Positions 1-38,107 of a stretch of DNA of 38,107 bases are shown here, piece after piece. The stretch's first letter is position 1. Every line of letters begins with the position of its first letter. The notes under the pieces are model-generated. The model worked only from the letters and a program-made list of their open reading frames with translations, was not told where the DNA came from and made no database searches. Where the stretch lies: the NCBI GenBank assembly GCA_039679645.1, contig JBDKUO010000038.1, positions 1 to 38,107 of the forward strand, in the 5' to 3' direction. The translations under genes were made by a program, and so were the position numbers. Source of the DNA: Armatimonadota bacterium (GTDB taxonomy: Bacteria > Armatimonadota > UBA5829).

Positions 1-26
1 GTCATATCTACGGAATAAACCCCGTT

Positions 27-95
27 GTATCGGGACACCCCTGTCCCGATACCTTGCTGCACCAGGGGCGTTTCGGGAGAAGGGTCTCCCGAAAC
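27..95. repeat. Two perfect hairpins downstream of rsmE
   Basis: Two uninterrupted inverted repeats lie side by side. The first pairs GTATCGGGAC (27-36) with GTCCCGATAC (43-52) around a 6-base loop. The second pairs GTTTCGGGAGA (70-80) with TCTCCCGAAAC (85-95) around AGGG. They follow the 3' end of the minus-strand rsmE operon and could end it, but neither has a T-run on either side, so a dispersed palindromic repeat is equally likely. Confidence 0.55.
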
Positions 96-163
96 AACTC
101 TTTTCCGCAAATTTGACATACACCCTCGGACCCACGTATTGGGGATTTAAATCCCCGAATCTG

Positions 164-913
164 TTATAATTCACCTTCCAACTCATAGAGTATTGCTGCA
201 CACCCCGCAATCGCAGCGGTTTCGGTCCGCAAGACGCGCCTGCCCAGACTCACACACACCGCTCCGACCGATTTCGCGGTCTCAACCTCGTCCTCAGTCA
301 ATCCGCCTTCCGGGCCGATTATCAGCATTACCGACTTCGCCCCTGCGTTTTCCTGTAATGCGCCTTTGAGACTAACGCTCTGCTCTTCTTCCCAGGCCAC
401 AAGCGCAAGGTCGTTTTTCTTTATCTCGGAGGGAAGCTCGGAGAAGCTTATGATCCCGTTTACTTCGGGTAATCGTGCTCCGCCGCACTGCTCCACTGCC
501 TCGCCTGCAATTTTTCTCCACCTCGCGAGCCTGTCTGCCGCCTTTGATTCATCGAGCCTGGTTACAACCCGCTCCGAGTTTACGATTATATACTTTGATA
601 TTCCCAACTCGGCGCACTTCTGAACAATAAGGTCCAGCCTGTCGCCTTTCGGCAGGCAGATTGCAAGGGTGAGGCGCAGTTTTGGCTCGCGGTCGCAGAG
701 GTTGGTTGTAATTATTCTGGTCGACACATGGTCTTTTGAGATGGAAGTTATAAGGGCGCTGTGCTCGTTACCGAGCCCGTCGAGCAGGCAGATCATATCG
801 CCCTCCTTGAGCCGCAGGACTTTTGTGATCTGTCTTGCAGTCTCGCCGGAAATAACGGCGTCGGAGCCGTTGATCTGATTGGGGTTTATTAAGAATCTGC
901 GGTGATTTGCCAT
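164..913 (-). CDS. rsmE: 16S rRNA (uracil1498-N3)-methyltransferase RsmE
   Basis: This 249-residue protein has the normal length for RsmE, the SPOUT-fold enzyme that uses SAM to methylate N3 of U1498 in 16S rRNA. An N-terminal PUA-like part (RRFLINPNQI, then RQITKVLRLKEGD) is followed by the trefoil-knot methyltransferase domain. The diagnostic knot motifs are IIGPEGGLTEDEVE and SLGRRVLRTETAAIA near the C-terminus. It is the last gene of the minus-strand run rpoZ-dnaJ-prmA-rsmE, and the dnaJ-prmA-rsmE order is common in bacteria. A 119-base gap separates it from prmA. No strong ribosome binding site is visible before the start at 913, but the N-terminus matches the family. Confidence 0.95.
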   Translation of the reverse strand: MANHRRFLINPNQINGSDAVISGETARQITKVLRLKEGDMICLLDGLGNEHSALITSISKDHVSTRIITTNLCDREPKLRLTLAICLPKGDRLDLIVQKCAELGISKYIIVNSERVVTRLDESKAADRLARWRKIAGEAVEQCGGARLPEVNGIISFSELPSEIKKNDLALVAWEEEQSVSLKGALQENAGAKSVMLIIGPEGGLTEDEVETAKSVGAVCVSLGRRVLRTETAAIAGCAAILYELEGEL

Positions 914-1032
914 ATGTGTACAGAGTCAAAAAGTCAAAAAGTTAGAAAGTCAAAAAGCCGGACGATCAAGGCTTATGTTTCTTTCGTGTTTTCGCTCTTT
1001 CTCATTTTCGCGATGAAAATTTCTACGTATTG
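914..1032. other. Gap between prmA and rsmE with short repeats
   Basis: The left part (about 925-957) is a run of near-identical 9- to 10-base units built on AGTCAAAAA. The right part (about 978-1010) carries, inverted, the CACGAAAACACGAAA-type module seen again at 15779-15855 and 23344-23375. No gene or promoter is evident. The two genes read the same way, so this is internal operon DNA that has picked up repeats. Confidence 0.45.
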
Positions 1033-1911
1033 CTAAGTCTGTTTGAAGACCAACGCCACCCAGTCGCCGTCCTGCCGCACTTCGTGGAGATTGAGTCCCA
1101 GACCGGTCAGAGCGTCGATTACTTCCTGCGAACGCTCGGCCACAATCCCCGAAGCTATCAATTCTCCGCCGGGCTTGACCTTCGACGCAAGACCCTCGGC
1201 CATATCGATGATGACCTTCGCGATGATATTTGCCAACACGATATCAGCCTGGCCCTCAAATGCAGACGGCGAGTCCGCGCGTTCTATTTTAATCGTTTCG
1301 CCGAGATTTACCCGCTTTACGTTATCCACCGCGGCCTCGACAGCCACCGGGTCGGTCTCTAACCCGACAACTCGCGCAGCGCCAAGCCTTGCAGCAGCCA
1401 TGGCGAGGATTGCAGAGCCGGTCCCCATGTCCAGAACACTCTCGCCGCCTTTAACGTAATCCTGCAGCGCTTCCAGGCAGAGCTTTGTGGTCGGGTGACT
1501 CCCGGTTCCAAAGGCCATGCCGGGGTCAAGGTCTATAACCAAATCATCCGGCTGCGGATCATACTTCTCCCAAGTAGGCCTGATCACAATCCGGCCGATT
1601 TTGAGGGGTTTGAAAAACTTCTTCCACGCCGATGCCCACTCTTCATCCTGGACCCGTTTGATGGTGATTTCATCACTTACAAGGCTCAGCCCAAGCTCAG
1701 GCAGCGTCTTTACGCGCTCGCGTATATTCTGGAGCCTGCCTTCAAGCCTGTCATCAACAGGCAGATATCCCATGATATCGTTTTTAGTCTGCTTCTCGGA
1801 TTTGACGAGGCTGCTCGTGGCAGTCCCACCGCAGCCTTCTTCAATAAGAATATTGCTGACAGCTTCCGCAGACTCATCTGTCGCGTTGACTGTTATTTCG
1901 ACCCATCTCAT
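1033..1911 (-). CDS. prmA: Ribosomal protein L11 methyltransferase PrmA
   Basis: PrmA trimethylates amino groups of ribosomal protein L11 using SAM. The 292-residue product starts [18 protein letters not shown], the small N-terminal L11-recognition domain. The class I methyltransferase core contains [21 protein letters not shown], the SAM-binding motif [20 protein letters not shown], and the substrate-loop motif [11 protein letters not shown]. The gene starts inside the dnaJ stop codon (ATGA overlap at 1908-1911), so it is probably translationally coupled to dnaJ. Length and motifs are ordinary for the family. Confidence 0.96.
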
Positions 1912-3047
1912 AGTCCGTGTATAGCGTCCTTCACGCGCTCAAAGAAGTTTTTGCCCTGCGCTTCCTTGATATCTTCGCCGCGCAGTAGGGCAAACTGCTT
2001 CAATAGTTCCTTTTCCTGGTCCGACAGCTTGGTGGGAGTCTCGACTCGCAAAACAACGTTTTGATCGCCCTGACGGCCACCTGTCGGGTCCGGCATGCCC
2101 TTGCCTCTGAGCGAGTAGACTTCACCGGACTGCGTTCCAGGCGATACGTCCAGTTCGGCTGTGCCGTCGATCGTCCTGACGTCGATCTGGCCGCCGAGAG
2201 CAGCCGTAGCAAAGCCGATAGTCACTTCGTTCCAGAGGTCGCTGCCTCTGCGCTCGAAGTAGTCGTGCTTTTTAACATGGGTGATTATATACAGGTCGCC
2301 GCTGGGCCCGCCTCGAAGGCCGGCATCGCCCTCACCTGTGAGCCGTATTCTCATTCCAGTGTCGACCCCTGCAGGTATATCGACGCTCTTTTCGATTGTC
2401 TTTCGCGTCCTGCCCTGTCCTGAGCAAGCTTTGCACGGTGAGCCTACGGTCTTACCCTCGCCATGACACTTGGGGCATGTCACGATCCTGATCTGAGTGC
2501 CGAAAATGCTCTGCTGCTGCTGTCTGACCTGACCCGTACCGTGGCAGAGGCTGCAGGTCTCCGGTTTTGTCCCTGGCTCTGCGCCTGTGCCGCTGCATGT
2601 TTCGCATGTTTGCATCCGCGTATAGCGAATGCTGCGGTTAACACCATGCGCCGCCTCTTCGAGAGTCATTTCGAGGTCATATCGCAGATCGTTTCCGCGC
2701 TCGACGCCTGCTCGTCCTCGTGCCGCGCCCGCGCTGGGGCCGCCGCCGAAGAACATGTCGAATATGTCTTCAAATCCGCCGAAGCCCTCATACCCGCCAA
2801 ATCCCTGGCCGTTTGCGGCGCCTTCGACTCCCTGATGACCATAGCGATCATAGATGTCACGTTTTTCAGAGTCAGAGAGGACTTGATATGCCTCGTTGAT
2901 CTCTTTAAACCTCGCCTCTGCGCCAGTATCATGGTTAACATCAGGGTGGTATTGCCGCGCAAGTCGCCTGTAGGCTTTTTTAATGGCATTCAGATCAGCG
3001 TCTCGCGAGACGCCAAGCGTTTCATAATAATCTTTTTTATCAACCAT
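1908..3047 (-). CDS. dnaJ: Chaperone protein DnaJ
   Basis: DnaJ is the Hsp40 co-chaperone that loads substrates on DnaK and stimulates its ATPase. Domains in order: J domain ([12 protein letters not shown], with the HPD motif in [11 protein letters not shown]), a Gly/Phe-rich linker ([21 protein letters not shown]), four zinc-binding CxxCxGxG repeats ([32 protein letters not shown]), and the two C-terminal beta domains. I place the start at ATG 3047 ([12 protein letters not shown]) because homologues begin there; an in-frame TTG at 3059 would add four residues and has no better ribosome binding site. No CIRCE element is visible upstream. No grpE or dnaK lies in this window; the upstream neighbour is rpoZ. 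Confidence 0.97.
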
Positions 3048-3150
3048 ATCAAAATCCAACGACCGAGGGACGCAGTGTCATCCTCGGCCGTTACGGTCCC
3101 AATCCAAATATAAAATCAAATATATAAAATACTAAATACTAAATAATATG
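3048..3150. other. rpoZ-dnaJ gap with an imperfect hairpin
   Basis: CCGAGG (3063-3068) pairs with CCTCGG (3082-3087) and flanking bases extend the stem imperfectly. It lies in the dnaJ leader on the minus strand. The rest, about 3105-3145, is strongly A+T rich with TAAATACTAAATA-like short repeats. It could reduce read-through from rpoZ into dnaJ, but this is inference. Confidence 0.35.
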
Positions 3151-3723
3151 TTAGTCTTCCAGGTTTTCGTCTTCATCGACAACGATATCTTCGTCTATAG
3201 CATCGATGTCCACGTCCAGTTCGACATCGGCTTTGGATTTGCGCTTTCGCTTGGGCTTTACATCCGGAGCCAAGTCATCGTCCAGGTTTGGTTCGACTGC
3301 AGACTCGGCATCCTCTTCATCTTCATCCAGCCCGAGCACATCCGGTTCTTCTTCCTCTGATTCCTCTTCTTCAAGCTCATCGAGGTCTTCTTCGACTGAG
3401 ATATCTTCGTCCATGGTCAGAGTGGTCTCTTCTTCAACCGCCCCAACTTCGAGTTCTTCTTCCTCGGCTTTTTCAGGAATAGCCAGCAGTTGGGCAATCT
3501 CCGGCTCTTCGGCAACCGGCGCAATTACGTCGGTGTCCGGAACCTCGCAGGTGATCACGCCCGCTGCTATCTCTTCAAGAGCGATAGTGAGCGGATTTTT
3601 AGAATCCGTGTTTATAAGAGGCTGAACGCCACTTTTGATCTGCTTTGCGCGTTTTGCCGCAAGCACGACCAGCGCATACTTGCTTCCAAGGTTTTCAAGT
3701 TTGTCTGCGGATGGATATATCAT
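3151..3723 (-). CDS. rpoZ: RNA polymerase omega subunit with a long acidic C-terminal tail
   Basis: Residues 1 to about 65 are a recognisable omega domain: MIYPSADKLENLGSKYALVV, then LAAKRAKQIKSG and SKNPLTIALEEIAAGVI. Omega helps fold and stabilise the beta-prime subunit. The family is usually about 60-110 residues; this protein has 190. Residues 69-190 form a low-complexity tail in which I count about 55 Asp/Glu in 122 residues, broken by one basic cluster, KPKRKRKSK, at 156-164. The tail has no recognisable domain and is predicted disordered. The start is fixed because in-frame stops lie just upstream. GAGGTGA lies 12 bases before the ATG, a rather long spacing. Candidate promoter and leader hairpin lie upstream. 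Identification of the omega part is firm; the tail function is unknown. Confidence 0.85.
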   Translation of the reverse strand: MIYPSADKLENLGSKYALVVLAAKRAKQIKSGVQPLINTDSKNPLTIALEEIAAGVITCEVPDTDVIAPVAEEPEIAQLLAIPEKAEEEELEVGAVEEETTLTMDEDISVEEDLDELEEEESEEEEPDVLGLDEDEEDAESAVEPNLDDDLAPDVKPKRKRKSKADVELDVDIDAIDEDIVVDEDENLED

Positions 3724-3801
3724 TTGTGGTTGTTATCACCTCGTGAATTGTGACTTGCGTCCATTATTCGGGCTTTCGGATCTCGGTACACACAAATACC
3801 C

Positions 3802-3825
3802 AGAAATCGCCGACATGCGATTTCT
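3802..3825 (-). promoter_or_regulatory. Perfect 9-bp hairpin in the rpoZ leader
   Basis: AGAAATCGC (3802-3810) and GCGATTTCT (3817-3825) pair fully around a 6-base loop, roughly 80-100 bases upstream of the rpoZ start and downstream of its candidate promoter. There is no T-run, so it is not a plain terminator. A role in RNA stability or regulation is inference. Confidence 0.4.
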
Positions 3826-3849
3826 CGGTCTCTAGTTTCCTAAAGAAAG

Positions 3850-3878
3850 ATTATACTATTTTTCTTGCAACAAGGCAA
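3850..3878 (-). promoter_or_regulatory. Candidate sigma-70 promoter for rpoZ
   Basis: On the minus strand, TTGCCT (3873-3878) and a perfect TATAAT (3850-3855) are spaced by 17 bases. Transcription would begin near 3843, giving a leader of about 120 bases. Confidence 0.55.
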
Positions 3879-4106
3879 GATTTAAGAAGAGCGGCGGTCT
3901 TTTCAACTTCTTGCTGATTTCAGAAACGTTTAAGGATAATAAATTTCTGTCTTGTTTGGAAAGTGCATTCTCCAGTTGCGCAAAAACAGGTAAACCGGCG
4001 GGGCAGCGCGGCATCCATTGTGCAGACAAAATAAGTAGAACCTGCAGCCCGCAGTACGCACTAATCCGAAGCATAAACGGCAAGTAGTGCGGACGGGGTG
4101 GATGCC

Positions 4107-4982
4107 ATGATTAGAAAACTATCTTTCGCACTTTTGTTGGGTTTGGCTCTGGCAAGTGGATCATGGGCGTCGAGTGTTGAGTATGCAAAAGTGAAGATCG
4201 GAAGGGCTGTTGCCCATATCGTCACGGCCAATCTCAATGATCCTGAGGTAAGGGTAACTGTTGCGCTCGCCAAAGGCGGAGCAGGCTCGTCGGAATCATT
4301 CAAGTCCATGATTGGCCGCGCGCGTCCTGCAGCGGCGATAACAGGCACGTTCTTCGATACCAGGACTCTCATCCCGACCGGAGATATAGCCATGTACGGT
4401 ACACTTGTTCACTCAGGCTGTATCGGTTCGGCTCTATGCATCGACTCCGACAATAAGGCTTCCATAGTGCCTCTACGCAAAGGAAGAGAAAGCAAGTGGA
4501 GCGGCTATGAGACCGTCCTTTGCGCCGGGCCAATGCTGGTCTCGGGCGGCAAGGTTGCCATAGCCCTCAAGCATGAAGGTTTTCGCGGATCACTGTGCGC
4601 TCCGGCTCGCCGCACCGCAGTCGGCATTACAAAAAACGGCAAGTTGCTGATCGTTGCAATTAACCGTGAGACCTCTCTGAGCGCAATAGCCAAAGTTATG
4701 GTCAAACTAAATGCGGTGGAGGCGCTTTGTCTTGACGGTGGTTCTTCAACGGGGTTCTACCATAAGGGCCGCTATCTTGCCGTGCCCGCACGCTCATTGA
4801 CCAACTGCCTTGTCGTATACTCCAATGCACGGGCTTACCAGGCTGCAAAAGCGGAGCTTGCGCCGTCAAGGCTCTTTGCCAAGGCCATTACCAAGCCGGC
4901 ATTTGACCTGCAGCACATTGTCTCCAGCATTCCAATGGCTCTCAGTGATGCTTTTTTGCCTGCTTTCGATTCACTGAAATAG
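4107..4982 (+). CDS. Secreted phosphodiester glycosidase (NAGPA-domain) family protein
   Basis: The protein begins with a signal peptide (MIRKLSFALLLGLALASGSWA) and continues into a domain like the catalytic domain of N-acetylglucosamine-1-phosphodiester alpha-N-acetylglucosaminidase (Pfam NAGPA, formerly DUF2233). Visible family signatures are AAITGTFFDT near the N-terminus, CAGPMLVSGGK, RRTAVGITKNGKLLIVAI, and the conserved ALCLDGGSSTGFYHKG. Bacterial members act on cell-wall or extracellular glycan phosphodiesters, but the substrate here cannot be read from sequence. I choose ATG 4107, with GGGTGGA just upstream, over GTG 4098. It stands alone on the plus strand. Confidence 0.85.
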   Translation: MIRKLSFALLLGLALASGSWASSVEYAKVKIGRAVAHIVTANLNDPEVRVTVALAKGGAGSSESFKSMIGRARPAAAITGTFFDTRTLIPTGDIAMYGTLVHSGCIGSALCIDSDNKASIVPLRKGRESKWSGYETVLCAGPMLVSGGKVAIALKHEGFRGSLCAPARRTAVGITKNGKLLIVAINRETSLSAIAKVMVKLNAVEALCLDGGSSTGFYHKGRYLAVPARSLTNCLVVYSNARAYQAAKAELAPSRLFAKAITKPAFDLQHIVSSIPMALSDAFLPAFDSLK

Positions 4983-5017
4983 CATTATTTGCCGAAAAGC
5001 CCTGCAGGATTCGCGCA

Positions 5018-5077
5018 TGAGTATGAGTAATACTCACTTGGTCTGACTTATCAAGCTCGGCTTTTTTATCGAGCTTG
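5018..5077. repeat. Two hairpins between the glycosidase and the PilZ regulator
   Basis: GAGTAT and ATACTC pair near 5018-5034. CAAGCTCG (5052-5059) pairs with CGAGCTTG (5070-5077) around a loop containing TTTTTT. The second could act as a terminator for the upstream gene, although its T-run is in the loop rather than after the stem. The rest of the 250-base gap up to 5232 holds no gene. I looked for a c-di-GMP riboswitch, given the PilZ gene downstream, and did not find the expected core. Confidence 0.4.
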
Positions 5078-5232
5078 GCATCAATGGCATAATTCTTGCA
5101 ATATATATTGTGGATGGCTGTTCCATTAAGCTACCGGGGCGGGTAATATTTTTGGACCCAGGGATTGGTTTGCTTTTGATGGGCTTCGGAAATTCCGCCG
5201 GTATTATGTATTTATAGCAGGAGGCCCACGAC

Positions 5233-6207
5233 ATGGTCACCAAGGGCAGTGTCCTTGTTGTTGACGATGAGATAAACCTGTGCCGCATATTAGGGGCGAA
5301 ACTGGCAAAAAGCGGCTATAGTGTCGTGGCTGTGCATGATGGTCTGCAGGCAGTTGAGAAGGTTCGGGAATCAAACTTCGATGTAGTGCTTCTGGATCTA
5401 ATCCTCCCCAAGATGGATGGATTGACTGCTCTGGCCGAAATCCGCAGCATGCGCAGTGCGTTGCCCGTGATCGTTATGACGGCATGCGAGAATGCCGAGG
5501 CTTTGGCTCAGGCCGAGACCTATGGTGTCCAGGGTTACGTCAACAAACCATTCGATCTCGATAATCTTGTCTCACTGGTCAGTGACACTTCTATGACTGG
5601 AGGCGCTGCGCGTCAGAGCGCAATGCCGACTGCAACAGTTTTGTTCTGCAAGAATCAAGATGTGATGCTGGAAGTCCAAAACTGCAGCCACTCAAAGGTT
5701 TACTCCGGCCAGATTTACGACAAAGATGATCGGACACTTTCAGTGCTTTTGAAACGCGCAGATGCTGAAATAGCGCCTCACAGCGCCGTCAAATGTGGTC
5801 TGTCGGCGGTCGACGCGCATTACAACTTTACCTCTCATGTCCTGAAAACGCTGCACAGTCCCAGACCGATTGTGGTCTTGGACAAGCCCGGTGTAATATA
5901 TCGCGTACAGCGCAGAACTTATACAAGAAGTCTTATGCGCATTCCGGCGATATTGACTGCGTCAGATGAGCCGATATTGGGTGAGACCGTGGACATGAGC
6001 TTGGGCGGAATGTCAGTAATTGTGCCCAAAGAAATCCTGCCGGGTGATGTCTTGAGTGTCGAGCTGCGTCCCAAGACGACTGATGACAAGATAAATGCTA
6101 TCGCTCATGTCCTGCGCTCAAAACAAAGCGACGAAGGCAGGGGCTATTTGCTAGGCTGCAAGTTCACACGCGCCGACGAAACGCTGCGCAAGCTTCTTGA
6201 GAGCTAA
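5233..6207 (+). CDS. CheY-like response regulator with YcgR-type PilZ domain
   Basis: Residues about 5-115 are a receiver domain: acidic pair D11-D12, phospho-acceptor Asp55 in VVLLDLILPKMDG, the Thr in VIVMTACE, and the Lys in GYVNKPFD. A middle part (about 130-225) resembles the PilZN/YcgR N-terminal fold. Residues about 225-322 are a PilZ domain with the c-di-GMP-binding motifs RxxxR (RTYTR) and DxSxxG (DMSLGG). The protein therefore should join a phosphorelay input to c-di-GMP sensing. No kinase is adjacent. AGGAGG precedes the ATG. It ends convergently with the LolA-like gene, overlapping by four bases (6204-6207). Confidence 0.92.
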   Translation: MVTKGSVLVVDDEINLCRILGAKLAKSGYSVVAVHDGLQAVEKVRESNFDVVLLDLILPKMDGLTALAEIRSMRSALPVIVMTACENAEALAQAETYGVQGYVNKPFDLDNLVSLVSDTSMTGGAARQSAMPTATVLFCKNQDVMLEVQNCSHSKVYSGQIYDKDDRTLSVLLKRADAEIAPHSAVKCGLSAVDAHYNFTSHVLKTLHSPRPIVVLDKPGVIYRVQRRTYTRSLMRIPAILTASDEPILGETVDMSLGGMSVIVPKEILPGDVLSVELRPKTTDDKINAIAHVLRSKQSDEGRGYLLGCKFTRADETLRKLLES

Positions 6208-6944
6208 TTTCGCTGGCTCAGTGAAAACAGCCCGTTGCCGAGCCCGGTATTCACTTTGATGTTCTTGTATTTGACCCCGCCGAGTTCTTTGCCGCACCCG
6301 TTGTATAGATCGGCGCTGGAAGCTACAGGAAGCTTGGCTGTGAGTTTTTGAAAGCTGCTGTAGATAGTCCGCGTGCGCATCTGCCCGTTCCCTCTATACT
6401 TTTCACGCTTGATGAGCCGCAGATTTTTGGAATCAAGCCAGACCAGATCGTGACGTTTGTCGCTGCCTCCGTACTTGGGGTCAAACTTGAGCTTTACTAT
6501 CCCGTTCTTTTCGGAAATAACGCTGACTTTGTTGTCTCGCCATAGTCTGCTTGATATGAAACCGATATCCATCGAATCGAACCGTTTGCCGGGAGAGTTT
6601 TTCACGTTCTCTTTGTGCCTTATCATGGTCGCGAGGATCAGCTTGGTGTAGCCGTTTTGAACGTATGTGACCTTGATGCCTTCGGCATAACCGTCGTATC
6701 TGATCATATCGGACGATTTGTAGTAGACAAGAGCCTTGTCCAGCTTAAGAATATCGCCGTAGCCATCGCCCATACCCGATACGTTTTTCTTGTTGGCCTC
6801 GGTTATTACCATGTCGGCTTTCCAATCCTCTAGCCCCTTTTCAGCGGCCTTTACCTTTGCGAGTATGCCTGAAGAGGTCACCGCCGCTCCGGCCTGCATG
6901 GCCAAGGCCAACAGCAGTAGTGTAATTACAGATAATCGTTTCAT
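6204..6944 (-). CDS. Secreted LolA-like outer-membrane lipoprotein-sorting protein
   Basis: The 246-residue product has a signal peptide (MKRLSVITLLLLALAMQAGAA) and a beta-rich body typical of the LolA/LppX-like superfamily: an early GLEDWKADMVITEANK, the RYDGYAEGIKVTYVQNGYTK strand region, and the late block LVWLDSKNLRLIKREKYRG. Such proteins carry lipoproteins or lipids across the periplasm, which fits a two-membrane cell. It is longer than E. coli LolA and has no LolB or FtsK neighbour, so the exact substrate is unknown. AGGAG lies 12 bases before the ATG. Confidence 0.72.
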   Translation of the reverse strand: MKRLSVITLLLLALAMQAGAAVTSSGILAKVKAAEKGLEDWKADMVITEANKKNVSGMGDGYGDILKLDKALVYYKSSDMIRYDGYAEGIKVTYVQNGYTKLILATMIRHKENVKNSPGKRFDSMDIGFISSRLWRDNKVSVISEKNGIVKLKFDPKYGGSDKRHDLVWLDSKNLRLIKREKYRGNGQMRTRTIYSSFQKLTAKLPVASSADLYNGCGKELGGVKYKNIKVNTGLGNGLFSLSQRN

Positions 6945-7425
6945 ATTGATTTATCGCTCCTAGTGATTATATCTACCAATATATACGGACTTATATGAGA
7001 TGTAGTTATCGACCGGGAATTACTCAACGGAATCAGAAATGCTTTGGGTTATATGCAGACACCCAAGCAATGCCTACCCCATGTGCCCAATTCAAATTCG
7101 AGACGTGCCTTGTTTTTGGAGAGCATAGGTGTTTTACGGAAGGGAGTTATTATCACGATGTTTAAGTTTGTAATTACCAATACATATCAATTTGTAGAAG
7201 GTAACACTTACTTGATGGCAAAGTAATCAATTGAGCGATGTATGAATGTCGGGTTTATTGCTTAGATATGATGCGAGAAATAATACATTACCGAAATGGG
7301 TGAAAGAAGCCTTTCAACAATGCTTTGAACGCTGGAGATGTGTTAGAGATGGGGTGATATGGAGATGGTGAGAGTTTATTTGTATTGAAAATAGTTTCCA
7401 AATCTGAAAGGAGCGAAAATAGATA
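6945..7425. other. Long intergenic region, no confident gene
   Basis: This 481-base region separates the LolA-like gene from the C39-like peptidase. A bulged hairpin pairs TGCTTTGGGT (7040-7049) with ACCCAAGCA (7061-7069). A 22-codon frame at 7158-7226 has GGGAG eleven bases upstream of its ATG, but it has no recognisable feature and is probably chance. The region is more A+T rich than its neighbours. Confidence 0.4.
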
Positions 7426-8019
7426 ATGAATAAATCAAAATTGTTTGCGTTAGCATTGGTCTCCATCTTTGTGTTTTCGTTGTCTATACCGGCATTTGCG
7501 GATGTTATTCTCGGCGTGGAGTTCCTGGAGCAATTCTGGAATGACGACACATGCGGCAAGGGTTCTTGTGGTCCGGCATCGATAGCCATGTGCAATTGCT
7601 ACGTTCTTGGCAGGACACCTGTAACACAAGACATTATCAATGTCTGGCTCTTCTTAGGCGGCGATCCCAATGGAAACGATCCGGCTGGAACCAGCTTAAG
7701 TCAGTTGGTAAGCGCTTCGCATGAGTGGCCTTTTGGCGTAGCGGCTGTCTATCAGACCACTTCTACTCTTGCGGGTGTCAAGAGTGAGATCGCTGCCGGC
7801 AATCCGGTGCTTGTTCATGTTAAAGCCGGGTATTTGTCGAACCGCGGTTATTCTTACACTGGGGGACATTACATCGCGGCCGTTGGGTATAATGATGACT
7901 ATCTTATCTGCAACGACCCGGGAACTTGGCTGGGCGAACACAAATACTACAGTAATGCAGATATGACTAAAGCGATGAAATCCAAACATAACGGTGTATT
8001 GAAAGGCTTCCACCAGTAG
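7426..8019 (+). CDS. Secreted C39-like (papain-fold) cysteine peptidase
   Basis: The 197-residue protein has a clear signal peptide (MNKSKLFALALVSIFVFSLS, cleavage near PAFA-DV). The rest is one peptidase C39_2-like domain: nucleophile Cys in GSCGPASIAM with an upstream Gln in FLEQFWN, His in GGHYIAAVGYND, and Asp in ICNDPGT. It lacks the ABC-transporter parts of bacteriocin-processing C39 enzymes, so it is probably a free extracellular or periplasmic peptidase. No obvious substrate gene is nearby. AAAGGAG lies about 13 bases before the start. Confidence 0.8.
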   Translation: MNKSKLFALALVSIFVFSLSIPAFADVILGVEFLEQFWNDDTCGKGSCGPASIAMCNCYVLGRTPVTQDIINVWLFLGGDPNGNDPAGTSLSQLVSASHEWPFGVAAVYQTTSTLAGVKSEIAAGNPVLVHVKAGYLSNRGYSYTGGHYIAAVGYNDDYLICNDPGTWLGEHKYYSNADMTKAMKSKHNGVLKGFHQ

Positions 8020-8306
8020 TATAAGCAGCTATTGTTGAAATAAGAATAATCGTTCCTGTTATGATGCCGTCGCAGTCTTGCGATAGTGCTGAAAATAACT
8101 GAATACTCTGCGGGAATAGCGGCTTATATCCATCGCTAATTCCCGCAGCCTGCAACTTTGTTGCGTGGGCGACTAAAATTGTTGAGAGAGTTGAAGGTTG
8201 AGAGATCCCGACCCACTTATCGCTCAATCGGCGAAGGCCGACTTTGTGTTTCTGTAGCAGTGACTTTAGTCGCAGGTCGTTGCAAGACAAGCCAAAGTTT
8301 TCTACG
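8020..8306. other. Convergent intergenic region with hairpin and repeat
   Basis: CTGCGGGAAT (8108-8117) and ATTCCCGCAG (8139-8148) form a perfect 10-bp stem, extended by AGCG/CGCT across a bulge, a possible terminator between the convergent genes although it lacks a T-run. Positions about 8224-8280 hold, in inverse orientation, a partial copy of the repeat module seen at 10820-10930 and 26195-26312. Confidence 0.5.
8224..8280 (-). repeat. Repeat module A, partial copy
   Basis: On the minus strand this reads GCGACTAAAGTCAC, GCTACAGAAACACAAAG and TCGGCCTTCGCCGA, closely matching 10824-10871. It lacks the second and third hairpins of the fuller copies. Confidence 0.6.
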
Positions 8307-10292
8307 CTAATTTCTCGATAGCATAATTCGAGTGTAAAGTATCCTTGCCTGCCGCGGATCAAGCTTTGTGAGCGCCTTGTGCTCCTGCCATGCCAAGATT
8401 TTTTTGTTTTGGCGCAGGTAGATAATTCCCAGCATATAATGAGCGTCGGGGTCGGATGCGTCAAGAACGCAGGCCTGTTTCAAGACAATTATGGCTTTAT
8501 CGTAATCGCCTTGTTTATTATAGGCCAGCCCCAGATTATAGTGAGCGCGCGCATTCTTTGGATCGAGCGATATTGATTTCATATAGGCTAAAATTGCAGC
8601 TTCTTGGTCTTCATATCTGGCATACACAATACCCAACCTGTCGTAGAGCGCTGCCGATTTCGGATCGAAGCGGATCGCTTGCTTGTATGCCGTAACGGCA
8701 TTTTCGTTGCGATTGAGCACGGTATAAGCATAGCCCAGGTACTCATAAGCCTTTGCGGACTTTGGCATCAGCTCAACGGCCTTCTTTGATGCATCCAGCG
8801 CTTCCTGGTTCATATTCAGTTGCCTGTAGGTATATGCCAGCTCGAGGTAGGTCTGCCCGTCCTTTGGGTCTATGCGAACTGCCTGTTTTAGCGGTTCGAT
8901 AGCTTTTTCAATATGCCTGAGATCAATATAATTATAAGCGAGTTCAATGTATGCGTCTTTGCAATTGGGGTCTTTATCAATTGCCCTGTTGCATTCATCA
9001 GCAGCTTTCGAATATTCCTCTTTATCGGCATATACATACTCCAGCCCCATGTATCCGTCCGGCACGTTCGGATTAATCTGCACCGCCTTTTCATATGCTT
9101 GTTTTGCTGAATTGAGTTTATGCAGATGATAATAGATAAACCCGAGATAGTAGTAACCATCCACATCATACGGATCAATCTTAATCATTTCTCGGCTGTC
9201 TTTAATCGCCTCATCATATTGCTTCAAATGGTAGCGAATACCGGCAGATAATAAATACGCCGCAGTGTTTTTAAAGCCAAGGTTGATTGCTTTTGTTATT
9301 GCGTCAAGCGCCTTGTTATATTTCTTCTGGCGGGCATATACTAAACCAAGCCCATAGTATCCAGTACCTTCTTCTGCACAAATCTTGGTTGCCTGCATAT
9401 AGGCATTCTCAGCCTCAGAGCATCGCCGCATAATTAATAGGCAGCTTCCGAGACGGAACCATGCGTCATAGAATCGAGGTGACTTCTCTGTGGCTTGTTT
9501 TAAATAGGGCAGCGCGTGCTTGTAGTCCTCAGACACAAATAACGTCAATCCCTTTGCATACAAACCGCCAGCCGCATCCGGCCATTGCGCAATCGAGCCG
9601 TAATCCGCGATGGTTTGCAGCCGACCCGGTTTGATTTTGACTAAGCTGCTTCCCGGCACCACAAACTGCACTCTGTGCCCATCTATTATTTGAGATGAGA
9701 TGATTCCTGTCACCTCGCCTTTTTCGTTGATAACAGGGCTGCCGGTCAATCTTTCGGGGATGGGTTTCGAGATTCGCGCAACTTCACCAAAACCATGGAT
9801 GTTGTTGATGCTTGTTATCTTTGCCTGAGTAATGCTCAATTTTTGATTGGCAGACAGGCTTATAACTGACACCGGCTCTCCACGAAGAGGCTTGAATCTG
9901 CTGACTCTCAGCGTTTGTAGCGCCCCTTTGGGTGCTTTCAACACAAGTATAGCGATATCTCCGGGTGCATTATCAGCAACTACACATTCGGCAGGCAGCA
10001 ATTTATCGGCTGCGCTTATGACTTCAATGCGCTTCGCGCCCAGAAGAACATGACGGCTGACTACGATCCTATTGGCGGCGACAGAAAAGCCTGTTCCCTG
10101 ATGAATGGTCCGCCCCGATCCGTCACGTGCGACAATCGAAACAAGCCCGGGCTTTATCTTTCTTGGTGTGTCCGTTGCATAGCGAATTACGGCAAAAGTC
10201 AATAAAACTATAATTACTGCCAGCCCGACAATCCAAAAGACGCGTGACCGCCCGATATTTTTAGGCGATGCCTTGTCAATGTTGATGCGCAT
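8307..10292 (-). CDS. Membrane-anchored trypsin-fold protein with 12 TPR repeats
   Basis: I start at ATG 10292 (MRINIDKASP), which has GGAGA seven bases upstream, giving 661 residues. Order: one membrane segment (about 18-37), a HtrA/trypsin-2-like domain (about 48-225), then twelve consecutive 34-residue TPRs (about 243-651). In the protease domain His81 (VVSRHVL) and Asp112 (PGDIAIL) are in place, but the nucleophile motif, usually SGSPV, reads TGSPV, so Thr183 replaces Ser. The domain could be an inactive binding module, or less likely use Thr. No PDZ domain is present. The TPR array should bind partner proteins outside the membrane. A small LuxR-type gene lies upstream. Confidence 0.85.
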   Translation of the reverse strand: MRINIDKASPKNIGRSRVFWIVGLAVIIVLLTFAVIRYATDTPRKIKPGLVSIVARDGSGRTIHQGTGFSVAANRIVVSRHVLLGAKRIEVISAADKLLPAECVVADNAPGDIAILVLKAPKGALQTLRVSRFKPLRGEPVSVISLSANQKLSITQAKITSINNIHGFGEVARISKPIPERLTGSPVINEKGEVTGIISSQIIDGHRVQFVVPGSSLVKIKPGRLQTIADYGSIAQWPDAAGGLYAKGLTLFVSEDYKHALPYLKQATEKSPRFYDAWFRLGSCLLIMRRCSEAENAYMQATKICAEEGTGYYGLGLVYARQKKYNKALDAITKAINLGFKNTAAYLLSAGIRYHLKQYDEAIKDSREMIKIDPYDVDGYYYLGFIYYHLHKLNSAKQAYEKAVQINPNVPDGYMGLEYVYADKEEYSKAADECNRAIDKDPNCKDAYIELAYNYIDLRHIEKAIEPLKQAVRIDPKDGQTYLELAYTYRQLNMNQEALDASKKAVELMPKSAKAYEYLGYAYTVLNRNENAVTAYKQAIRFDPKSAALYDRLGIVYARYEDQEAAILAYMKSISLDPKNARAHYNLGLAYNKQGDYDKAIIVLKQACVLDASDPDAHYMLGIIYLRQNKKILAWQEHKALTKLDPRQARILYTRIMLSRN

Positions 10293-10403
10293 TTGCAGTC
10301 TCCACATCCCGGCGTCATTAATGCTTACAATATTCTGCTTCGTTTAGCGCGCATCCTTCAATTAGAAAGTCATTGCGATGGGTTATTAGTGTTGAGTAAC
10401 TTG

Positions 10404-10631
10404 TTATACGGCAACATTTTCCCTGCGTTCCAGGTCCTTGAGCAAGCCAAGTGATCCGGCCCGCTTGAGCGCCTGAACGCGGTTTGATACCTGCAGCTTG
10501 GTATATAGGTTCGCCAAATGGAATTCGACTGTTCTTCTGCTGCAAAAGAGAAGGTCCGCAATCTGTCGAGCGGACATGCCTTCGTTCGCCAAGAAGAGAA
10601 TTTCTGATTCGCGCTTGGTTAGATTTTCCAT
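10404..10631 (-). CDS. Stand-alone LuxR/GerE-type helix-turn-helix protein
   Basis: ATG 10631 (MENLTKRESEILFLANEG) has GAGGT five bases upstream, so I prefer it to the longer frame starting at 10706. The 75-residue product is almost entirely one GerE helix-turn-helix: LTKRESEILFLANEGMSARQ, then IADLLFCSRRTVEFHLANLY and TKLQVSNRVQALKRA. There is no receiver, autoinducer or other sensory domain. It may act alone or with another regulator. A TATAAT on the minus strand near 10691-10699 could be its -10 box. It lies about 110 bases upstream of the trypsin-TPR gene in the same direction and may regulate it. Confidence 0.82.
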   Translation of the reverse strand: MENLTKRESEILFLANEGMSARQIADLLFCSRRTVEFHLANLYTKLQVSNRVQALKRAGSLGLLKDLERRENVAV

Positions 10632-10768
10632 AACTACCTCACTTACGGGAGAGTTTGCCCGTCTGAAATCGATATAAGCGCTGAGCCTTGATGAGATTAT
10701 ACCCAAGGTAGAGTCTGTTACACATGTAATGATAATTTTTTTATCTTCTCAGCCCATCCAAGGCTAAG

Positions 10769-10983
10769 TAAAATAGGGCAGGGTGAACGCATCTTAATTT
10801 TGTGTTTGGCAAAATGGTGACCTTGCGACTAAAGTCACAGCTACAAATACACAAAGTCGGCCTTCGCCGACTAAAATCTCAGTGTCCGAAGGGACACTTC
10901 GTGTTTTCCTTAGCCGCGGTTTTAACCGCAGAGGCCAAAACAAGGTGGATAGCATTTTGATGCGTTCGCCCTGTAAAATAGGG
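10769..10983. mobile_element. MITE-like element, copy 1, with flanking direct repeats
   Basis: The element spans 10779-10973 (195 bp). Left end CAGGGTGAACGCATC (10779-10793); right end GATGCGTTCGCCCTG (10959-10973), its inverted repeat with one mismatch. Immediately outside both ends stands the same 10-mer, TAAAATAGGG (10769-10778 and 10974-10983), as expected for a target-site duplication. No transposase is encoded. CAGGG ends with 8-10 bp duplications are what I recall for the ISAs1 family, so such a transposase may have mobilised it. One caution: TAAAATAGG occurs a third time at about 11015. Confidence 0.72.
10797..10935 (+). repeat. Repeat module A, full copy inside MITE 1
   Basis: Three hairpins in series: AGTCGGC (10855-10861)/GCCGACT (10866-10872), GTGTCC (10882-10887)/GGACAC (10892-10897), and GCGGTT (10916-10921)/AACCGC (10924-10929). 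The same series recurs at 26237-26308, with changed stem sequence in the second hairpin. Confidence 0.65.
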
Positions 10984-10988
10984 TTAGG

Positions 10989-11018
10989 TTGCACTCATCC
11001 GGCTCATCGTGATATAAA
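10989..11018 (+). promoter_or_regulatory. Candidate iorAB promoter
   Basis: TTGCAC (10989-10994) and TATAAA (11013-11018) are spaced by 18 bases, pointing at iorA. Transcription would begin near 11025. Confidence 0.45.
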
Positions 11019-11043
11019 ATAGGTAGTATAAGCTGTTCAAATC

Positions 11044-11074
11044 GAGCGCTCGGGTAAACCCGGCGCGCTTTTTT
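11044..11074 (+). terminator. Terminator-like hairpin in the iorA leader
   Basis: GAGCGCTCGGG (11044-11054) pairs nearly fully with CCCGGCGCGCT (11059-11069) around TAAA, followed directly by TTTTTT to 11074. The upstream gene reads the other way, so a plus-strand terminator here, only 22 bases before the iorA ATG, suggests an attenuator in the iorAB leader. Confidence 0.5.
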
Positions 11075-11096
11075 GCGCCTCGCTAAGGTGGTTAAT

Positions 11097-12878
11097 ATGC
11101 AGACTGTCGCAACAAATAAAAAAATTCTTTCTGGAAATGAGGCAATTGCTCACGGAGCATATGCGGGCGGCGTGGAAGTCGCATCGGCCTATCCAGGCAC
11201 TCCAAGCACGGAAATTCTGGAGAATGTGAGCAAGTTCAAAGATATATACTGCGAGTGGGCGGTAAATGAGAAGGTCGGGATGGAGGTCGTAATCGGTGCC
11301 TCCTTTGCCGGGTCAAGGTCGCTGACTGCTATGAAGCATGTCGGCCTCAATGTGGCGATGGACCCTCTTATGACATTTGCCTACCTCGGAGCCAACGGCG
11401 GCATGGTCGTGGTTACCGCCGATGACCCTGGTATGCATTCGTCACAAAACGAGCAGGACAATCGCAATATTGCAAAGTTCGCGAAAATCCCGATGCTGGA
11501 GCCGTCAGACAGCCAGGATTGTTATGATATGGTCCAGGCTGCCCTAGATATATCGGAGCAGTTCAAAACGCCTATTTTGATTCGCACCACAACTCGAGTC
11601 TCACACTCGTCCGGCGTGGTCGACCTCGGCAGTTTCGAGAGAAGAGGGCATGGCGACTTGAAATATGAGAAGGACATTTCGAGGACTATGCCGGTGCCTC
11701 TCTATGCGCGCAGGATGAGAGTCGCCCTCGAAGAGAAACTTGCCAAGCTTGCGGATTTCTCCGAAAATAGCAAGCTTCAAAAGATCGAGCGCGGCGACGA
11801 CAAGATAGGTATAATCACCTCGGGCATAGGCTATCTGCATGCACGCGAGGCGTTTGCCGACGCTTCAATACTCAAGCTCGGTATGACTTTCCCGATTCCA
11901 AAGCAGCTCATTCGCGATTTTGCCACTTCAGTCGAGAAACTTTATATAGTAGAAGAAGGCGACCCGTATCTGGAGGAACAGATCCTGGCGATGGGGATCA
12001 AGATAGAGCAGCCGAAGGTCAGCCTCAGGATCGGAGAGCTGAACCCAGACAGGCTCAAAGCACTCGCCGCGGAAGCATACGGCAAGCAGCCGATCAAGCC
12101 CGCCGAAGCAATCGGCGATCTTCCGGCGCGCCCGCCGGTGCTCTGCCCAGGATGCTCTCACAGAGGCGTTTTTTATGCTCTGCATAGACTCAAGGCGCTC
12201 GTGACCGGCGATATAGGCTGCTATAGCCTCGGCGCGTTCGCTCCGCTTTCGGCGATGGACACAACTGTGTGCATGGGCGCGAGCGTAGGCAACGCGCATG
12301 GGCTGCAAAAAGCTGATCAGCAGGGCCGGACCGCAGCAGTGCTGGGAGACAGCACATTTTTCCATTCGGGAATTACCGGGTTGCTCAACGTGGTCTACAA
12401 CCGAGGCACCAGCACGGTAGTGGTGCTCGATAACCGCATAACGGCAATGACCGGCCATCAGGATAACCCCGGCACGGGCCGCACCCTGATGGGTGATGAG
12501 ACAACAGAGGTCAGCATTGAGGCCGTAGCAAAGGGCGTCGGGGTCAAGCGTGTAAGAGTCGTTGATCCATATGATCTGGAAGAGACTTACAACGTACTCA
12601 AAGAGGAACTCGACGCCGATGAGCCGTCTGTCGTTATATGCAAGCGTCCGTGCATTCTCGGCGGGAAGGTAAAGACCGTACGGCAGTTTGATGTTGATGC
12701 GCAAATATGCAAATCTTGCGGAGCCTGCCTGAAGCTGGGATGCCCGGCAATTGAGCTTGCCGATCCCGAAAGCGGCGAATCGAAACGTAAAGCTCGCATA
12801 AACCCGGTGCTGTGCGTGGGCTGCGGGTTGTGCGCGCAAGTTTGTAAGTTTGAAGCAATAAAGGAGGTCACGCTCTAA
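11097..12878 (+). CDS. iorA: Indolepyruvate ferredoxin oxidoreductase alpha subunit
   Basis: IorA with IorB oxidatively decarboxylates aryl pyruvates such as indolepyruvate to the acyl-CoA, reducing ferredoxin. I place the start at ATG 11097 (MQTVATNKKILSGNEAIAHG) because AAGGTGG lies five bases upstream; a TTG at 11073 is less likely. The 593-residue protein has an N-terminal pyrimidine-binding domain (VASAYPGTPSTEILE), a TPP-binding core (CPGCSHRGVFYAL, TGDIGCYSLG, AVLGDSTFFHSG) and a C-terminal ferredoxin domain with two 4Fe-4S motifs (CKSCGACLKLGCP and CVGCGLCAQVC). iorB follows with a one-base overlap. Substrate range within the aryl-pyruvate family cannot be read. Confidence 0.95.
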   Translation: MQTVATNKKILSGNEAIAHGAYAGGVEVASAYPGTPSTEILENVSKFKDIYCEWAVNEKVGMEVVIGASFAGSRSLTAMKHVGLNVAMDPLMTFAYLGANGGMVVVTADDPGMHSSQNEQDNRNIAKFAKIPMLEPSDSQDCYDMVQAALDISEQFKTPILIRTTTRVSHSSGVVDLGSFERRGHGDLKYEKDISRTMPVPLYARRMRVALEEKLAKLADFSENSKLQKIERGDDKIGIITSGIGYLHAREAFADASILKLGMTFPIPKQLIRDFATSVEKLYIVEEGDPYLEEQILAMGIKIEQPKVSLRIGELNPDRLKALAAEAYGKQPIKPAEAIGDLPARPPVLCPGCSHRGVFYALHRLKALVTGDIGCYSLGAFAPLSAMDTTVCMGASVGNAHGLQKADQQGRTAAVLGDSTFFHSGITGLLNVVYNRGTSTVVVLDNRITAMTGHQDNPGTGRTLMGDETTEVSIEAVAKGVGVKRVRVVDPYDLEETYNVLKEELDADEPSVVICKRPCILGGKVKTVRQFDVDAQICKSCGACLKLGCPAIELADPESGESKRKARINPVLCVGCGLCAQVCKFEAIKEVTL

Positions 12879-13465
12879 TGGGAGACATCCTAAACATATC
12901 CCTGGTCGGTGTAGGCGGACAGGGGACGCTGCTCGCGAGCAATATTCTTTGTCAGGTCGCTCTGCTTACCGGCAAAGACGTCAAGAAAAACGAGGTCCAC
13001 GGTATGGCTCAGCGTGGTGGAAGTGTCGTGAGCCAGGTAAGAGTCGGTGAGAGGGTTCACTCACCTATGATTGCCCTCGGCGAGACGGATATACTTCTCT
13101 CTTTTGAGAAAGTGGAAGCCCTGCGCTTTGCTCACTATCTATCGCCTGATGGGATTGCGCTGGTCAACGACCAGGAAATCCGGCCTGTTACCGTCTCCAG
13201 CGGCCTGTCTCAGTGGCCGGACGATCTTAACGGCAGGCTCAAATCGACGTTTTCAAAGCTCGAACTGATACCGGCTCTGGATATAGCCCGTGATCTGGGC
13301 AATATCCGTGCAGTGAATGTTGTTATGATCGGCGCACTGGCCAATCACACTGACATCCCGGATGATATCTGGCGTGAGTCTATCAGGCAGCTTGTAAAGC
13401 CCAAGTTCCTGGAACTGAACCTCAAGGCGTATGATGCCGGTCGCAGCGCAATGGCTTGTGCATAG
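12878..13465 (+). CDS. iorB: Indolepyruvate ferredoxin oxidoreductase beta subunit
   Basis: This 195-residue subunit is the gamma-type domain partner of IorA. Signatures are the opening ISLVGVGGQGTLLASNILC and the block KKNEVHGMAQRGGSVVSQVR, then SPMIALGETDILLSFEKVEA. The stop of iorA and start of iorB overlap as TAATG, with AAGGAGG eight bases upstream, so the two subunits should be made in equal amounts. A strong hairpin follows the stop. Length and order match iorAB pairs elsewhere. Confidence 0.94.
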   Translation: MGDILNISLVGVGGQGTLLASNILCQVALLTGKDVKKNEVHGMAQRGGSVVSQVRVGERVHSPMIALGETDILLSFEKVEALRFAHYLSPDGIALVNDQEIRPVTVSSGLSQWPDDLNGRLKSTFSKLELIPALDIARDLGNIRAVNVVMIGALANHTDIPDDIWRESIRQLVKPKFLELNLKAYDAGRSAMACA

Positions 13466-13493
13466 CTCGGATCAGTTACCATAGAAGATATTT

Positions 13494-13535
13494 CAGCCGC
13501 CGGATGTAGTGTTATTCGGCGGCTGATTGATTTTA
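13494..13535 (+). terminator. Terminator after iorAB
   Basis: CAGCCGCCGGA (13494-13504) pairs with TTCGGCGGCTG (13515-13525) and is followed by ATTGATTTTAT, a loose T-rich tract. It lies about 30 bases after the iorB stop. Confidence 0.65.
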
Positions 13536-13858
13536 TCCCCCAGTGGGCCGACCTGACAAGCCGGGTGGGATCTTGGGATGCATGTCCTCGGCAGCCCCGG
13601 ATGCTCTCCATTACGCCTGAAACGCCGGGCCAATGCAAATCGGACGCTCTGGCAGCAGCCAAACACCTTATTCCCCTCATTCGTCTATATAACGCCTCAA
13701 GAATTAAAATAGATCGACAAAAAGTTTGCAGCAGGTGAGCCAGTTCTCTGACCGTCTGAGAGATAGTTTGTCATGGCCAAACCGGGGTAAAACTACGCTG
13801 ACTAGTGAATTCCTCAAGGTAAGATACCTGGAGGGATTATCACAAACTGGTGAGGCCT
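13536..13858. other. Upstream region of the hopanoid genes
   Basis: No gene is supported between the iorB terminator and shc. A minus-strand frame at 13345-13680 is a chance frame without family likeness. The region ends with the imperfect member of the CCTCCAGGTA hairpin family (13812-13834). I see no clear promoter, though one is expected because the iorB terminator should separate the two units. Confidence 0.4.
13812..13834 (+). repeat. CCTCCAGGTA hairpin family, copy 1 (before shc)
   Basis: CCTCAAGGTA (13812-13821), loop AGA, TACCTGGAGG (13825-13834). One A-G mismatch. The 3' arm carries GGAGG 15 bases before GTG 13850 and 24 bases before ATG 13859. Copies at 16948-16972 and 24392-24414 are perfect. 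Confidence 0.6.
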
Positions 13859-15769
13859 ATGAATACAAAAATTCAGCGCTTGTTGGACTATCATTTTCCG
13901 CCGTCTGCTGCAGTCACATCCGCAGTAGATAAGGCTGTCAGTTATCTGATTGGTATTCAGCATCCGGACGGATACTGGGTGGGCGAGCTTGAAGGCGATA
14001 CGATACTCGAGTCCGAATACATAATACTCATGCGATTTCTCGGGCATGGTGACGAGGCAAAACTAGGTAAAGCAGCAGCCTATATACGTCAAAAGCAGAT
14101 GGAGTGCGGCGGATGGTCTCTCTTCCCCGGCGGACCGGTGGACGTCTCATCTTCAGTCAAAGCTTACTTCTCACTCAAATTGACCGGCTCCACAGGCGAC
14201 GAGCCATATATGATCAGGGCTCGTGAAGCGATCGAGAAGGCGGGAGGCGTGTGGGCTACCAACAGCTATACACGATTTTACCTTGCAATGCTGGGCCAGA
14301 TACCCTGGAACGATGCGCCTGCCGTGCCTGCGGAGCTGATGCTCCTGCCGGACTGGTTCTACTTCAATATATACGAAATCTCCTCGTGGTCGAGAACGTT
14401 TGTAGTGCCGCTGACTATAATCTGGGCGCGCAAACTCACCGTTCAGCTCGACCACTTGCGCGGAATACGTGAACTGATAGAGCCTCGGCAAAGAAACCGC
14501 AAACAACACAAGGGCGGCCTGTTTACATGGAAACACTTTTTCTACACCGTTGACAGCGCGATTAAACTTGCGGAGAAGATCGGCTTTTTGCCCTGGCGAG
14601 AGAAAGGCGTCAGGCGAGCGGAGCAGTGGATGCTTGATCACCTGGACCACAGCGCCGGGCTTGGAGCAATATATCCGCCGATTGTTTATTCTCTCATTTC
14701 GATGCGAGCGCTTGGTTATGAGGATTCTCATCCTGAAGTCGAGCGAGCAATGGAGGAACTGCACAGGCTTGAGATCGAGGAGCAAGATACTCTGCGGCTG
14801 CAGCCATGCACATCACCTGTCTGGGACAGCGCGATAGCCGTCAATGCGCTTGTTGAGGCCGGTGTTGACCCGGACCACCCGGTGATTAAGCGAGCCGCCG
14901 AATGGATTCTCTCAAAAGAAGTTAAGCTCAAGGGTGACTGGCAGGTCAAACGTCCGAACCTGGAGCCTGGCGGGTGGTATTTCGAGTTTGCAAATGAGAA
15001 TTACCCCGACATTGATGATACCGCCATGGTTCTGATGGCTCTTAGAAAGGTCGGCAGTATTGAAGGCAAAGATGATGCAATCCGCCGTGGAATTGCATGG
15101 CTGCTGGGCATGCAGGCCAAGGACGGCGGATGGGCATCGTTTGATGTGGACAACAACAAGCGTGTCTTCAATCAGATTCCTTTCGCAGACCACAATGCCA
15201 TGCTCGATCCGTCCACCAGCGATATCACCGCCCGTATTATTGAGATGCTTTCGTTCTTTGGATTTGATAAAAACAGCTCTGCAGTGCGAAAAGCAATTGA
15301 TTTCCTTAGGCGCGAGCAGGAGCCGGACGGTTCGTGGTACGGCCGGTGGGGAGTCAACTATATTTACGGCACCTGGCAGGCGATTCGGGGCCTTACCAGA
15401 GTCGGCATCGATATTCACGATCCCATGATCGACCGCGCCGCCGATTGGCTTGAAAGCGTTCAGCATGATGACGGAGGCTGGGGCGAGACCTGCTGCTCAT
15501 ACTATGATCCATCATACAAAAATCAAGGCGAGAGCACTGCTTCACAAACGGCCTGGGCTTTAATGGGGCTGATATGCGCGGGCAGAGCCGACAGCGAACC
15601 GGCGCTAAGAGGAGTCGATTATCTGATCCGAACACAGAATGAGCAAGGCGCCTGGGATGAAGAGCCCTATACAGGGGCGGGGTTCCCAAGAGTCTTTTTC
15701 CTGCGATATCACCTCTACCGGCATACATTCCCGCTGATGGCTTTGGGTATGTACAAGACTGCGAAATGA
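13859..15769 (+). CDS. shc: Squalene-hopene cyclase
   Basis: Shc folds squalene in one step into the pentacyclic hopene, the hopanoid backbone, at the cytoplasmic membrane. The 636-residue protein has the catalytic DxDDTA motif (DIDDTAMV, first Asp at 384) and several QW motifs, among them QMECGGWSLFPGG, QAKDGGWASFDVD, QEPDGSWYGRWG and QHDDGGWGE. Length is normal. I prefer ATG 13859, with GGTGA five bases before, to GTG 13850, which would add MRP. It heads the run shc-hpnH-hpnA. The genes for squalene formation (hpnCDE) are not in this window. Confidence 0.96.
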   Translation: MNTKIQRLLDYHFPPSAAVTSAVDKAVSYLIGIQHPDGYWVGELEGDTILESEYIILMRFLGHGDEAKLGKAAAYIRQKQMECGGWSLFPGGPVDVSSSVKAYFSLKLTGSTGDEPYMIRAREAIEKAGGVWATNSYTRFYLAMLGQIPWNDAPAVPAELMLLPDWFYFNIYEISSWSRTFVVPLTIIWARKLTVQLDHLRGIRELIEPRQRNRKQHKGGLFTWKHFFYTVDSAIKLAEKIGFLPWREKGVRRAEQWMLDHLDHSAGLGAIYPPIVYSLISMRALGYEDSHPEVERAMEELHRLEIEEQDTLRLQPCTSPVWDSAIAVNALVEAGVDPDHPVIKRAAEWILSKEVKLKGDWQVKRPNLEPGGWYFEFANENYPDIDDTAMVLMALRKVGSIEGKDDAIRRGIAWLLGMQAKDGGWASFDVDNNKRVFNQIPFADHNAMLDPSTSDITARIIEMLSFFGFDKNSSAVRKAIDFLRREQEPDGSWYGRWGVNYIYGTWQAIRGLTRVGIDIHDPMIDRAADWLESVQHDDGGWGETCCSYYDPSYKNQGESTASQTAWALMGLICAGRADSEPALRGVDYLIRTQNEQGAWDEEPYTGAGFPRVFFLRYHLYRHTFPLMALGMYKTAK

Positions 15770-15778
15770 TATTTCCTC

Positions 15779-15855
15779 ACGAAAACACGAAAGGATGAAA
15801 GCACGAAATCAAAAAATCTTTTTTCGTGTTTTCCGGATTTCGTGCTTTCGTGGCA
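15779..15855. repeat. Repeat module B as an inverted pair
   Basis: CACGAAAACACGAAAGG and AAGCACGAAAT on the left (about 15779-15809) face TTTCGTGTTTTCC and TTTCGTGCTTTCGTGG on the right (about 15824-15852), forming one large imperfect stem between shc and hpnH. Single copies of the module lie at 23344-23375 and, inverted, near 978-1010. Confidence 0.55.
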
Positions 15856-15884
15856 AAATTCTTATTCTCGGAGATTGAAGTGTT

Positions 15885-16895
15885 ATGAGATTTCCAATAG
15901 GGCTGTCGACTTCGCTGACCGCATATATTATTCGCAAACGACTGGCGCGCGAGAGGTTTATACCTCTTGTTTTGATGCTTGAGCCGCTGTTTGCATGCAA
16001 CCTGACTTGCTCGACTTGCGGGCGGATACGCGAATATAAAGATCTTGCTTCTGAGATGATGAGCCTGGATGAGTGCCTCGCGTCGGCTGATGAGTGCCCA
16101 GCACCGATAGTCTCTATCTGCGGCGGCGAACCTCTTATCTATCCGCGTATAGTCGACCTGGTCGAGTCGCTGACGGCGATGGGCAAATACATCTACCTGT
16201 GCACAAACGGTGTGCGGCTTGCTTCAGTTGTAGGCAAGCTGAATCCATCGCGGCGGCTGCAGATAAATGTGCACATAGACGGTCCGCCAGAAGTGCATGA
16301 TCGCCTCGTCGAGAAAGACGGCGCGTTTGAAGATGCATTCAAGGGGATAATAGCTGCATCGCACAGGGGTTTTCAGATCACTGTCAACACCACGGTCTGC
16401 AAACAGACGGACATGAACCAGATCGACGCGCTGATGGACAAGCTTTCGCACGCCGGGGTCAGCACGTTCATGCTCTCGCCTGCCTATTCATATGATTCGG
16501 TGGAATCCCATGAACCATTCATGGACCGCAATGCCGTTCGCGAGAAGTTCAAAAACATCGACTATCTGGCCTCTCGCCACCGCCTGGCCGACTCGCCCAT
16601 CTATCTGGAATATCTGAAAGGCCGTCGTGAGCTTGAATGCACTGCCTGGGGCAATCCGACCCGCAATGTCGTTGGGTGGCGATCACCATGCTATCTGGTC
16701 GCGGATCAGCACTTCTCAAGATATAGTGACCTGATCGAAAAGACCGATTGGAGTTCGTATGGAGTCGGCAGAGACCCGCGCTGCAAAGACTGCATGGTCC
16801 ACTGCGGTTTCGAGCCGACCGCAGCCCTTATGATTAACAAGCAGCCAGGAGACATATGGAAGATGCTCAAGTGGAGCCTTGGATTTAATATTTAG
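15885..16895 (+). CDS. hpnH: Adenosyl-hopene transferase HpnH (radical SAM)
   Basis: HpnH uses a radical SAM reaction to join the 5'-deoxyadenosyl group to hopene, the first step to side-chain-extended hopanoids. The 336-residue product has the HpnH-type start (MRFPIGLSTSLTAYIIRKRL), the cluster motif CxxxCxxC at Cys38, Cys42 and Cys45 (CNLTCSTCG), the GGEPLIYP motif, and a Cys-containing C-terminus (CKDCMVHCGFEP). It follows shc in the same direction with a 115-base gap carrying an inverted repeat. Later side-chain genes such as hpnG and hpnO are not in this window. Confidence 0.94.
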   Translation: MRFPIGLSTSLTAYIIRKRLARERFIPLVLMLEPLFACNLTCSTCGRIREYKDLASEMMSLDECLASADECPAPIVSICGGEPLIYPRIVDLVESLTAMGKYIYLCTNGVRLASVVGKLNPSRRLQINVHIDGPPEVHDRLVEKDGAFEDAFKGIIAASHRGFQITVNTTVCKQTDMNQIDALMDKLSHAGVSTFMLSPAYSYDSVESHEPFMDRNAVREKFKNIDYLASRHRLADSPIYLEYLKGRRELECTAWGNPTRNVVGWRSPCYLVADQHFSRYSDLIEKTDWSSYGVGRDPRCKDCMVHCGFEPTAALMINKQPGDIWKMLKWSLGFNI

Positions 16896-16947
16896 TATTT
16901 TGGATTGATTATTTTTCGCGGGCGAATGCCCCGAAGCCACTTTTTAT

Positions 16948-16972
16948 CCCTCCAGGTATCTTACCTGGAGGG
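16948..16972 (+). repeat. CCTCCAGGTA hairpin family, copy 2 (before hpnA)
   Basis: CCCTCCAGGTA (16948-16958), loop TCT, TACCTGGAGGG (16962-16972): a perfect 11-bp stem. The GGAGGG in the 3' arm lies 11 bases before GTG 16984 and 17 before ATG 16990, and is the only strong ribosome-binding sequence there, so the hairpin could hide it. A TTTAGTATTTTGGATTGATT tract precedes it, as at 24354. Confidence 0.65.
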
Positions 16973-16989
16973 TTGCGAGCTGAGTGCAT

Positions 16990-18003
16990 ATGAGAAAAGT
17001 ATTTGTGACAGGCGGAACGGGTTTTATTGGAGCGCACGTGATCAGAAAACTGATCGAGCGCGGCGACCATGTTTTTGCGCTCGTCAGGCCCTACGGCAAC
17101 CCGACACTGCTCAAGGGCCTTGACGTCGAGAAGTGTGTAGGCGATATCACGGACTTCGACTCAGTGTATGCAGCTATAACCGGAGCCGACGAAGTATACC
17201 ATATCGCAGCCGACTATCGGCTGTGGGCTCCCGACCCGCGTGAGATCTATTACAACAACCTCGGCGGCACGCTCAACGTAATGGAAGCTTCGCTGCGTAG
17301 AGGCGTAGGCAGAGTTGTCTACACCAGCACAGTCGGATGCCTCGGGATTCCAAAAGATGGTTCGCCCGGCGATGAAGAGACCCCGGTAAACCGTGACGAA
17401 CTTGTCGGCCATTATAAAAAATCCAAATTCGACGCCGAAAAGGTCGCCCTTGAGTACGCAAAAAAAGGGCTTGATATCGTAATCGTAAACCCCAGCACCC
17501 CTGTCGGCCCCGGTGACGTAAAGCCGACTCCTACCGGTAAAATGATACTGGACTATATGAAAGGCAGGATGCGGGCGTATGTAGATACCGGCTTGAATCT
17601 GATATCCGTGGATGATGTAGCACAAGGCCACCTGCTTGCCGCCCAAAAGGGAATAACCGGACGAAAATACATACTCGGCAACAGTAATCTCACCCTCAAG
17701 CAGATTTTAGATATCCTTGCCGAAATCACCGATCGCAAGCCTCCGTCCATGTGTATACCGCACTGGGTCGCACTTGCCGCCGCCGTTTGCAATACAGCGT
17801 ATAACGGCATGCTCGGCAAAGCTCCCGACATACCTATCGAAGGAGTGCTGATGGCACGCAAGAGGATGTTTTTCTCATCAAAAAGGGCCGCCGCGGAACT
17901 CGGGCTTCCGCAAAGCCCGGTTGAGAGCGCACTTGCGGCATCAGTAGAGTGGTTTTCAAGTCACGGCTACACCAAGGCGAATGCACAAATAAACGCTTTG
18001 TGA
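16990..18003 (+). CDS. hpnA: HpnA-type NAD-dependent epimerase/reductase
   Basis: This extended short-chain dehydrogenase has the nucleotide-binding GGTGFIGAHV at its start, the VYTSTVGCLG active-site strand, and catalytic YxxxK in HYKKSKF. The dihydroflavonol-4-reductase-like features (VNPSTPVGPGDVKPTPTGK, ISVDDVAQGHLLA) and its place after shc and hpnH mark it as the hopanoid-associated sugar epimerase HpnA, whose chemical role is not well settled. I give ATG 16990 by homology; GTG 16984 would add MH and has better spacing from the GGAGGG in the upstream hairpin. Confidence 0.88.
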   Translation: MRKVFVTGGTGFIGAHVIRKLIERGDHVFALVRPYGNPTLLKGLDVEKCVGDITDFDSVYAAITGADEVYHIAADYRLWAPDPREIYYNNLGGTLNVMEASLRRGVGRVVYTSTVGCLGIPKDGSPGDEETPVNRDELVGHYKKSKFDAEKVALEYAKKGLDIVIVNPSTPVGPGDVKPTPTGKMILDYMKGRMRAYVDTGLNLISVDDVAQGHLLAAQKGITGRKYILGNSNLTLKQILDILAEITDRKPPSMCIPHWVALAAAVCNTAYNGMLGKAPDIPIEGVLMARKRMFFSSKRAAAELGLPQSPVESALAASVEWFSSHGYTKANAQINAL

Positions 18004-18030
18004 CGAAGTCCAAACACATTACCCGTATGA

Positions 18031-18159
18031 TGGGTAAGGATCTCCGAATCCTCACCCGCGAACCAGTGCCGGATCTCCGGATCCGGCTATTTCAGTAAAG
18101 GTTTCGGGGTTCGGAGACCCCAATTTGGCATTAATGGTGACGATTCGGAGATCGCCACC
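18031..18159. repeat. Four hairpins sharing one loop sequence
   Basis: Hairpin 1: GGGTAAGGAT/ATCCTCACCC with loop CTCCGA (18032-18057). Hairpin 2: GCCGGAT/ATCCGGC with loop CTCCGG (18068-18087). Hairpin 3: GGGGT/ACCCC with loop TCGGAG (18106-18121). Hairpin 4: GGTGACGAT/ATCGCCACC with loop TCGGAG (18136-18159). Stems differ while loops are the same sequence or its complement. They fill the gap between the convergent hpnA and DUF5658-like genes, so they may end transcription in both directions, but there are no T-runs. Confidence 0.65.
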
Positions 18160-18170
18160 TATCAGAGCTT

Positions 18171-18533
18171 CTAATTTGCTTTTACGACTCGACTCGTCTC
18201 CACAGGTCCCGGTCCTATGCCGTCCTTCTGGCCTGCTCCCACATTTATCGTCAAAAACAGCGACAGATAAATGGCTACATAAATCACGATTGTCGCGCGC
18301 AGCATGAGCTTTACAAACCGTGGTTTGAACTGACGCGACCACTCAAACAGGAATACAGGCAGGAATATAAGCATCAGCTTCATCATGATGAATGTGCCTA
18401 TTCCATATTTCAGATAGAACGACATTAGAGGGTTGCCCTCTGATGCGGTCTTTGTATTTATAAATAACAGCGTTGCCGCCAAATCACAAGTGCATATGAC
18501 GATCAACACTATGCTTTCTCTAGTCAGTGTCAT
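18171..18533 (-). CDS. DUF5658-like small membrane protein
   Basis: The 120-residue protein has three hydrophobic segments: about 8-25 (IVLIVICTCDLAATLLFI), 43-62 (YGIGTFIMMKLMLIFLPVFL) and 78-97. The pattern of an early Asp-Thr-like helix, then ASEGNPLMSFYL, then a Lys-containing second helix matches the DUF5658 family, whose function is unknown. The tail (GAGQKDGIGPGPVE) is polar. GGAG lies eight bases before the ATG. It is transcribed alone, convergent with hpnA. Confidence 0.7.
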   Translation of the reverse strand: MTLTRESIVLIVICTCDLAATLLFINTKTASEGNPLMSFYLKYGIGTFIMMKLMLIFLPVFLFEWSRQFKPRFVKLMLRATIVIYVAIYLSLFLTINVGAGQKDGIGPGPVETSRVVKAN

Positions 18534-18699
18534 ATCTTGGCTCCGCGTTTGCTCATGGTATTTATTCCCGTTATTTGGCTGTTCGCACTATGAGTTTGCG
18601 CGCTTGATAAACTTTCGGCGGCATGTTTGGAGAGCACAGAGAAACTGCAATACTGGTCTTGTTGTTTCAATCAGTTTCTGCAAGTGAGGTTATGTAGAA

Positions 18700-18987
18700 A
18701 TGCTCAAAGTGCACGGGCGACGCGCAGGAATTGCTTTCTGGACATTGGCTATGATGGCTTTGATAGTGTGTATGCTTGCTTTGATACAGGTATATGTGGG
18801 TCCCGGCAAGGAAGATGCAAACTGCATTATTAGTCCCTGGAACTACTCTCATGCCCCGCCGCAGAGCATAAGTGGGAACAATGTCAAAATAAATGCGTGC
18901 GCAAAGTTTTCAGCTCCGCACCCGCAAAAATCCGTGAAAGTCACGTGTGGAATACGGACAGCCGGCGCTGCCGCAGTATTGAACTGA
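18700..18987 (+). CDS. Hypothetical membrane-anchored small protein
   Basis: This 95-residue frame has one hydrophobic segment (about 12-31, FWTLAMMALIVCMLALIQVY) followed by a short extracellular-type tail with three cysteines. GAGGTT stands about nine bases before the ATG. I do not recognise a family. It is flanked by a divergent DUF5658-like gene and a convergent prepilin-like gene. The ribosome binding site and hydrophobic segment favour a real gene, but coding evidence is weak. Confidence 0.45.
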   Translation: MLKVHGRRAGIAFWTLAMMALIVCMLALIQVYVGPGKEDANCIISPWNYSHAPPQSISGNNVKINACAKFSAPHPQKSVKVTCGIRTAGAAAVLN

Positions 18988-18996
18988 GGTCCGCTT

Positions 18997-19755
18997 TTAT
19001 GATTTTACAGCGTGGGGATTATCCATTCTTACCGTATAATCCATGTATTCCTGTCGTTCTTTGGCCGTGCAAGTGCTGGTATGTAAATCAAGGAAGAGTA
19101 TGTTAATACTCCTGGTGTCCCTGATGTTAACCCAGCTTTTAGGGGTCAGGTCGGTCCAAGATTCTTTGGGGACTCGGCTTCCGCCATGGAAGTCGAACCA
19201 GTAATCGGCAAGAAGGATATCGCGCCTATGATTGAGCCACTCGCACGGTTTATACGGGCGTACCGGTGTAGTTGGTTTATCCAAATAAGTGTTTCCCGGC
19301 AGATACGCGGTCGGGCCGGGATACATATAGCTGGAGCCGAAGTTGTACCAATATGGCTTGTCTTCATCCGCTGCACCGGTCCCCTTGAGAGTATCCCCAC
19401 TACAAACCCATAAGTGTTTTGGCATTTTATCGCACGGAAATCCAGTATGACCGGGTGAATCGGGCAGTTCTCCCGGTTCCGTTGTGGCGGGAATGTATCT
19501 GGGAATCAGAGGCTTAACAAAAAGCACCCATGGATTTCTATAAACAGCGGGTGACTGTGGAAGGCCGAAGCCTGAGTGATCATCCATATAAATTGTTATT
19601 GCCGCTCCAAGCTGCTTGAGGTCGGACGCGCACGTGCGCATTTTGGCGGCTTCTTTTGCCTGCAGCAGTACAGGGGCTATCATAGCGGCTAAAATAGCGA
19701 TAATCGCTATTACCACCAGTAGTTCCACCAATGTATAGCCGCGGATTTTCATCAT
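18997..19755 (-). CDS. Prepilin-type N-terminal cleavage/methylation domain protein
   Basis: I start at ATG 19755 (MMKIRGYTLVELLVVIAIIA), with CGGAG about 10 bases upstream; the longer frame from 19824 has an unsuitable N-terminus for this family. A type IV pilin-like leader is cut at G|YTLVE, followed by one hydrophobic helix. The body (LKQLGAAITIYMDDHSGF) and a degenerate C-terminal signature, D-X9-DLH in place of H-X9-DG, place it with the large DUF1559-like family of pseudopilins abundant in Planctomycetes and Armatimonadota. Such proteins are probably surface or secretion-system pseudopilins. About 252 residues. Confidence 0.88.
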   Translation of the reverse strand: MMKIRGYTLVELLVVIAIIAILAAMIAPVLLQAKEAAKMRTCASDLKQLGAAITIYMDDHSGFGLPQSPAVYRNPWVLFVKPLIPRYIPATTEPGELPDSPGHTGFPCDKMPKHLWVCSGDTLKGTGAADEDKPYWYNFGSSYMYPGPTAYLPGNTYLDKPTTPVRPYKPCEWLNHRRDILLADYWFDFHGGSRVPKESWTDLTPKSWVNIRDTRSINILFLDLHTSTCTAKERQEYMDYTVRMDNPHAVKS

Positions 19756-20089
19756 TGAATGCGACTCCGTTTCGCAGGCGACATAAATCCTTGTGGGCAC
19801 GACCGGACATAATTGCCCACACATCGGTATTCTACATTATAATTGTCAACCGTGCAATTGGTCGAACGTTTTAGGTTTGCTAGTTCCGGTGTATTACTAA
19901 GGCATAGTGCCAAAGAACTAGAAATTCCATATTATGCAGTCTTGACGAAATGCTCAAGCAGGTATATGATTCCAGAATACCTAAGTAATACATGAGGATG
20001 TGTGCGACGGTAACGCAAGAGTGATTCGCATAACATCATCAGCATTCTAGCACAACTTTTTCGCAAGTCAAGGCATATGGAGGAAGAAA
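19756..20089. other. Divergent region prepilin-like gene / two-component system
   Basis: Apart from the candidate promoter at 19942-19970 for the two-component genes I see no gene or RNA structure in these 334 bases. The predicted leader of that transcript is about 110 bases. Confidence 0.4.
19942..19970 (+). promoter_or_regulatory. Candidate sigma-70 promoter for the response regulator-kinase pair
   Basis: TTGACG (19942-19947) and TATGAT (19965-19970) with a 17-base spacer, each one base from consensus. Transcription would start near 19977. Confidence 0.65.
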
Positions 20090-20770
20090 GTGGACACACC
20101 CGTGGCGCGGCAGCAGGCACAAGACAGTGTAACAGTTCTCATAGCCGATGATCACGGCATATTGAGGGAAGGACTTCGCGGCCTGCTGGAAGAATATGAT
20201 GACTTGGTAATAGTAGATGAAGCTACCAACGGCGCAGAGGCGGTTGCCAAGGTAAAACAGCTACGGCCTCAAATAATGCTGTTGGACCTGATTATGCCCG
20301 AAATGGGCGGTGTCGAAGTGCTGGAGGCGCTGGCGGCGGAGTCTCTACCGACAAAAGTCATCGTGCTCACCGGCGCCGACGACGATGAGCTTCTTGCGCG
20401 ATGCATAAAGAGCGGGGCGCAGGGCTATTTATTGAAAGATGCAGCTTCCAATCAGCTTGTGGACGCAATACATACGGTTGCGAAGGGCGGGTGTTGGCTG
20501 CCCACCGATTTGACGGAGAAGCTGTTTCGGGGTATGGCAAAAAAATCAAACGGGGGAGATTCAGCCAAGCTTTCACTGCTTACTGCGCGTGAAATTGAGG
20601 TGCTCAAACTTCTTGGCGAAGCAAAGACAAATATGGAGATTGCCGACCAGTTATTTATCAGCGAGCACACTGCGAAAGTGCATGTAAGCCGAATATTAGA
20701 AAAACTGGGGTTGTCAACACGTTCCGAGGCTGTAAGGTTTGCCATTCGAAGCGGGGTTGTGCAGGCTTGA
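20090..20770 (+). CDS. NarL/FixJ-family response regulator
   Basis: A GTG start at 20090 has GGAGG six bases upstream. The 226-residue protein has a receiver domain (acidic pair D20-D21, phospho-acceptor Asp66 in MLLDLIMPEMGG, Thr in VIVLTGAD, Lys in GYLLKDA) and a C-terminal LuxR-type DNA-binding domain (LTAREIEVLKLLGEAKTNME, then FISEHTAKVHVSRILEKLG). The kinase gene begins a few bases after its stop, so the two are cotranscribed and very probably cognate partners. Target genes are unknown; the divergent prepilin-like gene is the nearest candidate. Confidence 0.95.
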   Translation: MDTPVARQQAQDSVTVLIADDHGILREGLRGLLEEYDDLVIVDEATNGAEAVAKVKQLRPQIMLLDLIMPEMGGVEVLEALAAESLPTKVIVLTGADDDELLARCIKSGAQGYLLKDAASNQLVDAIHTVAKGGCWLPTDLTEKLFRGMAKKSNGGDSAKLSLLTAREIEVLKLLGEAKTNMEIADQLFISEHTAKVHVSRILEKLGLSTRSEAVRFAIRSGVVQA

Positions 20771-20774
20771 ATTT

Positions 20775-22451
20775 ATGAAGGCCGGAGGAGTCTACAGTCT
20801 CAAACTGGAGAGGTTATCGGTTGAGCGGCAGCAGTCGATTATCAGGCTTTTGCTGTCCATTACCACGTCTCTCCTTTTGCTCAAAATTTATATCGATCAG
20901 GGGCCGAACTCCGCTGATCGTCTGATCTCACTCGACTGGGTAATAATCCTCATCGGTTTTTTTCTCGCATACAGCGTCCTCGCCTGGTTGTTGCTCAAGT
21001 GGCGTCCCGATCTGCTGAAAGAGACCATGCTCGCCATCAGCATCTTCGAGGTCATTTTAATCACGTTTCTTATTCGCATGACCGCCGGGACCAACATTCC
21101 GTTCTACCTCTGGTATTTGTTCTATATCGTAAGCGTATCCACGCGTTATGGCCGCCAGCATGCAATTCTGGCGCTTGCGGCATGCATTGTCTCGTTTGTT
21201 GGAGTCGTTTCCATAGCGTCGGGGGCATATTCCGTGAACGTCCCTGCAGTAATGGGGTTCACTTGCTTTTTGCTTGTGCTGGGACTCATGTTTGGACAGA
21301 TATCAGAAAGGCAAATTAATTATCAAGCCAGCCTGTCGGTTGTCAACGAGTTCCGGGCCGAACTTGCCGGTATGGCGACATCGTCAGAGATCATAGGCTA
21401 TCTTCTGTCACAGGTAAAGGCGCTGCTTAACGTTGAGAAGGCGTGGTTTTTGCCTGCGAAGAGAGGATCGGACGGTTCGGAGGCAATCGGCCTGCGTTCC
21501 ATGGGCGCGGACCCGGTGCTGCTGTCGACTTTCCGTGAAAGTGGAGATGAATGGAATGTGGAAGCGGTGCTGACGGAGCAGCGGCCTATCATATCCAATA
21601 ATCTCTCAAAGGATACTTCTCTGCCAACCGGGATTTCAGCAAAGCTGGGCTTGAGGCATCTGGCCGCAGCTCCGATGATGGTTAGAAGCGTGCCGGTAGG
21701 TGTGGTTTATGCCGCTAACCGTAAGGATCAACCGCTGGTCTTATCTGATCTGCAACTGCTGGAACTAATAGCAACGCAGGCTGCTCCGGTTGTGGAGAAT
21801 GCTCTTCTGTGGGAGCGCTTGCGCGAGGCGGCGGCTTCCGAGGAGCGTCTGAGGATCGCGCGGGACCTGCACGACAATTTCCTCCAAACGCTTGCCGCTA
21901 TCAAACTTCACCTTGAACGGTGCAAAATACTGGTTCAGAAAGATTCCGGTAGGGCGCTGGAGGGGATTGATAAAATCCATCAGATAGCCACTCGCGGCCT
22001 GGCTGAGGTTAGAGTATATCTTTCAGAGTTGAGACTGATGGGCCCCGAGCCAAGCCGTTTCAAGCAGGCGATAGAACGGGCGTCTGCAGACGCCGCTGTA
22101 AAGGGCGGTTTCAAGACTCACCTCGATATTCATCCTCCGGATGAGGCAATGCCGCCGAACGTAGCTCTAGCCGCGTTCCAAATTACTCGTGAGTTACTCA
22201 ACAATGCGGCTGCCCACTCAGGCGCCGAGCATGTCGAAGTCCGTGTTTATATGCAGGAAGACAAGCTGTATATCGAAGTCGAAGATGACGGCAAAGGTTT
22301 CGATGTCGCGCGCGTGCGCGCTGAGAAAGCATCGGAGGGTCATCTGGGTCTGGTGGGAGTCGAAGAGCGCGCGCGGCAGTCACGCGGCAGCCTGGTGATT
22401 ACAAGCGAGCCGGGAAAAGGCACCGTTGCTACCGTCATGCTCACTATCTGA
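20775..22451 (+). CDS. NarX/DesK-type sensor histidine kinase with GAF domain
   Basis: I use ATG 20775 (MKAGGVYSLKLERLSVERQ); an in-frame TTG at 20739 would overlap the regulator. About six hydrophobic segments fill the first 180 residues (for example SIIRLLLSITTSLLLLKIYI and LDWVIILIGFFLAYSVLAW), followed by a GAF domain (about 185-345). Then comes a HisKA_3 dimerisation domain with phospho-acceptor His in RIARDLHDNFLQTLAAIKL, and a HATPase_c domain (ELLNNAAAHS, EVEDDGKGFD, LGLVGVEERARQSRG). It should sense a membrane or small-molecule signal and phosphorylate the upstream NarL-type regulator. The signal is not evident. Confidence 0.93.
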   Translation: MKAGGVYSLKLERLSVERQQSIIRLLLSITTSLLLLKIYIDQGPNSADRLISLDWVIILIGFFLAYSVLAWLLLKWRPDLLKETMLAISIFEVILITFLIRMTAGTNIPFYLWYLFYIVSVSTRYGRQHAILALAACIVSFVGVVSIASGAYSVNVPAVMGFTCFLLVLGLMFGQISERQINYQASLSVVNEFRAELAGMATSSEIIGYLLSQVKALLNVEKAWFLPAKRGSDGSEAIGLRSMGADPVLLSTFRESGDEWNVEAVLTEQRPIISNNLSKDTSLPTGISAKLGLRHLAAAPMMVRSVPVGVVYAANRKDQPLVLSDLQLLELIATQAAPVVENALLWERLREAAASEERLRIARDLHDNFLQTLAAIKLHLERCKILVQKDSGRALEGIDKIHQIATRGLAEVRVYLSELRLMGPEPSRFKQAIERASADAAVKGGFKTHLDIHPPDEAMPPNVALAAFQITRELLNNAAAHSGAEHVEVRVYMQEDKLYIEVEDDGKGFDVARVRAEKASEGHLGLVGVEERARQSRGSLVITSEPGKGTVATVMLTI

Positions 22452-22468
22452 TAATAATCGCTCAGCTT

Positions 22469-23203
22469 TTATTCTTCCCTGATTATCATTTCATCGAAAG
22501 ACTCAGCTATTTTCTTTCCCGGTTCTACATACAGAAAGTCATCTTCATTCCACTGTAAGCTGGTCAGCCTTTCGATAAGAGACATATTTCCTTCGATCTC
22601 GGCGTATTCCCAGCCCCGGCTGTCGGCGATATCCCTGGTAAACTTGCGATACGCCTCTATGTCGCCCAGTCCCATATTGATAAAAGCGGCTCGTGTATAA
22701 TGCTGATACCACTGCTGCTCCTGCTCTATCAGATATTTTGCGTTGTCCTCGCCGTATTTTTCCAGGTATTGCCTGTATTTCTCTTCGTAGCTTCGCGCCT
22801 GCACATCGTCGATAAACCCCTGCTGCACGTCGCCTTCCTTAAAATCTATCCACCCGGGGCTGTAATAATATGTGCCCGGGTGCCCGGCGAACTCCTCGCT
22901 ATAGCGTCCGCGCGAACCCAGAAACAGCGTGATGCAATCATGAGCGCGGGGGATAATAATAGGGATAGACCGCGCGACGATATCGGCTGTACCGCGGCTG
23001 CACAGCCCGTAGCCCAACGCGATAAGATCATATCCTAGGCCTTCGCACTCATCTACCTTGGATTGAATAGTTTTTCTTAGTTCATCGGGAGTGTTGTGCA
23101 GGCCGAACGGAAGGAGTTCGATGTCTATTGAATGCTGACTTTTAGCAGCCGCCAGTTTGATTTCATGGCTGAGAGCCTCACAGGCGATTATCTTAAGTTT
23201 CAT
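22469..23203 (-). CDS. DUF1638 family protein
   Basis: I start at ATG 23203 (MKLKIIACEALSHEIKLAAA), preceded by GAGG; the frame extends to 23260. The 244-residue product shows DUF1638 signatures: an opening IIACEALSHE, the central LIALGYGLCSRGT, and PRAHDCITLFLGSRGRY. The biochemical role is not established; I recall that members occur near corrinoid-dependent methyltransferase genes in methanogens and anaerobes, which is not the case here. It diverges from the aldolase operon across a 390-base region carrying a MITE-like element. The conserved Cys and His suggest metal or cofactor binding, an inference. Confidence 0.82.
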   Translation of the reverse strand: MKLKIIACEALSHEIKLAAAKSQHSIDIELLPFGLHNTPDELRKTIQSKVDECEGLGYDLIALGYGLCSRGTADIVARSIPIIIPRAHDCITLFLGSRGRYSEEFAGHPGTYYYSPGWIDFKEGDVQQGFIDDVQARSYEEKYRQYLEKYGEDNAKYLIEQEQQWYQHYTRAAFINMGLGDIEAYRKFTRDIADSRGWEYAEIEGNMSLIERLTSLQWNEDDFLYVEPGKKIAESFDEMIIREE

Positions 23204-23263
23204 TTTCCTCAACATATAAAAACGCAAGTTGCACAACTTGCTGTATTTCGGTTCTTCCACTTG

Positions 23264-23292
23264 AGTATACTTTATCGGATCGGCTTGGGCAA
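23264..23292 (-). promoter_or_regulatory. Candidate promoter for the DUF1638 gene
   Basis: On the minus strand TTGCCC (23287-23292), a 17-base spacer, and TATACT (23264-23269). Leader length would be about 55 bases. Confidence 0.5.
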
Positions 23293-23301
23293 GGAATTCT
23301 T

Positions 23302-23484
23302 GTGCCTGTTGCAGGGTGAATGCATCTTGATCTTGATCTCTATCACGAAAACACGAAACGGAGAAAGCACGAAAATTGCAGAATCCCGCGGACTAGAAAT
23401 TTGTTGCATCTTCAGATAAGAGTTAAACCTGCGTAATGCAGCCTTTCGTGATTGCATTTGATGCGATTGCCCTGGTGCCAGTCG
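23302..23484. mobile_element. MITE-like element, copy 2, with degenerate flanking repeats
   Basis: The element spans 23312-23474 (163 bp). Left end CAGGGTGAATGCATC (23312-23326) differs by one base from the left end of copy 1; the right end GATGCGATTGCCCTG (23460-23474) is its inverted repeat with a few mismatches. Direct repeats GTGCCTGTTG (23302-23311) and GTGCCAGTCG (23475-23484) agree at 8 of 10 positions, suggesting an older insertion. The interior holds repeat module B (about 23344-23375) rather than module A. No transposase is encoded. Confidence 0.65.
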
Positions 23485-23503
23485 ACTGAGCCAGTCGACT
23501 GAG
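23478..23503. promoter_or_regulatory. Tandem 13-bp palindromic repeat, possible operator
   Basis: CCAGTCGACTGAG occurs twice head to tail (23478-23490, 23491-23503), each containing the 10-bp palindrome CAGTCGACTG. It lies about 90 bases before the aldolase start. Spacing of 13 bp rather than a full helical turn, and overlap with the right flank of MITE 2, leave its role uncertain. Confidence 0.4.
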
Positions 23504-23593
23504 CACTGGACTAATTGTGCAGTATTTAGTAGAATACGATGGGTCTTGGATGCAAGGCCCTATGTGCTGTACGGACCTTGGAGGAAATCGAAT

Positions 23594-24352
23594 ATGGACG
23601 AACAGATGGTGCTCGATCAACTGATCCGCATGTCGCTTGAGATCGCCAAACCCGAACTTGATGCAGTAATCTTGGGTGAAGGAAATACATCGGCGAAGAT
23701 AAGTGACGAAGCGTTCTTTGTGAAGGGCAGCGGAAAATATCTTGGGCGCTCAAGCGCTGATACATTTGTGAAAGTGGACCTTACGGGGGCGCTTGCAATG
23801 CTCGACGGACCGGACCTTACGGACGATCAGATCAAAGACGCCCTGTTCGACCTTCGCGCCGATAAATCCAACCCCCTCAAGCCCTCTGTAGAGACTACTT
23901 TTCATGGATACCTTTTAAGCCTGCCCGGAATCAATTTTGTGGCTCATACTCACCCGACTGCAGTCAATATGATCACCTGCTGCGTAAAGGGTAAAGAGAT
24001 TGTAAAGAGCCGCATCTTCCCGGACGAAATAGTCTACTGCGGGATCGAGCCGGTCTGGATAGACTACGTCGATCCTGGCCTTACGCTCGGCCGCACTATC
24101 AGGATGCAGGTCACTAAGTTTCAGGATAAGCACGGATGCAATCCCAAGATGATCATGATGCAAAACCATGGTCTCATTGCAATAGGCAAGACCGCCCACG
24201 AGTGCGAAGCGATTACTGCTGAAGCGATCAAAGCTGCACGTGTGCTGCGCGGAGCCATGCAGTTCGGCGGAATCAAATATTTCACCGATGAGCAGGTCAA
24301 CCGTATCTACACCAGACCGGATGAAGCATACAGACAACAACAATTCAAATAA
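23594..24352 (+). CDS. Class II aldolase/adducin family protein
   Basis: ATG 23594 (MDEQMVLDQL) has GGAGG ten bases upstream. The 252-residue protein carries the class II aldolase fold: LGEGNTSAKI near residue 28, Glu100 in SVETTFHGYLL (the usual catalytic acid), Zn ligands His118 and His120 in AHTHP, and His192 in QNHGL. Known members include fuculose-1-phosphate, rhamnulose-1-phosphate and erythrulose/threonate-type aldolases or epimerases; the exact substrate cannot be assigned. It heads an operon with two dehydrogenases and a GH130 phosphorylase, so it likely cleaves or epimerises a sugar or sugar-acid made by them. Confidence 0.88.
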   Translation: MDEQMVLDQLIRMSLEIAKPELDAVILGEGNTSAKISDEAFFVKGSGKYLGRSSADTFVKVDLTGALAMLDGPDLTDDQIKDALFDLRADKSNPLKPSVETTFHGYLLSLPGINFVAHTHPTAVNMITCCVKGKEIVKSRIFPDEIVYCGIEPVWIDYVDPGLTLGRTIRMQVTKFQDKHGCNPKMIMMQNHGLIAIGKTAHECEAITAEAIKAARVLRGAMQFGGIKYFTDEQVNRIYTRPDEAYRQQQFK

Positions 24353-24391
24353 TTTAGTATATTGGATTTTAGATTGATTATTTTTTGTTAT

Positions 24392-24414
24392 ACCTCCAGG
24401 TATCCTACCTGGAG
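24392..24414 (+). repeat. CCTCCAGGTA hairpin family, copy 3
   Basis: CCTCCAGGTA (24392-24401), loop TCC, TACCTGGAGG (24405-24414), a perfect 10-bp stem between the aldolase stop and the MDR start. A TTTAGTATATTGG/GATTGATTATTTTTT tract before it (about 24354-24386) matches the tract before copy 2 at 16892-16916. Here the gene has a separate ribosome binding site closer to its ATG. Confidence 0.6.
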
Positions 24415-24444
24415 GAACAGAGAAGATAGGAAGAAGGCGCAATT

Positions 24445-26187
24445 ATGAGCGATGTGATAAGCAAATACAAGGCTTTGGATTATAAACTGCCTGAGCAGAG
24501 CCTCGCATGGCGTATGCACGAGGCAGGAGTAGACAACTTTGGCAAAGACGGCACGGATACCCTTCCAGTGCCAAAACCGGGACCCGACGAGGTTCTCCTG
24601 CGGGTAGACACAATAGGAATCTGCTTCTCAGACGTTAAGCTGATTACCCAAGGTTCAAACCACCCCAGAATAACCGGTCGCGATCTGCAAAAAGAGCCGG
24701 TGACTCCGGGCCATGAGGTCTCGCTCACGGTGGTCGAGGCAGGCACAAATTATAAAGACAAATACAAGCCGGGCGACCGCTTTATTGTGCAGGCAGATGT
24801 TTACTATAAGGGCAAAAATATCGCCTTCGGTTATGCTCTGCCGGGTGGTATGGAGCAGTTTGTAACTGTCGGCGAGCCTGTATTAAACGGCGACGAGGGT
24901 TCGTATCTTATCCCCGTGAAGCCCGAGACCGGTTACGCTGAGGCTGCTCTGGTAGAGCCTTGGACCTGTGTGGTGGCATCTTATCGGATCAAGCCGAGAA
25001 AGAGTCTGCATCCTGGTGGAGTCACTTTAATCGTCGAGGTCGAAGGCGGCAACTGGGAACTGGGCGAATCGATATGCGCATGCGGCACTCCCGGTAAGAT
25101 AATACTGGCGGGTGTAAGCGATCCTCTGAAGTCCAAGATCTGCGGATGCGGTGGATGCAGCGCCGAAGTTATTGAGATAGACAAGATCCTGCCGGAGCAG
25201 GTCAAGGCTCTCTCGCAGGAACGCACCGGCGATAAGGGTTTCAATGATGTAATCGTGCTTGGCACTCCAAGCCCTGAGCTTGCCGAAGCTCTGAGCGCAT
25301 GCCTTGCTCATGAAGCCGTTATGGCTATCCTGGCAGATAAGCCGATAAGCAGGCCGCTGCAGGTGGATGTAGGCCGGGTCCATTACGACTACATCGACTA
25401 CATTGGCGCAAAGTCCAACAAGGCCTCCGACGCTTACTCCAAGAGCCGCAACAGCGAGTTCACTGCCGGTGGAACGGCCTGGTTTATTGGCGCGGCGGGC
25501 CCTATGGGTCAGATGCACGTATTGCGAGCCGCTAAGATGGCCAACGGCCCCAAGAAGATCCTCTGCACGGATGTAGACAATGGTCGCTTGAATTACCTCA
25601 AATCCGGCGTCGCAGATGCGGTGAAAGCAAACGGCATCGAGATTGTCTTTTTGAACCCTATGGAAGCCGGACCGGATTCACAGACAAAGGCAATAGAAGA
25701 GATTACAGGCGGCAAGGGCTTTGACGATATAGTGGTGCTGGCGCCTGTATCTGCGCTCATCGCTGGAGCGGTTGGGCACTTGGCTGAGGACGGCCTTATG
25801 AATATCTTTGCGGGTGTGCCACGCGGGACTATCGCCACAATCGACCTGAGCGTTACTTACATGAACGGGTCCAGGTTTGTCGGATCGAGCGGTTCAAGAC
25901 CGCAGGATATGGTGGATACGCTGGCTTATACCGAGTCAGGCGAGCTTCCCACTCGAAACTCAATGGCAGCGGTCGGCGGGATCGACGCGATGGCGGACGG
26001 CGTAAAGGCTGTAAAGGGAGCCAGCTTCCCTGGTAAGACAGTGATCTTTCCACAGATCAAGCTGCCGCTTACTGCTCTTACAGACCTGGACAAGGTGCTT
26101 CCAAACGTCTATGCCAATCTCAAGGACGGCACGTTCTGGACACCCGAAGCAGAGGAAGAACTGCTGAAGAGCAAGTTGGAGATATAA
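24445..26187 (+). CDS. Large MDR-type (zinc alcohol) dehydrogenase with duplicated nucleotide-binding domain
   Basis: Residues about 38-185 are a GroES-like ADH domain with a zinc-site Cys60 (GICFSDVKL) and GHE at 89-91. Two Rossmann-like halves follow, at about 190-325 and 341-485. They align with each other: residues 259-271 (ERTGDKGFNDVIV) match 418-430 (EEITGGKGFDDIV), and YIGAKS (319) matches FVGSSG (478). Only the second has the Gly-rich FIGAAGPMGQM. The first has degenerated there and carries Cys211, Cys213, Cys233, Cys235 and Cys238. With 580 residues it is far longer than the usual roughly 350. The sorbose-1-phosphate-reductase-like MDR branch is the closest I recall. It should oxidise or reduce a polyol or sugar phosphate in this operon. 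Confidence 0.8.
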   Translation: MSDVISKYKALDYKLPEQSLAWRMHEAGVDNFGKDGTDTLPVPKPGPDEVLLRVDTIGICFSDVKLITQGSNHPRITGRDLQKEPVTPGHEVSLTVVEAGTNYKDKYKPGDRFIVQADVYYKGKNIAFGYALPGGMEQFVTVGEPVLNGDEGSYLIPVKPETGYAEAALVEPWTCVVASYRIKPRKSLHPGGVTLIVEVEGGNWELGESICACGTPGKIILAGVSDPLKSKICGCGGCSAEVIEIDKILPEQVKALSQERTGDKGFNDVIVLGTPSPELAEALSACLAHEAVMAILADKPISRPLQVDVGRVHYDYIDYIGAKSNKASDAYSKSRNSEFTAGGTAWFIGAAGPMGQMHVLRAAKMANGPKKILCTDVDNGRLNYLKSGVADAVKANGIEIVFLNPMEAGPDSQTKAIEEITGGKGFDDIVVLAPVSALIAGAVGHLAEDGLMNIFAGVPRGTIATIDLSVTYMNGSRFVGSSGSRPQDMVDTLAYTESGELPTRNSMAAVGGIDAMADGVKAVKGASFPGKTVIFPQIKLPLTALTDLDKVLPNVYANLKDGTFWTPEAEEELLKSKLEI

Positions 26188-26194
26188 TCAGTTT

Positions 26195-26312
26195 GTTGGT
26201 TGCCGAGCGAATAAATTCGCGGCAACAAAGACACGAAGTCGGCCTTCGCCGACTCTGTGAGTCCCCGTAGGGGGGACTTTGTGTAGTTGTGGCCGTGGTT
26301 TTAACCGCAGGG
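26195..26312 (+). repeat. Repeat module A, full copy before the SDR gene
   Basis: Four hairpins in series: GTTGCCG/CGGCAAC (26201-26227), AGTCGGC/GCCGACT (26237-26254), GTCCCC/GGGGAC (26261-26277), and GTGGTT/AACCGC (26295-26308). It lies inside the carbohydrate operon, between the MDR and SDR genes, and lacks the CAGGG ends seen at 10779. No ribosome binding site is lost because the SDR gene has its own. Confidence 0.62.
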
Positions 26313-26341
26313 TAATATATACATTAAGAAAGGCAATTACA

Positions 26342-27136
26342 ATGTGTGAAGCAAGGTTCAATAAAAAGATCGTCCTGGTCACAGGTGGCGCGCAGGGCCT
26401 TGGTGAGGCCATAAGCAAGAGATTTGCCGGTGAAGGCGCAACGGTGCTTGTAGCCGATATCAACGAAGACGGCGCAAAGGCGACAGCCGAGAACATCGCC
26501 AAGGAGTTTGGCGTAAAGACCCAGGGCATTAAGATGAACGTCACTGACGACTTCGAGGTCCACTCCAGCCTGGAGATGATCGAAAAAGACTTCGGTCGGC
26601 TCGACGTGCTTGTCTCCAACGCGGGAATTCTCAAGGCTCACGCTATAGAGGAGTTCCCCGTCAGCGAGTGGAGAATGGTGATGGAGGTCAACCTGGTCGG
26701 ATATATGATCTGCGCAAAGCATGCCTGCCAGATTATGATGAAGCAAAAGAGCGGAAATATAGTGCAGGTCAATTCCAAGTCCGGTAAAAAAGGCTCGTTC
26801 CGCAACTCGGCTTATGCAGCCAGCAAGTTTGGCGGCATCGGTCTTACCCAGAGCCTTGCGCTGGAAATGGCTCCTTACGGCGTGCGTGTGAACTCAGTCT
26901 GCCCCGGCAACCTGCTCGAAGGCACTCTCTGGCAAAACAGCCTCTTTAAGCAGTATTCCGAAACTCAGGGTATCTCGATTGAGGAAGTCAAGAAGAAATA
27001 TATGGATCAGGTCCCTCTAGGGCGAAGCTGCACCTATGATGACATAACCAATGTAGTCACCTTCCTTGCCTCGGACCAGGCAAGCTATATGACCGGCCAG
27101 GCGATCAACGTCACTGGCGGTCAGGAGATGAGATAA
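26342..27136 (+). CDS. Short-chain dehydrogenase/reductase, sorbitol-6-phosphate dehydrogenase-like
   Basis: I use ATG 26342 (MCEARFNKKIVLVTGGAQGL); a TTG at 26279 lies in repeat DNA. The 264-residue classical SDR has the cofactor motif TGGAQGLGE, VSNAG, catalytic Ser in VQVNSKSG, and YAASK, plus the C-terminal MTGQAINVTGGQEM. The KSGKKGSFRNSAYAASKFGG stretch and the insert before the C-terminus are typical of sorbitol-6-phosphate 2-dehydrogenase-like SDRs. NAD-dependent polyol or sugar-phosphate oxidation is the likely reaction. It sits between the MDR and GH130 genes, six bases before GH130. Confidence 0.86.
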   Translation: MCEARFNKKIVLVTGGAQGLGEAISKRFAGEGATVLVADINEDGAKATAENIAKEFGVKTQGIKMNVTDDFEVHSSLEMIEKDFGRLDVLVSNAGILKAHAIEEFPVSEWRMVMEVNLVGYMICAKHACQIMMKQKSGNIVQVNSKSGKKGSFRNSAYAASKFGGIGLTQSLALEMAPYGVRVNSVCPGNLLEGTLWQNSLFKQYSETQGISIEEVKKKYMDQVPLGRSCTYDDITNVVTFLASDQASYMTGQAINVTGGQEMR

Positions 27137-27142
27137 TCGAAG

Positions 27143-28207
27143 ATGAAAGTTAGACGCTATCCCGAAAACCCGCTGATAAAACCATCGGATGTGAAGCCGT
27201 CGCAGCCGGACTATGAAGTCCTGTGCGCATTCAACGCAGGTGTGATCGAACATGACGGTGAGATCATTCTGCTTATGCGCGTGGCCGAAAGGCCGGTCAG
27301 TCATGACCCGGACCTGGTGCTGGTTCCAGTCGTCGATTTTGAAAGCGGCACAGCCGAGTTAAAGACTCTTACATTCAGCAGGAAAGATGAAGGAATCAAT
27401 CTGGATGACCCGCGGATTGTGACATTTCCGGCCAAGGACAAGTTGTATCTTACCTCGCTCTCGCACCTGAGGGTTGCCCGCAGCAAGGATGGCGTTCACT
27501 TCACTGTGGACGAAAAGCCCGCCCTCTTTCCCGACCAGGAATATGAGACCTATGGGATCGAAGACCCAAGAATCACCAGGCTGGACGATACATATTATGT
27601 GGTCTACAAAGGTGTTGCATCGACTGGAATTACTCAGTGCCTTGCCAGCACAAAGGATTTCGTGACCTGGGAAAAGCACGGGATCATTCTCGTTCCCGCA
27701 AATATGGACGGTCTGCTTTTTCCATCAAAGATACGCGGCAAATATGCTCTGATCAATCGACCGTTTCCGGTTTGTATGGGCATGCCCAATATGTGGATGG
27801 CTTACTCGGATGATCTCATTCACTGGGGCGAACACAAGTTGATGCTCACCTGCACTGAGGGCACCTGGGAAGGCGGCAGACTCGGCGGCGGCGCGGTTCC
27901 GTTTATGACCGAACGCGGCTGGCTGGAGATCTATCATGCGGCCACTCCGGGTGATCGTTATTGCCTGGGCGCTATGTTGATGGACAAGGACTATCCGGAG
28001 AAGGTACTTGCAAAAAGTCCCGCTCCCATTCTGGAGCCTGAGGCCCCATATGAAGTGAACGGATTTAAGGGCAATGTCGTCTTCACCTGCGGCGCAATCG
28101 TGCGTGGAGATACTGTGACGGTCTACTACGGCGCAGCCGACGAGACCATGTGCGCGGTTGATTTGAGCATACAGGAGATTTTAGCGAGCCTGACTCCTGC
28201 ATGTTGA
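27143..28207 (+). CDS. GH130 family glycoside phosphorylase/hydrolase
   Basis: The 354-residue protein is a five-bladed propeller of glycoside hydrolase family 130. Signatures are FNAGVIEHDGEIILLMRV, INLDDPRIV, the catalytic-acid block YGIEDPRI (Asp141), NRPFPVCMGMPNMWMAYS, and GGGAVPF. GH130 members phosphorolyse beta-1,4- or beta-1,2-mannosides; those lacking a phosphate-binding set hydrolyse instead, and the split cannot be settled by eye. It is the last gene of the aldolase operon and probably releases the sugar phosphate, or sugar, that the upstream dehydrogenases and aldolase use. AGATAATCGAAG precedes the ATG with a weak ribosome binding site. Confidence 0.9.
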   Translation: MKVRRYPENPLIKPSDVKPSQPDYEVLCAFNAGVIEHDGEIILLMRVAERPVSHDPDLVLVPVVDFESGTAELKTLTFSRKDEGINLDDPRIVTFPAKDKLYLTSLSHLRVARSKDGVHFTVDEKPALFPDQEYETYGIEDPRITRLDDTYYVVYKGVASTGITQCLASTKDFVTWEKHGIILVPANMDGLLFPSKIRGKYALINRPFPVCMGMPNMWMAYSDDLIHWGEHKLMLTCTEGTWEGGRLGGGAVPFMTERGWLEIYHAATPGDRYCLGAMLMDKDYPEKVLAKSPAPILEPEAPYEVNGFKGNVVFTCGAIVRGDTVTVYYGAADETMCAVDLSIQEILASLTPAC

Positions 28208-28214
28208 GCGGACC

Positions 28215-28727
28215 TTACCAGGCGGTCTGATATCCAAGTCCGCCTGGAGTTATTGTGACGTGACTGCCGGTGAACCTCTGGGCTGCAAAGTGGCCTATGA
28301 GGGCACCGGCAATAATGTCTCTCCACCTGTGATCCCTCTCCTCCACACGCGACCACCCGACCGCAGCGGCAGTGCCGTATGCGAACCACTTGATATCAGG
28401 CTGGTAATTTACAAGTGTGGTTGCCATGGCAAACGACCCGGCAGTGTGCGCGCTGGGAAAGCTGTCATCTCCATCATCTTTAAGTCGTTTCTCGTGAACC
28501 GTGAGCTTTAGAGTCTCCGTAATTGCCCCGGTTGCAAAAAGCGCTTTTAACCCATTGATGGCTTCCTGCCTGCCACTGGAGTGATATAAACTAAGCTCTC
28601 CGGCCAATATAAATGGTCCGGTGAGGTCGGAGACTACACTGGCGGCGCTGCTGCCAGCATATGCCGGTAAAGCGCATAGTATTATTACGAGCGCGCATAC
28701 TGCTTTCAAAGATATGATCGGTTTCAT
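28215..28727 (-). CDS. PAP2-family membrane-associated phosphatase
   Basis: This 170-residue protein has an N-terminal signal-like segment (LKAVCALVIILCALPAYAG) and the three phosphatase motifs of type 2 phosphatidic acid phosphatases: KLTVHEKRL, PSAHTAGSFAMAT with the catalytic His, and SRVEERDHRWRDII with the second catalytic His and Asp. Likely substrates are lipid phosphates such as undecaprenyl diphosphate or phosphatidate. It is short and has fewer membrane helices than usual members. GAGAGGAT precedes the ATG. It is downstream of the lytic transglycosylase and YdjM-like genes in the same direction. Confidence 0.87.
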   Translation of the reverse strand: MKPIISLKAVCALVIILCALPAYAGSSAASVVSDLTGPFILAGELSLYHSSGRQEAINGLKALFATGAITETLKLTVHEKRLKDDGDDSFPSAHTAGSFAMATTLVNYQPDIKWFAYGTAAAVGWSRVEERDHRWRDIIAGALIGHFAAQRFTGSHVTITPGGLGYQTAW

Positions 28728-28835
28728 ATCCTCTCTTTCTTTCCCGTTATCAGATAAGATTCTACACGCGGTAAAGCTATTCCTCTTGGCGAGGATGTCG
28801 GCCGGGCATGCAATCAGAGATGAGGAAAAAAGAGG

Positions 28836-29255
28836 CTATTTACCGGAAGTGCTGTTGTCTGAGCAAGCCGCAATAATACATGCCGCGATAAGAGCAACCA
28901 GAGTCTGGCTTAAATGCTCGCCGCTGTCAGTGCCATGATACTTGCCATCATCCATGTGTGTGGGGAAGACTTTTTGTTCGTTGGTAATGAACCCAGTAAT
29001 TGAGAGTGCGTGCTCTGTATCTGGAGCAATTGCGCCAAGCGCCCCCAAAAACTCCGGCGAATCGACTCCGTGAAGTCCGGCGATTGCCGCCATCGTCCCT
29101 GCCATAAGCGGAACTTCTACAGCAGGATTGAAATCCCTGTGGGGCAGCAGGTCCGCAAGAACATGTGATACAATTCCTGCGGTAAACGATCCTGGCTTAT
29201 TCTTAATAAGTGATCCGATCGCTGCGCCGATCAAGGCATGGACCGCCCCGCTCAT
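28836..29255 (-). CDS. YdjM-like membrane-bound metal-dependent hydrolase family
   Basis: The 139-residue protein has several hydrophobic segments and conserved acid/His sites: HALIGAAIGSLI, HVLADLLPHRDFN, GALGAIAPDTEHA and a late FPTHMDD. These resemble the YdjM/DUF457 group of small membrane proteins with a possible metal-dependent hydrolase function. The start lies one base after the lytic transglycosylase stop, so it should be translationally coupled to that gene. The specific activity is unknown and the family assignment is moderate. Confidence 0.65.
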   Translation of the reverse strand: MSGAVHALIGAAIGSLIKNKPGSFTAGIVSHVLADLLPHRDFNPAVEVPLMAGTMAAIAGLHGVDSPEFLGALGAIAPDTEHALSITGFITNEQKVFPTHMDDGKYHGTDSGEHLSQTLVALIAACIIAACSDNSTSGK

Positions 29256-29256
29256 T

Positions 29257-30264
29257 TTATTTTACCCCGCAGAGCTGTTTATATATTGAAACGACCCTAC
29301 GCACATAGTTCTGAGTCTCTTTATATGGAGGCACTCCGCCATGCTTTTTGACTGCGCCCGGACCGGCATTATAGGCAGCCAATGCGACAGCAAGATCATT
29401 CCAGGTAAGCTCAGACCACATTTTACCGCCGACCATCCTATCGACCATACTTCTAATATATCTAACAGACCCGTAGATATTTTCGACCGGGTCATACGCG
29501 TTGTTAACACCAAGACCCGCCGCTGTGCCCGGCATAAGCTGCCCCAATCCCTGAGCGCCGCATGGAGAAGTCGCATTTATCCTGAAGTGCGATTCGGCAA
29601 GGATCACCGCGCATACCAGCCTGGGGTCTACTTGATACTTCATGCCGAAACCGACGACACTGCGGGCGATTTTATCTGCTTCTGCTTCTGAAAGTTTTTT
29701 GTTGAAGCCCTTGATGGCATTTTTGTAAGCGGCAATAAACTCTTCGGCAGTCAACTGCTTGCCGCCTTGTAAGCTCTTTTTCTTATCCGGCTTTGCATTA
29801 GTTCTGGCTCTAGCCTCTTCTGCTTTCACAATCTTTGCTTCTGCAGCTTTTCTTTCGGCTTCGTCATGCCTTTTCAAATCGACATCATATGCGCAGGCGA
29901 CAAGCCGTAAATCCGAGAGCGAATGGGTGGACCTTTCTCCTATCCGCACCAGACATGCAAGTTCGATCGGCGGGTTTTCAGACGGCAGACTGTTTGCGCT
30001 TATGATAAACGAGCCGTTTTCTCGTGTTGAGAGGATAATACTGCTGCCGTTTGAGTTTGTTGAATATCCGGACACTGTGCCCCTGATCTCGAACACCTTG
30101 CCCAAATATGAGCCGGAATCCGCACGTAAAGCCGATAACGGCAGCTTGGTAAGCAGTTTCTTTCGCAGCGACAAATACTCTTTTACCGATATGGGTTCGT
30201 CGGCAAAAGCCGCTGTGGAAACGACAATCAAAAGAGGAATTATAAAGATTAAACGCAGTCTCAA
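29257..30264 (-). CDS. Secreted lytic transglycosylase (SLT domain)
   Basis: I choose TTG 30264 (MRLRLIFIIPLLIVVSTAAF), because GGGAG stands eight bases upstream and the N-terminus is a clean signal peptide. After a roughly 110-residue OB-like part and a basic, Ala/Lys-rich linker, the C-terminal 140 residues are an SLT domain: catalytic Glu in AVILAESHF, GAQGLGQLMPGTA, and AAYNAGPGAVKKHGG. The enzyme cleaves the glycan strand of peptidoglycan with anhydro-muramic acid formation. It is first in the minus-strand run before the YdjM-like and PAP2 genes, which suggests a small cell-envelope operon. Confidence 0.9.
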   Translation of the reverse strand: MRLRLIFIIPLLIVVSTAAFADEPISVKEYLSLRKKLLTKLPLSALRADSGSYLGKVFEIRGTVSGYSTNSNGSSIILSTRENGSFIISANSLPSENPPIELACLVRIGERSTHSLSDLRLVACAYDVDLKRHDEAERKAAEAKIVKAEEARARTNAKPDKKKSLQGGKQLTAEEFIAAYKNAIKGFNKKLSEAEADKIARSVVGFGMKYQVDPRLVCAVILAESHFRINATSPCGAQGLGQLMPGTAAGLGVNNAYDPVENIYGSVRYIRSMVDRMVGGKMWSELTWNDLAVALAAYNAGPGAVKKHGGVPPYKETQNYVRRVVSIYKQLCGVK

Positions 30265-30342
30265 GCCGATATCTCCCGGCAAAAAGCTCTGTATTTAGTA
30301 TACCATACAATGCCCCAGCCCCAAAAATAGGGATAATCGAGA

Positions 30343-30372
30343 ATGACAAAAAACCCTGGAATGAGGTATAAT
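30343..30372 (+). promoter_or_regulatory. Candidate tRNA-Ser promoter
   Basis: ATGACA (30343-30348), 18 bases, and a perfect TATAAT (30367-30372). Transcription would start near 30379, about 55 bases before the tRNA. A weaker pair, TTGTGC (30386-30391) and TATTAC (30409-30414), lies closer. Confidence 0.5.
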
Positions 30373-30434
30373 TTATCGAGCAAAGTTGTGCAATCACTTG
30401 CCAAAGTGTATTACTGTGCTCAGATTGAACGCGT

Positions 30435-30522
30435 GGAGAGGTGCCAGAGCGGTTTAATGGAACGGTCTTGAAAACCGTCGTGGTGCAAGCCACCCAGGGT
30501 TCGAATCCCTGCCTCTCCGCCA
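30435..30522 (+). tRNA. tRNA-Ser(TGA)
   Basis: Acceptor stem GGAGAGG (30435-30441) pairs with CCTCTCC (30512-30518), then discriminator G and an encoded CCA. The anticodon arm ACGGT-CTTGAAA-ACCGT gives anticodon TGA. A long variable arm (CGTGGTGCAAGCCACC region) and GGTTCGAATCC T-loop fit a class II tRNA-Ser. Confidence 0.97.
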
Positions 30523-30540
30523 TAATATGAGCGTGAAATA

Positions 30541-30580
30541 AGCCTCTGCAAGCATTCTGCAGGGGCTTTAGTTTGTTTTT
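30541..30580 (+). terminator. Terminator after tRNA-Ser
   Basis: AGCCTCTGCA (30541-30550) pairs with TGCAGGGGCT (30558-30567), one G-T pair, followed by TTAGTTTGTTTTT. Confidence 0.8.
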
Positions 30581-30675
30581 GGCATTATGGGCGGGGAAGA
30601 TAATGCCAAACCGGCAACCCCTGTCAGTCTCATATGATATACTACCTTAAGTCTACAATAATAGGATGGAACCAT

Positions 30676-31359
30676 ATGAATAGTGGGGAGCACACATTCA
30701 ACGGATTTTTTCCAAAAACGCTAGAGTTTTTATGTAACCTAAAAGCGAATAACAACAAAGAGTGGTTTGAAGCTCATAAACAAGAATACCAAGAATATCT
30801 ACTTGTACCGTTGCAGAATTTAGCCGCCGATTTAAGCGCAGACATGCTGGCAATAGACTCTCTTCTCGTAGTTGGTCCGAAGACTGTTTCCAGAATCTAT
30901 CGAGATACAAGGTTTTCCGGCAACAAAGGCCCTTACAAGACAACAATGTGGTTGACTTTTAAGAGACCGCGTCAAGACTGGATGGATGCTCCAGCATACT
31001 TCTTTGAAATAGCCCCTTCATCTTATCGTTATGGTATGGGTTTCTACAGTGCATCGCCGGATACAATGCGCAAATTCCGAGAGATGATAGATGAAAAAGA
31101 AGAAGAATTTCAAGAAGCAATTTCGTTTTATCCAAAGCAAAAAACCTTTGCCATAGAGGGAGAAATATACAAAAGGATTATTAACGAATCAAAATCTAGA
31201 GAAATTCAAGATTGGTATCAAAGGAGAAATCTTTACCTGGTTTGCAATAGAAAAATCGACAGACTAATATTCAGCGGCGAGTTAGCTGAAGACATGATTT
31301 CAGGGTTCAACACCATAGCTCCTTTATATCGCTATCTTCTAAAACTGCGAAATAGTTAA
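30676..31359 (+). CDS. DUF2461 family protein
   Basis: I use ATG 30676 (MNSGEHTFNGFFPKTLEFL), with AGGATGGA five bases before it, over ATG 30634. The 227-residue product has the DUF2461 signatures NNNKEWFEAHKQEY near the start, RIYRDTRFSGNKGPYKTTMW in the middle, and APSSYRYGMGFYSASPDTM. The function of this widespread family is unknown. It is monocistronic, convergent with btuF, and more A+T rich than its neighbours, which may mean later acquisition; this is an impression from reading, not a computed value. Confidence 0.9.
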   Translation: MNSGEHTFNGFFPKTLEFLCNLKANNNKEWFEAHKQEYQEYLLVPLQNLAADLSADMLAIDSLLVVGPKTVSRIYRDTRFSGNKGPYKTTMWLTFKRPRQDWMDAPAYFFEIAPSSYRYGMGFYSASPDTMRKFREMIDEKEEEFQEAISFYPKQKTFAIEGEIYKRIINESKSREIQDWYQRRNLYLVCNRKIDRLIFSGELAEDMISGFNTIAPLYRYLLKLRNS

Positions 31360-31446
31360 TCTGTATAGATACAAAAGAGAATTTGCTGCCAAAGAAAACC
31401 TCAAATAGTTCTTTTCGCTTCCGTTTCAAGGCGATGCGGGCTTTTT

Positions 31447-32316
31447 CTACTTGCGGTTTAACGCTTGATTCAGTTTGACAAGTCCGTAAGCCAACCTGGG
31501 ACCCGGCCGCACCAATAGATCGTTGTCGATTACAAATACACGCCCATGCTTTGCCGCCGAGGTCTGCTTCCACGCAGGGTCTGTAAGGAAGTAATGCGCG
31601 TCCTGCTTTTGACCTGTGATTATTACATCAGGGTTGCGTGAGACGGCAAGCTCTTTTGAAAACGTTACAAAGCCGGGGCGTGCGTCATGCGCTATGTTTG
31701 TTGCATGCGCAAGCCCGATCATTTCATCAACGAAGGTTTTCGGTCCGGCGGCCCAAAGCGGATTTGCCTGGATCACGACCAGCACTCTTTCTGACTTTTG
31801 CTTTAATCGGCTCGATTTGACTGCAGCAATCTTGCGCTTCATCTTTAGCACAATTGACTCTGCTGTCTTTGGGCGGCCGGTAATCCTGCCTATTGTGCGG
31901 ATATCCCGCATTACTTGATCTATTGTCTTGGGGTCGACAGCGAAGACTTTAAGCCCGAGCTTTTCAAGCCGGGTGATCACGCCGGCATTGATATACGAAT
32001 GCGCAATTACCAGATCGGGCCTCAAAGCCAGTACAGACTCCGCGCTTATGTTCATGTCGCCGACTTTTGGTTTGCTGGCAGCTTCAGGGGGGTAGTCGCA
32101 GTATTTGGTCACCCCGACTACTCTACGATTGAGACCCAGCGCATAGAGAATCTCGGTATTGCTGGGGGCAATCGAGACTATGCGCATGGGCTTTGTCTTG
32201 AGCGTGATGACCTTACCTCTGGCGTCTTTCACCTTCATAGGGTAACCGGCATACGCCGCTGTCGAGAGCGCGAGCAGACAGGCAAATATTATAATAACTG
32301 AGCTTTTTTTCAACAT
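31447..32316 (-). CDS. BtuF-like ABC-transporter periplasmic binding protein
   Basis: The 289-residue protein has a signal peptide (MLKKSSVIIIFACLLALSTA) and a helical-backbone metal-receptor fold: KPMRIVSIAPSNTEILYALG, VVGVTKYCDYPPEA, SAESVLALRPDLVIAH, then a long helix and the second lobe (ERVLVVIQANPLWAAG, NPDVIITGQ). It should bind cobalamin or a ferric siderophore and feed an ABC importer, but no permease or ATPase gene lies next to it. It is ten bases downstream of rluB in the same direction and has AGAGGA six bases before the ATG. I leave the symbol blank because the ligand is uncertain. Confidence 0.86.
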   Translation of the reverse strand: MLKKSSVIIIFACLLALSTAAYAGYPMKVKDARGKVITLKTKPMRIVSIAPSNTEILYALGLNRRVVGVTKYCDYPPEAASKPKVGDMNISAESVLALRPDLVIAHSYINAGVITRLEKLGLKVFAVDPKTIDQVMRDIRTIGRITGRPKTAESIVLKMKRKIAAVKSSRLKQKSERVLVVIQANPLWAAGPKTFVDEMIGLAHATNIAHDARPGFVTFSKELAVSRNPDVIITGQKQDAHYFLTDPAWKQTSAAKHGRVFVIDNDLLVRPGPRLAYGLVKLNQALNRK

Positions 32317-32326
32317 CGGTGTCCTC

Positions 32327-33058
32327 TTATTTCGGCGTGGCGAGCTTAATCAGGTCGGACACTTCTTTCTTCGTCAGAAACCTGTATTGACCCTCACGCA
32401 AGCCTTTGAGATCGAGTGAGCCGAGCCTGGCACGCGCAAGCTTGATCACTTTATGGCCGACAGCCGACAGCATCCGCCTGACCTGTCGTTTTCTGCCCTC
32501 ATGAATGGTGATCTCTACAGTGCTGGTATTCGATGCGTCCGAGTGCGAGAGGAGCACGGCTCTTGCGGGAGCGGTCTTGCCGTCCTCAAGATCGACGCCT
32601 ATCCTCAGTTGCCTGAGCTCATCGGGGGTCATTTTGCCGCGAACCTCGGCTACATATACTTTATTGACCTCATGCGACGGATGTGTCATAAGATGAGCAA
32701 AATCGCCGTCGTTGGTGAGGATCATCAGCCCGGATGTGTCTACATCCAGCCTGCCGACAGGATACAGATACGCATCTATCGCATCCACGAGCTCGACGAC
32801 TGTGTTCTTAGCGAACTTATCGAACCGGGTGCTTGTGTATCCGACCGGCTTGTTGAGCAGTATATAGAGCCTCTCTTGACTCGGGTCTATAAGGCTGCCG
32901 TCGAGGCTTATCTTATCTATTTCGGGATCGGCCTTTGCGCCGAGTTGGCTGACGACCTCGCCGTTTACAGATACTCTACCTGTAACGATTAAAGTCTCGC
33001 AGTGACGCCGTGACCCTACGCCTGCGGCGGCGAGTATTTTTTGTAATCGCTGTTCCAT
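32327..33058 (-). CDS. rluB: Ribosomal large-subunit pseudouridine synthase RluB/RsuA type
   Basis: I start at ATG 33058 (MEQRLQKILAAAGVGSRRHC), with GGTGG about eight bases upstream. The 243-residue protein has an S4 RNA-binding domain at the start and the pseudouridine synthase domain with the catalytic Asp in VGRLDVDTSGLMILTNDGD, then THPSHEVNKVYVAEV and HEGRKRQVRRM. It modifies uridine in 23S rRNA helix 89 if it is RluB; RsuA or RluE cannot be excluded by eye. The start lies 83 bases inside the end of dacA, an unusually long overlap between neighbouring genes. Confidence 0.9.
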   Translation of the reverse strand: MEQRLQKILAAAGVGSRRHCETLIVTGRVSVNGEVVSQLGAKADPEIDKISLDGSLIDPSQERLYILLNKPVGYTSTRFDKFAKNTVVELVDAIDAYLYPVGRLDVDTSGLMILTNDGDFAHLMTHPSHEVNKVYVAEVRGKMTPDELRQLRIGVDLEDGKTAPARAVLLSHSDASNTSTVEITIHEGRKRQVRRMLSAVGHKVIKLARARLGSLDLKGLREGQYRFLTKKEVSDLIKLATPK

Positions 33059-34304
33059 ATTTTCCACCCACCACCAAACACGCAAGGATAAGTCCACTCG
33101 TCCGGGCAAAGCCCCAGAACCTGCGCGCTGCGCTGATTTCTATATTGCCGGCTGCATGAAGATCAATGCTTCCGGCGTTATGACCGTTTACACAGGCAAC
33201 CAGCTTGCCGAGTTTATCGCCATGGCTGATCGGAGCTTCTATTGGTTTTATGTTTAGTTTAGTCGAGATCTTTGCCCCGGTCTTGGGAACGACTACTCTA
33301 AAATCGCTCACAGTGTGAAGTGAAACGGTTTTCTGTGCCCCCCCGCCGACCGGCGCATGTCCGCATACATCGCTCGCCCTGGTGACACTTATTGGCATGT
33401 AATTGGCAAAGGCGTAGTCCATCATTGCTGCAGTGTCACGTCCCGCGTTATCGCTCTTTAGCACTGCCGAGACCAGCCGCCAGCCGTTTCTGGTTGCGCT
33501 GCCGACATAGCAGTGGCCGGCCTGCTTAATATAACCTGACTTGATGCCGTCCGCGCCATAGTAGTCCTTCATAAACCTGCTTCGGCTGAAGACGACAAGG
33601 TCCTTTTTATTTATCGTTCGTGAAGTGAGGGCGTATTTGCGAGCGTTCACTACATCGTTAAATACAGGATATCTCATGGCATATCTTGCCATCAGGCAGA
33701 GGTCATAGGCAGATGAGTAATGCCCTTTGGCGTACAGGCCGTTCGGCGTTACGAAATGTGTATCCTTGCAGCCGATCTCACGTGCTTTTTTGTTCATCAT
33801 AGCTGCGAATTTGGATGTGCTTCCGGCCACATGCTCGGCTGCCGCGACAGCCGCATCATTGGCTGAACGGATCATCATGCCGTAGAGCAGGTCCCTGACT
33901 GTGATCTTCTCGCCGGGCTTCAGATGGATCGAAGTAAACGGGGTCTTGCTAACCTTTTTGCTTGCGGTTATGATATCGTCCATCTTGCACTTCTCGATCA
34001 GCAGGATGGCCGTCATTATCTTTGTGGTGCTGGCATTGGGCCTGCGCAGATGCGCGTTCTTTGAGTAGAGGACAATGCCGGTCTGCGGGTCCATCAGCAC
34101 AGCACTAACCGCGTTTACTGTCGGCTTAGCCGCAAGAGCGGACCTTACCGCCGGAATATCGGCAACGTGCTGTGACTGGCCGTCATCCAGTTGCAGTGTG
34201 ATAGTGCCGCTCTCCGCATATATTGCAGAGGAGCAGACGGACAACATTATAATAGATAAAACCGCCCATATGCGGCGGGTTGACATCATGTGCATAACAA
34301 TCAT
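32976..34304 (-). CDS. dacA: D-alanyl-D-alanine carboxypeptidase (peptidase S11, DacA/DacF type)
   Basis: This penicillin-binding protein trims the terminal D-Ala of peptidoglycan peptides. After a signal peptide (STRRIWAVLSIIMLSVCSSA) come the SxxK motif (STTK in RPNASTTKIMTAI), SAN in IRSANDAAVAAAE, and the KTG-like KSG in DGIKSGYIK. A PBP5-type C-terminal domain (VVVPKTGAKISTKLN, HAAGNIE) and a hydrophobic helix (SGLILACLVVGGKYG) follow. The last 23 or so residues are strongly basic (KNTRRRRRRV) and are encoded by DNA that overlaps rluB. Start is ATG 34304, 34295 or 34289; no clear ribosome binding site decides it. Confidence 0.9.
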   Translation of the reverse strand: MIVMHMMSTRRIWAVLSIIMLSVCSSAIYAESGTITLQLDDGQSQHVADIPAVRSALAAKPTVNAVSAVLMDPQTGIVLYSKNAHLRRPNASTTKIMTAILLIEKCKMDDIITASKKVSKTPFTSIHLKPGEKITVRDLLYGMMIRSANDAAVAAAEHVAGSTSKFAAMMNKKAREIGCKDTHFVTPNGLYAKGHYSSAYDLCLMARYAMRYPVFNDVVNARKYALTSRTINKKDLVVFSRSRFMKDYYGADGIKSGYIKQAGHCYVGSATRNGWRLVSAVLKSDNAGRDTAAMMDYAFANYMPISVTRASDVCGHAPVGGGAQKTVSLHTVSDFRVVVPKTGAKISTKLNIKPIEAPISHGDKLGKLVACVNGHNAGSIDLHAAGNIEISAARRFWGFARTSGLILACLVVGGKYGTAITKNTRRRRRRVTASLRDFNRYR

Positions 34305-34322
34305 AGAAGCTTGCGCTTCATA

Positions 34323-35372
34323 TTACTCCTCAGTTTCTTTGCAATCATTATACCTGCCGAGTTCCTCTTCGATATCTTCTACCGAAGGCAGTGAGCCTTT
34401 CAACTCGTTCGGCAAGGATTCCGTTAGTTCAAACCCTGCAATACCCATGGGTTTGCCGACATCCCTCAGCGCGTATTCCACCACTATCTTTTCCCTGTTC
34501 TTACACAGGATTATGCCTATACTCGGCTGGTCGTCAGCATGTCTGAGAATATCATCGACTGCTGATAGATAAAAGTTCATCTTTCCTGCGTACTCGGGCT
34601 GAAATGCCCCTATCTTCAGCTCGACGACAACATAGCACCGCAAATGCAGATGATAAAACAGCAGATCAATATAAAAGTCCTGATTGCCGACCTCGATATG
34701 ATATTCACTGCCGACAAGGGCGAACCCGGCTCCCAGTTCAAGGAGGAAAGACCTTACATGCAGAAGCAGAGCTTTCTGAAGATCACGCTCTGTGTAGTCA
34801 TCCCCGAGGCTGAGAAAGTCGAAATTATATGGGTCTTTGAGTATCTGCTGTGCCAGTTCGGATTGCGGTGCAGGCAGCGCAACACTGAAATTGCTTATTG
34901 CACGTCCCTGGCGCTCAAAGAGTCGGCTTTCAATCTGGCAGACAAGTACATTTCGACTCCAGCCATGCTCTATGGCGCGACGAACTTACCATTCACGTTC
35001 AGATGGGTCCTTAACATAGTCCAAAATCCGAACATTATGGCCCCAAGGAATTTGTGCAACAACTTGTTGCACAAATATAATGTCCGGCCATGCTTGGGCA
35101 AAAGCTCGCATATATTTTAGATTCCGGGACGAGAAACCCTTCATCTCCGGAAATGCCGCACGCAGGTCATGCGCGAGACGATCTATAATCTTTGTGCCCC
35201 AACCTTGATCTTGCTGCCTATTTAGTATATCTTTTCCTATTTGCCAATAGAGTAGAACGAGTTCTTGATTTACTGCCAGTGCCGCGCGTATGCGGGCGCT
35301 GTGGATTCGCTCCTTGATATCCCTAAAGAACCCCTCGTAACCCTCTACCGCAGGAAGCAGGTCGTCAGCCAT
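34323..35372 (-). pseudogene. YhcG/DUF1016 PDDEXK nuclease gene with one in-frame stop
   Basis: Reading the minus strand in one frame from ATG 35372 (MADDLLPAVEGYEGF) gives a whole DUF1016 protein of about 349 residues. The N-terminal domain runs through LYWQIGKDIL, AHDLRAAFPEMKGFSSRNLK to KDPSEREW. A TAA at 34986-34988 then stands where homologues have Tyr, and the frame continues without a shift: VRRAIEHGWSRNVLVCQIE, the PDDEXK domain (DFYIDLLFYHLHLRC, then VVVELKIGAFQPEY), and the end at 34323. The break is one nonsense codon. The gene starts inside scpB (8-base overlap). YhcG-type proteins are predicted nucleases; their role is not settled. Recent loss, read-through, or a sequencing error are all possible. 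Confidence 0.85.
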
Positions 35373-36270
35373 CAGATTTCTCTGGTTCGCTCGCTGTAGA
35401 AGTATCGGCATTATCCTGGCTAAAGAGCTCTCTTTGAGCCTCCAGAGCCTTTACTTCCTCTACTGCTAGCATGTCGATATCCGGCAGTTCGGATATGTCG
35501 TTAAGCCCGAAATACTCCAAAAACTCAGGAGTGGTCGCGTATAATATCGGCCTGCCGGGGGTCTGCTTGCGCCCTGCTTCCTTGACCAGACCGCGCTCCA
35601 TCAGTGTTTTCATTACCCCACCTACAGCAACTCCACGCACTGCTTCGATCTCGGGCATGGTGGCTGGTTGCCGATACGCCGTTACCGCCAGAGTTTCCAA
35701 GGCTGCCTTGGAAAGCTTGCGTTTTGCAGGCTGAAGAATAAGCGCACAGTAGTCGGCATACTCGGGTTTGGTGCAAAGCTGATAGCCTCCGGCGATCTTC
35801 ATAAGCTGCAGTCCTCGGCTGTCGAGGTCCGATTCGAGTGACCTGATAGCTTCTTCGATCCTGGATTCATCCAGTTCGAGCGTGCTTGCGAGCTGCTTTG
35901 CGCCAAGAGGTTCATTCGAGACAAAGAGCATGCATTCGATCACGCTCTTGAGCTTGCCGTTTTTGTGCGGAGGAACTTCTTCGACTTCGTCTTCCGATTC
36001 ATCTGAGGTAGTGTCGCCGTCGATAAGAGCTGCTGCCGACTCGATATCCTCTTGAGTCTGCTCTGGCTCCTCGCGTTTCTTGGACGGCCTGCGCGAAAAC
36101 AGCGCTGCCAGCCCGCGCCCCTTCTTAGGCTGCTCGTCATCCCGGACCACCGCGACACCCGTCACGGCATCGGAAAGCTCGGCGACAGTCACTTCGGCTA
36201 CCGGCTGGGTAGATACGACTTCCCCGATCTCGGATTCAAGCTCTTCAAGTGTTGTGTCTCTATCGTCCAT
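35365..36270 (-). CDS. scpB: Segregation and condensation protein ScpB, N-terminally extended
   Basis: ScpB forms the condensin complex with Smc and ScpA. I start at ATG 36270 (MDDRDTTLEELESEIGEVVS), with GGAG six bases upstream, inside the end of scpA. The ScpB winged-helix core begins near residue 107 (KLKSVIECMLFVSNEPLGAK) and contains CTKPEYADY, KLSKAALETLAVTAYRQPAT and GRPILYATTPEFLEYFGL. The first 106 residues are an added charged, low-complexity segment with KKGRGLAALFSRRPSKKRE. The protein is about 301 residues against a usual 170-200. It overlaps scpA by 11 bases and the YhcG gene by 8, so the three should be translationally linked. Confidence 0.92.
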   Translation of the reverse strand: MDDRDTTLEELESEIGEVVSTQPVAEVTVAELSDAVTGVAVVRDDEQPKKGRGLAALFSRRPSKKREEPEQTQEDIESAAALIDGDTTSDESEDEVEEVPPHKNGKLKSVIECMLFVSNEPLGAKQLASTLELDESRIEEAIRSLESDLDSRGLQLMKIAGGYQLCTKPEYADYCALILQPAKRKLSKAALETLAVTAYRQPATMPEIEAVRGVAVGGVMKTLMERGLVKEAGRKQTPGRPILYATTPEFLEYFGLNDISELPDIDMLAVEEVKALEAQRELFSQDNADTSTASEPEKSDG

Positions 36271-37021
36271 TTGACTCCATCGTGATGATCTCAATAGGCG
36301 AAAATGCTGTTTTCTGCTTGACTTTTACAATACGGGATTTCAATAGCTCAAGCAGTGCCAGGAACGTGATTACCACTTCAATACGGTTAATCGAATCGTC
36401 GAACAAATCTTCAAACTTAAGTTGCCCAGCAGCTTCAGCCAGTTTGCGCTGAATCTCGCGCATGCGCATACGCACGGTGATTTTGCGCTTCTGGATGCTT
36501 GTGACTTCTTCCTCACCAACATCGGCAAGTATGCGCTGCAAGACGGAGAGCAAGTCAACGGCGGTGATGTTCTCGAGATCGAAGGTGGGCTTGAGTTCAA
36601 ATGAAAGCTCAGTTGCTCCCCTCACAAATACCCTTGCGCGCTGCTCTTCGCGCTCCTTAAATATCTCAGCCGCGCTCTTAAACTTTTCGTATTCTATCAG
36701 CCGCTCGACAAGTTCGAGTCTGGGATCGATCTGTTCTTCTTCAGATTCGGACTCATTTTTCGGGTCTTCAGGCAGCAGCATTCTTGATTTGATCTCAATC
36801 AGTGTTGCCGCCATTACGAGCCACTCGCCCGCCAGTTCGAGGTCAAGCGATTCCATTAGGGATAAATACGCCAGATACTGCTCGCATACCTTTGCAATGG
36901 GGATGTCGTAGATATCTATCTGGTTCTCGCGGATCAGGTGCAGCAGCAGATCGAGCGGTCCCTCGAATGCCGGGAGAGTTATGTTATAGGGGCTTTTCTG
37001 GGTCTGCGCTATATCCACCAC
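36260..37021 (-). CDS. scpA: Segregation and condensation protein ScpA
   Basis: ScpA is the kleisin of the Smc-ScpAB condensin. GTG 37021 has GGGAGA a few bases upstream. The 253-residue product shows the N-terminal signature ITLPAFEGPLDLLLHLIREN, then DIPIAKVCEQYLAYL and MAATLIEIKSRMLLP; an acidic middle part (NESESEEEQIDP) is followed by the C-terminal winged helix ending in VITFLALLELLKSRIVKVKQ. It leads the run scpA-scpB-YhcG. No promoter is evident between it and the divergent prepilin-like gene except on the plus strand. Confidence 0.95.
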   Translation of the reverse strand: MVDIAQTQKSPYNITLPAFEGPLDLLLHLIRENQIDIYDIPIAKVCEQYLAYLSLMESLDLELAGEWLVMAATLIEIKSRMLLPEDPKNESESEEEQIDPRLELVERLIEYEKFKSAAEIFKEREEQRARVFVRGATELSFELKPTFDLENITAVDLLSVLQRILADVGEEEVTSIQKRKITVRMRMREIQRKLAEAAGQLKFEDLFDDSINRIEVVITFLALLELLKSRIVKVKQKTAFSPIEIITMESNGR

Positions 37022-37135
37022 AAATCTCCCTCACCTGAAAGTCATCACTAATAGGATATCGCATAATTGCGTTTAGCTCAAGGGTTTTGTAATAAAGGCA
37101 ATTGCGATAACCGCAAATGCTTTTTTTGTCAGATA

Positions 37136-37164
37136 TTGACAGTGCAGTCGAGCTGACATATAAT
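37136..37164 (+). promoter_or_regulatory. Perfect consensus sigma-70 promoter
   Basis: TTGACA (37136-37141), a 17-base spacer, and TATAAT (37159-37164): exact consensus in both boxes. Transcription would begin near 37171, about 30 bases before the prepilin-like gene. Confidence 0.85.
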
Positions 37165-37201
37165 GACAGCGTAGTTCATCACTTAGCCATGATGGTGGAC
37201 G

Positions 37202-38017
37202 ATGCCGCGCCTTAAGGATGAAATTAGAGGGTCAGGTTTCTCTATAATAGAACTACTGCTTGTCTGCGCGGTGTTTGCGATCCTCGCGCAAATTCTGCTG
37301 CCCCTCTTTTCGCAGGCAAGAAGAATTGCATATCGCACACAATGCGCCAGCAACCTCAGGCAGTTCGCCGGGGCGTTTATGGCCTACACTCAAGACTGGA
37401 GCGACTATTGGCCTTGTCCGGGCGGCTTGAGGGGTGACCATACTTATTGGGCACAGACAGGCAACGGCGGCCTTCAAAGCTATCTCCCACAGCGCGGGGT
37501 CAAGTCGGTATGGTGCTGCCCGATGCTTGACGGCTGGAACGGCAAGTATTCTCCACGCAGTTATTCAATGAACTCATACCTGCGCACTCCTGCCGATGCC
37601 GAATACCCTGCATGTTGCGCATACCGCTGCGGTATACGCTCCGGGCTGATACCCAGAAGCGCCAAAACAATTCTCCTATATGAGGGGTGCAATATTGCAA
37701 ATGATGAAGACAAAGATCTTGACTATATCTACCGCTGCGCCAACTGGTTCTACGTAAGCGGCTATGTCCAAAAAAACAAGCTGACGAAAGAGCTTGATCA
37801 CCCATGGCATGGACAATACAATAATTATCTGTATTGCGACGGGCATGTAATTGCGCGTAAGCCCGGGCGTTGGACTATCAGCCAGTTTTCTACATATTCT
37901 GAGATGTATGAGTGGTATGTGGATAAAGCCGCTTATGAGGTGAGGTTTAATACGTACTGGTCAAAAAAGGTTCCCCGCGACGGGTGCGTGTCAAATCTAC
38001 GGAATTTTAATAGGTAA
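37202..38017 (+). CDS. Prepilin-type protein with H-X9-DG C-terminal signature
   Basis: The 271-residue protein has a prepilin leader (MPRLKDEIRGSG, cut before FSIIELLLVC) and a single hydrophobic helix through VFAILAQILLPLF, then CASNLRQFAGAFMAYTQD. Near the C-terminus His in PWHGQYNNYLYCDGH is followed at the exact spacing by Asp-Gly, the H-X9-DG signature of the DUF1559-like pseudopilin family. It lies behind a perfect sigma-70 promoter, so strong expression is likely. GGTGG before the ATG is a weak ribosome binding site. A second member is at 18997-19755. Confidence 0.9.
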   Translation: MPRLKDEIRGSGFSIIELLLVCAVFAILAQILLPLFSQARRIAYRTQCASNLRQFAGAFMAYTQDWSDYWPCPGGLRGDHTYWAQTGNGGLQSYLPQRGVKSVWCCPMLDGWNGKYSPRSYSMNSYLRTPADAEYPACCAYRCGIRSGLIPRSAKTILLYEGCNIANDEDKDLDYIYRCANWFYVSGYVQKNKLTKELDHPWHGQYNNYLYCDGHVIARKPGRWTISQFSTYSEMYEWYVDKAAYEVRFNTYWSKKVPRDGCVSNLRNFNR

Positions 38018-38034
38018 AAGATGAGGCTGCTGGC

Positions 38035-38107
38035 ATGAAAATGGACGGTCAACGCCGAATTCATTTTTGTGAGAAAATAAAGGAGGCGAGCCACAATCAT
38101 GCCAGCA
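38035..38107 (+). CDS. Possible start of a further gene, cut by the window end
   Basis: Two overlapping starts compete. ATG 38035 has GAGG about eight bases upstream and stays open to the end. ATG 38099, in another frame, has AGGAGG twelve bases upstream and only three codons inside the window. Too little is visible for any function. Confidence 0.25.
   Translation, partial: MKMDGQRRIHFCEKIKEASHNHAS

Follow-up and report, generated by a model that had tools for sequence, protein, structure and literature searches.

The locus considered here, an element at positions 23312-23474 of a 38,107-nucleotide stretch of Armatimonadota DNA (hereafter the window), raises the question of whether one set of mobile ends can move unrelated short modules in the manner of a cassette. 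The original prediction had presented it as the second copy of a MITE family whose first copy (copy 1) lies elsewhere in the window, the two sharing their ends and carrying different interiors, and had proposed that ends and interiors might assort independently. Our analysis indicates that the element is very probably a type II MITE of the ISAs1 family, the payload of which is a captured intergenic palindromic repeat, named here the CACGAAA module after its repeated motif. The element is a real and well-supported ISAs1-type MITE, and no new mechanism of mobility is established by it; the point of interest is rather the link between insertion sequence ends and palindromic repeats that also exist on their own.

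Anatomy of the element

The window element is a non-autonomous element of 163 bp, bounded by the imperfect inverted ends CAGGGTGAATGCATC and CAGGGCAATCGCATC. Its ends were found as predicted, with CAGGGTGAATGCATCTTGAT at 23312 and CAGGGCAATCGCATCAAATG at 23474-23460 on the minus strand, and they are similar to those of copy 1. The predicted agreement of the flanks was likewise confirmed: the 10-bp target-site repeat reads GTGCCTGTTG on the left (23302-23311) and GTGCCAGTCG on the right (23475-23484), identical at 8 of 10 positions, and the chance of a match of at least 8 of 10 for this element in a fixed register is ~4e-4. Members of the family mostly have flank repeats matching at 8-10 of 10 positions; as the repeat here reaches only 8 of 10, the window copy appears to be old and may be immobile.

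On the plus strand, the left ISAs1-type end together with a short subterminal stretch (23312-23341) matches the ISAs1 end consensus CAGGGCGAACGCATC at 13 of 15 positions, and is followed by the left arm of the CACGAAA palindromic module (23342-23374), which consists of four 8-base units and is 91% identical to a module without such ends at 15777-15808. A loop (23375-23443) separates this arm from the right arm (23444-23452), and the right ISAs1-type end (23453-23474) reads CAGGGCAATCGCATCAAATGCA on the minus strand; the CAATCG core of this end is common to an ISAs1 element of the same genus (L109) and to an ISAs1 end on contig C8 of the genome from which the window comes (the home genome, G000). 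Within the home genome the loop is common only to one sister copy (G000:C9:~142984-143155), which is 84% identical to the window copy in the aligned part and has a flank repeat of 9 of 10. Aligned with this sister, the window copy shows a 16-bp deletion, by which its right module arm is shortened, and, close to its left end, a small insertion.

The 163 bp are mostly palindromic repeat and loop. No ORF of at least 100 aa overlaps 23312-23474, and no passenger gene lies between the ends. RNA folding of the element is unremarkable (z = -1.46), and the sole Rfam match in the window is a tRNA.

The ends belong to the ISAs1 family

When the 3.4-Mb home genome was searched with a 20-base end pattern allowing at most three mismatches, 42 matches were obtained, compared with 3 for the reversed pattern used as a control, which places the shared ends far above chance. 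All full-length elements with such ends that were checked (8/8) encode ISAs1 transposases, scoring 328-429 bits against a cut-off of 70 bits. These ends occur in relatives on L091 (1252 bp) and on L109 (1284 bp, same genus), each of which encodes an ISAs1 transposase, and so do six of six further elements from the genome collection, whose hosts include Gemmataceae, Chthonomonas and cyanobacteria. L109, from the genome G004, is intact and is flanked by the perfect repeat AATGAGAGCA; perfect 10-bp flank repeats were also found for L190 and L194.

The signature of ISAs1 elements, i.e. inverted repeats of 14-22 bp starting with CAGGG plus a 10-bp target repeat, is given in a paper on fresh insertions in Frankia (PMC11946415). 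The window element has terminal inverted repeats in this length range that start with CAGGG. It also has the 10-bp target duplication (8/10 here, 9/10 in its sister copy, and 10/10 in several copies of the related families A, B and D described below), and it shares its ends with autonomous ISAs1 elements of its genome or lineage, intact in the case of L109 and partial on contig C8. The latter contig opens with the C-terminal part of an ISAs1 transposase, after which comes the end CAGGGCAATCGCACT at a distance of 127 bases from the edge. No intact ISAs1 transposase gene was found in the home assembly, where it may sit in an assembly gap. Many contigs break off inside these repeats, at exactly 127 or 149 bases, from which we infer that breaks in the assembly have cost it multi-copy elements. 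The two DDE_Tnp_1 transposases of the home genome were considered as the parent and rejected, as their best NCBIfam match makes them IS1182-like and they lack such ends.

Four MITE families with a common end core

The genus holds at least four MITE families with shared ends, A, B and C in the home genome and D in the sister species G003 and G004. Family A (195 bp) includes copy 1, which occupies 10779-10973 on the plus strand and has the perfect 10/10 repeat TAAAATAGGG on both sides; its ends carry CTTAAT/CAAAAT at about positions 15-20. At about the same positions, the ends of family B (207 bp) carry CTTAAG/CTAATY, except in two copies with end deletions, those of family C, represented by the 163-bp window element, carry CTTGAT/CAAATG, and those of family D (200-204 bp) carry CGAGTR/CAATAA. 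A 15-bp end core is common to all families.

Interiors align strongly within one family, and between families they align no better than shuffles, save for a marginal similarity between B and D (a score of 27 against a shuffle maximum of 22). In particular, the interiors of copy 1 and the window copy are unrelated, their alignment score being no better than that of shuffled sequences, as the original prediction had it; by alignment, on the other hand, the two copies represent two MITE families (A and C) sharing ends, and their assignment to one family was wrong. The genus contains ~15 two-ended copies, most of them with flank repeats of 8-10/10, although two family B copies have no clear 10-bp repeat. 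Among these copies there are four unrelated interiors, and each of them goes with a single end variant of ~20 bp, with no exchange. Independent assortment of ends and interiors, as had been proposed, is not supported, since in every two-ended copy the interior is paired with the extended end variant of its family. One fixed interior per end type, the outcome that the original prediction had itself named as refuting, is what we find for the 20-bp ends, but not for the 15-bp core. Extended ends and interiors are inherited together.

Modules without ISAs1 ends

The interiors of families A, B and C are also found without ISAs1 ends. The family A interior occurs in this form at 8228-8278 and 26207-26310 of the window and elsewhere, the family B module at several places, and the CACGAAA module at 15777-15850 of the window and about 20 further places in the home genome. 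Counted in MITE coordinates, the free copies start mostly at 41-47 for A, mostly at 34-38 for B, and at 23-32 for C, a consistency that is expected if each module is a unit with limits of its own.

Two origins of these free copies have to be weighed. They might be worn-down MITEs which have lost their ISAs1 ends, so that the interiors would be native and nothing would have been captured. Such a course has precedents in the REP-like remnants that arose by end loss in QMITE2 and in the partial copies without ends of Chunjie (PMC10969869), and some copies in the home genome are plainly decayed or truncated (C30, C42, C13 and C65). However, the free copies share a start at the module boundary and do not begin at random truncation points. 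Furthermore, free CACGAAA modules far outnumber C-type MITEs, are kept at orthologous sites in sister species, occur in 10 of 28 genomes of the class (own genome included) and abound in other families of the order (G018, G016), and no close ISAs1 end was seen at the free CACGAAA loci inspected. Because of the consistent starts, the orthologous free modules and their abundance in other families, capture of pre-existing repeats is favoured over decay of MITEs, and we consider the latter unlikely as the general source of the free copies. This alternative concerns the origin of the interiors and is compatible with the identity of the window element as an ISAs1-type MITE.

Several observations concern the free modules and other repeats of the window. 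The free CACGAAA module at 15777-15850 and the free GTCGGC module at 26197-26310 each start ~8-10 bases past the stop codon of the gene before them, which is a REP-like location. Another dispersed intergenic hairpin, CCTCCAGGTATCTTACCTGGAGG, is present at 13804-13834, 16941-16971 and 24385-24415 of the window, and related forms lie near free CACGAAA modules on contigs C25 and C35. In addition, a 29-nt inverted repeat of the GGATCTCCGAATCC type, with 79 nt between its arms, is located at 18028-18164, and a similar hairpin adjoins a free module on contig C37.

Joining of ends and modules

The cassette-like arrangement that had been suspected is borne out in so far as one end system carries several unrelated short interiors (A, B and C, with D in sister species) and the modules can be found away from these ends as well. 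A true cassette system would go further, the same ends taking up and swapping modules freely so that ends and interiors assort independently. Three loci could be read in this way: at C4:15425 the sequence passes, inside the CACGAAA arm, from a C-type end into the loop known from free elements on contigs C69, C12 and (partly) C37; at G001:C54:9791 a C right end and arm are found with another loop; and at C65:6729 an A right end has a free A-type module on its other side. The hybrids are, however, explicable by recombination between repeated arms, and the two-ended copies show zero exchange, which makes such a system very improbable. What these few one-ended or hybrid copies suggest is that the palindromic arms recombine from time to time. 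A mere chance likeness of intergenic hairpins, for which only the imperfect ends and imperfect flank repeat of the window copy taken alone could speak, is virtually inconceivable given its sister copy, the perfect target repeats of related copies and the excess of end matches over the control, and the family data have already refuted it.

For the capture of pre-existing repeats in ISAs1-type MITEs, the following course may be envisaged. An ISAs1 transposase acting in trans would have inserted the gene-less element, with duplication of 10 bp of the target. Each MITE family would go back to a single event in which ends and module were joined, and would then have spread as a fixed unit; copy 1 belongs to a separate family, in which ends of this kind surround another intergenic repeat. 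The first joining might have come about through ISAs1 ends landing on either side of a repeat, through insertion of a repeat into a MITE, or through recombination between repeat copies. An empty site for the window insertion was sought in sister species and none was visible, synteny breaking at 23504 (G004, G001).

Relation to known systems

The window element has the CAGGG-starting inverted repeats, the 10-bp target repeat and the end sequence of ISAs1 family insertion sequences, but lacks a transposase gene. Like other type II MITEs it is short and gene-less, with insertion sequence ends, a target repeat and an interior unrelated to the insertion sequence, and the occurrence of several interiors behind shared ends is a known pattern among them; what differs here is that at least three of the interiors consist of intergenic palindromic repeats which occur on their own as well. 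Mobile insertion cassettes, such as MIC231 of Bacillus cereus with its IS231 ends, similarly consist of insertion sequence ends around unrelated DNA moved in trans. These cassettes carry a gene, whereas the window element carries none. Finally, the interior modules resemble REP-like and other intergenic palindromes in being dispersed and in lying, in some cases, a few bases past stop codons, but differ from them in that some copies are inside ISAs1 ends. None of the open-access papers searched describes MITEs of this kind that derive from ISAs1.

Intergenic palindromes of the dispersed type and MITEs are usually regarded as distinct classes of repeats. Here they are connected by the same repeat occurring both free and as an IS-ended payload, which suggests a possible route for the spreading of REP-like repeats. 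We put forward with considerable reserve the idea that ISAs1 ends repeatedly and preferentially capture intergenic palindromes, on three or more occasions in this genus and apparently also, though perhaps not independently, in a GL140 MAG, where ISAs1 ends enclose a CACGAAG palindrome on L233, L237 and L350, with the perfect repeat GCGGAGAGCG on L233. If it holds, such MITEs may arise or spread more readily where DNA is structured, and ISAs1 would be a vehicle dispersing REP-like repeats.

The elements at L233:5437-5674 and L237:3531-3768 of this MAG (GL140_6_metabat_212) are 238-bp ISAs1-ended MITEs with the CACGAAG palindrome internal; searching the literature for this CACGAAG string gave no result. 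ISAs1-ended MITEs of 257-259 bp with 10-bp flank repeats are also present in an Akkermansia muciniphila MAG (L202:5760-6018, L204:6576-6832). A lichen PVC MAG has an ISAs1-ended MITE that contains GTCATCCTGAGCG; this string was absent elsewhere in the loci searched, and we do not regard it as a further free module.

Neighbourhood of the element

The window element has a DUF1638 gene (minus strand) on one side and, on the other, a class II aldolase gene (plus strand). According to the original prediction, the insertion could have changed the regulation of the carbohydrate operon. The probable σ70-type promoter of the aldolase gene (TGGACT-17-TAGAAT, 23507-23535, plus strand) is located outside and downstream of the element, and its sequence is conserved in the sister species G004 and largely in G003. 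All sequence upstream of 23504 is unrelated in the sister species; the region near the aldolase promoter has in any case been rearranged. Just upstream of this promoter, at 23482-23507, a unit containing a palindrome, CCAGTCGACTGAG, occurs twice in tandem; the pair is operator-like in appearance and partly overlaps the right target repeat.
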